From contig CANKTL010000003.1 in assembly GCA_947486405.1 (NCBI GenBank), positions 1 through 42,465 of the forward strand: a stretch of 42,465 nucleotides of DNA, in the 5' to 3' direction. The notes beneath the pieces are model-generated. The model made no database searches, was not told the DNA's origin, and worked only from the letters and a program-made list of their open reading frames with translations. The DNA comes from a bacterium. Lineage in GTDB: Bacteria > Margulisbacteria > Marinamargulisbacteria > CANKTL01. Shown in pieces: positions 1-42,465 of this stretch (the first letter of the stretch is position 1; each line of letters begins with the position of its first letter). Both the position numbers and the translations under genes were made by a program.

Positions 1-1
1 A

Positions 2-721
2 GTAAAATACACCGTATTGTCCATTGATGATGAGCCCGATATTCGCAGTGGCATTCGCCTCAATTTGCGTAAATTTTACCATTTATTAGATGCTGAAAGT
101 GGCCAGGTCGCCCTGAAAATATTGGCGGACCATCCCGAAATTGATGTGGTGCTATTGGATGTGCGCATGCCCGGAGAATGGGGTAATGTATTGCTACCCA
201 AAATCAAGGCCCTGCGCCCGGATGTCGAGGTTGTTATGCTGACCGCATACGAAGAAACCGCCATTGCCATCGATACCTTCAAAAAAGGCACTTACGAGTA
301 CCTTAACAAGCCCTTTAGTAAGGTTCAAATTCAAGATTGTGTGTACCGGGCCCTAAATGTGAAGCTGACTCGGCAGTACGGACGGACCCTCCCGTTACCC
401 GAAAGAATTCCCATTTTTGAGGAGTACGCGGCCATTAAAGCGGCCTTGAATCAAACGGTGACCTATGGCGATTTGGGCCTCTTTTTCCGAGAAATTTTGT
501 TGCTGGATATTCCCAGTACCCAGATTGTTGATTTTGCCGGGCGATCGATTGCCGATCTTGTGTGTGAATTGGTTCAACAGTCGACGCAAGGCAACTCTGA
601 GGCACTCGACTCGTCGCGGGATATGGCCGTGGCGTTGACCCTGGCATTTACCCAAAATCCCACCGATGAAAACCGCGTCAAAATGCAGGATGCATTGAAT
701 CGCTTAGGTCAGCATATTTAA
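2..721 (+). CDS. Response regulator with N-terminal REC domain and uncharacterised C-terminal region (5' end truncated by window edge)
   Basis: Frame is open to the window edge (VKYTVLSIDDEPDIRSGI...). REC signature: DD pair, VVLLDVRMPG, MLTAYEE, NKPF Lys. Confidence 0.85.
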   Translation, partial: VKYTVLSIDDEPDIRSGIRLNLRKFYHLLDAESGQVALKILADHPEIDVVLLDVRMPGEWGNVLLPKIKALRPDVEVVMLTAYEETAIAIDTFKKGTYEYLNKPFSKVQIQDCVYRALNVKLTRQYGRTLPLPERIPIFEEYAAIKAALNQTVTYGDLGLFFREILLLDIPSTQIVDFAGRSIADLVCELVQQSTQGNSEALDSSRDMAVALTLAFTQNPTDENRVKMQDALNRLGQHI

Positions 722-736
722 TCCCAGATATTGCAT

Positions 737-759
737 GTCCCCAATTAATCTGATATAAA
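737..759 (+). promoter_or_regulatory. Candidate sigma70-type promoter for the rpsF operon (-35 TTGCAT at 731-736, -10 TATAAA at 754-759, 17-nt spacer)
   Basis: Hexamers and spacing read by eye between the response regulator stop and rpsF. Confidence 0.45.
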
Positions 760-797
760 TCTACCTCATTTTGTAAGTAAATTTGAGGAGAGTCTCT

Positions 798-1121
798 GTG
801 AAAGAATACGAAATTCTATATATCGTTAAGCCTAACTTGGGCGATGATCGTTACGCGGAATTAAATGATAAATTTAAGGCTGCAGTTGAAAAAAATAATG
901 GCGAAGTGATGAGCTTCACTCCTCAAGGCGTGAAAGACATTGCCCCAACCTTTGAAGGTTTAGAGCGTGGGTATTATGTAGTGTCTCAGTTTACAACCAC
1001 CCCAGCTGGCCTTGATGCCATTCAAAATTTATTTAAAGTGGAAGAAGATATGGTTCGGTATTTGAATGTTGAACTATCATCGGTGTTCCCTGAACAGCTT
1101 GAGCCTGAAGTTAAGAGCTAG
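798..1121 (+). CDS. rpsF: 30S ribosomal protein bS6
   Basis: KEYEILYIVKPNLGDD...; GTG start at 798 with GAGGAG upstream is better than TTG 783; followed by ssb/rpsR/rplI. Confidence 0.93.
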   Translation: MKEYEILYIVKPNLGDDRYAELNDKFKAAVEKNNGEVMSFTPQGVKDIAPTFEGLERGYYVVSQFTTTPAGLDAIQNLFKVEEDMVRYLNVELSSVFPEQLEPEVKS

Positions 1122-1594
1122 TGGCCAGTTTTAACCGCATTGTCTTGGTGGGAAGCCTGACCGAAGATCCTGAAATTCGGGTGACCAACGGGGGTATTTC
1201 TATGTCCCGGTTTACCCTTGCGGTTGATCGGCCTACCCGCGTTATGGGTGAGGCATCAGCGTCTGATTTTATTCAGGTGACAGCCTGGCGTGAACTGGCG
1301 GAAGAAATTCAGCAATCGGCCAAAAAAGGGTCGTTGGCGTATTTAGAAGGTTCAATTAAAACAGATTCGTTTGAAACCCCTCAAGGTGAAAAGCGCTATA
1401 CCACTAAGGTCGAAGCGAATCGCTTTAAAGTATTGACTGGTGGGGGTGCCGTTTCAGCCGGGCAGTCTGATTTGCCACCCTTAGAGGCAGTAGGCGCTCC
1501 GTTGAAAGATTCAGACTTTGATTTTGGTGAGCCGGCAGGTTCAGGACAGAACGATTCGCTGAGTTTTGGCGAAACCGAAGAAATTCCATTTTAG
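1121..1594 (+). CDS. ssb: Single-stranded DNA-binding protein, with acidic tip
   Basis: FNRIVLVGSLTEDPEIRVT..., OB-fold SSB motifs, C-terminal EEIPF tip. Confidence 0.93.
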   Translation: MASFNRIVLVGSLTEDPEIRVTNGGISMSRFTLAVDRPTRVMGEASASDFIQVTAWRELAEEIQQSAKKGSLAYLEGSIKTDSFETPQGEKRYTTKVEANRFKVLTGGGAVSAGQSDLPPLEAVGAPLKDSDFDFGEPAGSGQNDSLSFGETEEIPF

Positions 1595-1604
1595 GCGATA
1601 TGCA

Positions 1605-1982
1605 ATGAACAAAGTGTTTTTAATTGGACGATTAGTGCGCGACCCTGAGATGAGATTAACCACCTCGGGGATTGCGGTTACCCGCTTTACCTTGGCCATC
1701 GATCGCGGCTTCAAACGGGGCGATGAGGCTGAGCGTACCGCTGATTTTATCCGCGTCGTCGCTTGGCGTCGTTTGGCTGAGATTTGCAACGACTACTTGA
1801 AAAAAGGAAAGCTAGTGGCCATTGAAGGCCGCCTTCAAGTGGATTCGTTCGAGAAGAACGGTGAGCGTCGCACCGTTTCAGAAGTAGTGGCCGATAATAT
1901 GCAAATGCTCGACCGCGGGGGCGATGTCGCTGCCGAGGGCGTGCCGGCTGACGCGAGTGCGTTCGAAAACAGCGGGTTTTAG
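1605..1982 (+). CDS. Second single-stranded DNA-binding protein paralog
   Basis: MNKVFLIGRLVRDPEMRLTTSGIAVTRFTLAIDR...; ATG at 1605 starts at the conserved SSB N-terminus; no acidic DDDIPF-like tip. Confidence 0.88.
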   Translation: MNKVFLIGRLVRDPEMRLTTSGIAVTRFTLAIDRGFKRGDEAERTADFIRVVAWRRLAEICNDYLKKGKLVAIEGRLQVDSFEKNGERRTVSEVVADNMQMLDRGGDVAAEGVPADASAFENSGF

Positions 1983-2037
1983 GGCCTGTTGACAAATACA
2001 TAAATTTCTAATCAAATAGGAGATTCGAGGAGTTTCA

Positions 2038-2280
2038 ATGACAGATCAAGCATCAAACATCAAAAAACGAAAACGTCGCCGCAAGGTATGTGCCTTCTGC
2101 GTGGGTCGTTATATTGCATTAGATTATAAGAACATCGACCGATTGGGCCGTTATATCAGCGATCGAGGCAAAATTGTGCCACGTCGGACATCTGGTTGCT
2201 GTGCTAAGCACCAACGGATGGTAGCGCAAGCGGTTAAACGGGCTCGCTTTATTGGCCTCGTGCCGTTTTGTATTGACTAG
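2038..2280 (+). CDS. rpsR: 30S ribosomal protein bS18
   Basis: KRRRKVCAFCVGR...YKNIDRLGRYISDRGKIVPRRTSGCCAKHQR; Cys-containing form. Confidence 0.95.
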   Translation: MTDQASNIKKRKRRRKVCAFCVGRYIALDYKNIDRLGRYISDRGKIVPRRTSGCCAKHQRMVAQAVKRARFIGLVPFCID

Positions 2281-2296
2281 GTAAGGAGCCAGGATC

Positions 2297-2761
2297 ATGT
2301 CGACAATCGTTGAAGTAATATTGACTCAAAGTGTAGATGGCCAAGGTACTGCTGGCCAAAGCAAAAAAGTAAGGCGTGGCTTTGCGAACTATTTGGTTCG
2401 TAAAGGATTTGCACTGCCGTATTCAGCTCATTATGTAACAATGGCTGAGTCGCTTCGGAAAAAAGAAATTAAGCGCTTAGAAAAAGAAAAAGAGTCCGCT
2501 GAAGCTGTGGCCAAAGAACTCAACGGTAAAACCATTGAGATCGAGAAAAAAGCCCACGATGAAGGTCGTTTGTATGGTTCAGTAACGTCACAGGAACTGT
2601 CTGAACTAATCAATCGTGACTATGAAGTTAAAGTTGAGCGTAAGAGATTTGTGATGCCTGAGCATATTAAAGAAGCCGGCGATCACACCATCAAAATTAA
2701 GCTTCATTCTGAAGTCGAGTGCGAAATCACTTTACGCATCGTTCCTCAAGCGGAGCACTAA
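2297..2761 (+). CDS. rplI: 50S ribosomal protein bL9
   Basis: VILTQSVDGQGTAGQSKKVRRGFANYLVRKGFA; SD AAGGAG upstream. Confidence 0.94.
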   Translation: MSTIVEVILTQSVDGQGTAGQSKKVRRGFANYLVRKGFALPYSAHYVTMAESLRKKEIKRLEKEKESAEAVAKELNGKTIEIEKKAHDEGRLYGSVTSQELSELINRDYEVKVERKRFVMPEHIKEAGDHTIKIKLHSEVECEITLRIVPQAEH

Positions 2762-2780
2762 TTCGGAGTTAGCCGATCTC

Positions 2781-4568
2781 ATTAAAGCCCTTCCCAGCGA
2801 GTCTGGTATCTATAAGATGCTGGATTCGACTGGGACTATTATTTATGTAGGCAAGGCCAAAAACCTTAAAAAACGGGTATCTAGCTATTTTAATCGGACC
2901 CACACGGACATTAAAACGGCGGCTTTAGTATCCCAAATCCGTCACATTGAATTTATTGCCACTCAAAACGAGCAAGAAGCCCTGGTGCTTGAAAATCAGC
3001 TCATTAAGCGGCTGATGCCCAGGTACAATATTCAGCTCAAAGATGACAAAAATTACCCTTACCTTAAACTTACCACCAACGAACCATTTCCCAAATTATT
3101 GATTACCCGCAGTCGCGAGGCTGATGGCGCGGAATATTTTGGGCCTTTTCCATTTATGGGTTCGATTTATCGCTTTCGCCAAACATTACTCAGTCTATTT
3201 CCGATTCGGGACTGCATGCAGTCCATTGATCTCACTCATGAGCAAAAAAAATGCATTAAGCTCGACATGAAAACATGTGTGGGCCCCTGTGTAATTAAAG
3301 ACGTGAAGCCGGAATATGACCATATGATTCATCAGATTCGGTTGCTATTAAGGGGCAAGAATCGACAGTTAATTGGTGAATTGCGGGACGAAATGATGCG
3401 GTTGGCGGCCGAACAGCGCTTTGAAAAAGCGGCCCATATTCGAGATAGCATTCAAAAAATTGAGAAGATTCAGCAGCGGCAAACCGTGGATATTGAGTAT
3501 GATGGGGTGGTCCACGTCTGGGCGGTGGCTGAGCGTGATTCGATTGTGTATGCCTTGGTTCAAGAGATCATCGATGGGAAATTGCTCGCGCAAAAGGGGT
3601 TTTACGCAGATCGCGATGGCCAATCAACGGATGAGTTTTTGGTGCAGAGTTGTGTGACCTATCTGGAAACAGGCACGCCGCCGGATGAAATTTGGTGCGA
3701 GTCGCCATTTCAAGGGGTGTTTCAAAGCACCACGGTAGGGATGGCGGGTAAATTGGTGAATGTGGTGGTGCCGGTGATTGGCGCAAAGCGAACCTTATTG
3801 GACACCGCGAACTTGAATGCTCGGTTGGCCGTATCTCGGATTCAGCGATCGGCACCGTTGCCCCTGCAGCCTGAAACAGTGGCTGTGCTCGAATCCTTGC
3901 AGCAGCAGTGCCAGTTGCGCCGTTGTCCGCATCGGATTATTGGCTTTGATATTTCGCACTTGTCTGCCACCAATATTGTGGCTTCAGCGGTGTATTTTTT
4001 TGAGGGCAAGCCGTTGAAGTCCATGTATCGCAAGTTCAATATTCGCTCGGTGGTGGGCAAAAGCAACGATCCGTTGTCGATGTATGAAGTGGTATTGCGC
4101 CGCTTGCACCGCACGTTGGTGGATGATGAACAGTTGCCAGATCTGGTTCTGATTGACGGTGGAAAGGGACAGTTGAATTTTGCGGTTTCTGCGATGCAGT
4201 CGCTACCGTTGCCGCATCCGGTGGATGTTGTGAGTTTGGCTAAGCGAGAAGAATTAGTGTTTTCGCCAGGGTTGGCCGAACCCATACGGCTGTCTCTGTC
4301 GGACCCGGCACTGCGGTTGCTGCAGTACGTGCGGGATGAATCTCATCGGTTTGCAGTGAGTTTTCAGCGTCAAAAACGGGCGGGGTGGCTGACGGACTCT
4401 GTTTTAGATCAGATTCCAGGTTTAGGGCCGAAACGAGTGACGCTCCTTTTGTCGCAGTACAAGTCGGTGGAACGCATTCGGGAGTTAACGGTTGAGGAAC
4501 TGGCAAAAGTTGGTAATATGGGTAGAACATGTGCCGAATCCGTACTCAATTTTCTGTCTCATCGCTAA
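2781..4568 (+). CDS. uvrC: UvrABC system protein C (excinuclease subunit); start codon uncertain, upstream of ATG 2817
   Basis: GIY-YIG N-terminus IKALPSESGIYKML...YVGKAKNLKKRVSSYF, UvrC homology region, C-terminal HhH (IPGLGPKRVTLLL). GIY lies upstream of the first ATG. Confidence 0.93.
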   Translation: MKALPSESGIYKMLDSTGTIIYVGKAKNLKKRVSSYFNRTHTDIKTAALVSQIRHIEFIATQNEQEALVLENQLIKRLMPRYNIQLKDDKNYPYLKLTTNEPFPKLLITRSREADGAEYFGPFPFMGSIYRFRQTLLSLFPIRDCMQSIDLTHEQKKCIKLDMKTCVGPCVIKDVKPEYDHMIHQIRLLLRGKNRQLIGELRDEMMRLAAEQRFEKAAHIRDSIQKIEKIQQRQTVDIEYDGVVHVWAVAERDSIVYALVQEIIDGKLLAQKGFYADRDGQSTDEFLVQSCVTYLETGTPPDEIWCESPFQGVFQSTTVGMAGKLVNVVVPVIGAKRTLLDTANLNARLAVSRIQRSAPLPLQPETVAVLESLQQQCQLRRCPHRIIGFDISHLSATNIVASAVYFFEGKPLKSMYRKFNIRSVVGKSNDPLSMYEVVLRRLHRTLVDDEQLPDLVLIDGGKGQLNFAVSAMQSLPLPHPVDVVSLAKREELVFSPGLAEPIRLSLSDPALRLLQYVRDESHRFAVSFQRQKRAGWLTDSVLDQIPGLGPKRVTLLLSQYKSVERIRELTVEELAKVGNMGRTCAESVLNFLSHR

Positions 4569-5665
4569 TTATTGCCCTCTTGGTTTTGGTGTCACCACTT
4601 CAGGCCCAGACCAAAAATAACGAAGCCTATTATAAAGAGAAAATGAAGCAGATTGACCGACAGATTCAAGAGAAATCTAGGGCTATTGAAGAGAAAAAAG
4701 AGAAGCGCTCCGCCGTTTATCGGGATGTGTTGCAGCTTCAAAAATCAATTGTTCAAACCGACGCGCATTTAAATCAAAATCGCCGCAGTTTGATGGTGTA
4801 TTCTCAAAAAATTGAAGACACGCAAAATCATATTCGGGTTTTGCAAACCTCATATCAGCGTCAATCCAACGCCTTTGGAAAGCGCTTGGCGGGGTTTTAT
4901 AAGAACAAAAACTTGGGCGTTTTAGAACTACTGTTTTCTAAGGCAGATTTTGAAACGATCGTGGATTCGTCGTATTACTTTGATCGCATTATGAAGACAG
5001 ATATCGACCTATTTAACGAACTCCGGTCCCAATACAATCATCTGAATCAAGAGAACCGGGTTCTCTCGCATCAGGTGATTCAAATCAAAGAGGTCCAATC
5101 TGAAATTCGGCAGCAGAAATATGAACTGGCAACCAAAAAGGCCAAAAAAGAGGAATATCAGCGGGCCTTAGACCAAGAAATTCGACAGTATGAAGAAGAA
5201 ACCGAGGAGCTGCGGCAAAGCTCATTGGAAATTACGCAGTTATTAGAGCGGTCGGGTGGCGTTAGCGACGTGGTTGGAACAGGGCGCTTTATTATGCCTA
5301 CACAAGGGTGGTTTTCGTCGCCGTTTGGGTACCGAGTTCATCCCATCTTTCGCACACGCCGATTCCACGCGGGCCAAGATATCGCGGCGCCTATGGGCAC
5401 CCGCATAATTGCCGCAGATAGCGGAACGGTGATCTTCGCCGGTACTAAGGGTGGTTACGGAAAGCTCACGATTATCGACCATGGACGTAATATGTCTACG
5501 GTCTATGGGCATCAATCACGAATTATTGTGGCAAGCGGCCAGGCGGTTAAGCAAGGTCAGTTGATTGGCTACGTGGGATCCACCGGATTTTCTACCGGAC
5601 CCCATCTCCATTTCGAAGTTCGGATTTCAGGAAATCCGGTTGATCCACGCACTTATTTAAGATAA
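4529..5665 (+). CDS. Murein hydrolase activator-like M23 peptidase with N-terminal coiled coil (EnvC/NlpD-like), secreted
   Basis: Signal peptide, long coiled coil, LytM domain GYRVHPIFRTRRFHAGQDIAAPMGTRI...GPHLHFEVR. Confidence 0.9.
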   Translation: MCRIRTQFSVSSLIIALLVLVSPLQAQTKNNEAYYKEKMKQIDRQIQEKSRAIEEKKEKRSAVYRDVLQLQKSIVQTDAHLNQNRRSLMVYSQKIEDTQNHIRVLQTSYQRQSNAFGKRLAGFYKNKNLGVLELLFSKADFETIVDSSYYFDRIMKTDIDLFNELRSQYNHLNQENRVLSHQVIQIKEVQSEIRQQKYELATKKAKKEEYQRALDQEIRQYEEETEELRQSSLEITQLLERSGGVSDVVGTGRFIMPTQGWFSSPFGYRVHPIFRTRRFHAGQDIAAPMGTRIIAADSGTVIFAGTKGGYGKLTIIDHGRNMSTVYGHQSRIIVASGQAVKQGQLIGYVGSTGFSTGPHLHFEVRISGNPVDPRTYLR

Positions 5666-5710
5666 ATTAAAATTTAGTTAAAATTTTGTCTTTCAGAAGG
5701 AATGGGTCTA

Positions 5711-7645
5711 ATGAAAAAAATTGTGAGTGCATCAAAAATGCCGTTTGAATTCTCGTCTAAACAATTGAAGTCGATACAGGCCTTGGCCTCTCTATTTCGG
5801 GGAATTGAAGCCGATCAGTTGAAGATTTTTACAACCCATGTGAGTGGAGATTCCGAATTTAGAGGAGGATTTGAAAAGCTATGGGCGTATGTAACGGCAT
5901 TTTCGGCTCAAGTAGTGGCTACCCAAATGTTGGCGTTTTCAAGGGTGATGAATGAAGCCAGAGACCGCGGCCAAACACCTTGGGCAGTGAAAAATGCCGC
6001 TGATGGCCTGGCATGTACGGTTGTAGAATCCATTTTTAACGAGTTGGCTCGCCAAATTCCGGGATTTCAGGCCCGCGTTATTGCCAGTGAAGGGTTGAAA
6101 GACGGCGCTCCGGGTATTCGAGTGGGTGCTGTGTATACCAAAAATGGCAAATCTGTTGATTTGCCTGAATTTGTAATCAGCGTGGATCCCATTGACGGCA
6201 CAAGTCCCTTTGTTGCTGGCCGGGGTGGGGCGACATCTGGGTTTTCGGTTCAATTGTCCTTTCCAGGTCAGGTGCGGGTTCAGTTACCCGATCCCTTATC
6301 TGTGTTTGGCATTGTTACCGGTCCCCATGTTCCCAATTTGTCCGAAATGGGGCTTCCGAACTTGGATCCAAGGCCCTCAAAAATGGCTGAAAACGTGCGG
6401 AATATTGCACTTGCGACCCTTCGGCGTGACACCCCCGGGGTAGAGTTTGCGAAAAATGATATTGATGCCAAACTTACGAAAAGCAGATTTGCAATGATGA
6501 ACCGGCCATATCAAAATCGCCAAATTGTAGCCGAACTCAATCGAGCTGGCTGTCAGCTGACGGCAGCCTTTGACAAAGATGGAAAACCGGATCCCAAAGC
6601 TGTGTATTTGGATGGGCCATTTGTCGGTCAAACTATTTGGTTGAACGATAAATCCAACTGGGAGACCCGCGACGGACGGTTGGTAATGGTGGATGATGGG
6701 AATTGGACCTTACACCTCAACCCCGATTATTTGGCGGTACTGGGGAACGGCGGTTTACCGGAATACGCGGCAATGGTGGCGTCTGCCAGCAACTACACCG
6801 CGGTTCTTTTAGATAAAGATAATCGTCAAATCGAACTTGTTGAAGCGACTGCAACCTTTGCACTATTGCCGAAATCCAGACAAGATCCAGAAGATCTGAA
6901 GGCGTGTTTTGGTGCGAAAAGCATTCAAGCATTCAGAGAAGCCAATCCTGGGATGACTGAAGCGGAATCTCTCGCCAATTTAGGTAAAATTTGGGATGTT
7001 GCGGAGATGGGTAGTCAGGAGGGCCTCTTTGTTGCGACGGCGCTCTCGACATTGGCACGTGAAAAAGCGGGCGAAGTTTATCCTCAAGTACACCCTGAAT
7101 TAAGGGGCGCCCGATTGGAAGACGGTGTTATTAAAACATCGGCGATTGTAGCTTCTCCTCAGACCGTTAAGGTTTTGTCTGCCGAAGTGCCGATTACGTT
7201 GCCGGTAATGCTTCGTCAATTTGCGACAATGGAAATTGGGATTGAAAAATTAGATCTTGCTAAGCAAATTCTAGAAATTGCTTACAAATATGGGTGTTTT
7301 GAACAGGCACGAGAAGTAGTTGACGTGGTTATCTCTCAACTCAGAAATGCCAAATTGGATTTATTCCAAAGTTTAGACGCGGAAGAGACACAAGATCCTG
7401 AGCGCCAAGAATTGGGCAGCCACTATGTCAGCCTGATGCAGTCTTATAACTTGTCCCGCAGATTCATCGCTATTTTAAGGGATGCTGCAGCGGTTAAAAA
7501 AGAGGATGTTGCGACCATGAAAGCCCTGATTGCAAGGTGCGATAGCTTTTTGGGCCAATACCATGTCGCCAAGCATGAAATTGGCGGCCAGGTGAGCGAA
7601 ATTCGGATGGCGTTGCAGGACCAAGTGGCCGTCCTTTCGAAATAA
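5711..7645 (+). CDS. Long inositol-monophosphatase/FBPase-superfamily-like protein
   Basis: VISVDPIDGTSPFVAGRGGATSGFSVQLSF matches the DPxDGT metal-binding motif of the IMPase superfamily; ASEG upstream. AGAAGGA SD favours ATG 5711. Confidence 0.65.
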   Translation: MKKIVSASKMPFEFSSKQLKSIQALASLFRGIEADQLKIFTTHVSGDSEFRGGFEKLWAYVTAFSAQVVATQMLAFSRVMNEARDRGQTPWAVKNAADGLACTVVESIFNELARQIPGFQARVIASEGLKDGAPGIRVGAVYTKNGKSVDLPEFVISVDPIDGTSPFVAGRGGATSGFSVQLSFPGQVRVQLPDPLSVFGIVTGPHVPNLSEMGLPNLDPRPSKMAENVRNIALATLRRDTPGVEFAKNDIDAKLTKSRFAMMNRPYQNRQIVAELNRAGCQLTAAFDKDGKPDPKAVYLDGPFVGQTIWLNDKSNWETRDGRLVMVDDGNWTLHLNPDYLAVLGNGGLPEYAAMVASASNYTAVLLDKDNRQIELVEATATFALLPKSRQDPEDLKACFGAKSIQAFREANPGMTEAESLANLGKIWDVAEMGSQEGLFVATALSTLAREKAGEVYPQVHPELRGARLEDGVIKTSAIVASPQTVKVLSAEVPITLPVMLRQFATMEIGIEKLDLAKQILEIAYKYGCFEQAREVVDVVISQLRNAKLDLFQSLDAEETQDPERQELGSHYVSLMQSYNLSRRFIAILRDAAAVKKEDVATMKALIARCDSFLGQYHVAKHEIGGQVSEIRMALQDQVAVLSK

Positions 7646-7683
7646 AGAATTAGGGTCAGGGCTGTCGGTGACTTCGCCTCTTA

Positions 7684-7712
7684 TTGAGCCAAGCCCGACA
7701 TCCGGCTATAAT
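7684..7712 (+). promoter_or_regulatory. Candidate sigma70 promoter for the hem operon (TTGAGC-N17-TATAAT)
   Basis: TTGAGC 7684-7689, TATAAT 7707-7712, 17-nt spacing, 35 nt upstream of the hemA ATG. Confidence 0.65.
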
Positions 7713-7747
7713 GATCCTCATTTCGTTCGAATTCGGGGGTCTCGCCC

Positions 7748-8764
7748 ATGTTACTCGGTGTCTTAAAAACAGATCATACAAATCTCTCTCTGGTTGAGCG
7801 AGAGCAGGTCTATTTCTCGGATTCTGATAAAGACCGATTTTTAAGCCTGTGGCGGACCGAATCGCCGGTGGATGAGCTGGTCATTATGTCGACCTGCAAT
7901 CGGAGTGAAATTTATTTTTCTGGGGCCGATTTGACGGCCTCTGAGCAGCGGCTTAAGCGTTTGATGAGTGCATTTTTTGGGGTGTCCTCCGATTGGATTG
8001 ATCAAAAATTTGAGTCCATTCGCGGTGATGCGGCCCTCAAACATTTGTTTGGAGTCATTTCGGGTATCCATTCGATGGTGTTTGGTGAGAATGAAATATT
8101 GGGCCAAGTAAAAGCGGCCTATCAGTTTTGTTTGGAAAAGGGATCTACCCAATCGATCTTGAATAAGGCGTTTCAGTCCGCGATTGCGGTCGGTAAACGG
8201 GTGCGCGATGAAACCGAGCTTGGAAAAGGCGCGTATTCGGTCAGTTCAATTGCCATTGACCGTGCGGCCCAGATTCGACCTGATTTTCTAAAATTACGTA
8301 CCATTATTGTAGGTGCTGGCGATACCAGTTTGCGCTGCGTCAAAAAATTGGCCGCTTTGGGCCATCAAAACCTGGTAATTACGAACCGCACGCCTGAACG
8401 GGCCGGACAAATTGCGGCTGAATATGGCTTGGAAACGTTAGACTATGCGCAATTAATTAGCCGCTTAAATGAATTTGATTGTGTATTTGTGGCGACGTTA
8501 TCACCGGATTACTTGGTATTTCCCGCACAAATTGCCTCGAATCGGCCGAAGGTGGTTGTGGATTTGGGCGTACCTCGGAACGTGGACCCACGGGTCGCGG
8601 AGCTGCCGAATGTGACCTTGATTACGATTGATCATCTCACCGAAATCGCGGATGAAAACGTGGCGCGGCGACGGGTGGAACTGCCCAAAATTAACGGTAT
8701 TTTTGACGAAGAGATTGCGATTTTTCATCAATGGCACAACTACCGCCGCCTCGTATCCGTATAG
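7748..8764 (+). CDS. hemA: Glutamyl-tRNA reductase
   Basis: MSTCNRSEIYF catalytic Cys motif, GIHSMVFGENEILGQVK, NAD-binding domain. Confidence 0.95.
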   Translation: MLLGVLKTDHTNLSLVEREQVYFSDSDKDRFLSLWRTESPVDELVIMSTCNRSEIYFSGADLTASEQRLKRLMSAFFGVSSDWIDQKFESIRGDAALKHLFGVISGIHSMVFGENEILGQVKAAYQFCLEKGSTQSILNKAFQSAIAVGKRVRDETELGKGAYSVSSIAIDRAAQIRPDFLKLRTIIVGAGDTSLRCVKKLAALGHQNLVITNRTPERAGQIAAEYGLETLDYAQLISRLNEFDCVFVATLSPDYLVFPAQIASNRPKVVVDLGVPRNVDPRVAELPNVTLITIDHLTEIADENVARRRVELPKINGIFDEEIAIFHQWHNYRRLVSV

Positions 8765-9648
8765 GGACGCGGCCGTCTCCCCTGGCGTTGGTTCAGGCAG
8801 AGATGGTGCATGCGCGGTTGAAGGCGCAATTTCCGACGGCGGAACTGACCATTGTTCCCATTCAATCCGAAGGCGACCGGCAAGGTTCGCTTCCGATTGC
8901 TGAAATTGGGGGGAAGGGTATTTTTATTAAGGCCTTGGAACAGGCGTTACTGGCGGATGAAATTGACATTGCGGTGCATTCGTTTAAAGACATTACGAGT
9001 GCGATTCCGGCTGAATTAGAGGTAATCGGGTTTTTTGCGCCTGAGTCTAGCCAGGATGTGTTGGTGGCGAATGGTAAGAAATTAAACGAGCTACCGGCCG
9101 GTGCACGGGTAGGTACTGGCAGCGTTCGGCGCATTGCGCAGCTGGCGCGGGTGTGTCCGGGGTTGCAGTGTGTGCCGGTGCGCGGCAACGTGGGGTCGAG
9201 AGTGAACTTGGTGAAGGAAGGCTCCGTTGATGCCGTTATTTTGTCTGAGGCGGGCCTGATTCGGCTTGGACTGACTGATTATATTGATGAGGTACTCACC
9301 ACGCCGGATTTTGTGCCGGCCCCCGGTCAAGGTGTAATTGCCATCGAGGTAAGGCGTGATGATAGGGCAGTTATCGCCGCTGTTTCGGACATTAGCGATC
9401 ATCAGCAGGGGGAAATTTCACGCCTGGAGCTACAAATGATGTCGATACTGGGATTCGATTGCCAGATTCCCCTTGGTATCGCGTCACGGGCGCATTTAAG
9501 TGGTGTTGAAATGGATCTTTTTCTATCAGACCGATCGGGTGGCTTGGTTTGGCGAGAAAAACGGGTTTTAGCTGCCGAGGATACCAATGCCGCGGCTACC
9601 TGGGCAGCTGAGTTGAAACAATGGGGCCTTGCGCATGGCATTCGCTAA
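8731..9648 (+). CDS. hemC: Porphobilinogen deaminase (hydroxymethylbilane synthase)
   Basis: RIGTRPSPLALVQAE, HSFKDI, APGQGVIAIE, LGFDCQIPLG. Confidence 0.94.
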   Translation: MAQLPPPRIRIGTRPSPLALVQAEMVHARLKAQFPTAELTIVPIQSEGDRQGSLPIAEIGGKGIFIKALEQALLADEIDIAVHSFKDITSAIPAELEVIGFFAPESSQDVLVANGKKLNELPAGARVGTGSVRRIAQLARVCPGLQCVPVRGNVGSRVNLVKEGSVDAVILSEAGLIRLGLTDYIDEVLTTPDFVPAPGQGVIAIEVRRDDRAVIAAVSDISDHQQGEISRLELQMMSILGFDCQIPLGIASRAHLSGVEMDLFLSDRSGGLVWREKRVLAAEDTNAAATWAAELKQWGLAHGIR

Positions 9649-11119
9649 ACAAGGCCGCGTCATTTTGGTGGGGGCTGGTCCCGGTGATCCTGAGCTTTTA
9701 ACGCTTAAGGGCCGCCGATGGTTAGGTGAAGCTGACGTGGTTTTATACGATTTTTTGATTCACCCGAATTTATTGGCCCTTTGTAGACCCGACGCTGAAC
9801 TCATTTGCGTGGGTAAGCGAAAAGGCCTTCATGTGAATCATCAGACCTCAATTAATGCGCAAATTGTGACCCACGCCGTCGCCGGAAAAACGGTAGTCCG
9901 CCTCAAAGGGGGCGATCCCTTTGTCTTTGGACGGGGTGGCGAAGAACTGCTGGCAGCCAAATCAGCGGGCATTCCGGTTGAAGTGGTGCCGGGCGTAAGT
10001 TCAGGGTGGGCCGTGCCAGCCTATGCGGGCATTCCCCTCACATTTCGCGAAGTGTCCCGCTCCGTGGCGATGGTTTCGGGGAGTTTGTCCACCGGGGCGG
10101 CACCCGAAGCGCACCAGTTGCCGATTGCAGACACGGTTGTGGTGTTTATGGCCGTGAGCCACCTGGACGATATTGTGGCGGCCTACGTTAAAAATGGCCA
10201 TTTTACGACGCAAACGCCGGTGGCCGTTATTTATCGCGGTACTTTGGCTGCCCAATCGACTTTGATTTCCACCTTGGGTAACGTGGCCGCCGATGTGCGT
10301 CAGGCCGAACTAAGCTCCCCCTCCTTGCTGGTTATTGGCGAGGTTGTGGCCCTGGCACCTCAGCTTAATTGGATTTCAGATCTGCCGCTTTTTGGCCACA
10401 GGGTGGTGGTACTGCGTGCGGCGCACCAGTCAGCTGAACTCACCGAAAAATTATCCCATTTTGGGGCGGAAGTGGTTCAGCTGCCGGTATTAAAATTCGA
10501 GAAAAAACCCGAATTATTGAACTTAATTTCACCCCAATACCTCTCTGATTTTTCAATGATTATATTTACGTCTCCCAACGGGGTACGCCACTTTATGGAC
10601 CATATCTTAAGTCGGGGAATGGATGCGCGTGGATTGATCGGCAAGCAAATTGTGGCGATCGGACCCAAAACGGCGCAGACTTTACGGTCGTATGGCATTT
10701 CAGCCGATTTTCAGCCTGAGCATTACCATTCTGAGGGCATTGCAGAGATGTTACCTGTGGAACTGTCTGATCAGCGTATTTTAATGCCGGTTGCGGCCGG
10801 AGCCGATGGCCAATTGAGCTCGAATTTAGAGAAGAGGGGTGCCCAAGTGACGGTACTTAAAACCTACGAAACCGTTATGCCTGATCACCTGTCCTTTACC
10901 CTCATGCCTCACGACTGGATTGTTTTCACCAGTCCATCCACCGCCACGCACTTCTTCCAATCAGTTTGGGATGGTCAAACGCCCATTCGCTGTGTCAGTA
11001 TCGGGAAGAAGACCTCTGCGAAAATTCATGATCATTGGTCAGAGTCTATATTTGAAGCGGAATTTGCGGGTGACGACGGGGTCGTTGCCGCAATTATTTC
11101 GCAAGCGGGAGGTCATTAA
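9635..11119 (+). CDS. cobA-hemD: Uroporphyrinogen-III C-methyltransferase / uroporphyrinogen-III synthase fusion
   Basis: N-terminal SUMT: GRVILVGAGPGDPELLTLKG, VRLKGGDPFVFGRGGEE; C-terminal HemD-like domain. Confidence 0.92.
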   Translation: MAFAKQGRVILVGAGPGDPELLTLKGRRWLGEADVVLYDFLIHPNLLALCRPDAELICVGKRKGLHVNHQTSINAQIVTHAVAGKTVVRLKGGDPFVFGRGGEELLAAKSAGIPVEVVPGVSSGWAVPAYAGIPLTFREVSRSVAMVSGSLSTGAAPEAHQLPIADTVVVFMAVSHLDDIVAAYVKNGHFTTQTPVAVIYRGTLAAQSTLISTLGNVAADVRQAELSSPSLLVIGEVVALAPQLNWISDLPLFGHRVVVLRAAHQSAELTEKLSHFGAEVVQLPVLKFEKKPELLNLISPQYLSDFSMIIFTSPNGVRHFMDHILSRGMDARGLIGKQIVAIGPKTAQTLRSYGISADFQPEHYHSEGIAEMLPVELSDQRILMPVAAGADGQLSSNLEKRGAQVTVLKTYETVMPDHLSFTLMPHDWIVFTSPSTATHFFQSVWDGQTPIRCVSIGKKTSAKIHDHWSESIFEAEFAGDDGVVAAIISQAGGH

Positions 11120-12115
11120 ATGTTTCCATCGATTCGATTGTCTCGGCACCGCCAAACCGCCGCTTTGCGGAATTTTAATCGGGAAACTGATTTATTGCCC
11201 CGTCATTTCATTCAACCTTTGTTTGTGCGTGAAGGCATTGAAGCTGATCAGCCTATTAACGCGTTACCCGGCGTGAGCCAGCTTACCGTGAAATCTGCGG
11301 TGGCTCGGGCCCATCAGGCGGCCAAAAGTGGGGTTTCGGCGGTCATTTTATTCGGGATTCCGGTTCTAAAAGACGCCCGAGGCACCTCAGCCAGTGACCC
11401 CAATGGAATTGTGCAAGAAACCATTCGGGCGATCAAAGATGCCGTGCCTGAACTAGCTGTCATTGCAGATTGTTGTCTCTGCGAATACACCGACCATGGC
11501 CACTGTGGCATCTGGAATGGCCCTGACCAATGGAATAACGATGCGACTTTAGCGCGGCTGGCCGACATTGCCCAAAGCTACGCCGACGCTGGCGCGGATA
11601 TTGTGGCGCCCTCCGGCATGATCGACGGTATGGTCAGTGGCATCCGAAAGGGGCTCGATGATCATAATCATCACCATGTCGGCATTATGAGCTACGCCAT
11701 CAAATATGCGTCGGCGTTTTATGGGCCATTTCGACATGCGGCCGGCAGTTCTGAGGCGTTTGTGGGGGATCGTAATCATCACCAATTAGCGCCCACTCAG
11801 CGTCAAGAAGGATTGCGAGAGGCGGCTTTAGATGTCAATGAGGGAGCGGATTATTTAATCGTCAAACCTGCGCAGCACTACATGGATATGATTCGCGATC
11901 TGCGAAATCAAACTCAGGTGATGATTGTGGCGTATCAGGTTTCAGGCGAATATGTGATGATTAAGACGGCAGCCCAGCAAGGGGTAATGAATGAGCAGGC
12001 GGCTTTCCTGGAAGTCTTTACGGGACTTCGCCGGGCGGGGGCGTCATCCATCATTGCATATAACGCCATTGAGGTGGCGCAAGTATTAAAAAATAGACTC
12101 AAAGGTGATGATTAA
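11120..12115 (+). CDS. hemB: Delta-aminolevulinic acid dehydratase
   Basis: DCCLCEYTDHGHCG, APSGMIDGMV, KPAQHYMDMI. Confidence 0.95.
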   Translation: MFPSIRLSRHRQTAALRNFNRETDLLPRHFIQPLFVREGIEADQPINALPGVSQLTVKSAVARAHQAAKSGVSAVILFGIPVLKDARGTSASDPNGIVQETIRAIKDAVPELAVIADCCLCEYTDHGHCGIWNGPDQWNNDATLARLADIAQSYADAGADIVAPSGMIDGMVSGIRKGLDDHNHHHVGIMSYAIKYASAFYGPFRHAAGSSEAFVGDRNHHQLAPTQRQEGLREAALDVNEGADYLIVKPAQHYMDMIRDLRNQTQVMIVAYQVSGEYVMIKTAAQQGVMNEQAAFLEVFTGLRRAGASSIIAYNAIEVAQVLKNRLKGDD

Positions 12116-13391
12116 GGTGGGTAGTGATTTGTTTGGTGCGGCATCGGACGTATTGGTTGGCGGGGTGAATAGTCCGGCCCGGGCTTTTAAGGCCATTGGC
12201 ATTCCGCCGGTCTTTATTGACCGAGGTGAGGGTCCATATATCTACGACACCGAAAATCGGCGTTATATCGACTATATCCAATCGTGGGGTCCGATGATCC
12301 TGGGTCATTGCCATCCGCAGGTTTCTGAGGCCTTACACCGGGCTGTGGACAAAGGAACCTCGTTTGGGGCACCCACCGTTGCTGAAACCGAGATGGCCAA
12401 ACGAGTGCAGGGGTTTTTCCCATCGATGGAAAAGATGCGCTTTGTGAGTTCGGGTACCGAGGCCACAATGAGTGCCATTCGCCTGGCTCGGGGGGCAACC
12501 GGCCGGCGGAAAATTTTAAAGTTTGAGGGATGCTATCACGGGCATGCCGATAGTTTATTGGTCGCTGCCGGATCAGGGGCTTTAACCCTCGGTGAGCCCG
12601 ATAGCAAAGGTGTATTGGCTGATCTGGCCCAACATACACTTACCGCGCCGTTTAACGATTTGGATACTGTAAAGGCTATTTTTGAACGCTGGGGTGATGA
12701 TTTGGCGGGGGTAATTGTAGAGCCAGTGGTCGGCAATATGGGCGTTGTTCTGCCACAACCTGGTTTTTTAGCGGGTCTTAGGCAATCATGTGATGATTAC
12801 GGGGCACTTTTGATCTTGGATGAAGTCATGACGGGGTTCCGGGTGGGCCTCAACGGTGCCCAGGCTCTCTACGATTGTAAACCCGACTTAACAGTACTGG
12901 GTAAGGTGGTGGGCGGTGGGCTTCCCTGCGGGGTCTATGGGGGTAGGGCCGATATAATGGCTCACGTCGCGCCCGAAGGTGGCGTGTACCAAGCGGGAAC
13001 ACTCTCGGGTAACCCGCTCGCGATGGCTGCCGGAATCATCACCTTGGATATTTTGAAAACCGCGGACGCGTTTGCGATGGCTGAAAAACAGTGCCAACAA
13101 TTGGTGGTCGGTATCAAAGAAATCATCACCTCACACTCAGTTCCTGCAACCATTCAATCGGTCGGCACCATGTGGACCCTCTTCTGGTGTCCCGATCCTA
13201 TTCATAACCTAACCGATGCCAAGCGTTCAGACCTGGCCCAATTTCGGACCTTTTATAAAGCGATGCTGCGGCAAGGCATCTATATGGCGCCGTCGCAATT
13301 TGAAGCCAATTTTGTGTCAGCCGTTCATACGGAGGAAAACATAGACTCGACCCTGACGGCGATTCGAACCTACTGCCAAACTGTTAGGTAA
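12105..13391 (+). CDS. hemL: Glutamate-1-semialdehyde 2,1-aminomutase
   Basis: GGVNSPARAFKAIG, SSGTEATMSAIRLARGATGR, GKVVGGGLPCGVYGGR (PLP Lys). Confidence 0.95.
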   Translation: MMIKVGSDLFGAASDVLVGGVNSPARAFKAIGIPPVFIDRGEGPYIYDTENRRYIDYIQSWGPMILGHCHPQVSEALHRAVDKGTSFGAPTVAETEMAKRVQGFFPSMEKMRFVSSGTEATMSAIRLARGATGRRKILKFEGCYHGHADSLLVAAGSGALTLGEPDSKGVLADLAQHTLTAPFNDLDTVKAIFERWGDDLAGVIVEPVVGNMGVVLPQPGFLAGLRQSCDDYGALLILDEVMTGFRVGLNGAQALYDCKPDLTVLGKVVGGGLPCGVYGGRADIMAHVAPEGGVYQAGTLSGNPLAMAAGIITLDILKTADAFAMAEKQCQQLVVGIKEIITSHSVPATIQSVGTMWTLFWCPDPIHNLTDAKRSDLAQFRTFYKAMLRQGIYMAPSQFEANFVSAVHTEENIDSTLTAIRTYCQTVR

Positions 13392-14844
13392 ACAACGCCG
13401 AATTCAAAAACTCTTCGTTGGAATGGGTTTGTTTCAACAAGCGAATCAATTCTTCCGTAGCACTTTCCGAATCGATGTTTTTACGCAACATATAGCTCTT
13501 TTTGAGGGTGGATTCAGAGAGTAGTAATTCTTCCTTACGCGTTCCAGAATTAACCACATCGATGGCAGGGAATATTCGGCGATTGGCCAGTTTACGGTCA
13601 AGGTGAAGCTCAAGGTTACCCGTTCCTTTAAATTCTTCATAAATAATGTCGTCCATCCGTGATCCAGTATCTACCAAGGCGGTTGCGATAATGGTTAAAC
13701 TCCCGCCGTGCTCAATATTTCGCGCACCGCCGAAGAAGCGCTTGGGTTTATGCAATGAACTGGGGTCCAAACCGCCGGAAAGTGTTCGTCCTGATGGTGG
13801 CACGACCAAGTTATACGCCCGAGCCAATCGGGTAATGCTATCCAGAAGTATAACGACGTCTTTGTCACATTCCACTAGGCGCTTAGCACTTTCCAATAGC
13901 AATTCTGAGATGCGCACATGTTGTTCAGGGGGTTCGTCGAAGGTGGAATAGACGACTTCGCCATTCACCGATCGTTCCATATCGGTAACCTCTTCAGGCC
14001 GCTCATCAATCAACAGCACCTTAATAATGACTTCTGGTTGGTTGATACTTATCGCATTGGCGATTTCTTTCATAATGGACGTTTTTCCGGCCTTTGGCGG
14101 GGATACAATTAGCGCGCGTTGCCCTTTCCCGAAGGGGACCAGCATATCCATAATCCGCCCGGAAACCGGTAACTTCCCAATTTCCATTTTGAGCTGTTGA
14201 TCGGGGTAAATAGGGCAGAGATTAGAAAATACGGTGCGTTCTTTAATCTTTTCAGGCGCATCGTAGTTGATGCTTTCGACGCCCAGCAACGAAAAATAAC
14301 GCTCGCCTTCTTTGGGGGGCCGAACTTGGCCGGTGAGGGTGTCGCCCGTCATTAAGCGCATGCGTCTGATCTGGTTCTGAGACACGTAAACGTCTTCTGA
14401 GCTGGGCAGATAGTTGGTCGTTCTTAAAAATCCATATCCATCGGGCAAAATTTCTAATACACCAGTGGCAAAAATAGATCCGTTTTGTTCGGTTTTAGCC
14501 TGTAAAATGCGGAAAATCAGGTCGTTTTTATTTAACGCTTTATAGTCGGTTAAGTTGAGTTTTTCGGCCAATTGGTGAAGGTCTTTAACGGTGCTTTTTT
14601 GAAGATCCACAAGATTGAGGCGATCTTCAGGTGCAACCACCGAAAGCGGGGCATCTGGATTTTCCTCGATATAAAGAGAAGGATTTCCCTCCGGGTTGTG
14701 GTTTTTTTTGCCGTGGTTGCCCGTATTGGTCCCGCGGGTGCGAAACGACCCATGTTTTTTTCCTGAATTTTGATGTTTATAGTTGCGGCGCTGGTTATCC
14801 TGGCGATTACTGTCTCCGCTATTAGTGAAAGTGCTGTCAGTCAT
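13384..14844 (-). CDS. rho: Transcription termination factor Rho, with basic low-complexity N-terminal extension
   Basis: GDTLTGQVRPPKEGERYFSLLGVESIN, PPKAGKTSIMKEIANAI, LLDSITRLARAYN. Confidence 0.95.
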   Translation of the reverse strand: MTDSTFTNSGDSNRQDNQRRNYKHQNSGKKHGSFRTRGTNTGNHGKKNHNPEGNPSLYIEENPDAPLSVVAPEDRLNLVDLQKSTVKDLHQLAEKLNLTDYKALNKNDLIFRILQAKTEQNGSIFATGVLEILPDGYGFLRTTNYLPSSEDVYVSQNQIRRMRLMTGDTLTGQVRPPKEGERYFSLLGVESINYDAPEKIKERTVFSNLCPIYPDQQLKMEIGKLPVSGRIMDMLVPFGKGQRALIVSPPKAGKTSIMKEIANAISINQPEVIIKVLLIDERPEEVTDMERSVNGEVVYSTFDEPPEQHVRISELLLESAKRLVECDKDVVILLDSITRLARAYNLVVPPSGRTLSGGLDPSSLHKPKRFFGGARNIEHGGSLTIIATALVDTGSRMDDIIYEEFKGTGNLELHLDRKLANRRIFPAIDVVNSGTRKEELLLSESTLKKSYMLRKNIDSESATEELIRLLKQTHSNEEFLNSALFT

Positions 14845-15048
14845 TGATTTTGAGGCTCCTTAACCGGTCCAATGACATCAAAATAGTCAGAGGCGGCAGC
14901 GTAATGGGGGTAAATAATTTTTAGGATTAAGTTTGGTGATTTCCTGTGCCCATTGAGCGGACTCAGGCTCTTGCTGACTCACTGTAAAGTATAATCAGAC
15001 TCTTTGAGAATAAAATAAAACGACTGATTTTGCAATATTTGAGTTTGG

Positions 15049-16395
15049 CTAGGGTTTGCTGAGGTAAACAACGCTTTCGATATGAAAGGTGTTGGGGAAC
15101 ATATCGACGGGCTGAATGTAATGGATCCGATACCCGTGGGTTTCAAATTCTTTAAGGTCCCGAAACAGGGTAACGGGGTTGCAGGAGACGTAGACAATAT
15201 GAGGGGCGTTACAGTCTAAAATGCGCCGAATGGCTTTGGGCACCATGCCACTTCGGGGCGGATCAATGACTATAAGTTCAGGCGTCCAGGTGTGGCTTTT
15301 AAGCACGTTTTTAACGCGGTCGCAGATAAATTGAATATTGGTAACACTATTCAAAGCCGCATTTTGAGTGGCGTCGGCAATTGCAGACGGGTTTTCTTCG
15401 ACCCCAATTACCGTGCCACAGTGCTCGGACATATAAATGCCAATTGTGCCGGTGCCACAATAAAGGTCAAAGGCCAGTTTGGGCGCAATTTTCTGCGCCA
15501 CTTTGGCCACTTCATCGTACAAGATTCGTGCTTGAAGGCTATTGGTTTGGAAAAACGACAGTGGCGAAATCTTAAATTGGTAGCTGCCAATCGATTCTAT
15601 AATATGATCGTCGCCGGCCACGTGGTGAATGTTGGTAGTGAAGGCCGTGTCACCGACCGCGGACTGAATGGATTTGAATACCGATGCCACCGACGGAAAC
15701 TGGGCCATGAGGGCCGTTGAAAATTGGGAAATGAGCTCGGGATTGTCTTCGCTGACCACCAAATTTACCATCCAAGCGGCCTTGCGTTTGCTCTGCCGAA
15801 GCATTAAATGACGCAGAAAGCCAACGTGCTCGCGGTAATCCCAAGTGCTTGCCTTAGCGGCCCTAAAAAAAGCCTGGGCAAAGGCAATGATGGCGTTGCT
15901 TTCTTGATCTTGCAGCAGGCATTGGGTAATGGGTACTACCTGATCAAACTGCCCACGCCGTTTAAGTCCTAAAATGACTTCGCCGTTTTCGCTGCCAAAC
16001 GCAAATTCCATTTTGTTGCGGTAAAAATAGGGCGAATCACAGGCCAACACAGGTCGAATTAAGGGAATGGCCGATTCCAAATGATGCTGAAAGGCCGCAT
16101 CCGCGATCATACTGGCTTTGAACTGAATCTGGGTCTCGTATTGGACGCCTTGAAGTTGGCAGCCGCCACAGTCGTCCGCGTGTTGGCAGGCAGCGGGTTC
16201 TCTGAACGGGGAAGGCGATTCAAGGGCCAGCTTTACCCCATGCCAAAATCGCTTTTCTTTCTTTTTAATTCGAACCAATACCCGATCTCCGGGCACCGTT
16301 TGCGGTACGAATACCTTGATCCCGTCAATGGTCCCCATGCCCCACCCGTGATAAACGAGTTTTTCGATGTCGACGGAATACGTAGGAGGCGTCAT
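15049..16395 (-). CDS. 23S rRNA (uracil-5-)-methyltransferase, RumA/RlmD family, with TRAM domain
   Basis: TRAM-like N-terminus, CxxxxxCGGCQLQ Fe-S motif, DLYCGTGTIG, VIDPPRSGM, YVSCNP. Confidence 0.9.
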   Translation of the reverse strand: MTPPTYSVDIEKLVYHGWGMGTIDGIKVFVPQTVPGDRVLVRIKKKEKRFWHGVKLALESPSPFREPAACQHADDCGGCQLQGVQYETQIQFKASMIADAAFQHHLESAIPLIRPVLACDSPYFYRNKMEFAFGSENGEVILGLKRRGQFDQVVPITQCLLQDQESNAIIAFAQAFFRAAKASTWDYREHVGFLRHLMLRQSKRKAAWMVNLVVSEDNPELISQFSTALMAQFPSVASVFKSIQSAVGDTAFTTNIHHVAGDDHIIESIGSYQFKISPLSFFQTNSLQARILYDEVAKVAQKIAPKLAFDLYCGTGTIGIYMSEHCGTVIGVEENPSAIADATQNAALNSVTNIQFICDRVKNVLKSHTWTPELIVIDPPRSGMVPKAIRRILDCNAPHIVYVSCNPVTLFRDLKEFETHGYRIHYIQPVDMFPNTFHIESVVYLSKP

Positions 16396-18788
16396 CGGGT
16401 TAAACCAAACGACGGAATAGGCATAGTCTCGATAGGAACTCGAATGTGGTGGGTATTTCGGGTAAATTTAAGCCGACGGGGGCCCAATCGGTGAATCCCG
16501 TTGGTGGCTGGAAAATGCGCGATATTTTTGGGGAAATTAATGAAAATGTCTTTAACCGATGCGACCAAATTAGGCGTAAGCTGAATTTCGATCTCATCCC
16601 CAGTGAGTTTGAGTTCCAACGAAATCTCGCCCCATTTGCAGCCCAAATTTTGAAGACTAATGGCCGCACCCGAGGACGCCCACGCCAACTCAGGAATGGT
16701 GATTTCAATGCCAGACTCGACAGTGGTCAACATCAATCGATTGCTAAGCCGAATGAACGCAGTGTTGGCTGCGAGATCGTGGCCTTCGCCATAAATCCCC
16801 AAATTGGTTTGCGGATGCATCCGCTCGGGCCAAGTGGCGGTAGCACTGGCGGTGGTGATCAGGGTATCCCAAATTTCCCAGGCCAACTCTGTGTCTCCTT
16901 GGGCTGCCGCAATTTGGGCCAGTTGGGCGGATAGGACCGGACTGATTCCGGGAATAAATTCGTGCGTATATACCATGTTTTCGTGGCTAAAGTGGCGCTT
17001 GATTTGGGCCACTGTTTCGACCACTAATGGATCGTTGGGGCTGAGGAGTTCCATGTCGGTCACCACGCTCAGTAGGTCGCAAATACGTTCATCTAATAGG
17101 AGGTGAGGATCGCCCGGTAAGAAGGGTGTTTGGCCGGACCGATCAAACAGCACGCCGAGGTGGGCCAGCAGTCGCGATTGGAATTGCGCTGCATCCGCCA
17201 AAAGACGATTTGCAGTTTCAAAGTCATACAATTCTTGGGCCAGTTTTCCCGTCGATTTGAGTCCGAAAATTCCCCAAAAAAGATCCAAGATTGGGGTGTG
17301 AATATACTTGGCCCGGTTTTTAGCTTTGCTGGGCTTGAAAAACACAGAATCGGTTAACTCGTGAGACAAACGCCGCGTGACCACGGCTGCTTCTCGCTTA
17401 AGTTGAGGCAATACGCCCTGAAATGGATCGATAGTGCGATTGGCCTGCAGGTAACGCAGTACCATTCCCGAAGTCGGGCCAAGATCTGACCACGATTTAG
17501 ACAGGGTTTGTCGCGTCGGTTTGGGATGAAAAATAGAATCTAACAGCGAGCGCACCGATGAAAGGGCCCCGATGTCACACAAGACGGTAGTGGTTTCATA
17601 AATGTCGCGCAGCAGCGGCCGAATCCCAGTGGTAGGAAATGGCGTAATGTCGGAGCGAAAGCCGGAGACATGGGCACAGGATAGGGAATATACCCGATTG
17701 AAGTTGGAGTGGGGCAGTGTGACTTTGGTCAGGGTGTCGAGCCGATCTGTTTGGTCAAATCGAGCAATATCGAAAATATAGTCATTGATCTTGGCCTGAA
17801 TCAGTGATTGGTATATTTTGGGTGCCGCTTTTCGCAAGATCGGCAGCATTGAGGACTGAGGATGGGCGGGACTGTCGTAGCACAGGGTTTCGGTTTGGTT
17901 AGGTTCAAGTGTAATTTTAAATTCGGCCGCAGCAGTAGCTGCTGAGTTGGGACATGTGCAACTTAAGATCATCTCCCAATTTTTAAGGGCCATCTCAAGT
18001 GGCTGATCGCTTCCTTTCAAACACAACACGTTATCGGGTGTCCGTTTGAACAGTAGCCCGATTTGATGGTCCACAATAAACCCTTTTTCAGACAAATATT
18101 GAATGTGAGAAACGGGGGCGGCTCCTTCTTGATTAAAGGGATTGATCAATAAAACAACCGAAATGGTTTGCGGCGTGCCGCTGGTGTTTTTTACCGACAC
18201 GCTACCTTTGATAACGGCGGACGCTGCGTCCGCACCCACCAACGATACACTGTGTTCTAAAAGAATAGGGGCGGAGGTAAATTTTGTTTTCACCGCATTT
18301 TGGTTGGGAATGAATATTTGAGAAATGGGGGACAACTGGTTGGCGAGGGTGATCGTGCTACTGGTTTTGATGGCCAGGTCAATGGACCAGGAGTTGGGGT
18401 GAGGCACTACTAACCCCGAGGGATCAACTACCGTCGAGATACCCACTTCTGCCAGTGAAAGGGTCGTCCAGTTGCGATTTTGAAAATTATTGAAGAGGCG
18501 ATCAAGCCCAGAGGGGGAGTACCGAGACGAATTGGGGTCGAGTTGGGCTTTTGCCCAGACCGGCCAATGGCTAAGTGGGAGCGTTGCCAAGCGTTTTCGA
18601 TTGGTTTCCCCGATGCGTTTCAGGCGGTCAATGGCGCCATCAAAACGACTACCTTTTGCACTTCGCCGGATACGACTGGCCACAGCATCAGTCAATTTCC
18701 GAGGCGGCTTCCATTTCTTTAAAAAATTGGCCATCTTGAAGGGGAAGATACCATAAAAGGGCTTTTCGGGCCATTTATGCCGTTTCAA
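16392..18788 (-). CDS. Hypothetical protein, possibly six-hairpin glycosidase-like fold
   Basis: 798-aa ORF. C-terminal WPERMHPQTNLGIYGEGHDLAANTAFIRLSNRLML resembles (alpha/alpha)6 enzymes; no family recognised with certainty. Confidence 0.55.
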   Translation of the reverse strand: MKRHKWPEKPFYGIFPFKMANFLKKWKPPRKLTDAVASRIRRSAKGSRFDGAIDRLKRIGETNRKRLATLPLSHWPVWAKAQLDPNSSRYSPSGLDRLFNNFQNRNWTTLSLAEVGISTVVDPSGLVVPHPNSWSIDLAIKTSSTITLANQLSPISQIFIPNQNAVKTKFTSAPILLEHSVSLVGADAASAVIKGSVSVKNTSGTPQTISVVLLINPFNQEGAAPVSHIQYLSEKGFIVDHQIGLLFKRTPDNVLCLKGSDQPLEMALKNWEMILSCTCPNSAATAAAEFKITLEPNQTETLCYDSPAHPQSSMLPILRKAAPKIYQSLIQAKINDYIFDIARFDQTDRLDTLTKVTLPHSNFNRVYSLSCAHVSGFRSDITPFPTTGIRPLLRDIYETTTVLCDIGALSSVRSLLDSIFHPKPTRQTLSKSWSDLGPTSGMVLRYLQANRTIDPFQGVLPQLKREAAVVTRRLSHELTDSVFFKPSKAKNRAKYIHTPILDLFWGIFGLKSTGKLAQELYDFETANRLLADAAQFQSRLLAHLGVLFDRSGQTPFLPGDPHLLLDERICDLLSVVTDMELLSPNDPLVVETVAQIKRHFSHENMVYTHEFIPGISPVLSAQLAQIAAAQGDTELAWEIWDTLITTASATATWPERMHPQTNLGIYGEGHDLAANTAFIRLSNRLMLTTVESGIEITIPELAWASSGAAISLQNLGCKWGEISLELKLTGDEIEIQLTPNLVASVKDIFINFPKNIAHFPATNGIHRLGPRRLKFTRNTHHIRVPIETMPIPSFGLTR

Positions 18789-20076
18789 AATCCTTATTTA
18801 AAGGTAAAGTCGTGATATCTACTGTCATGATCCGGCGCTTATGGGTTTCGGTGACTGAGAACTGATGGTGGTTATACTGAACGGACTCGCCTTTTTTGGG
18901 GAAACGTCCAAAGAGGTGCAGGACAAGGCCGCCTAAAGTATCAAATTCCTCGTCTTCGGGTAAACTTAAATTCAACTTGTCGGAGAGGTCGTCGATGTTC
19001 ATGCCGGCATTCGCACGATATATGCCGGGCGAGAGCTCGATAATTTCCAAATCGGCTTCGGTGTCATATTCGTCTTGAATTTCGCCAACGATTTCTTCAA
19101 TAATGTCTTCAAAAGTTACGATCCCGGACATCCCGCTATATTCGTCTAGCACCACCGCCAGTTGAAATTTTTGGCGTTTCATCTGTTGAAGTAAGTCTTC
19201 AATATTCTTGGTTTCAGGGATAAAGACCGGTTCTCGGAAGAATTTTCGTAGGTCCTGTTTGGATACGGCCGGATCTAGTCCGAGTAAATCTTTAGCATAT
19301 AAAACACCAATAATATTATCGATGCGCTCTTCAAATACGGGGATACGGGAGTGACCATGTTCCACAATAAGGTGAATCGCATCCGAAACGGTTTTGTGCA
19401 CATCAATGCAAATGCAATCCGGACGAGGCGTCATGATTTCGCGCACAACCGTATCTGAAAACTCAAAAATACTGTGAATCATATTTTTTTTGTCTTCTTT
19501 GAGTACCCCGGCGTCTCGACCCAATTTTACCATCATCATGATTTCTTCTTCAGTGAGCAATTGCCGGGCTTTGTCACTAGAAACGCCAAATAAAAATGCG
19601 ATTCCTGCAGACATCCAATTCAAAAGGCGGATAAGCGGCTTAAACAAGAAGATAAAGAGTTCGACGGGCGGCGCTAAAAATAATGCCCATGTCTCGGGAT
19701 GCTTAACGGCCATGGTTTTGGGCGTTATTTCGGCAAATATTAGAATAACAAAGGTGGTTATTAGCGTCATTGCGGCAATGATGAGGCCCGTGTGGCCAAG
19801 ATCGAATTTGTGGCTGAGTTCCAGCGTGAGCGCAGTGGCAAAAGCTGATAACACCGTATTGGCGAGATTATTGCCTATAAGGGCAGCCGTAATAAATTGG
19901 CGGCGGTCTTGGAGGAGCCGTTTTAAGCGACTGGCCCCGCGGACCTTTTGGTCCACCATGCCTTCAACGCGAACATGGTTAACGGCAGTTAATGCGGTTT
20001 CTGAGCTCGAAAAAAAGGCTGAGAGCAGCAAAAAGAAGATAAAAATGAGGAAAATCCCCAATAAACTAATGTCCAA
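18775..20076 (-). CDS. CorC/HlyC-type CNNM + CBS-pair membrane protein
   Basis: DUF21/CNNM N-terminus (LSAFFSSSETALTA), CBS domains (REIMTPRPDCICID; AVVLDEYSGMSGIVTFEDIIEEIVGEI), CorC_HlyC C-terminus. Confidence 0.92.
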   Translation of the reverse strand: MDISLLGIFLIFIFFLLLSAFFSSSETALTAVNHVRVEGMVDQKVRGASRLKRLLQDRRQFITAALIGNNLANTVLSAFATALTLELSHKFDLGHTGLIIAAMTLITTFVILIFAEITPKTMAVKHPETWALFLAPPVELFIFLFKPLIRLLNWMSAGIAFLFGVSSDKARQLLTEEEIMMMVKLGRDAGVLKEDKKNMIHSIFEFSDTVVREIMTPRPDCICIDVHKTVSDAIHLIVEHGHSRIPVFEERIDNIIGVLYAKDLLGLDPAVSKQDLRKFFREPVFIPETKNIEDLLQQMKRQKFQLAVVLDEYSGMSGIVTFEDIIEEIVGEIQDEYDTEADLEIIELSPGIYRANAGMNIDDLSDKLNLSLPEDEEFDTLGGLVLHLFGRFPKKGESVQYNHHQFSVTETHKRRIMTVDITTLPLNKDFETA

Positions 20077-20470
20077 GTAAGGTCACACTTCCTTTCAAAA
20101 AAATAATAATAGGGTGAGCGAATATAAATATCCCCACCACCAGTGCATTTACGGCTGTTATTAACACACCGCCCGCGGCTAAATCTTTACTGAGCATGGC
20201 CCTATAGCGGGTTTTTCGGGTGCTCATATCAACGGTGACTTCGATGGCGGTATTGATGCATTCAGCGGCCAATACCAACGTGAGCGTAAGGCTTAAAATC
20301 ATCCATTCGAGGGCAGAAATATGGCAGGCGATACCTAGCAGTATAGCGGCAATAGTCGCAGCGACATGAAAGCGCATATGACGTTCAGATCGGATTGCAA
20401 ATCCCACACCGCGGATTGCGCACCAGAAGCTGGTGAACAAGGTTGGCCGTTTATATCGTCGGATGGCCAT
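20066..20470 (-). CDS. dgkA: Diacylglycerol/undecaprenol kinase family protein
   Basis: AIRSERHMRFHVAATIAAI...AECINTAIEVTVD...KDLAAGGVLI. Confidence 0.92.
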   Translation of the reverse strand: MAIRRYKRPTLFTSFWCAIRGVGFAIRSERHMRFHVAATIAAILLGIACHISALEWMILSLTLTLVLAAECINTAIEVTVDMSTRKTRYRAMLSKDLAAGGVLITAVNALVVGIFIFAHPIIIFLKGSVTLLGH

Positions 20471-20885
20471 GGTGAATTAGGTTCAGAAGTTGAGTTTCTT
20501 GGTTACGCATTTCAATTTGTTCAGTCTTAGTATAATCGGCATAGCCCAACAAATGAAGCACCCCATGAACAATTAGCAATTTAATTTCGTTTTCTAAGGA
20601 CTGGCCAAATTCTTGGGCGTTTTGGGTGGCCTGGCTGACACATATATAAATATCACCCAAAATAGGCTCAGGCGGGGTACTTAAATTGAATGAAATAATA
20701 TCGGTTACATAATCCCGCTTGAGGTACTGTTGGTTAAGCGCCACAATTTTTTCGGGCGATACAAACGACACCGTAATAGCGCCGGCCTCAATTGCTTTGG
20801 CGTTGCAGGCCGCTGTTAAAAAGGTCAATGGGTCAAACGAAAGCGAGAGCGGAACTTCGGTGTTAATACAACAATCGGTGCTCAT
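20451..20885 (-). CDS. ybeY: Endoribonuclease YbeY (variant metal site)
   Basis: VTDIISFNL, LLIVHGVLHLLGYADYTKTEQIEMRNQE. Confidence 0.88.
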   Translation of the reverse strand: MSTDCCINTEVPLSLSFDPLTFLTAACNAKAIEAGAITVSFVSPEKIVALNQQYLKRDYVTDIISFNLSTPPEPILGDIYICVSQATQNAQEFGQSLENEIKLLIVHGVLHLLGYADYTKTEQIEMRNQETQLLNLIHHGHPTI

Positions 20886-23014
20886 GAGGGAGTGTCTTTG
20901 GGGGGCTCAGACTTAATCATGGCGTTGAGCTCGGTTTTGTAATCCACCCGATGATGATAAATGCCCTGCAAAATACGCAGAAACGTTTGTCGGATGATCT
21001 GAATTTCTTTCAAACTTAATGGGCAGTCTGAGAGTTGGCCATCATCGATTTTGTCTTTGAAGATTCGGTCAACCAGGGCTTCGATTTTAGGCATAGTGGG
21101 CTTGTCCATTGAGCGCACCGATGCTTCAACCGAGTCAGCGAGCATTAAGATGCCCGATTCCTTAAAATGAGGCTTGGGGCCAGGATAGCGGTAGGATTCT
21201 TCGGTAATATCGTCATCGTCATCTGGGTCATTGCTCTTTTTTTGAAGTGCCTGTGTGTAAAAAAACGAGACCAATGAGGTGCCATGGTGTTCCATCATAA
21301 ATTCTTTTAACACATCGGGCAGGCGGTATTTATTGGCCAGTTCGACCCCATCTTTGGGGTGAGCCACAATAATTTGCTTACTCATTTTGGCGCTTAGATT
21401 ATGGTGCGGATTTTCGCCTGAAAATTGGTTTTCAGCGAAAAAGTTAGGCCGTTTTATTTTTCCTACATCGTGAAAGTAGGCTCCGATTCTGCTCAGTACC
21501 ACGTCAGCGCCAATCGCCTCGGCTGCGGCTTCGGCCAGGTTGGCCACCATCAGGCTGTGGTGATAGGTACCCGGTGCGGTTACCATCAGGCGTTTGAGCA
21601 AGGGGTGGTTCAGATTAGATTGTTCGAGCAAGCGTTGTGGTGTGGTGATATTAAACAAGGATTCAAAGTAGGGTAGAACGGCCAGCGATAACATTGCAGA
21701 TAAAAGACCGTTGGCCACGCCCAAGCCGCCGTTATACACAAACCACATCGGATCATGAACGTTGGACGTAATGCCCAATACTATCACCAAGACCAGGTTC
21801 ACAATCCCGATCCAATACCCCGATATTGTAAGTTCACTGAGTTTATATTTGCGATAAATTAAAAATGTGGTCGCACAGTTGGATAGAAATAGATAGAAAA
21901 ACAGCGAAAAATCGTTGCCGTACATCATAGCGATTAACCCGGCGATGATGGTGCCGACTAACATCGAAATGTTGGGCGTTACGGTAACCGACAAAATAAA
22001 GGCTGCCAGTGAAATTGGTATCAGAAATTGGAAGGCCAGACGTTCATCAAACAGGGTCACGTTGTGAATCAAACGGGCCATGACGACCAGCAAGATGGTG
22101 ACCAACAGCATTAGTAAAAAATATTTGGGGCGCTGCGAAATTTTGGGATAAAACACACTGACAAAGCGCTCGACCAAGATGGCCAATAAAACGGCCGACA
22201 AGAAAATGCCAAAATACGCTTCGATGTTGGCTTTTCGGCCGTACATATTAAGCTCAGTTAAGATTTTGATGTGGTCGGGGGTGACGCGATCACCCCGGTA
22301 GATAATGGGCTGGCCTTCACGAACAAAGGTAAGTTGGTGCAGTTCAGTGAGCTTTTTCTGAAGCGAGGCCTCGGTTTTTTCAGGGTCGGGCAGCAAATTT
22401 GGCCGAATGGAGTGCAAGAGAAATTCGATAATCATGTCTTGCCGATAGCCGGGGGCCTTGGTTTCTTCCGATGCGGAAATCACGTTGGACCGAATCCGTG
22501 AGGGGTCTACAAACCGAAGGCCGGGACTCAGAATTTTTTCGGCTTGGTCCAGTGTTGAAACCCGAATCGTGGCCAATTCTGAAGCCGGCATTGTTTGCAC
22601 CCGTTGAATCATTTTTTGAGGGATAAACGAAAGCACTGATGGCACTGGTGCGCTGTGATTTTGGCTGTATGCAATGCGATAGGTTTCTAGTAAATCGAAC
22701 GTGTTTGTGAGGTCGTCTAAGACGGCGTCGGTGGTTTTGGGGTCAATGGAATAAATGCTGTCTGACTCGGCCTCCAGTTTGGATTTGAGTCGCGCATATT
22801 CGACCGTATTTTTAGAGTCTGTAATTTCAATGTCTTGGGGAGACACTATGGTTTTGTTGGAAATATCGTCCACCTTGAAATTGACCGTTTCGGGCAACTG
22901 GGGCGAGTATACGATCACTGAAACGAACGCGACCCCAAAGAATGTCAGAAGGGGAAGCAAAAATCGTTTAAATAAGCCGAAAAAGCTAGGGTTTATACCA
23001 GTCAAGGTGTTCAA
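20882..23014 (-). CDS. 7TM-HD family (PgpH-like) membrane HD-domain phosphodiesterase
   Basis: N-terminal TM plus 7TMR-HDED-like region, multiple TMs, C-terminal HD domain (HSLMVANLAEAAAEAIG...GAYFHDVGKIKRPNFFAENQ). Confidence 0.9.
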   Translation of the reverse strand: MNTLTGINPSFFGLFKRFLLPLLTFFGVAFVSVIVYSPQLPETVNFKVDDISNKTIVSPQDIEITDSKNTVEYARLKSKLEAESDSIYSIDPKTTDAVLDDLTNTFDLLETYRIAYSQNHSAPVPSVLSFIPQKMIQRVQTMPASELATIRVSTLDQAEKILSPGLRFVDPSRIRSNVISASEETKAPGYRQDMIIEFLLHSIRPNLLPDPEKTEASLQKKLTELHQLTFVREGQPIIYRGDRVTPDHIKILTELNMYGRKANIEAYFGIFLSAVLLAILVERFVSVFYPKISQRPKYFLLMLLVTILLVVMARLIHNVTLFDERLAFQFLIPISLAAFILSVTVTPNISMLVGTIIAGLIAMMYGNDFSLFFYLFLSNCATTFLIYRKYKLSELTISGYWIGIVNLVLVIVLGITSNVHDPMWFVYNGGLGVANGLLSAMLSLAVLPYFESLFNITTPQRLLEQSNLNHPLLKRLMVTAPGTYHHSLMVANLAEAAAEAIGADVVLSRIGAYFHDVGKIKRPNFFAENQFSGENPHHNLSAKMSKQIIVAHPKDGVELANKYRLPDVLKEFMMEHHGTSLVSFFYTQALQKKSNDPDDDDDITEESYRYPGPKPHFKESGILMLADSVEASVRSMDKPTMPKIEALVDRIFKDKIDDGQLSDCPLSLKEIQIIRQTFLRILQGIYHHRVDYKTELNAMIKSEPPKDTPS

Positions 23015-23849
23015 ATTGTTTGATCCACGTTAGTTGTCGTTTCGCGAAGTTTCGCGTGTGTTGTTGGACTAAGTTTATCATTTCATCGTACGAGATGCCA
23101 CCTGTTAGATGGGCAATGACTTCTTTGTATCCGATGGCGCTGAAGGCGGGGGCGGTCGGGGGAATGCCTTGGGCGAGTAGTGATTGGACTTCGGCGACTA
23201 GCCCGGCTTGAATCATGGCGAGGACGCGGGCGTTGATTTGGGCGTAGAGTTGATCGCGGGGGCGGGTTACGCCGATGAGTTTGCAGTCGGATCGGGGTGC
23301 GGGTTTTTTACTGCGATGTTGGGAAGGCGGCGTTTGGGTTTGGTGAAAAATCTCTAGGGCCCGGATGACCCGACGATGGTTGTTGGGATGGATGGCAGCA
23401 GCGGAAGTAGGGTCGATAGACTTAAGTTCGGCCCACAGGGCTTCTGGCCCAATTTGAGCGAGCTTTTCATTTAATTCGTCTCGAATTTGGGAATGGGCGG
23501 CAGGAGCAGAGAGAGAATATCCGTATAAAAAAGCATGAATATAAAACGCGGTGCCACCACAAATTATTATGGGGGTGTTCTTGGCGCGAAGTTGTGCAAT
23601 GACGTCCGAACTTCGGGCAATAAAGTCGGCCACCGAGTAACCTTCTGTAGGCGCCAAAATATCAATGAGATGGTGCGGAATTTCTTGGATAGTTGCTTGG
23701 GGCACTTTCGCGGTGCCAATATCGAGCCCCCTATACACCTGGTAGGCATCCGCAGAAATAATTTCGGCCCCCGTCTCGCGTGCCATGCGCAACGCCAACT
23801 CAGTTTTTCCCACGCCGGTGGGCCCAATGATGACCGTAATATCTGCCAT
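22986..23849 (-). CDS. miaA: tRNA dimethylallyltransferase
   Basis: ITVIIGPTGVGKTELALRMA, SADAYQVYRGLDIGTAK, PHHLIDI. Confidence 0.94.
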   Translation of the reverse strand: MADITVIIGPTGVGKTELALRMARETGAEIISADAYQVYRGLDIGTAKVPQATIQEIPHHLIDILAPTEGYSVADFIARSSDVIAQLRAKNTPIIICGGTAFYIHAFLYGYSLSAPAAHSQIRDELNEKLAQIGPEALWAELKSIDPTSAAAIHPNNHRRVIRALEIFHQTQTPPSQHRSKKPAPRSDCKLIGVTRPRDQLYAQINARVLAMIQAGLVAEVQSLLAQGIPPTAPAFSAIGYKEVIAHLTGGISYDEMINLVQQHTRNFAKRQLTWIKQFEHLDWYKP

Positions 23850-23850
23850 T

Positions 23851-23878
23851 TTGGAAATTGTAGCGCATTTGCTACACT
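23851..23878 (+). promoter_or_regulatory. Candidate coaX promoter (TTGGAA-N16-TACACT) with internal dyad TGTAGC-N6-GCTACA (23859-23876)
   Basis: Hexamers and perfect 6-bp inverted repeat in the divergent miaA/coaX intergenic gap; predicted +1 falls on or near the coaX ATG. Confidence 0.45.
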
Positions 23879-23884
23879 ACGCCG

Positions 23885-24589
23885 ATGACTGACTCAACCC
23901 TGTTGGTAGACATCGGTAATTCAAAAACCGGTTTGGCGGATTATGGCAGTGGTCATATTAGCAAAACGCGCTGGCTAGATACCGCTATCATTCAGTCTTC
24001 AGCACCTTTTGAAGGATATGTTCGCATTGTGGTGTCGTCTGTCGTGCCTGATCTTGATCATTTTTTACCTGGACATGCCCAGTTTATTACCCATCAAAAT
24101 ATCCCCAATCTGACAATTAATCTAAGCTCTCCCAACGAAGTAGGCGCAGACCGAATCGTGAACGCGTTGGCGGCATATTCCGGTCAAAAACGGAGTTGTT
24201 TGGTGGTGGATTCCGGTACCGCCACTACCTTTTGTTACGTGACTCAATCGGGTGTTTATGAGGGTGGTGCTATTTTTCCGGGTTTAAAAATGTCCTCACA
24301 GGCATTAAATGATCACACTGCCAAAATTCCATTGATTTGGGTAGAGCCTCAGCCTCGGATGTACGGAAAAAATACTGAGCAAGCAGTGCAAGTGGGCTTG
24401 TATCACGGGTTTATTGCGATGATCAATGGCATGATCGCCCAATATCGGCAGCTGGACCCTCTGATTTGGGTGGTGGGTACTGGGAATGGCCTGTCAATTT
24501 TGAAAGACCAATTGAAATTAGATGCATATGATCCGGATTTGATATTTAAGGGGTTGGCGGTGTGCGCCGAAAAGACAAATAGGCCTTAA
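23885..24589 (+). CDS. coaX: Type III pantothenate kinase
   Basis: LLVDIGNSKTGLADY, GADRIVNALAAY, VVDSGTATTFCYV, GGAIFPGLKMSSQAL. Confidence 0.92.
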   Translation: MTDSTLLVDIGNSKTGLADYGSGHISKTRWLDTAIIQSSAPFEGYVRIVVSSVVPDLDHFLPGHAQFITHQNIPNLTINLSSPNEVGADRIVNALAAYSGQKRSCLVVDSGTATTFCYVTQSGVYEGGAIFPGLKMSSQALNDHTAKIPLIWVEPQPRMYGKNTEQAVQVGLYHGFIAMINGMIAQYRQLDPLIWVVGTGNGLSILKDQLKLDAYDPDLIFKGLAVCAEKTNRP

Positions 24590-26429
24590 CCAGTGAAGTT
24601 GCGTCATTAATTTTTGACATGGCTTGATCTTTGTCCTCTATAAATTCATCTAATTGTAGAGGCCCCTCTCGCGTGGCTAATTGACTTATTAAACCAGTAT
24701 CCGGTTCACTTCCGGTTACGTGCGCGTCAAGGTCTGCTTGGAAGCTGGTCAGAACCTCGCCAGCTAGTTCTCTTTGACTTTGGTCTTGCAATTGTATGAA
24801 TTGCTGTCGAAGACTATCCTCGGGGCTTTCTTTAACTAAACTTGAAAACATTGCCAGGAGGGTAGTGCCCTTATTTATAGGCGGTGAAACCGGGAGGTGT
24901 GCACTTGCCGCCGTATGTCTTAACTCCTTGCTATTAAAGCTCCTTATGGCGGCCAAGAATGAGTTCTGGGTCTGTTCCCCGACCGTCGGTGAGTCTGGTC
25001 CAACTGCGCTGTCTTTTGATCCGGTGTCAGTTGATAATGCTGCCAATGAGGCACTTAAGGGTGACGCGCTTGGTTCTAGCGTTGAATCGGGTTCTTCCGA
25101 CAATAATGATGTCTGTGAACCAAGGTTGCTGTTACGACTATTAAATCCCGAATCACCAATTGGAGCTCGATCTCCATCTCCATCTCCATCTCCATCTCCA
25201 TCTCTATTTCCTGTGGTTTCGTAGGTTGTTTCATCGCTTATTTGTTGCTTTGGTCGGATTAAATCTACAATAATGCGTATTGCAAAATTGTATTCTTCAC
25301 TACCACGCTCCCCGTAGTCTGACGGGGAATTCGCAATGAAATTCTTTGCTGCGAGATGGAGTCCCTCAGTCGTTAATTCATCCGTTCTTGTAGTTGATCT
25401 AGCGGCCAGAAACTCAGCGAGGAGCTGTAAATTCTTTAAATCAGGGCGCATATGCTCCTTCCAGTTTGAGGCATTTTCTGCATCGTTTTCAAAATAGCTG
25501 CTTAAAGCCTCACCTACCTTCTCCTGAAAACTGTGTGTTGAAGGGCTGGTTGGCCGAAGGTATATAGTCACTTCTTCGTCGTCTGTTTCTGAATTAGATA
25601 ATTCGAACTCATCTTCGGTGCTGCAGAGGTCTGTGATGACAGTTCTTGCGTATGCTTTTATTTTTTTAGCTGCGTCCCCAAATTGATCCCAATTATAGTG
25701 TTCCAATAATTGGTCGAGATTGGCTTCAAATGTATCCTGGTCGGGGTCATTTTGGGTATAAAAATCATAGAGCTTTCGGTCATTGCTCAAGTGAACCTTA
25801 AGTTGATCTCGAACTTCCGTTTCTATCGTTTCAACAGTTGGAAACGTGTCTAAATCAAAGTTAAGTGAATATAGGAAACTGCCGTATGGATACTTTGTTT
25901 CTAGGTGAGTGTGCTGTTGTTGGATTTCTGTTAGCTGGTGTTTAAACGCCAAAAGGGCTTTTCTATTGCCTTTGAAACTGGAATCTTGAAGTAAAAGCGC
26001 TATTTTGGATAGCGTATCTTTAATCTCTTTTCCAAACGATGGTTGGCTTGCAGCCGAAAATAAATGGTGGAGTTCTAATGTTTTAAAAGAGGTTGTAGGC
26101 CCCAATAGAGTGCTCGCATTGTGCAGGGCATTTTTTACCCATTGTTCGATGCTCGTAGGTGGATTTTGGGGGCGATAATCTTCCATCGCTTTCTGTGCTT
26201 CTTGGTCTTTTTTGTTGGGAGTGCGCAGCTCTTCAATTTTAACCTGTAGCTTTTGAAGATGGTCTAAATAGGTGTTAGGGTACTCAGAAATAGCGGCACT
26301 CATTCCGGCCGACACTGAATACTCTGGTAGCAGTGCTAACGCTAAATTAGTGATGGCTTCGGCCCGTTTAGTGTCGTTGGCTAACTGCAATTTGAAAGAT
26401 AGTTCGAGCAGCGCGGTCATCGTGGGCAA
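24546..26429 (-). CDS. Hypothetical protein, helical, with GD repeat and Ser/Thr-rich linker (lineage-specific)
   Basis: Single long ORF; RDGDGDGDGDGDRAP tract; no recognised domain. Confidence 0.6.
   Translation of the reverse strand: MPTMTALLELSFKLQLANDTKRAEAITNLALALLPEYSVSAGMSAAISEYPNTYLDHLQKLQVKIEELRTPNKKDQEAQKAMEDYRPQNPPTSIEQWVKNALHNASTLLGPTTSFKTLELHHLFSAASQPSFGKEIKDTLSKIALLLQDSSFKGNRKALLAFKHQLTEIQQQHTHLETKYPYGSFLYSLNFDLDTFPTVETIETEVRDQLKVHLSNDRKLYDFYTQNDPDQDTFEANLDQLLEHYNWDQFGDAAKKIKAYARTVITDLCSTEDEFELSNSETDDEEVTIYLRPTSPSTHSFQEKVGEALSSYFENDAENASNWKEHMRPDLKNLQLLAEFLAARSTTRTDELTTEGLHLAAKNFIANSPSDYGERGSEEYNFAIRIIVDLIRPKQQISDETTYETTGNRDGDGDGDGDGDRAPIGDSGFNSRNSNLGSQTSLLSEEPDSTLEPSASPLSASLAALSTDTGSKDSAVGPDSPTVGEQTQNSFLAAIRSFNSKELRHTAASAHLPVSPPINKGTTLLAMFSSLVKESPEDSLRQQFIQLQDQSQRELAGEVLTSFQADLDAHVTGSEPDTGLISQLATREGPLQLDEFIEDKDQAMSKINDATSLVKAYLSFRRTPPTP
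25171..25206. repeat. Hexanucleotide microsatellite (TCTCCA)5 + TCTCTA
   Basis: tctcca repeated 5 times in tandem (25171-25200) plus one imperfect unit; encodes Gly-Asp on the minus strand. Confidence 0.95.
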
Positions 26430-26739
26430 TTCTTGGACGGGGTGGGGACTGGGGATCTAAAATAGATTGCCCTGGTGCCTTTCGGCTCTCGGCCAACTCA
26501 CTTGCAAGGCGCTGTTGCACTTTTGCTTTGGCCTTATCTGAGATAGATGTATTCCTATTTCCGACTAACCCGAAGCTTCGATTAAATAACGATTGCTTGG
26601 AAACATCCATGTTTCAAATTCCCATCTTGAGTCAAAAGTCGTACTTAAGAAGGTTTTTCCCGTAAACGAATGAAATTAAACACGAATGGAGCCTGGCCCT
26701 TGAACAGAGCCATACATACCAATGTGCTGGAATGACACT

Positions 26740-27657
26740 CTAAAACAGTTGCGGGGCGTGGGTATATTGTTGAAAGAGGGTGTAACGTTCTTTTAGGGCC
26801 GTTTCGGTGATGGTTTTGAGTTGATTGAGGCTAAATCCTTGAACAGTAAATGAGGATACCAAGGTGCCCGCAATGACGGCTTCTCGAAAGTCGGCTTCGG
26901 TTTTGGCCCCTTTTTTGGACAGATATCCCAAGAATGCACCGGCAAAGCTATCACCAGCGCCGGTGGGGTCAATGACTTTGCTCAACGGGAAGGCCGGTGT
27001 TACGAAATGCTGGTCTTCGGTATACATAATTGCCCCATGCTCGCCTTTTTTTACAATGACACGAGATGGCCCCATTGCAGTGACCATCGGCAGTGCTGAG
27101 ATAATATTGGATTCGCCGGTTAACAGGCGCAGTTCTTGGTCATTGATGATTAAGACATCAACTAATTTAAGTGTTTTTTTAACGGCGTCCAGCTTCGTAT
27201 CAATCCAAAAATTCATTGTGTCCAATACAACGAGTTGCGGTGTTTTAAACTGCAAAATCGCTTTTTCTTGTAGCTCGGGGTCAAAATTGGCGCAGAAGAC
27301 GAAGTTGCTGTCTTTGTGGGTATCAGGCACTTGGGGGTCAAATTCCAGTAATACGTTTAAATCGGTAGCAATGGTGATGGCCTGGGCCATATCGCCCTCG
27401 TATTTGCCTTGCCAATGGAAGGTATCCGCTTTTCCAACGACGATTCCGCTGGTGTTGATATTGTGCGTGGCAAAGTGAGCGTGGTGCTCGTCGGGAAAGT
27501 CTTTTCCGATGATGCTGATCACATTGATATCATTGGGGGAAAAAATGCGGGCCGCTGTGGCAGCATACGTGGCAGACCCGCCTAAAATGCGCTCAAAAGT
27601 GCCGTGGGGGGATTCAATACTGTCTAGGGCGACAGTGCCGATCATAGTAATGCTCAT
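26740..27657 (-). CDS. PfkB-family sugar/nucleoside kinase
   Basis: Start at internal MSITMIGTVALDSIESPHG (27657); GGSATYAATAARIF; DPTGAGDSFAGAFLGYL. Confidence 0.9.
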   Translation of the reverse strand: MSITMIGTVALDSIESPHGTFERILGGSATYAATAARIFSPNDINVISIIGKDFPDEHHAHFATHNINTSGIVVGKADTFHWQGKYEGDMAQAITIATDLNVLLEFDPQVPDTHKDSNFVFCANFDPELQEKAILQFKTPQLVVLDTMNFWIDTKLDAVKKTLKLVDVLIINDQELRLLTGESNIISALPMVTAMGPSRVIVKKGEHGAIMYTEDQHFVTPAFPLSKVIDPTGAGDSFAGAFLGYLSKKGAKTEADFREAVIAGTLVSSFTVQGFSLNQLKTITETALKERYTLFQQYTHAPQLF

Positions 27658-30425
27658 GCAGGTGCTCCTGGTTGGGGGATGGTGACGGGTCCGTAGCTGA
27701 CGATCGCGGTTTCGCAACGCTCGCAAATGTGGTTGTTGAGGGGTAAAACTCTCCAGCAACGCTGGCATTTGTCGCCAGTGGCCAGTTCGATTTGGTAAGA
27801 GAAAGTGTCGCCGATGGTGATATGGGCTTGGCTCACTATTAAAAGAGAGGCCCAATCGCACTCAGCCACGGGGGCGGGTAGGGTCAAGCTGATCGCGCAT
27901 TCCATAAAGCTTTTGACGCGTTTGTCATTTCGCCATTGTTCGAGTTCCTGATAGATCTTGGATTTGGTTTCCAATATACCGGCGTATTTTTCAATTAACG
28001 CGGTTTGAGGGGCTGCAAAATAAGGGGCCGGGAATTGGGTTAAATGAACACTATCCAGACGGGGGCCGGGCCAAAACTGATACGCATCTTCCATGCTAAA
28101 TACCAAAACGGGTGCTAATAATTTCATTAAACGGGAAAACAGTTCCGCCATTGCAGTTTGGGTGCTCCGGCGGTCATTTCCGGTTTTTTCACCGCAATAA
28201 AGGCGGTCTTTCACGGCGTCCATATAATGGCTACTCAAGGTGACCGCGCAAAAATCGTGAATACCGTGGGAGATGATATGGAAATCGAAGGTTTCGTAAG
28301 CGCCTTGAACTTTTTCAGATAGGGCATCCATTTCGGCCAATATCCATTGGTCCAATTCATTTAAGTTGGCACCAGGCAGCGCATCTGTTTCTGGATTGAA
28401 GTCGTAAAGATTGCTGAGCAAAAACCGAAGTGTATTTCGCACTTTGGAAAAGGCATCTTGCACTTGTTTGAGAATCGCATCGGAAATCGCGACATCGTTT
28501 TTGAAGTCGGTGGAGAGCACCCACCAGCGCAGTACATCTGCGCCCATTGTTTTGAGTACGTCTTGGGGGCTGACCACGTTACCGACGGATTTACTCATTT
28601 TTCGGCCTTTGTCATCGACCAAAAATCCGTGGGTGAGAACGGTTGTATAGGGGGACTTGCCGTTTGCCGCAAGGGAGATGAGTAACGAAGATTGGAACCA
28701 TCCGCGGTGTTGGTCGGACCCTTCGAGATAGAGGTCAGCCGGGTACGTTTGGGTGTTTAATACGCTGGCAAAACTAGAGCCGGATTCAAACCAAACGTCT
28801 AATATATCGGCTTCTTTTTTAAAGGTAGTACCGCCGCATTTTGAGCACGATAATCCGGCAAAAATCGACTCGGCGGGTTCTGAAAACCAGCCGGCAGTTC
28901 CGGATTTTTGAATCAAAGTCACTATTGCCGCGTTAAATTTACCGGTCATTTCGGGATGTTGGCATTTTTCACACTTGGCCACGGGAATGGGGATGCCCCA
29001 GCTGCGTTGGCGAGAGATGCACCAATCAGGTCGTTTTTCGAGCATGCCGCGAAGCCGTTTTTCGCCCCAGGCGGGTACCCAGTTTACTTCGTCGATTGCG
29101 TTTAATGCCGCTGAGCGAAGGGTGGTGCCGGTGTGGGCCATTGGGGTATCCATTGCGACAAACCATTGTTCGGTGGCCCGGAAAATAACGGGGTTTTTAC
29201 AGCGCCAGCAATGGGGGTAGCTGTGGGCAATGAATTGTAACTTCATCAGCTTGCCCAGAGATTCGATGTGTTGGGTAATCGGTTTGTTGGCATCAAACAC
29301 AAAGGTGCCTGGCCATTGCGTGGTTTCGTCTAAGCGGCCTTTTTCATCCACTGGCATTACAATCGGAAGGTTGTTTTGCAGTCCGGCGATATAGTCTTCT
29401 TGACCATGACCCGGCGCAATATGCACAAACCCGGTGCCATCCTCTTGCGTGACGAAATCGGCAAGGATAACGGGGGCCATGCGATCGATGAACGGGTGTG
29501 CGGTTTGCGTACCCTTTAGCTCAGAACCTAAAACGGTACCCAGTGTCTTAACGCTGGTGAGTTCAAGGGTGGCGATGGTTTTTTCTAACAACGCGGCGGC
29601 GAGAACAAAGTTGCCTTGATCTGATTGAATCACGGAATAGTTGAAATCGGGGTGGGCGGCTAAAGCCACGTTAGCGGGCAGCGTCCAGGGGGTTGTGGTC
29701 CACACTAGGAAATGTGTATCACAGGCGATTTTTTCAAGCGCAGGAGATGCGGTTTTTACCGTAAATTTCACCGTAATCGATGGCGATTTATGGTCGGCGT
29801 ATTCGATTTCAGCTTCGGCCAACGCGGTTTCGCAACTCGGGCACCAATGAATCGGTTTTCGGCCTTGATAAATCAGACCGTTTTCAGCCATTTTGCCAAA
29901 CATCTTAATGACGCCAGCTTCGTATTCGGGGTTTAGCGTTAAATAGGGCTTCTCCCAATTTCCCAAGATGCCCAGCCGTTTGAATTCGTTGCGTTGGTTG
30001 TCCACATAATCCAGCGCAAATTGTTTGCAGCGATTCCGAAACCACGCGACATCTGCCTTTTTGGATTCTTCTTTGTTCTTTTTCAGTTCTTTAATGACCT
30101 GCGTTTCAATCGGGAGTCCGTGGCAGTCCCAGCCGGGCGTGAAGTCAATTTTACTGCCCGCCATCCATGCGGCGCGGTTGACGATATCTTTCAGGATTTT
30201 GTTGAGCGCGTGGCCCATATGGATGTTGCCATTGGGGTACGGGGGTCCGTCATGAAGCGTATATGTTTTGGAAAATTCAGTTTGTTTTTGGGCCCGAAGT
30301 CCGTCTAAATTTTGGGTGGCCCATTTGGCCAAATATTCAGGTTCTTTCACCAATAAACCGGCGCGCATCGGGAATTCCGTTTGCGGTAGGTTGATGGTTT
30401 CTTTTAACGAAGTAGATTCGGACAT
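27654..30425 (-). CDS. ileS: Isoleucyl-tRNA synthetase
   Basis: DGPPYPNGNIHMGHALNKILKDI (HIGH), GRKMSKSVGNVV (KMSKS), C-terminal Zn finger CQRCWRVLPLNNHICERCETAI. Confidence 0.96.
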   Translation of the reverse strand: MSESTSLKETINLPQTEFPMRAGLLVKEPEYLAKWATQNLDGLRAQKQTEFSKTYTLHDGPPYPNGNIHMGHALNKILKDIVNRAAWMAGSKIDFTPGWDCHGLPIETQVIKELKKNKEESKKADVAWFRNRCKQFALDYVDNQRNEFKRLGILGNWEKPYLTLNPEYEAGVIKMFGKMAENGLIYQGRKPIHWCPSCETALAEAEIEYADHKSPSITVKFTVKTASPALEKIACDTHFLVWTTTPWTLPANVALAAHPDFNYSVIQSDQGNFVLAAALLEKTIATLELTSVKTLGTVLGSELKGTQTAHPFIDRMAPVILADFVTQEDGTGFVHIAPGHGQEDYIAGLQNNLPIVMPVDEKGRLDETTQWPGTFVFDANKPITQHIESLGKLMKLQFIAHSYPHCWRCKNPVIFRATEQWFVAMDTPMAHTGTTLRSAALNAIDEVNWVPAWGEKRLRGMLEKRPDWCISRQRSWGIPIPVAKCEKCQHPEMTGKFNAAIVTLIQKSGTAGWFSEPAESIFAGLSCSKCGGTTFKKEADILDVWFESGSSFASVLNTQTYPADLYLEGSDQHRGWFQSSLLISLAANGKSPYTTVLTHGFLVDDKGRKMSKSVGNVVSPQDVLKTMGADVLRWWVLSTDFKNDVAISDAILKQVQDAFSKVRNTLRFLLSNLYDFNPETDALPGANLNELDQWILAEMDALSEKVQGAYETFDFHIISHGIHDFCAVTLSSHYMDAVKDRLYCGEKTGNDRRSTQTAMAELFSRLMKLLAPVLVFSMEDAYQFWPGPRLDSVHLTQFPAPYFAAPQTALIEKYAGILETKSKIYQELEQWRNDKRVKSFMECAISLTLPAPVAECDWASLLIVSQAHITIGDTFSYQIELATGDKCQRCWRVLPLNNHICERCETAIVSYGPVTIPQPGAPA

Positions 30426-30515
30426 TTTTAGTAGTATATGAAAAACGTGCGGAAAGGCCAAGTTCTGGAATATAAAATGGACGCATCCTTAACTTGTGGG
30501 TTATAAATTGAATCT

Positions 30516-32102
30516 ATGATCTTTTCAAAGCGGATGGCCGGATTTTTAGCTGCGGCCACAGTGGTTTTTCTGGGGCTTTTTGGGTGTAGTAAGTCCAATT
30601 CCAATGACCACACTTTGACGTTGAGTTTGGCGGGTGAGCCAACCGTTTTAAATCCCATTTTATCGACTGATACCGGCTCTTCGACGGTCCAAAGCTTTGT
30701 TTTTAATGGCCTGTTGAAGGTCAATGAGAATTTGCAGTTTGAGCCGGATTTAGCCGAATCTTATACCGTGAGTTCGGATGGATTGATCTATACATTTCGC
30801 CTTAAAAAAGGGGTGAAGTGGCAGGATGGAAAGCCATTTACGTCGGCAGATGTTTTATTCACATTCGAACGCCTACTGGATCCTAAAACCAAAACAGTTC
30901 GACGCAGTAGCTATGTGATTGATGAAGTCCCGATTGTATTTAAAGCCCCCGATGACTACACATTTCAAGCGACCCTTCCAAAGCCGTTTGCACCCGCCCT
31001 TGCGAGCCTGGCCACTGATATTCTGCCCAAGCATTTACTCGATGGCCAAGATATCAATACTGCCACATTTAATCGGCAACCAGTCGGTACAGGGCCCTTT
31101 AAGCTGACCAAATGGCAGGCGGGTGCATTTTTGAAATTGGATCGAAATCCCACATATTTTGGAACGGCCCCTAAACTCAACTCTGTGATTTTAAAAATTA
31201 TTCCCAATGAAGTAACGGCGTTGGCGGCATTTGAACGGGGTGAGCTAGATATGGTGGGTGTTCCGATTAAGGACATTCAACGCATCAGCCAGAAAGAAAA
31301 GACGCGAATTTTGCGCTATTACCCCCTGCAATATGATTATTTAAGTTTCAATTTGAAAAATGCGTTATTTAAAGATGTAAAGGTGCGTAAAGCCATCGCG
31401 TACGCAATCAACAAGCCTGCATTGGTTAAAGGGGTGTTGCAAGGCTACGGCACGCAGGTGGATATTCCCGAAAGTCCGTCGATGTGGACGTACCCTAAAA
31501 AACTGGGGTTTGAGGCGTACACATATCAGCCTGAGACAGCCAAAAAACTCTTGGCCGAGGTCGGATTTAAGCCTGGCAACGACGGAATATTGGTCAAAGG
31601 TAACCAACGATTTGAATTTACGGTCATTACACGTGCCGGGAATAAAGACCGAGAAAAAGCAGCTCAGATTCTTCAGAAATATTTGGCCGATGTGGGCATT
31701 AAAATGAATATCCAGTCGATGGAATGGGGTGCAATGTTGCAGCGTGTGAATGCGCCCACGGATCCCAAGCCGTTTGATGCTGTAGTGCTGGGATGGTTTA
31801 GCGGGATTGAGCCGGATTCTTACTCGATCTGGCATTCCTCGCAATATCCGAATGGGTTTAACTTTGTGGCCTATTCGAACCCGAAAGTAGATACCTGGCT
31901 GGCGCAGGCCAGAACGACGGTAGATCGGGGTGCCAGAAAGACAATTTACCAATTGATTTATAACGAAATTGGGCGTGAAGTACCCTATATCTTCTTATAT
32001 GTGCCCGAATCGGTTACTGCGGTGCACGACGGGGTAACGGGGTTATCAAAACCAGGTCCGGCCGGGTTGATGGTCCATATTGAATCAGTGGACGTTGAAT
32101 AG
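30516..32102 (+). CDS. ABC transporter substrate-binding lipoprotein, peptide (SBP_bac_5) family
   Basis: Lipobox LGLFGC; FNGLLKVNENLQFEPDLAESYTVSSDGLIYTFRLKKGVKWQDGKPFTSADV. Confidence 0.93.
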   Translation: MIFSKRMAGFLAAATVVFLGLFGCSKSNSNDHTLTLSLAGEPTVLNPILSTDTGSSTVQSFVFNGLLKVNENLQFEPDLAESYTVSSDGLIYTFRLKKGVKWQDGKPFTSADVLFTFERLLDPKTKTVRRSSYVIDEVPIVFKAPDDYTFQATLPKPFAPALASLATDILPKHLLDGQDINTATFNRQPVGTGPFKLTKWQAGAFLKLDRNPTYFGTAPKLNSVILKIIPNEVTALAAFERGELDMVGVPIKDIQRISQKEKTRILRYYPLQYDYLSFNLKNALFKDVKVRKAIAYAINKPALVKGVLQGYGTQVDIPESPSMWTYPKKLGFEAYTYQPETAKKLLAEVGFKPGNDGILVKGNQRFEFTVITRAGNKDREKAAQILQKYLADVGIKMNIQSMEWGAMLQRVNAPTDPKPFDAVVLGWFSGIEPDSYSIWHSSQYPNGFNFVAYSNPKVDTWLAQARTTVDRGARKTIYQLIYNEIGREVPYIFLYVPESVTAVHDGVTGLSKPGPAGLMVHIESVDVE

Positions 32103-33144
32103 CGAGTTCCCTTCGATACCACCCATTGGCAAGCGTCGATTTTTTTGGAATCGGGGCGTTGCACTTGTTCGATTCTTTTGGTCGCCCTTTGCGAGGCGTA
32201 TTTATATTTCGTTTGGGGTTTTGATCGCGGTATCGGCCGTTTCGTTTTCGGTGATGAAGCTGGCCCCGGGCGATCCAGCGTCGTTTTTGATGGACCCTCA
32301 GATGAAACCAGAGGCCCGCGAGCAATTTCGGCGGGATTGGGGGTTGGACGAGCCTATTCCGTTGCAGTACGCAAAATGGCTAAATCAGGCTGTGAATGGC
32401 AACTTGGGGTATTCACTGATTTCCCACCAACCCGTATCGGATGCAATTGCCGATCGGCTTCCTGCCACCTTGCTGTTGATGGGCGTTTCTTTTGCCTTAA
32501 TTCTGATTATTTCACTCCCGCTGGGCGTATGGTCCGGGGCCAAAAAAGGTTCTGTGTTTGATCGCATTACAATGCTGACCTCCTTCGTGGGATTTTCGAT
32601 TCCCACGTTCTGGCTGGGCCTGGTTTTGATCCTGATTTTCTCCGTGAAACTAAATTGGCTGCCGACCTCTGGTATGCAGGATCCGATGCTGACCGATGCG
32701 GCCTTGCCTCAAAAAATTGCGGACATCGCCAAGCATATGGTATTACCGGTGCTGACTATCGTGATCGGTGGATTGGCGGGACTGACGCGCTACCATCGCT
32801 TTGGTACTATTCAAGTTCTTTCTCAAGAATATATTTTGGCGGCGCGGGCCCGTGGTATTCCGGAATGGCGGATTTTGTATATTCACGCGCTTAAAAATGC
32901 CGCATTGCCGTTGATTACAATTATGGGCATTCAGCTCCCAGCGTTGGTGGGCGGCTCGTTTGTGATTGAATCGATTTTTGGATGGCCCGGCTTGGGGCAG
33001 CTGGGTATTTCGGCGGTGTTTGCCCGGGATTATCCGATTTTGATGGGGATTTTGATGATGTCTTCGATGTTGATTGTGGTGGGTAATTTGGCGGCGGATT
33101 TTTGCTATGCCAAAGTCGATCCCCGGATTCGGACGCGCATATGA
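32080..33144 (+). CDS. Peptide ABC transporter permease (DppB/OppB-like)
   Basis: KLAPGDPASFL, ILAARARGIPEWRILYIHALKNAALPLITIMGIQLPALVGGSFVIESIFGWPGLGQL. Exact start uncertain. Confidence 0.92.
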   Translation: MNQWTLNSEFPSIPPIGKRRFFWNRGVALVRFFWSPFARRIYISFGVLIAVSAVSFSVMKLAPGDPASFLMDPQMKPEAREQFRRDWGLDEPIPLQYAKWLNQAVNGNLGYSLISHQPVSDAIADRLPATLLLMGVSFALILIISLPLGVWSGAKKGSVFDRITMLTSFVGFSIPTFWLGLVLILIFSVKLNWLPTSGMQDPMLTDAALPQKIADIAKHMVLPVLTIVIGGLAGLTRYHRFGTIQVLSQEYILAARARGIPEWRILYIHALKNAALPLITIMGIQLPALVGGSFVIESIFGWPGLGQLGISAVFARDYPILMGILMMSSMLIVVGNLAADFCYAKVDPRIRTRI

Positions 33145-33983
33145 AGCCGCTGCAGTTGTTTTGGCGGAATTGGCAAAATCGAGTCGCTGTTTATTTTTTG
33201 GCAGTGGTAATGGTGATATCGGCCGGTTCGAAGTTTATTGCTGCAATCGATCCTAATTATTTTGATCCCGCGCATATCTATCCGGTGGCCCCCAACGCCC
33301 ACCATTGGTTGGGTACAGATGACATGGGCCGAGACATTTTATTTCGTTTGATTGCGGGAGCGCAGGTGTCATTTAGCATCGCGATAATGGCCGTTGGCAT
33401 TTCGATTGGCGTGGGCGTTATTTTGGGCCTAATCGCCGGGTATTGGGGCGGATGGATTGATGCTTGTTTGATGCGAATTGTGGACTTTTTAATGGCGATT
33501 CCAACTATTTTTTTGATTTTGGTGATTCAGTCTATTTTGAATCCGAATATTGTGACGGTGATGGTGGTCATCGGGCTGACCTCATGGATGGACGTGTGCC
33601 GTATGGTACGCGCTGAAGTGATGAGTATAAAGGAACGGCCCTTTGTGCTGGCCGCACAGGCCCGGGGAATTCGGGGGTTGCGCCTGATTCTGGTTCATAT
33701 TTTCCCACACACCTTGAGTCCGGTTATCGTGGCCGCGACATTGGGTCTGGGGGGCGCCATTTTAACGGAATCGGTAATCAGCTTTTTGGGCCTGGGGGTT
33801 CAACCTCCCTATGCCTCTTGGGGGAATATGTTGGAAAATAGTCTCGCCTATATGAACGATGCCCCGTGGATGATATTATCGCCTGGCATTATGATTACGA
33901 TGACCGTTCTGGTTCTTAACGTTATTGGCGACGGTTTGCGCGCCTCACTCAATCCCAAGGAAAACTATGTTAAAAGTTCGTGA
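33141..33983 (+). CDS. Peptide ABC transporter permease (DppC/OppC-like)
   Basis: HWLGTDDMGRDILFRLIAGAQVS, VLAAQARGIRGLRLILVHIFPHTLSPVIV; ATG at 33141. Confidence 0.92.
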   Translation: MKPLQLFWRNWQNRVAVYFLAVVMVISAGSKFIAAIDPNYFDPAHIYPVAPNAHHWLGTDDMGRDILFRLIAGAQVSFSIAIMAVGISIGVGVILGLIAGYWGGWIDACLMRIVDFLMAIPTIFLILVIQSILNPNIVTVMVVIGLTSWMDVCRMVRAEVMSIKERPFVLAAQARGIRGLRLILVHIFPHTLSPVIVAATLGLGGAILTESVISFLGLGVQPPYASWGNMLENSLAYMNDAPWMILSPGIMITMTVLVLNVIGDGLRASLNPKENYVKSS

Positions 33984-34929
33984 TTTGGTCACTCAATTTC
34001 GGGTAGATGATCATACCGTTTATGCGGTAGATGGCATTTCGTTTGATGTCCAAGAACGGCAATTGGTGGGATTGGTGGGAGAGTCCGGCTCTGGAAAGTC
34101 GGTGACGGCGCTGTCGATTTTGAATTTGTTGGCGCATAACGGACGTGTGGTGTCAGGTGATATTGAGTGGCAGGGCAACTCATTACGGAATCGGTCTCAG
34201 AAAGAGTGGACGCAGATTCTGGGTCGCGAAATTGGCATGATTTTTCAAAATCCACAGGCCTCTTTAAACCCCGTTTTTACTATCGGTGATCAAATGATTG
34301 AAACCATTCGCCTGCATACAAAATGCAACAAAGCTGAGGCCAGTGAAAAAGCGATTTCGCTGTTGCGCCAGGTGAACTTGGCCGACCCCGAACTCCGCAT
34401 GAATGATTACCCCCATCAGCTATCTGGCGGCATGTGCCAGAGAGTTATGATCGCGATGACGTTGTCGATGTCGCCCAGATTACTCATTGCTGACGAACCC
34501 ACGGGGGCCCTGGATGTTACAATTCAAGCACAAATCGTTCGCTTGCTGGCCTCATTAAATGAGTCGCTGGGGATGTCGGTGCTACTCATTAGTCATGACC
34601 TAGGGGTCATCAATCAGTTTTGCGACTATGTATACATTATGTATTTGGGCAAAATTGTGGAAGAAGGGCCTCCCAAGCTCATTTTTGAATCGCCGCAGCA
34701 TCCCTATACCCAGGCGCTTTTGGCGGCGGTCCCCAGTGTTCACTCCAATCATACCTATTCTGGCATGGTGGTATCGGGTGAGATCCCCAGCCCCATTAAT
34801 CTGCCCACAGGGTGTAGATTTCATCCTCGCTGCCCATTTGCAATGGATCGCTGTACCTTAGCTGTGCCGGAGTTATATCCGGTCGGCGATGGCAAGGCAG
34901 CTTGTTTTTTGGTGGAATCTTCGAATTAA
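33967..34929 (+). CDS. Peptide ABC transporter ATPase (DppD/OppD-like)
   Basis: GESGSGKSVTALSIL, QLSGGMCQRVMIAMTL, LLIADEPTGALDVT; C-terminal GCRFHPRCPFAMDRC Cys cluster. Confidence 0.94.
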   Translation: MLKVRDLVTQFRVDDHTVYAVDGISFDVQERQLVGLVGESGSGKSVTALSILNLLAHNGRVVSGDIEWQGNSLRNRSQKEWTQILGREIGMIFQNPQASLNPVFTIGDQMIETIRLHTKCNKAEASEKAISLLRQVNLADPELRMNDYPHQLSGGMCQRVMIAMTLSMSPRLLIADEPTGALDVTIQAQIVRLLASLNESLGMSVLLISHDLGVINQFCDYVYIMYLGKIVEEGPPKLIFESPQHPYTQALLAAVPSVHSNHTYSGMVVSGEIPSPINLPTGCRFHPRCPFAMDRCTLAVPELYPVGDGKAACFLVESSN

Positions 34930-34962
34930 GGACCCAAGTTTCGGTTTGGATTTTGTCAGATT

Positions 34963-35814
34963 TCAGGAAGTGGCCGTATCCGCCTCAACAAAACCCCGAT
35001 AGACCTCGCAAATCTGAGTCGTAACCGCCTGGCTGGCAAGCCCGGTATAGCCAGAGACTTCGCCCACCCCAATCACGCCTTGAATGCCGCTGCACAAGAA
35101 AATTTCATTGGCCACTGTCAACTCTGAGCGATGAACCTTTCGCTCTTCCCATTTGAGGCCCAATTTTTCGATGGATTTTTGAATGATGGTCCTGGTGATG
35201 CCTGGGATAATATCGGGCCGCATCGGGGTGGCCACGCGTTTGCCTTGCACCAAACACACAGTGGAAAAACTGGTTTCAAGCAAGTTCCCTTGGGGGTCAG
35301 TCCATAAAATATCTTCAGATTGTCCCTTGCCGATGAGCTCATAAAAATTGCGTAAATAGGACATCGTTTTGTGTTGATGAAGGGGGCTTCTAAGCTCTGT
35401 TTCTTGTTTAACGAATAATTTAACAGGGGGTCGGGTGGCAGTCGGGGCTAAGGGTCGAAGCAACATCCATAATGAGGTGCTGGGAACTTCAAAGAATCCG
35501 TGGGCCGTGGTGAAGTTGTCGGCGGTTAGATACAGGTTTAACCGGGCATCTTTGACCTCGTTTTTTTTAATCAACGCGGTAATCCACTGTAAAAATTGAT
35601 CGTGAGAGACCAAGAAGGGCAGTTTTAAGCCCTGGGCGGAGTGCACCATTCGGTTGAAATGGGCCTCTAAAAACACCCCTTTTCCGTTGTGCACCAAGAT
35701 GGTTTCAAAAAGGCCGTAGCCATATAAAAATCCGATGTTATCAAAGGGAAATTGAATGTCCGATGCGGCCTCAATCTGACCGTTAACTGAAACGTAGGGA
35801 TGGTGTTGATACAT
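34963..35814 (-). CDS. pabC: Class IV aminotransferase, likely aminodeoxychorismate lyase
   Basis: GFLYGYGLFETILVHNG, LETSFSTVCLVQG, ANEIFLCSGIQGVIGV; adjacent to pabB. Confidence 0.85.
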   Translation of the reverse strand: MYQHHPYVSVNGQIEAASDIQFPFDNIGFLYGYGLFETILVHNGKGVFLEAHFNRMVHSAQGLKLPFLVSHDQFLQWITALIKKNEVKDARLNLYLTADNFTTAHGFFEVPSTSLWMLLRPLAPTATRPPVKLFVKQETELRSPLHQHKTMSYLRNFYELIGKGQSEDILWTDPQGNLLETSFSTVCLVQGKRVATPMRPDIIPGITRTIIQKSIEKLGLKWEERKVHRSELTVANEIFLCSGIQGVIGVGEVSGYTGLASQAVTTQICEVYRGFVEADTATS

Positions 35815-37174
35815 TGGCGTTGTAGGTCCTTGCTGCCGCTAAAATACCGGCTGATTTGTCTAAGGTTTCTTGCCACTCGGCGGTGGGATCTGAATCGGCC
35901 ACAATGCCGCCACCGGCGTGAAAATACCACCGATTGCGGTCGCCGTACATCGTGCGAATGGCAATGTTGAAATCGGCGTTCCCCGAATCGGACCAATAGC
36001 CAATACTGCCGGTGTAAATATTGCGTGGTGTGGTTTCGAGTTTGGCAATGAGTTGAGCGGCGCGAATTTTGGGCGCACCGGTAATGGATCCGCAGGGGAA
36101 CAGGGCTTGAAACACCGATGAAAGAGTAATGTCGGGTCGTAATTTCCCGGCAATGGTTGAGATCAAATGATGCACCTGTGCAAAACTGGACACCTGTTTG
36201 AGATTGGGGACCGAAATACTGCCCGTCTCGCAAATTCGGCCTAAATCATTGCGAATTAAATCAGTGATCATGAGCAACTCGGCACTGTCTTTTTTAGAGT
36301 TGAGGAGCTCGTTTTTGAGTGCGGCGTCGATATCGGGGTTGAGGTTTCGGGGGCGGGTGCCTTTGATGGGGTTGCAGGTAATTGCGCCGTCGGAAATTTG
36401 GAAAAATCGCTCGGGCGACGCGCTGAATATAGTGCCCGATCCTAGGTTGATCAGCGCGGCATGCGGGGCGGGCGACGTGACACGCAGGGCATCGTAAAAC
36501 CGAATAGGGTCAATTTCGCCCGTCGCGCTAAATCGGTGGGATAAATTGGCTTGGTAAATGTCCCCGTTGGTGATGGCGTCTTTGAGTTCTTTTACTAATG
36601 GTAAATAGGTTTGTTTTGAAAATAATGAGGTAAAAGGGGAAATCTGCTTTCCGGGGCCGGGTTTAAATTTGCTGGCCGTGATGTCGGAAAATGCGATGGG
36701 AAAAATCGCGGGTTCGGAGGAATCGTTTTCAAAATACCAGGCCGATTTTTGGCCTTGGTGAATGGCTACCCCGTGATTGAAAAAGCCCACCACTGAAATC
36801 GCGGTTTCAGGTGGTGTTAAAAATGAAAAATCAGAAAAATGATTGGCCGATTCGTATCCAAAATAACCTACCATGCCGCCCGAAAACGGGATATTAAATT
36901 CACTACTGGGGGGAACCAACTCTCGTCGCTTCTCAAGTTCAACTGTGGCCAACTCAAAAATAGAAGCCGGATCATCATATGAGTCTTTCGCGGTAATTAC
37001 CCGGCAGTGATCCCGATACTGAATAATAATTTTAACCGGCGACCATCCTAGGAAGGACCAATCTCCCGCCGTGTGGCCATAACAACTATCTAAAAAAAAG
37101 GAGTAGGGCATCCGGCAAACAGACTTCCATAAGTCCAATGCCTGACGGTAAAAAATAGGGTTAGTGCGCAGCAT
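35783..37174 (-). CDS. pabB: Aminodeoxychorismate synthase component I / chorismate-binding
   Basis: DIYQANLSHRF, SASPERFFQ, IKGTRPR, MITDLIRNDLGRICETGS, FPCGSITGAPKIRAAQLI, YTGSIGYW. Confidence 0.92.
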   Translation of the reverse strand: MLRTNPIFYRQALDLWKSVCRMPYSFFLDSCYGHTAGDWSFLGWSPVKIIIQYRDHCRVITAKDSYDDPASIFELATVELEKRRELVPPSSEFNIPFSGGMVGYFGYESANHFSDFSFLTPPETAISVVGFFNHGVAIHQGQKSAWYFENDSSEPAIFPIAFSDITASKFKPGPGKQISPFTSLFSKQTYLPLVKELKDAITNGDIYQANLSHRFSATGEIDPIRFYDALRVTSPAPHAALINLGSGTIFSASPERFFQISDGAITCNPIKGTRPRNLNPDIDAALKNELLNSKKDSAELLMITDLIRNDLGRICETGSISVPNLKQVSSFAQVHHLISTIAGKLRPDITLSSVFQALFPCGSITGAPKIRAAQLIAKLETTPRNIYTGSIGYWSDSGNADFNIAIRTMYGDRNRWYFHAGGGIVADSDPTAEWQETLDKSAGILAAARTYNANVSTPSLRFS

Positions 37175-38963
37175 CGTCTATTTTAAGGATCGTCATGAAC
37201 GCGTCCTTGGGCACTTGAATGGACCCGATACTTTTCATTTTCTTTTTGCCCTCTTTTTGTTTCTCAAGCAGTTTTCGTTTTCGCGAAATATCACCGCCAT
37301 AACACTTGGCTGTGACGTTTTTGCGGATGGCGCTAATCGACTCACGACATATAATTTTACCCCCAATTGCCCCTTGGATTGCAACGTCATACATTTGCTT
37401 TGGAATTTGTTCTTTTAACTTGGATGCCATCGAAGTCGCAATATGCCGCGCTTTGGATTCGTGAGCAATAAATGATAGCGCATCCACCGGATCACCATTG
37501 ATTTTCATATCAACTTTTACCAATTTGGCGGGCTGATATTCCTCAAACCAATAATCCATACTGGCATACCCTTTGGTACGGGATTTAAGCCGGTCAAAAA
37601 ATTGAGTGATCATTTCGTTTAATGGAATTGAAAACGTGAGCTGTTGACGCGTGTCATCCAGATATTCGGCCTTGCGGTAGATGGCGCGGCTATCTTGGCC
37701 CAGTTCCATGATGGTCCCGATATACTCATTGGGCGTAATGACGGTGAGGCCCATAAACGGCTCTTTCATCATCGCAACTCGGGTGGGATCGGGAAAATCA
37801 CTTGGGTTTTCCAGTAAAATTTCTTCACCATTGCTGAGGGTAAATTGATACGTGACGTTGGGCGCGGTGGCCACGATGTCCATATTGAATTCCCGCTCGA
37901 TGCGTTCCCGAATAATATCCATGTGCAGGAGGCCCAAAAACCCGCAACGGTATCCAAATCCCAATGCCTGGGAGCTTTCGGGCATATATTGCAGGGCTGA
38001 GTCGTTTAATTTGAGTTTTTCAAGTGCGTCTTTGAGGTTGGGGTAGTCGTTGGTATCGACCGGATAAAGGCCGCAAAACACCATCGGTTTGGCCTCGCGA
38101 TAGCCGGGTAGAGCGGTGGGCGCGGGTTTTTTGGCGGAGGTAATGGTGTCGCCAATGTGCGCGTCTTCAACCGTTTTGATGTTGGATATGACATAACCGC
38201 TTTCGCCGTTTTCAATCGCTTGAGCGGCGGTCATTTTGGGTTTGAAAAAGCCCACATCCAACACATCAAAATCGCGACCAGTGTGCATCATCTGAATTTT
38301 TTGGCCTTTTTCAATTCGCCCGCTTTTCACACGTACATAGCAAATAACCCCGCGATACGCATCAAAATGGGCGTCAAAAATCAGGGCGCGAAGGTGATCG
38401 CTTTCAAATTGGGTGGGGGCTGGTACGCGGGAGACTACCGCTTCGAGAATTTCGATAATCCCAATGCCGCTTTTGGCGCTGGCCAGCAAACATTCTTCCT
38501 GTGGAATGCCCAGCACTCGCTCAATTTCTTCGGATACTTTATTTACGTTTGCAGAGGGCAAATCAATCTTATTAATAACGGGAATAATTTCTAAATTGTG
38601 CTCCAAAGCGAGATAAAAATTGGCCAAGGTTTGGGCTTCGATTCCTTGCGTGGCGTCTACCAACAAAAGTGCGCCTTCACAGGCCGCCAACGACCGAGAC
38701 ACTTCATAACTAAAATCCACGTGGCCGGGGGTATCAATAAGGTTGAGAATGTAATCTTCCCCATTTGCCGCTTTGTAGGTTAAGCGCACGGCCTGCATTT
38801 TAATCGTTATTCCCCGCTCGCGTTCCAGATCCATGGAGTCGAGTAACTGGGGTTTCATATCCCGCATTTCAACGGTGCGTGTGGCCTCAATTAAGCGGTC
38901 TGCCAAGGTTGATTTGCCGTGGTCGATGTGGGCAATGATGCAAAAGTTTCGAATATGTTTCAT
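37161..38963 (-). CDS. lepA: Elongation factor 4
   Basis: HIRNFCIIAHIDHGKSTLADRLIE, DTPGHVDFSYEVSRSLAACEGALLLVDATQG, LEP C-terminal domain. Confidence 0.96.
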   Translation of the reverse strand: MKHIRNFCIIAHIDHGKSTLADRLIEATRTVEMRDMKPQLLDSMDLERERGITIKMQAVRLTYKAANGEDYILNLIDTPGHVDFSYEVSRSLAACEGALLLVDATQGIEAQTLANFYLALEHNLEIIPVINKIDLPSANVNKVSEEIERVLGIPQEECLLASAKSGIGIIEILEAVVSRVPAPTQFESDHLRALIFDAHFDAYRGVICYVRVKSGRIEKGQKIQMMHTGRDFDVLDVGFFKPKMTAAQAIENGESGYVISNIKTVEDAHIGDTITSAKKPAPTALPGYREAKPMVFCGLYPVDTNDYPNLKDALEKLKLNDSALQYMPESSQALGFGYRCGFLGLLHMDIIRERIEREFNMDIVATAPNVTYQFTLSNGEEILLENPSDFPDPTRVAMMKEPFMGLTVITPNEYIGTIMELGQDSRAIYRKAEYLDDTRQQLTFSIPLNEMITQFFDRLKSRTKGYASMDYWFEEYQPAKLVKVDMKINGDPVDALSFIAHESKARHIATSMASKLKEQIPKQMYDVAIQGAIGGKIICRESISAIRKNVTAKCYGGDISRKRKLLEKQKEGKKKMKSIGSIQVPKDAFMTILKIDDAAH

Positions 38964-38980
38964 AGATTCTTTCCTATGTT

Positions 38981-39976
38981 ATGATAAAATCCTCTGTCGT
39001 GCCAATTCAAACCATCCAGCAATTAATAGAGCAGTCGCCCAGCCATCGTATTTTGGTGGTAGGAGATGTGATGTTGGACGAGTATTTGTGGTGCCAAGTG
39101 TCTCGTATTTCACCTGAGGCACCTGTGCCTGTTTGCGCGGTTTCCTCAACTACACATGTATTAGGTGGTGCTGCTAACGTCGCCGCTAATATTTTGGCCT
39201 TGGGCAGCGTGCCCATTTTGGTGGGTGTTGTGGGCGATGATCAGGGTGCCGAAAAGCTATTAAAATTGGCTGAATCCAAAAAAATTAATACCTCCGGCCT
39301 ATTGACCGTGGTCAAACGACCCACCAGCGTCAAAACTCGGATTGTGGCGCATCATCAGCACGTGGTGCGTGTGGATCACGAAACCTGCGAAGAAATTGCA
39401 ATGGCAGACCAGAATCGGGTCTTTGATGCCGTCAAATCTGAAATTGGAACAGCGAAAGCGCTGGTGTTATCGGATTATTCCAAAGGTGTGCTTACTGGCG
39501 AATTAACTCAGCGGCTAATTAAGCTGGCGGTTGAAAATAAGGTGCCGGTGCTGGTCGATCCCAAAGGCGATGACCCACATAAATATAAAGGAGCCACCAC
39601 CATGACTCCCAATTTTTCGGAATTCCAAATTTTCGCTAAAACCAAGTTTTCAGACGAGGCAAAAATCGCGGCTTTCGGTCAAAAATTGATTCAAGAATTG
39701 GGCCTTCAGGCTTTGTTAGTGACCCGGTCCGAAAAGGGCATGTCGTTGCTTAGTGCCAGCGAAAAACACGACATCCCCACCCGCGCGGTGGCCGTCTATG
39801 ACATCACTGGTGCTGGCGACACCGTTTTGGCCGCTTTTGCAGTGGCCATTGCCGACGGCTTGAACTATCTCACCGCGGCCCAGTTTGCGAATTATGCAGC
39901 GGGTGTTGTTGTTGCCAAAGTAGGTACTGCCACAACGACCTTGGCTGAAATAGCCCAGGTTTTAGACCATGCCTAA
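38981..39976 (+). CDS. rfaE1: D-glycero-beta-D-manno-heptose-7-phosphate kinase (RfaE domain I, PfkB family)
   Basis: RILVVGDVMLDEYLWCQVSRISPEAPVPV, DPKGDDPHKYKGATTMTPNFSEF, DITGAGDTVLAAF. Confidence 0.92.
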   Translation: MIKSSVVPIQTIQQLIEQSPSHRILVVGDVMLDEYLWCQVSRISPEAPVPVCAVSSTTHVLGGAANVAANILALGSVPILVGVVGDDQGAEKLLKLAESKKINTSGLLTVVKRPTSVKTRIVAHHQHVVRVDHETCEEIAMADQNRVFDAVKSEIGTAKALVLSDYSKGVLTGELTQRLIKLAVENKVPVLVDPKGDDPHKYKGATTMTPNFSEFQIFAKTKFSDEAKIAAFGQKLIQELGLQALLVTRSEKGMSLLSASEKHDIPTRAVAVYDITGAGDTVLAAFAVAIADGLNYLTAAQFANYAAGVVVAKVGTATTTLAEIAQVLDHA

Positions 39977-40439
39977 CCCAGGTACAGTTGTTGCGTTTTC
40001 AGAGTTGGCGACGCTGGGAGATGAGCTCAGAAAAGCGGGCCAAAAAATCGTCTTTACGAATGGTTGCTTTGACATATTACACGCCGGGCACGTTCAAATT
40101 TTGGGACAAGCGCGTGCTTTAGGTGACCTACTGGTTGTGGCAATTAATTCCGATGCCAGCGTTCGAAAGCTAAAAGGCGAAAATCGGCCGATCCACTGTC
40201 AGGAAGACAGGGCAGATGTGCTGTTGGGACTTCGCGCGGTTGATTACGTCGTGGTTTTTGACACAGACACACCTATCGACTGTATTGCCGCACTCAAACC
40301 CGCCATTCACGTTAAAGGCGGGGACTATACCAAAGACCAGCTTCCCGAAACGAGAGTCGTGGAACAGTTTGGGGGCGAAGTTCGGATTTTGCCGCTTTTG
40401 CCAGGCCGATCGTCGAGTAGCGCGTTAAGTCGTCTTTGA
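39969..40439 (+). CDS. rfaE2: D-glycero-beta-D-manno-heptose 1-phosphate adenylyltransferase (RfaE domain II)
   Basis: VFTNGCFDILHAGHVQILGQARALGD, HVKGGDYTKDQLPE, GRSSSSALSRL. Confidence 0.92.
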   Translation: MPNPGTVVAFSELATLGDELRKAGQKIVFTNGCFDILHAGHVQILGQARALGDLLVVAINSDASVRKLKGENRPIHCQEDRADVLLGLRAVDYVVVFDTDTPIDCIAALKPAIHVKGGDYTKDQLPETRVVEQFGGEVRILPLLPGRSSSSALSRL

Positions 40440-40783
40440 TGGCTCTGGGGATCCATTCAGATCAAGAACCAATCCTAAAATATAATCAAACAACCCCAAC
40501 ACCGGGCCTAGGCATCCTAGATCGTGTGGCGAGTAGGAATTTGCCGCCCTGTGGCGACGGCCGTTGTGATCAAGTGCAATTATTTTATTCATAGTTTGAG
40601 TCCTTAAAAGGGCGTGGTATTCAACTTTCTTCTACATGATTACGAGTTATTAGTTGTCGGGATCGGATTTGAATAATTTCAAAGCTTCAAATAGCTACAG
40701 CCTTTGGCCTTTTCCTCCCCCTTCAACCTAAACCCAAAAACAACTATGAAACTTCTAATCGCCTTGTTATACTGACTGCGCTT

Positions 40784-40859
<76 letters not shown>

Positions 40860-40860
<1 letters not shown>

Positions 40861-40925
40861 GCCATCATTCAAAAATTGCCCCCTCCACGAGAAATTCGCC
40901 TGGGAACAATTTTTAAACGATGGCT
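40860..40925. repeat. 19-nt imperfect inverted repeat directly abutting the tRNA 3' end
   Basis: agccatcattcaaaaattg (40860-40878) versus caatttttaaacgatggct (40907-40925), 17/19 complementary, 28-nt loop. Confidence 0.75.
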
Positions 40926-41039
40926 ACGAGTTCTTTCGATTGTTGCGCTTGCCTTTGGCTTTGCTTTTTTGTCGGAAGAAAGATAGATTTTTAGACGCCT
41001 CTTTGACAAACCTGTTTGCACTCAAGGACAATTGATAGC

Positions 41040-41191
41040 GAGCCTTGGGGGTAACGAGTAGGTTCGATATGATTTCTACATTTGTAGATCCTAGCCTTGC
41101 GCAAATCGACCTAACAGAGGCTAAAGCTCCTCATTAATTTCTACTTTTGTAGATATAGATAGTAAATTTGGAGCCATTACCCCCAAAGCTC
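41040..41191. repeat. 15-nt inverted repeat flanking the two Cas12a-type repeat units
   Basis: gagccttgggggtaa (41040-41054) and ttacccccaaagctc (41177-41191), 14/15 complementary. Confidence 0.8.
41071..41154 (+). CRISPR. Degenerate two-unit Cas12a-type repeat pair (mini/pseudo-array) upstream of cas12a
   Basis: GATTTCTACATTTGTAGAT (41071-41089) and TAATTTCTACTTTTGTAGAT (41135-41154). Both keep the TCTAC/GTAGA crRNA stem typical of Cas12a. A 36-nt frame on unit 2 (41119-41154) leaves a 29-nt spacer-like segment, 41090-41118. Confidence 0.75.
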
Positions 41192-41251
41192 AGTTAGTAA
41201 GCTCCGTTTATATTTGCCAATATAACTATCCTTTAAAACAAAGCCTACATT

Positions 41252-41278
41252 TTGAACAATTAAATTTTAATAGATAAT
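41252..41278 (+). promoter_or_regulatory. Candidate cas12a promoter (TTGAAC-N15-GATAAT)
   Basis: TTGAAC 41252-41257, GATAAT 41273-41278; short spacing, so weak evidence. Confidence 0.3.
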
Positions 41279-41391
41279 TTTTTGGATGATAGTGAATAAA
41301 CTATTTACAACAAGCGGCAAGGGTGCTACTTTTCCGTCAGTCACCCGCCCTCCACGAACACGGCACAGATTTAATCTAAAAGGAGAAAAAT

Positions 41392-42465
41392 ATGAAAAAA
41401 CCCGAAAAGATACACGAATCCAAAACCAACCTTTATTCGGTTAGTAAAACGCTGCGCTTCAAACTAAAGCCTATCGGGGAAACCGAAATTACCTTTGATT
41501 CTAGCAAAATTCGCGACGAGGATGAAAAGCGAAACGTGGCGTACCAGGAAGTCAAAAAAATGATGGATGTGCTACATCGGAATTTCATTAACGACACACT
41601 GAATAGCATCCGTCTCAATTCTGACTTACTTGAAAAATATATCGGCTTGTTTCAGATAAAGGACAAGGACGAGAAACAAAAAAAAGACCTAACGGACACT
41701 CAATCCAAACTCCGAAAAGAAATCCATTTAAAATTCACAGAAGAGGGGCTCTATAAGCATTTGTTTGATAAAGAAGTTCTCCAACTACTCAAGGACGATA
41801 TTGAACGGATTCGCAATGACAAGCACATCAGCCTAAGCCCCAATGATGCTTTGGACTGCATTAACCAGTTTGATAAATTCACTACCTATTTTCGGGGCTT
41901 CTTTGAAAATCGAAAAAATATGTATTCTCATGACGAAATACATACCAGCGTGACCCACCGAATCGTTAACGAAAACATCCCTATTTTCTTGCAGAACCAA
42001 AATACGTTTCAAAAATTGAATTCAAAATACCCTGAAATACTTTCTAAGTTTGAAGAAAAGCAATTCAAACAAATCCTCGACAAATTCAAAATGGATACCT
42101 ACCCTCCTTTAGCGTCTATTTTTGAAAATGATTCTATCAACCGCATCCTAGATCAAAATGGTATCGATTTTTACAATGCCATTCTGGGTGCTTACAAAGA
42201 GGATAACAAGATTAAATCCATCATCGGATTAAACCAATTAATCAACCAAGAATGCCACCAAACTGGGGACAAAACTATCGGTAAATTATCTAAATTAAAA
42301 AAACAGATTCTTTCAGATATCGGATCCATATCCACCCGTCCAGAACCCTTTGTTACTGACAGTGATATGTATGTAGCGGTCGCCAAATTCTACGAAATCA
42401 GTCGCGATTCATTTTCAAATTTAGAACGGGTTATAAGCTCATTAGCGGAAGGGCAGCTCCCAACA
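41392..42465 (+). CDS. cas12a: CRISPR-associated endonuclease Cas12a (Cpf1), N-terminal 358 aa, 3' truncated by window end
   Basis: Manual translation has no stop: MKKPEKIHESKTNLYSVSKTLRFKLKPIGETEITF...YQEVKKMMDVLHRNFINDTLNSIRL...FTTYFRGFFENRKNMYS...NGIDFYNAILGAY...IIGLNQLINQ; matches Cas12a N-terminal/REC motifs. SD AGGAG at 41381. Confidence 0.95.
   Translation, partial: MKKPEKIHESKTNLYSVSKTLRFKLKPIGETEITFDSSKIRDEDEKRNVAYQEVKKMMDVLHRNFINDTLNSIRLNSDLLEKYIGLFQIKDKDEKQKKDLTDTQSKLRKEIHLKFTEEGLYKHLFDKEVLQLLKDDIERIRNDKHISLSPNDALDCINQFDKFTTYFRGFFENRKNMYSHDEIHTSVTHRIVNENIPIFLQNQNTFQKLNSKYPEILSKFEEKQFKQILDKFKMDTYPPLASIFENDSINRILDQNGIDFYNAILGAYKEDNKIKSIIGLNQLINQECHQTGDKTIGKLSKLKKQILSDIGSISTRPEPFVTDSDMYVAVAKFYEISRDSFSNLERVISSLAEGQLPT

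Follow-up and report, generated by a model that had tools for sequence, protein, structure and literature searches.

Genes at the cas12a locus

The stretch of DNA analyzed here (hereafter, the window) comprises 42,465 nucleotides of a Margulisbacteria contig and terminates within a gene for Cas12a, which is truncated at 358 codons by the end of the contig at position 42,465. The assembly consists of 983,649 bases in 72 contigs and is about 67% complete, so the main CRISPR array may simply be absent from it. The genes and signals that flank the region of interest are as follows, with the two signals nearest cas12a assigned by eye.

40784-40860, plus strand: tRNA-Arg (ACG), the upstream neighbor (Rfam RF00005 match at 40784-40857)
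41252-41278, plus strand: candidate cas12a promoter, weak (TTGAAC at 41252-41257, 15-nt spacer, GATAAT at 41273-41278)
41380-41385, plus strand: ribosome-binding site of cas12a (AAGGAG)
41392-42465, plus strand: cas12a, N-terminal 358 codons (REC1, E = 1.7e-54; Cas12a chains in the PDB, best E = 3.6e-58)

Rfam identified no known RNA family besides tRNA. Directly before the tRNA-Arg and cas12a locus, at 38981-40439, the two halves of HldE (heptose kinase/adenylyltransferase) are encoded by separate genes adjoining lepA.

A structured element with two Cas12a handles

Between the tRNA gene and cas12a lies an element with two Cas12a-type handles, each followed by a guide-like sequence, within a long inverted repeat. 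Its parts, all read on the plus strand, are listed below.

41003-41032, plus strand: sigma70-like promoter of the small RNA (TTGACA, 18-nt spacer, GACAAT; 10/12), with a predicted start at about 41039-41040
41040-41191, plus strand: proposed CreR-like small RNA, 152 nt, multibranch fold, single copy
41040-41054, plus strand: 5' arm of the closing stem, inverted repeat with 41177-41191
41072-41089, plus strand: Cas12a handle 1, ATTTCTACATTTGTAGAT
41090-41113, plus strand: guide 1, for which the assembly contains no PAM-flanked target
41137-41154, plus strand: Cas12a handle 2, ATTTCTACTTTTGTAGAT
41155-41177, plus strand: guide 2, with positions 1-15 mostly unpaired in the predicted fold
41177-41191, plus strand: 3' arm of the closing stem, inverted repeat with 41040-41054

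The two handles, which are the only such sequences in the assembly, lie 250-320 bp upstream of cas12a, and handle 2 together with the A at 41136 shows 0 substitutions relative to the Cas12a handle consensus. Both handles keep a perfect stem; in contrast, the 5' repeat halves are identical at only 5/17 positions, leaving the 18-nt handle as the sole part in common. The 65-nt distance from one handle to the next resembles that in a normal Cas12a repeat-spacer unit. Taken together, this spacing and the divergence of the 5' halves suggest that the element derives from an array and has been under selection for its handles only.

The predicted fold of the RNA at 41036-41195 has a free energy of -49.1 kcal/mol and a z-score of -3.95, a value that depends on register (-2.5 to -4.0). 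The closing stem comprises 14 pairs with one mismatch, and it was equaled in 0/1000 shuffles of 45-nt flanks and 1/1000 shuffles of 100-nt flanks. Based on this fold, both handle stems are formed and displayed, and the two guides differ in accessibility. In guide 1, positions 3-9 are masked by hairpin pairing between 41092-41098 and 41117-41123, with most unpaired probabilities under 0.25, whereas the seed of guide 2 is mostly open (unpaired probability 0.5-0.8) and sequestration begins at position 16, where GGAGC at 41170-41174 is predicted to pair with GCUCC at 41126-41130. The sigma70-like match stops 7-8 nt short of the first base of the closing stem. It is aptly placed as a putative promoter but suggestive only, as consensus matches of this kind are common by chance (about 1.3 per shuffle). 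The closing stem, this promoter and the folded-away seed of guide 1 were all absent from the first-pass annotation of the locus.

On the minus strand, the interval 41041-41200 gave a z-score of -5.4, the strongest among 1,058 intervals scanned. The strength of this fold is explained by the symmetry of the stem, and it probably mirrors the inverted repeat; an antisense RNA may be an alternative reading. We do not prefer a minus-strand RNA, as it lacks the order AATTTCTAC...GTAGAT needed by Cas12a and has no clear promoter facing it. We also rejected a mobile element as the source of the inverted repeat, given that the assembly holds no second copy and no target-site duplication is visible.

A seed match between guide 2 and the cas12a promoter

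Guide 2 (41155 onward, ATAGATAGTAAATTT) matches over 7 seed bases a PAM-flanked site upstream of cas12a, where the target-side sequence at 41270-41285 is ATAGATAATTTTTTGG.

41266-41276, plus strand: target (PAM TTTA at 41266-41269, seed ATAGATA at 41270-41276), unique in the genome

The target overlaps the GATAAT box of the candidate cas12a promoter; a promoter scan called nothing there, and the match to the promoter consensus is not strong. The first-pass annotation had described a guide starting at 41155, a TTTA at 41266-41269 followed by matching sequence from 41270 onward, and a GATAAT at 41273-41278, and the sequence reads as described at each of these positions.

Several comparisons indicate that the match exceeds chance. 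The window contains 1,790 TTTV sites, counting both strands, and guide 2 has its longest seed match at 41266 (7 nt, with 14/24 identities overall). A seed match of at least 7 nt occurred with p = 0.0015 in shuffled 200-bp promoters and with p = 0.0062 when shuffled guides were compared with the native promoter, and when native 24-mers from AT-rich parts of the window served as guides, 5/2860 reached it. Across the 983,649 bases of the assembly, TTTVATAGATA occurs once, at the cas12a promoter, and the reversed control pattern occurs twice. The concern raised at first reading, that the match might do no better than shuffled AT-rich controls, is thus answered by a match that beats them and exists in a single copy.

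A second site (TTTG at 41281-41284) matches positions 4-9 and 11-13 of guide 2 and differs at positions 1-3, as had been claimed; with the start of the seed unmatched over three bases, this site probably plays no part. Guide 1 was rejected as a second self-guide, since no TTTV site followed by a 7-nt match to it exists anywhere in the assembly, and its best match in the window is 4 nt.

Isolated handles upstream of other cas12a genes

We compared the locus with about 42 other Cas12a loci, a few of which are cut at contig ends or engineered. Nine came from a genome collection, two from viral contigs and the rest from family searches (Lachnospiraceae-like, Bacteroidaceae-like and genomes of the window's own phylum). 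Where the available sequence extends far enough, the array is about 5.7-8 kb downstream of the cas12a gene in most loci. Two of the roughly 42 loci, designated L011 and L040, carry an isolated handle immediately upstream of cas12a. These two loci are unrelated to the window; the sequences differ and the architecture is the same.

In L011, the guide TGAGTAAATAAAATT has a 15-nt match, flanked by a TTTA PAM, that abuts the TTGACA (-35) of the promoter of its own cas12a. This locus resembles the window in its isolated handle, its TTTA PAM and a guide match at the cas12a promoter; unlike the window, it has one handle, a match on the opposite strand and an ordinary terminator hairpin. In L040, the guide TAAAGTTAT has a 9-nt match, again with a TTTA PAM, directly before the start codon of its own cas12a. 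The likeness to the window again includes the isolated handle, PAM and position; the differences are a single handle with a larger loop, a match on the opposite strand and an ordinary terminator hairpin.

For each handle in 14 loci, the guide was tested against the promoter of its own cas12a. The isolated upstream guides matched over 7 nt (guide 2 of the window), 9 nt (L040) and 15 nt (L011), and guide 1 of the window over 2 nt. By comparison, 185 guides classed as array guides reached a maximum of 6 nt, attained by one of them. Some 22 further readable loci showed no isolated handle, and two loci in which whole arrays lie upstream of cas12a (L063 and L085) had own-promoter matches of at most 4 nt. 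The architecture therefore has support apart from the statistics of the window itself.

Taken on its own, the L011 segment at 9778-9874 (JAMPFJ010000001.1) would be a textbook CreR by its layout, with promoter-like sequence, a handle, the 15-nt guide and a terminator. The record is titled as a Bacteroidales metagenome-assembled genome; the title may be wrong, as the record was drawn by a family search of a Lachnospiraceae genome (G080). The L040 segment at 6018-6126 (G515:C124) is a candidate type V-A CreR beside a divergent Cas12a, and its handle loop is enlarged. Elsewhere in the comparison set, L010 (NZ_JAKGGD010000022.1, Paracoccus salsus; positions 95-260), L022 and L030 carry GGGGS linkers in frame before their Cas12a genes, and these are almost certainly contamination of public assemblies by engineered Cas12a vectors.

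A candidate autorepressor of cas12a

We propose that the element is an autorepressor of the CreR type belonging to a V-A system, a reading to which we give a probability of roughly 0.7. The handles, the PAM, the unique seed match, the predicted fold and the recurrence of the layout in other loci all support it at the level of sequence. Since the only PAM-flanked seven-base match in the assembly falls in the cas12a promoter, the element probably lets Cas12a limit its own production.

Cas12a binds handles and processes its own guides. From transcription and processing of the RNA to Cas12a binding without cutting, repression and relief, the events that we infer would run as follows. A promoter of its own would drive transcription of the small RNA at 41040-41191, to which Cas12a, encoded 200 bp downstream, would bind, probably cutting 5' of each handle. 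The short guide of handle 2, with its seed exposed, would then steer Cas12a to the promoter of cas12a, at TTTA-ATAGATA. Because the pairing is partial, Cas12a would sit there with the DNA uncut and block RNA polymerase, thereby restraining its own production until it is drawn off by ordinary crRNAs or by anti-CRISPR proteins.

The length of the match bears on how such repression might work. In single-molecule experiments, AsCas12a required 17 matched bases for stable binding (PMC6050341), so a 7-base match may give brief occupancy only. Brief occupancy could suffice at a weak promoter or with abundant Cas12a and guide. Fifteen-base guides permit Cas12a to bind without cutting, and in human cells guides of this length repressed weakly or not at all (PMC11919711).

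The reading of the element as a CreR-like self-guide, first made in the initial annotation, gains support from the seed match beyond chance, from the same layout in L011 and L040, and from published type V-A examples. The occurrence of CreR in type V-A systems, stated there as known, agrees with reviews (PMC13131331, PMC12737573); passages in these and a third review (PMC12948488) attribute its documentation to Liu et al. 2023 (Cell Host Microbe). Like the element, the type V-A CreR is a crRNA-like RNA that lies outside the array beside a cas gene, with a guide that partly matches a PAM-flanked site in a cas promoter. As far as the review descriptions go, the element differs in having two handles, an enclosing stem and a masked first guide, and its match is shorter (7 nt, compared with 9 nt in L040 and 15 nt in L011). 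The element is thus a variant of a published type rather than a new kind; known examples do not obviously include a form in which a stem encloses two handles and one guide is masked.

The closing stem might add a further layer to autorepression. It may cage the RNA such that the RNase activity of Cas12a, by cutting before the handles, frees the guide, and handle 1, with its masked seed, would serve as a second binding site. We regard this elaboration as tentative and probably incorrect; if it holds, the element would read out free Cas12a through processing by Cas12a itself.

Few natural examples of CreR control of Cas12a are open to inspection, and the locus offers a small test system that combines a minimal 7-base match with a two-handle, stem-closed RNA. 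The series of 7, 9 and 15 nt in the window, L040 and L011 bears on the relation between pairing length and repression without cutting, which also touches applications that employ active Cas12a for repression.

Alternative explanations

The strongest competitor to autorepression is a relic of a CRISPR mini-array, in which decay has left only the 3' handles of the two repeats, the spacers no longer serve a purpose and the seven-base match is coincidental. The array-like distance between the handles, the lack of a target for guide 1 in the assembly, and a match of only 7 nt in an AT-rich, GATA-rich stretch are all consistent with decay. However, the match beats every control (p = 0.0015-0.006) and is unique in the genome, perfect handle stems have been kept next to 5' halves at 5/17 identity, a closing stem is unexpected in a relic, and the pattern is repeated at two other loci (L011 and L040). 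We consider a relic unlikely.

Less probable still is a structured RNA that binds Cas12a, such as a sponge, with a job independent of the promoter match and with the masked handle of guide 1 as its main feature. The strong closing stem, the display of both handles in the predicted fold and the masked seed of guide 1 would suit such an RNA. However, a sponge explains neither why guide 2 has a PAM-flanked match, unique in the genome, at the cas12a promoter nor why the scaffold is missing from L011 and L040.

The layout is also shared by CreTA modules (PMC12948488), in which CreA, like the element, is a crRNA-like RNA that turns a Cas effector into a repressor by pairing incompletely with the target. 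An antitoxin RNA of this kind would guide Cas12a to a promoter driving a small toxin gene located between the element and cas12a, and a frame of 52 codons does start within the target, at 41286. However, this frame lacks a ribosome-binding site and extends over the start of cas12a in a different reading frame, and no convincing toxin gene was seen at the locus, whereas CreA represses one. In addition, the spacing fits the cas12a promoter equally well, and reviews describe CreTA as acting through the type I Cascade complex (PMC12737573, PMC12948488). These points make an antitoxin role very improbable.

A live two-repeat defense array with spacers against invaders can be dismissed as barely credible: its handle sequence and 65-nt spacing are those of a type V-A array, but its repeats have the handle alone in common, with unconserved 5' halves and no further repeats in the assembly, it lies upstream of cas12a rather than about 5.7-8 kb downstream as in most loci seen, and it lacks invader matches. 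With respect to the latter, the first 18 bases of guide 1 had no match among IMG/VR contigs, nor did the handle plus the start of the guide, and the region had no match in phage and plasmid collections, which do not cover all phages. A phage or plasmid origin of the element was rejected on the basis of these same collections.

Occurrence in related genomes

A search with the element against 76 genomes of the same phylum identified no homologue; the sole match was a 25-nt handle stretch in one genome (G026), where it has no adjoining cas12a and where no Cas12a N-terminus was found. This genome belongs to the class of the window, and the match falls in an orphan pair of Cas12a-type handles (L061, G026:C11, 5176-5260) that are about 62 nt apart, the second of them degenerate. 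The pair sits between two genes whose translations, judged by eye, resemble an RNA methyltransferase and a Fic protein. The guide at this locus also starts with ATAG; taken together with these four bases, the handle shares 96% identity with handle 2 of the window.

Follow-up and report, generated by a model that had tools for sequence, protein, structure and literature searches.

A candidate CreR-like element with two repeats upstream of a divergent cas12a gene in Candidatus Margulisiibacteriota

INTRODUCTION

Does a cas12a gene that is cut off at the end of a contig carry, in its upstream region, the means of its own repression? In type I and type V-A systems, crRNA-like RNAs called CreR guide the effector to its own promoter, and the resulting repression is relieved once immune crRNAs draw off the effector or anti-CRISPR proteins disable it (PMC12737573, PMC13131331, PMC12948488). 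By way of the papers that cite it (PMC12948488, PMC12737573 and PMC13131331), the type V-A CreR is attributed to Liu et al. 2023.

We analysed one stretch of DNA, called the window, which is a complete contig (G000:C3, 42,465 bp) from a metagenome-assembled genome of the phylum Candidatus Margulisiibacteriota (983,649 bp in 72 contigs, 66.8% complete). Its arrangement suggests that a mini-CRISPR upstream of cas12a is quite probably a CreR-like element, making an RNA by which Cas12a would repress its own gene.

RESULTS

The contig ends inside a divergent Cas12a gene

On the forward strand, an ATG preceded at six bases by an AGGAG ribosome-binding site opens a frame of 358 codons that continues to the window's final base.

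41392–42465, + strand: cas12a, N-terminal 358 codons (WED-I and REC1), recognised by profile matches and a PDB sequence search; cut by the contig end

The gene was cut by the assembly and, because the window is the complete contig, no further sequence follows the fragment. An earlier note on this DNA, made from the letters and a list of open reading frames, had described a Cas12a gene entering at the window edge in a 358-codon frame that lacks a stop codon and is missing from that list; the frame is indeed open to the last base, and its omission arises because default lists leave out frames that run off an end. The Cas12a profile search proposed in the same note returned matches far beyond chance: the NCBIfam profile TIGR04330 at 2e-73 (model positions 5–336 of 1288), Pfam REC1 (PF18501) at 1.7e-54 over the full 250-position domain, and the best of the PADLOC Cas12a profiles at 2.4e-75. 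The NCBIfam score is 247.8 bits, against a whole-protein cut-off of 300 bits, and the match spans roughly a quarter of the model. A PDB sequence search placed 8qwd (‘ReChb’) first at 3.6e-58, followed by LbCas12a at about 1e-47. The N-terminal and REC motifs quoted earlier are present in the translation, and the invariant KTLRF and NR.N residues are retained in a five-row alignment. By three profile libraries and the PDB search, the fragment is, at the level of sequence, the N-terminal quarter of a real type V-A Cas12a.

When the rest of the gene was sought across the window's assembly, no other Cas12a fragment was found; within this 67%-complete assembly, a search for Cas1 returned none and a search for the main array returned no V-A repeats beyond the upstream two. 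Elsewhere in the window, positions 1121–1982 hold two overlapping tandem ssb genes (157 and 138 aa, both matching Pfam SSB) between rpsF-like and rpsR-like frames, and positions 24546–26429 on the reverse strand hold a frame of 627 aa that contains a DGDGDGDG stretch and matched nothing in Pfam.

Of 79 genomes in the phylum, 3 have a Cas12a match, one of them being the window's own. The one complete cas12a found there (L008) has RuvC and Nuc, and its product is 100% identical to the Cas12a of record DYQY01000006.1 from Candidatus Termititenax, a genus within Candidatus Margulisiibacteriota. Compared with 81 others, the window's Cas12a reaches a highest identity of 39%, over 330 columns. In the 82-row N-terminal tree its position is not resolved and its end branch measures 1.57 against a median of 0.35, second only to that of L067, a frameshifted row. 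What had been called probably a new ortholog is thus, as identity and branch length indicate, a new and divergent one. A peptide-pattern search of genome and viral contigs returned no near relatives of the fragment, a search of phages and plasmids likewise returned none, and no close relative sharing the upstream region was found. The fragment's G+C content is 37.8%, compared with 48.5% in the window's first 40 kb, which fits horizontal acquisition without proving it.

Several other loci drew attention during this comparison. The cas12a stretches of L025, L040 and L067 contain 2, 1 and 75 internal stops, respectively, and L067 looks frameshifted. In the Cas12a tree, the Termititenax Cas12a has as its partner (100/98) the protein of L015, whose record bears the title Candidatus ainarchaeum, and L013 (from a record titled Alphaproteobacteria) falls inside Bacteroidota; either placement could reflect transfer or misbinning.

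Two exact type V-A repeats precede the gene

A tRNA-Arg gene ends 531 bp upstream of cas12a. In the region leading to the gene we observed two exact V-A repeats, which start 320 and 255 bp 5′ of the start codon and form the following element.

41003–41032, + strand: possible promoter from which the two repeats would be transcribed, TTGACA, 18 nt, GACAAT (10/12)
41040–41054 and 41177–41191, + strand: inverted repeat GAGCCTTGGGGGTAA / TTACCCCCAAAGCTC, enclosing both repeats
41072–41089, + strand: repeat 1, crRNA-handle half ATTTCTACATTTGTAGAT, an exact V-A handle
41090–41118, + strand: guide 1, a 29-nt spacer-like segment between the two repeats
41119–41154, + strand: repeat 2, resembling a full-length 36-nt V-A repeat GGCTAAAGCTCCTCATTAATTTCTACTTTTGTAGAT; handle at 41137–41154
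41155–41178, + strand: guide 2, putative CreR guide ATAGATAGTAAATTTGGAGCCATT, with a PAM and seed match in the cas12a promoter

These are the only mismatch-free V-A repeats in the whole assembly; the TCTAC...GTAGA handle is present, and RNA folding forms the hairpins of both. Repeat 1 keeps the handle half alone, its 5′ half (41054–41071) being unlike V-A repeats (P = 0.66); the 5′ half of repeat 2 matches a V-A array repeat at 13/18 positions (P = 0.002 against shuffles). The distance from repeat to repeat is 65 bp, or 36 + 29. The fold of the element's 171-nt RNA is more stable than those of shuffled versions (z = −3.7), of which 1/200 was as stable. In the predicted fold, guide 1 pairs through its initial TAGCCT with AGGCTA at the start of repeat 2 (41090–41124), which may be chance. 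Promoter sites of the TTGACA/GACAAT type number 3, with 2.0 expected by chance, a count that is not significant by itself. A tRNA alone exceeded its gathering score in the Rfam scan, and the upstream region does not recur as an element elsewhere in the assembly.

For guide 1, we found no PAM and seed target near cas12a, no TTTV + 8-nt match anywhere in the window's assembly and no exact 18-mer in IMG/VR.

Guide 2 matches the cas12a promoter region beside a PAM

In the stretch that separates the repeats from cas12a, a PAM-flanked partial match to guide 2 lies 122 bp ahead of the start codon.

41252–41278, + strand: weak sigma-70-like promoter of cas12a, TTGAAC, 15 nt, GATAAT (9/12, short spacer)
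41266–41289, + strand: putative CreR target, a TTTA PAM (41266–41269) followed by protospacer ATAGATAATTTTTTGGATGA; match to guide 2

The sequence that follows repeat 2, ATAGATAGTAAATTTGGAGC, agrees with TTTA-ATAGATAATTTTTTGGATGA over 7 contiguous seed nucleotides from the PAM and at 12/20 positions overall. This site, which overlaps the weakly predicted −10 box, is the sole TTTV + 7 match of guide 2 in the 42-kb window. The match is rare by four controls, at a chance of about 0.002: the frequency was 0.0025 for shuffled guides, 0/768 for the array spacers of other loci set against the window promoter, 42/20000 for Markov-simulated promoters and 11/5715 for 20-mers of the window. Set against their own promoters, 2/768 array spacers reach 7 nt. 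Because two guides were tried, the chance rises to about 0.004–0.005. Past the seed, a second matching block in the window is not significant (P = 0.47).

Guides beside intact upstream repeats in other loci match their own cas12a promoter regions

We compared 80 Cas12a loci, 68 of which have at least 700 bp of upstream sequence, by scanning the 700 bp upstream for repeat handles with at most two mismatches. Candidates appeared in fourteen loci, and only mismatch-free ones were carried forward; two-mismatch candidates (e.g. L025, L042, L046, L052, L054, L063, L088 and L010) stood outside the guide–target comparison. With this cut, which was chosen after the listing was seen, six loci have a mismatch-free upstream handle (L013, L033, L041, L062, L089 and, on the opposite strand, the Moraxella locus L083), and in 6/6 the guide has a TTTA-flanked seed match of 8–11 nt in the cas12a promoter region. 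Against other loci's promoters, the guides of the six gave no match of at least 7 nt, except for that of L013 (3/80). Arrays were found in 46 loci, every one downstream of cas12a. Together, the own-promoter matches and the downstream position of all arrays show that an intact upstream repeat is regularly paired with the promoter of its own gene. The window has the same arrangement as the six loci, with the shortest seed among the seven, and it has two repeats where each of the six has one.

A looser scan, for a GTAGAT-like hexamer with a 7-nt seed, gave 24 loci against a mean of 21 for permuted control hexamers, which is no excess, so that the case rests on the intact repeat. Its low-complexity filter dropped 4/6 known pairs, and the scan consequently says nothing about those. 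Second blocks beyond the seed were jointly above shuffles, an effect that came from L041 (P = 0.001) and L083 (P = 0.047); a match that resumes after the seed is suggestive in those two loci only.

DISCUSSION

From this arrangement we infer a course of events that would run from transcription and processing through binding and repression to release from repression. The two repeats would be read as a mini-CRISPR in the same direction as cas12a, and the precursor would be cut by Cas12a at the repeats, with the RNA of repeat 2 loaded. The 7-nt seed of guide 2 would then pair with the cas12a promoter beside the TTTA PAM. A 7-nt match lies below the Cas12a cleavage threshold; we propose that, the match being too short for cleavage, the complex would stay bound at the promoter, where it would obstruct transcription. 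The outcome would be negative autoregulation of cas12a, as described for CreR, and repression would be released when abundant immune crRNAs compete with the complex or anti-CRISPR proteins disable it.

Part of the same evidence could be read as ordinary immunity, with the two repeats as a relic or minimal array (repeat, 29-nt spacer, repeat) and the promoter match as chance. The 65-bp spacing is that of an ordinary V-A unit, repeat 2 resembles a full-length repeat, guide 1 lacks a target near cas12a, and guide 2 would merely be flank past the last repeat. Yet the arrays of 46 loci all lie downstream of cas12a, a PAM and seed match of this kind has a chance of about 0.002 and is found with 6/6 comparable upstream repeats, and spacer 1 has no exact 18-mer match in IMG/VR; we consider a relic array unlikely. 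Far less probable still is that the upstream RNA acts as an antitoxin-type CreA RNA, repressing a toxin as in CreTA or CrePA and not cas12a. Such an RNA would leave room for a guide 1 for which no target was found and for the enclosing stem, but the site matched by guide 2 immediately precedes cas12a, and there is no frame of at least 80 aa between the tRNA-Arg gene and cas12a.

Another reading is that cas12a here is a decayed, truncated gene whose first part is open by chance. The gene is cut at the contig end, and the cas12a stretches of some relatives contain internal stops (L025, L040 and L067). Against this, the fragment has 358 stop-free codons, a full-length REC1, the invariant residues and a ribosome-binding site, all of which make decay improbable. 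L009, another contig of the phylum, also breaks inside cas12a, so a break of this sort needs no decay.

Within the preferred CreR-like reading, the inverted repeat might close a single structured precursor that yields both repeat and guide units; guide 2 would repress cas12a, and guide 1 would have a second target or be a regulated arm of the precursor. We regard this two-unit form as a doubtful extension; if true, its architecture would be one that none of the six comparison loci shows. The two-repeat layout is likewise absent from those six, and such forms may already be reported for CreR.

By itself, the cas12a gene belongs to a known family, of which it is a divergent and incomplete member, and it contributes a divergent Cas12a from a phylum that has been little studied. 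More broadly, the 80 loci suggest a rule for reading genomes: where an intact repeat stands upstream of cas12a, the promoter of that gene can be expected to hold a seed match flanked by a PAM. Such a rule would ease the finding of V-A autoregulators, and it would yield natural guides with which Cas12a should bind its targets but leave them uncut.

Compared with known type V-A Cas12a proteins (8qwd ‘ReChb’, LbCas12a and the Candidatus Termititenax proteins of L008 and L010), the window shares the N-terminal WED-I and REC1 sequence, but it has the first quarter only, at no more than 39% identity to the others, and within its 67%-complete assembly neither cas1 nor a main array was found. With the CreA of CreTA and CrePA it has in common a crRNA-like RNA whose partial complementarity to a promoter would direct a Cas effector there, whereas the matched promoter here is that of a cas gene and no toxin gene was found among frames of at least 80 aa. 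The likeness to the type V-A CreR extends to a crRNA-like repeat and guide upstream of the effector gene, to a guide with a partial match, beside a PAM, in the promoter of the effector itself (the promoter being weakly predicted in the window), and to a match too short for cleavage, here 7 contiguous nucleotides from the PAM. The window differs in its second repeat, although repeat 2 and guide 2 by themselves have the form of a solitary repeat with its guide, in the enclosing inverted repeat, and in a 7-nt seed where the six comparison loci have 8–11 nt. The window is probably an additional CreR-regulated Cas12a locus, with a type of regulation that is already known for V-A systems.
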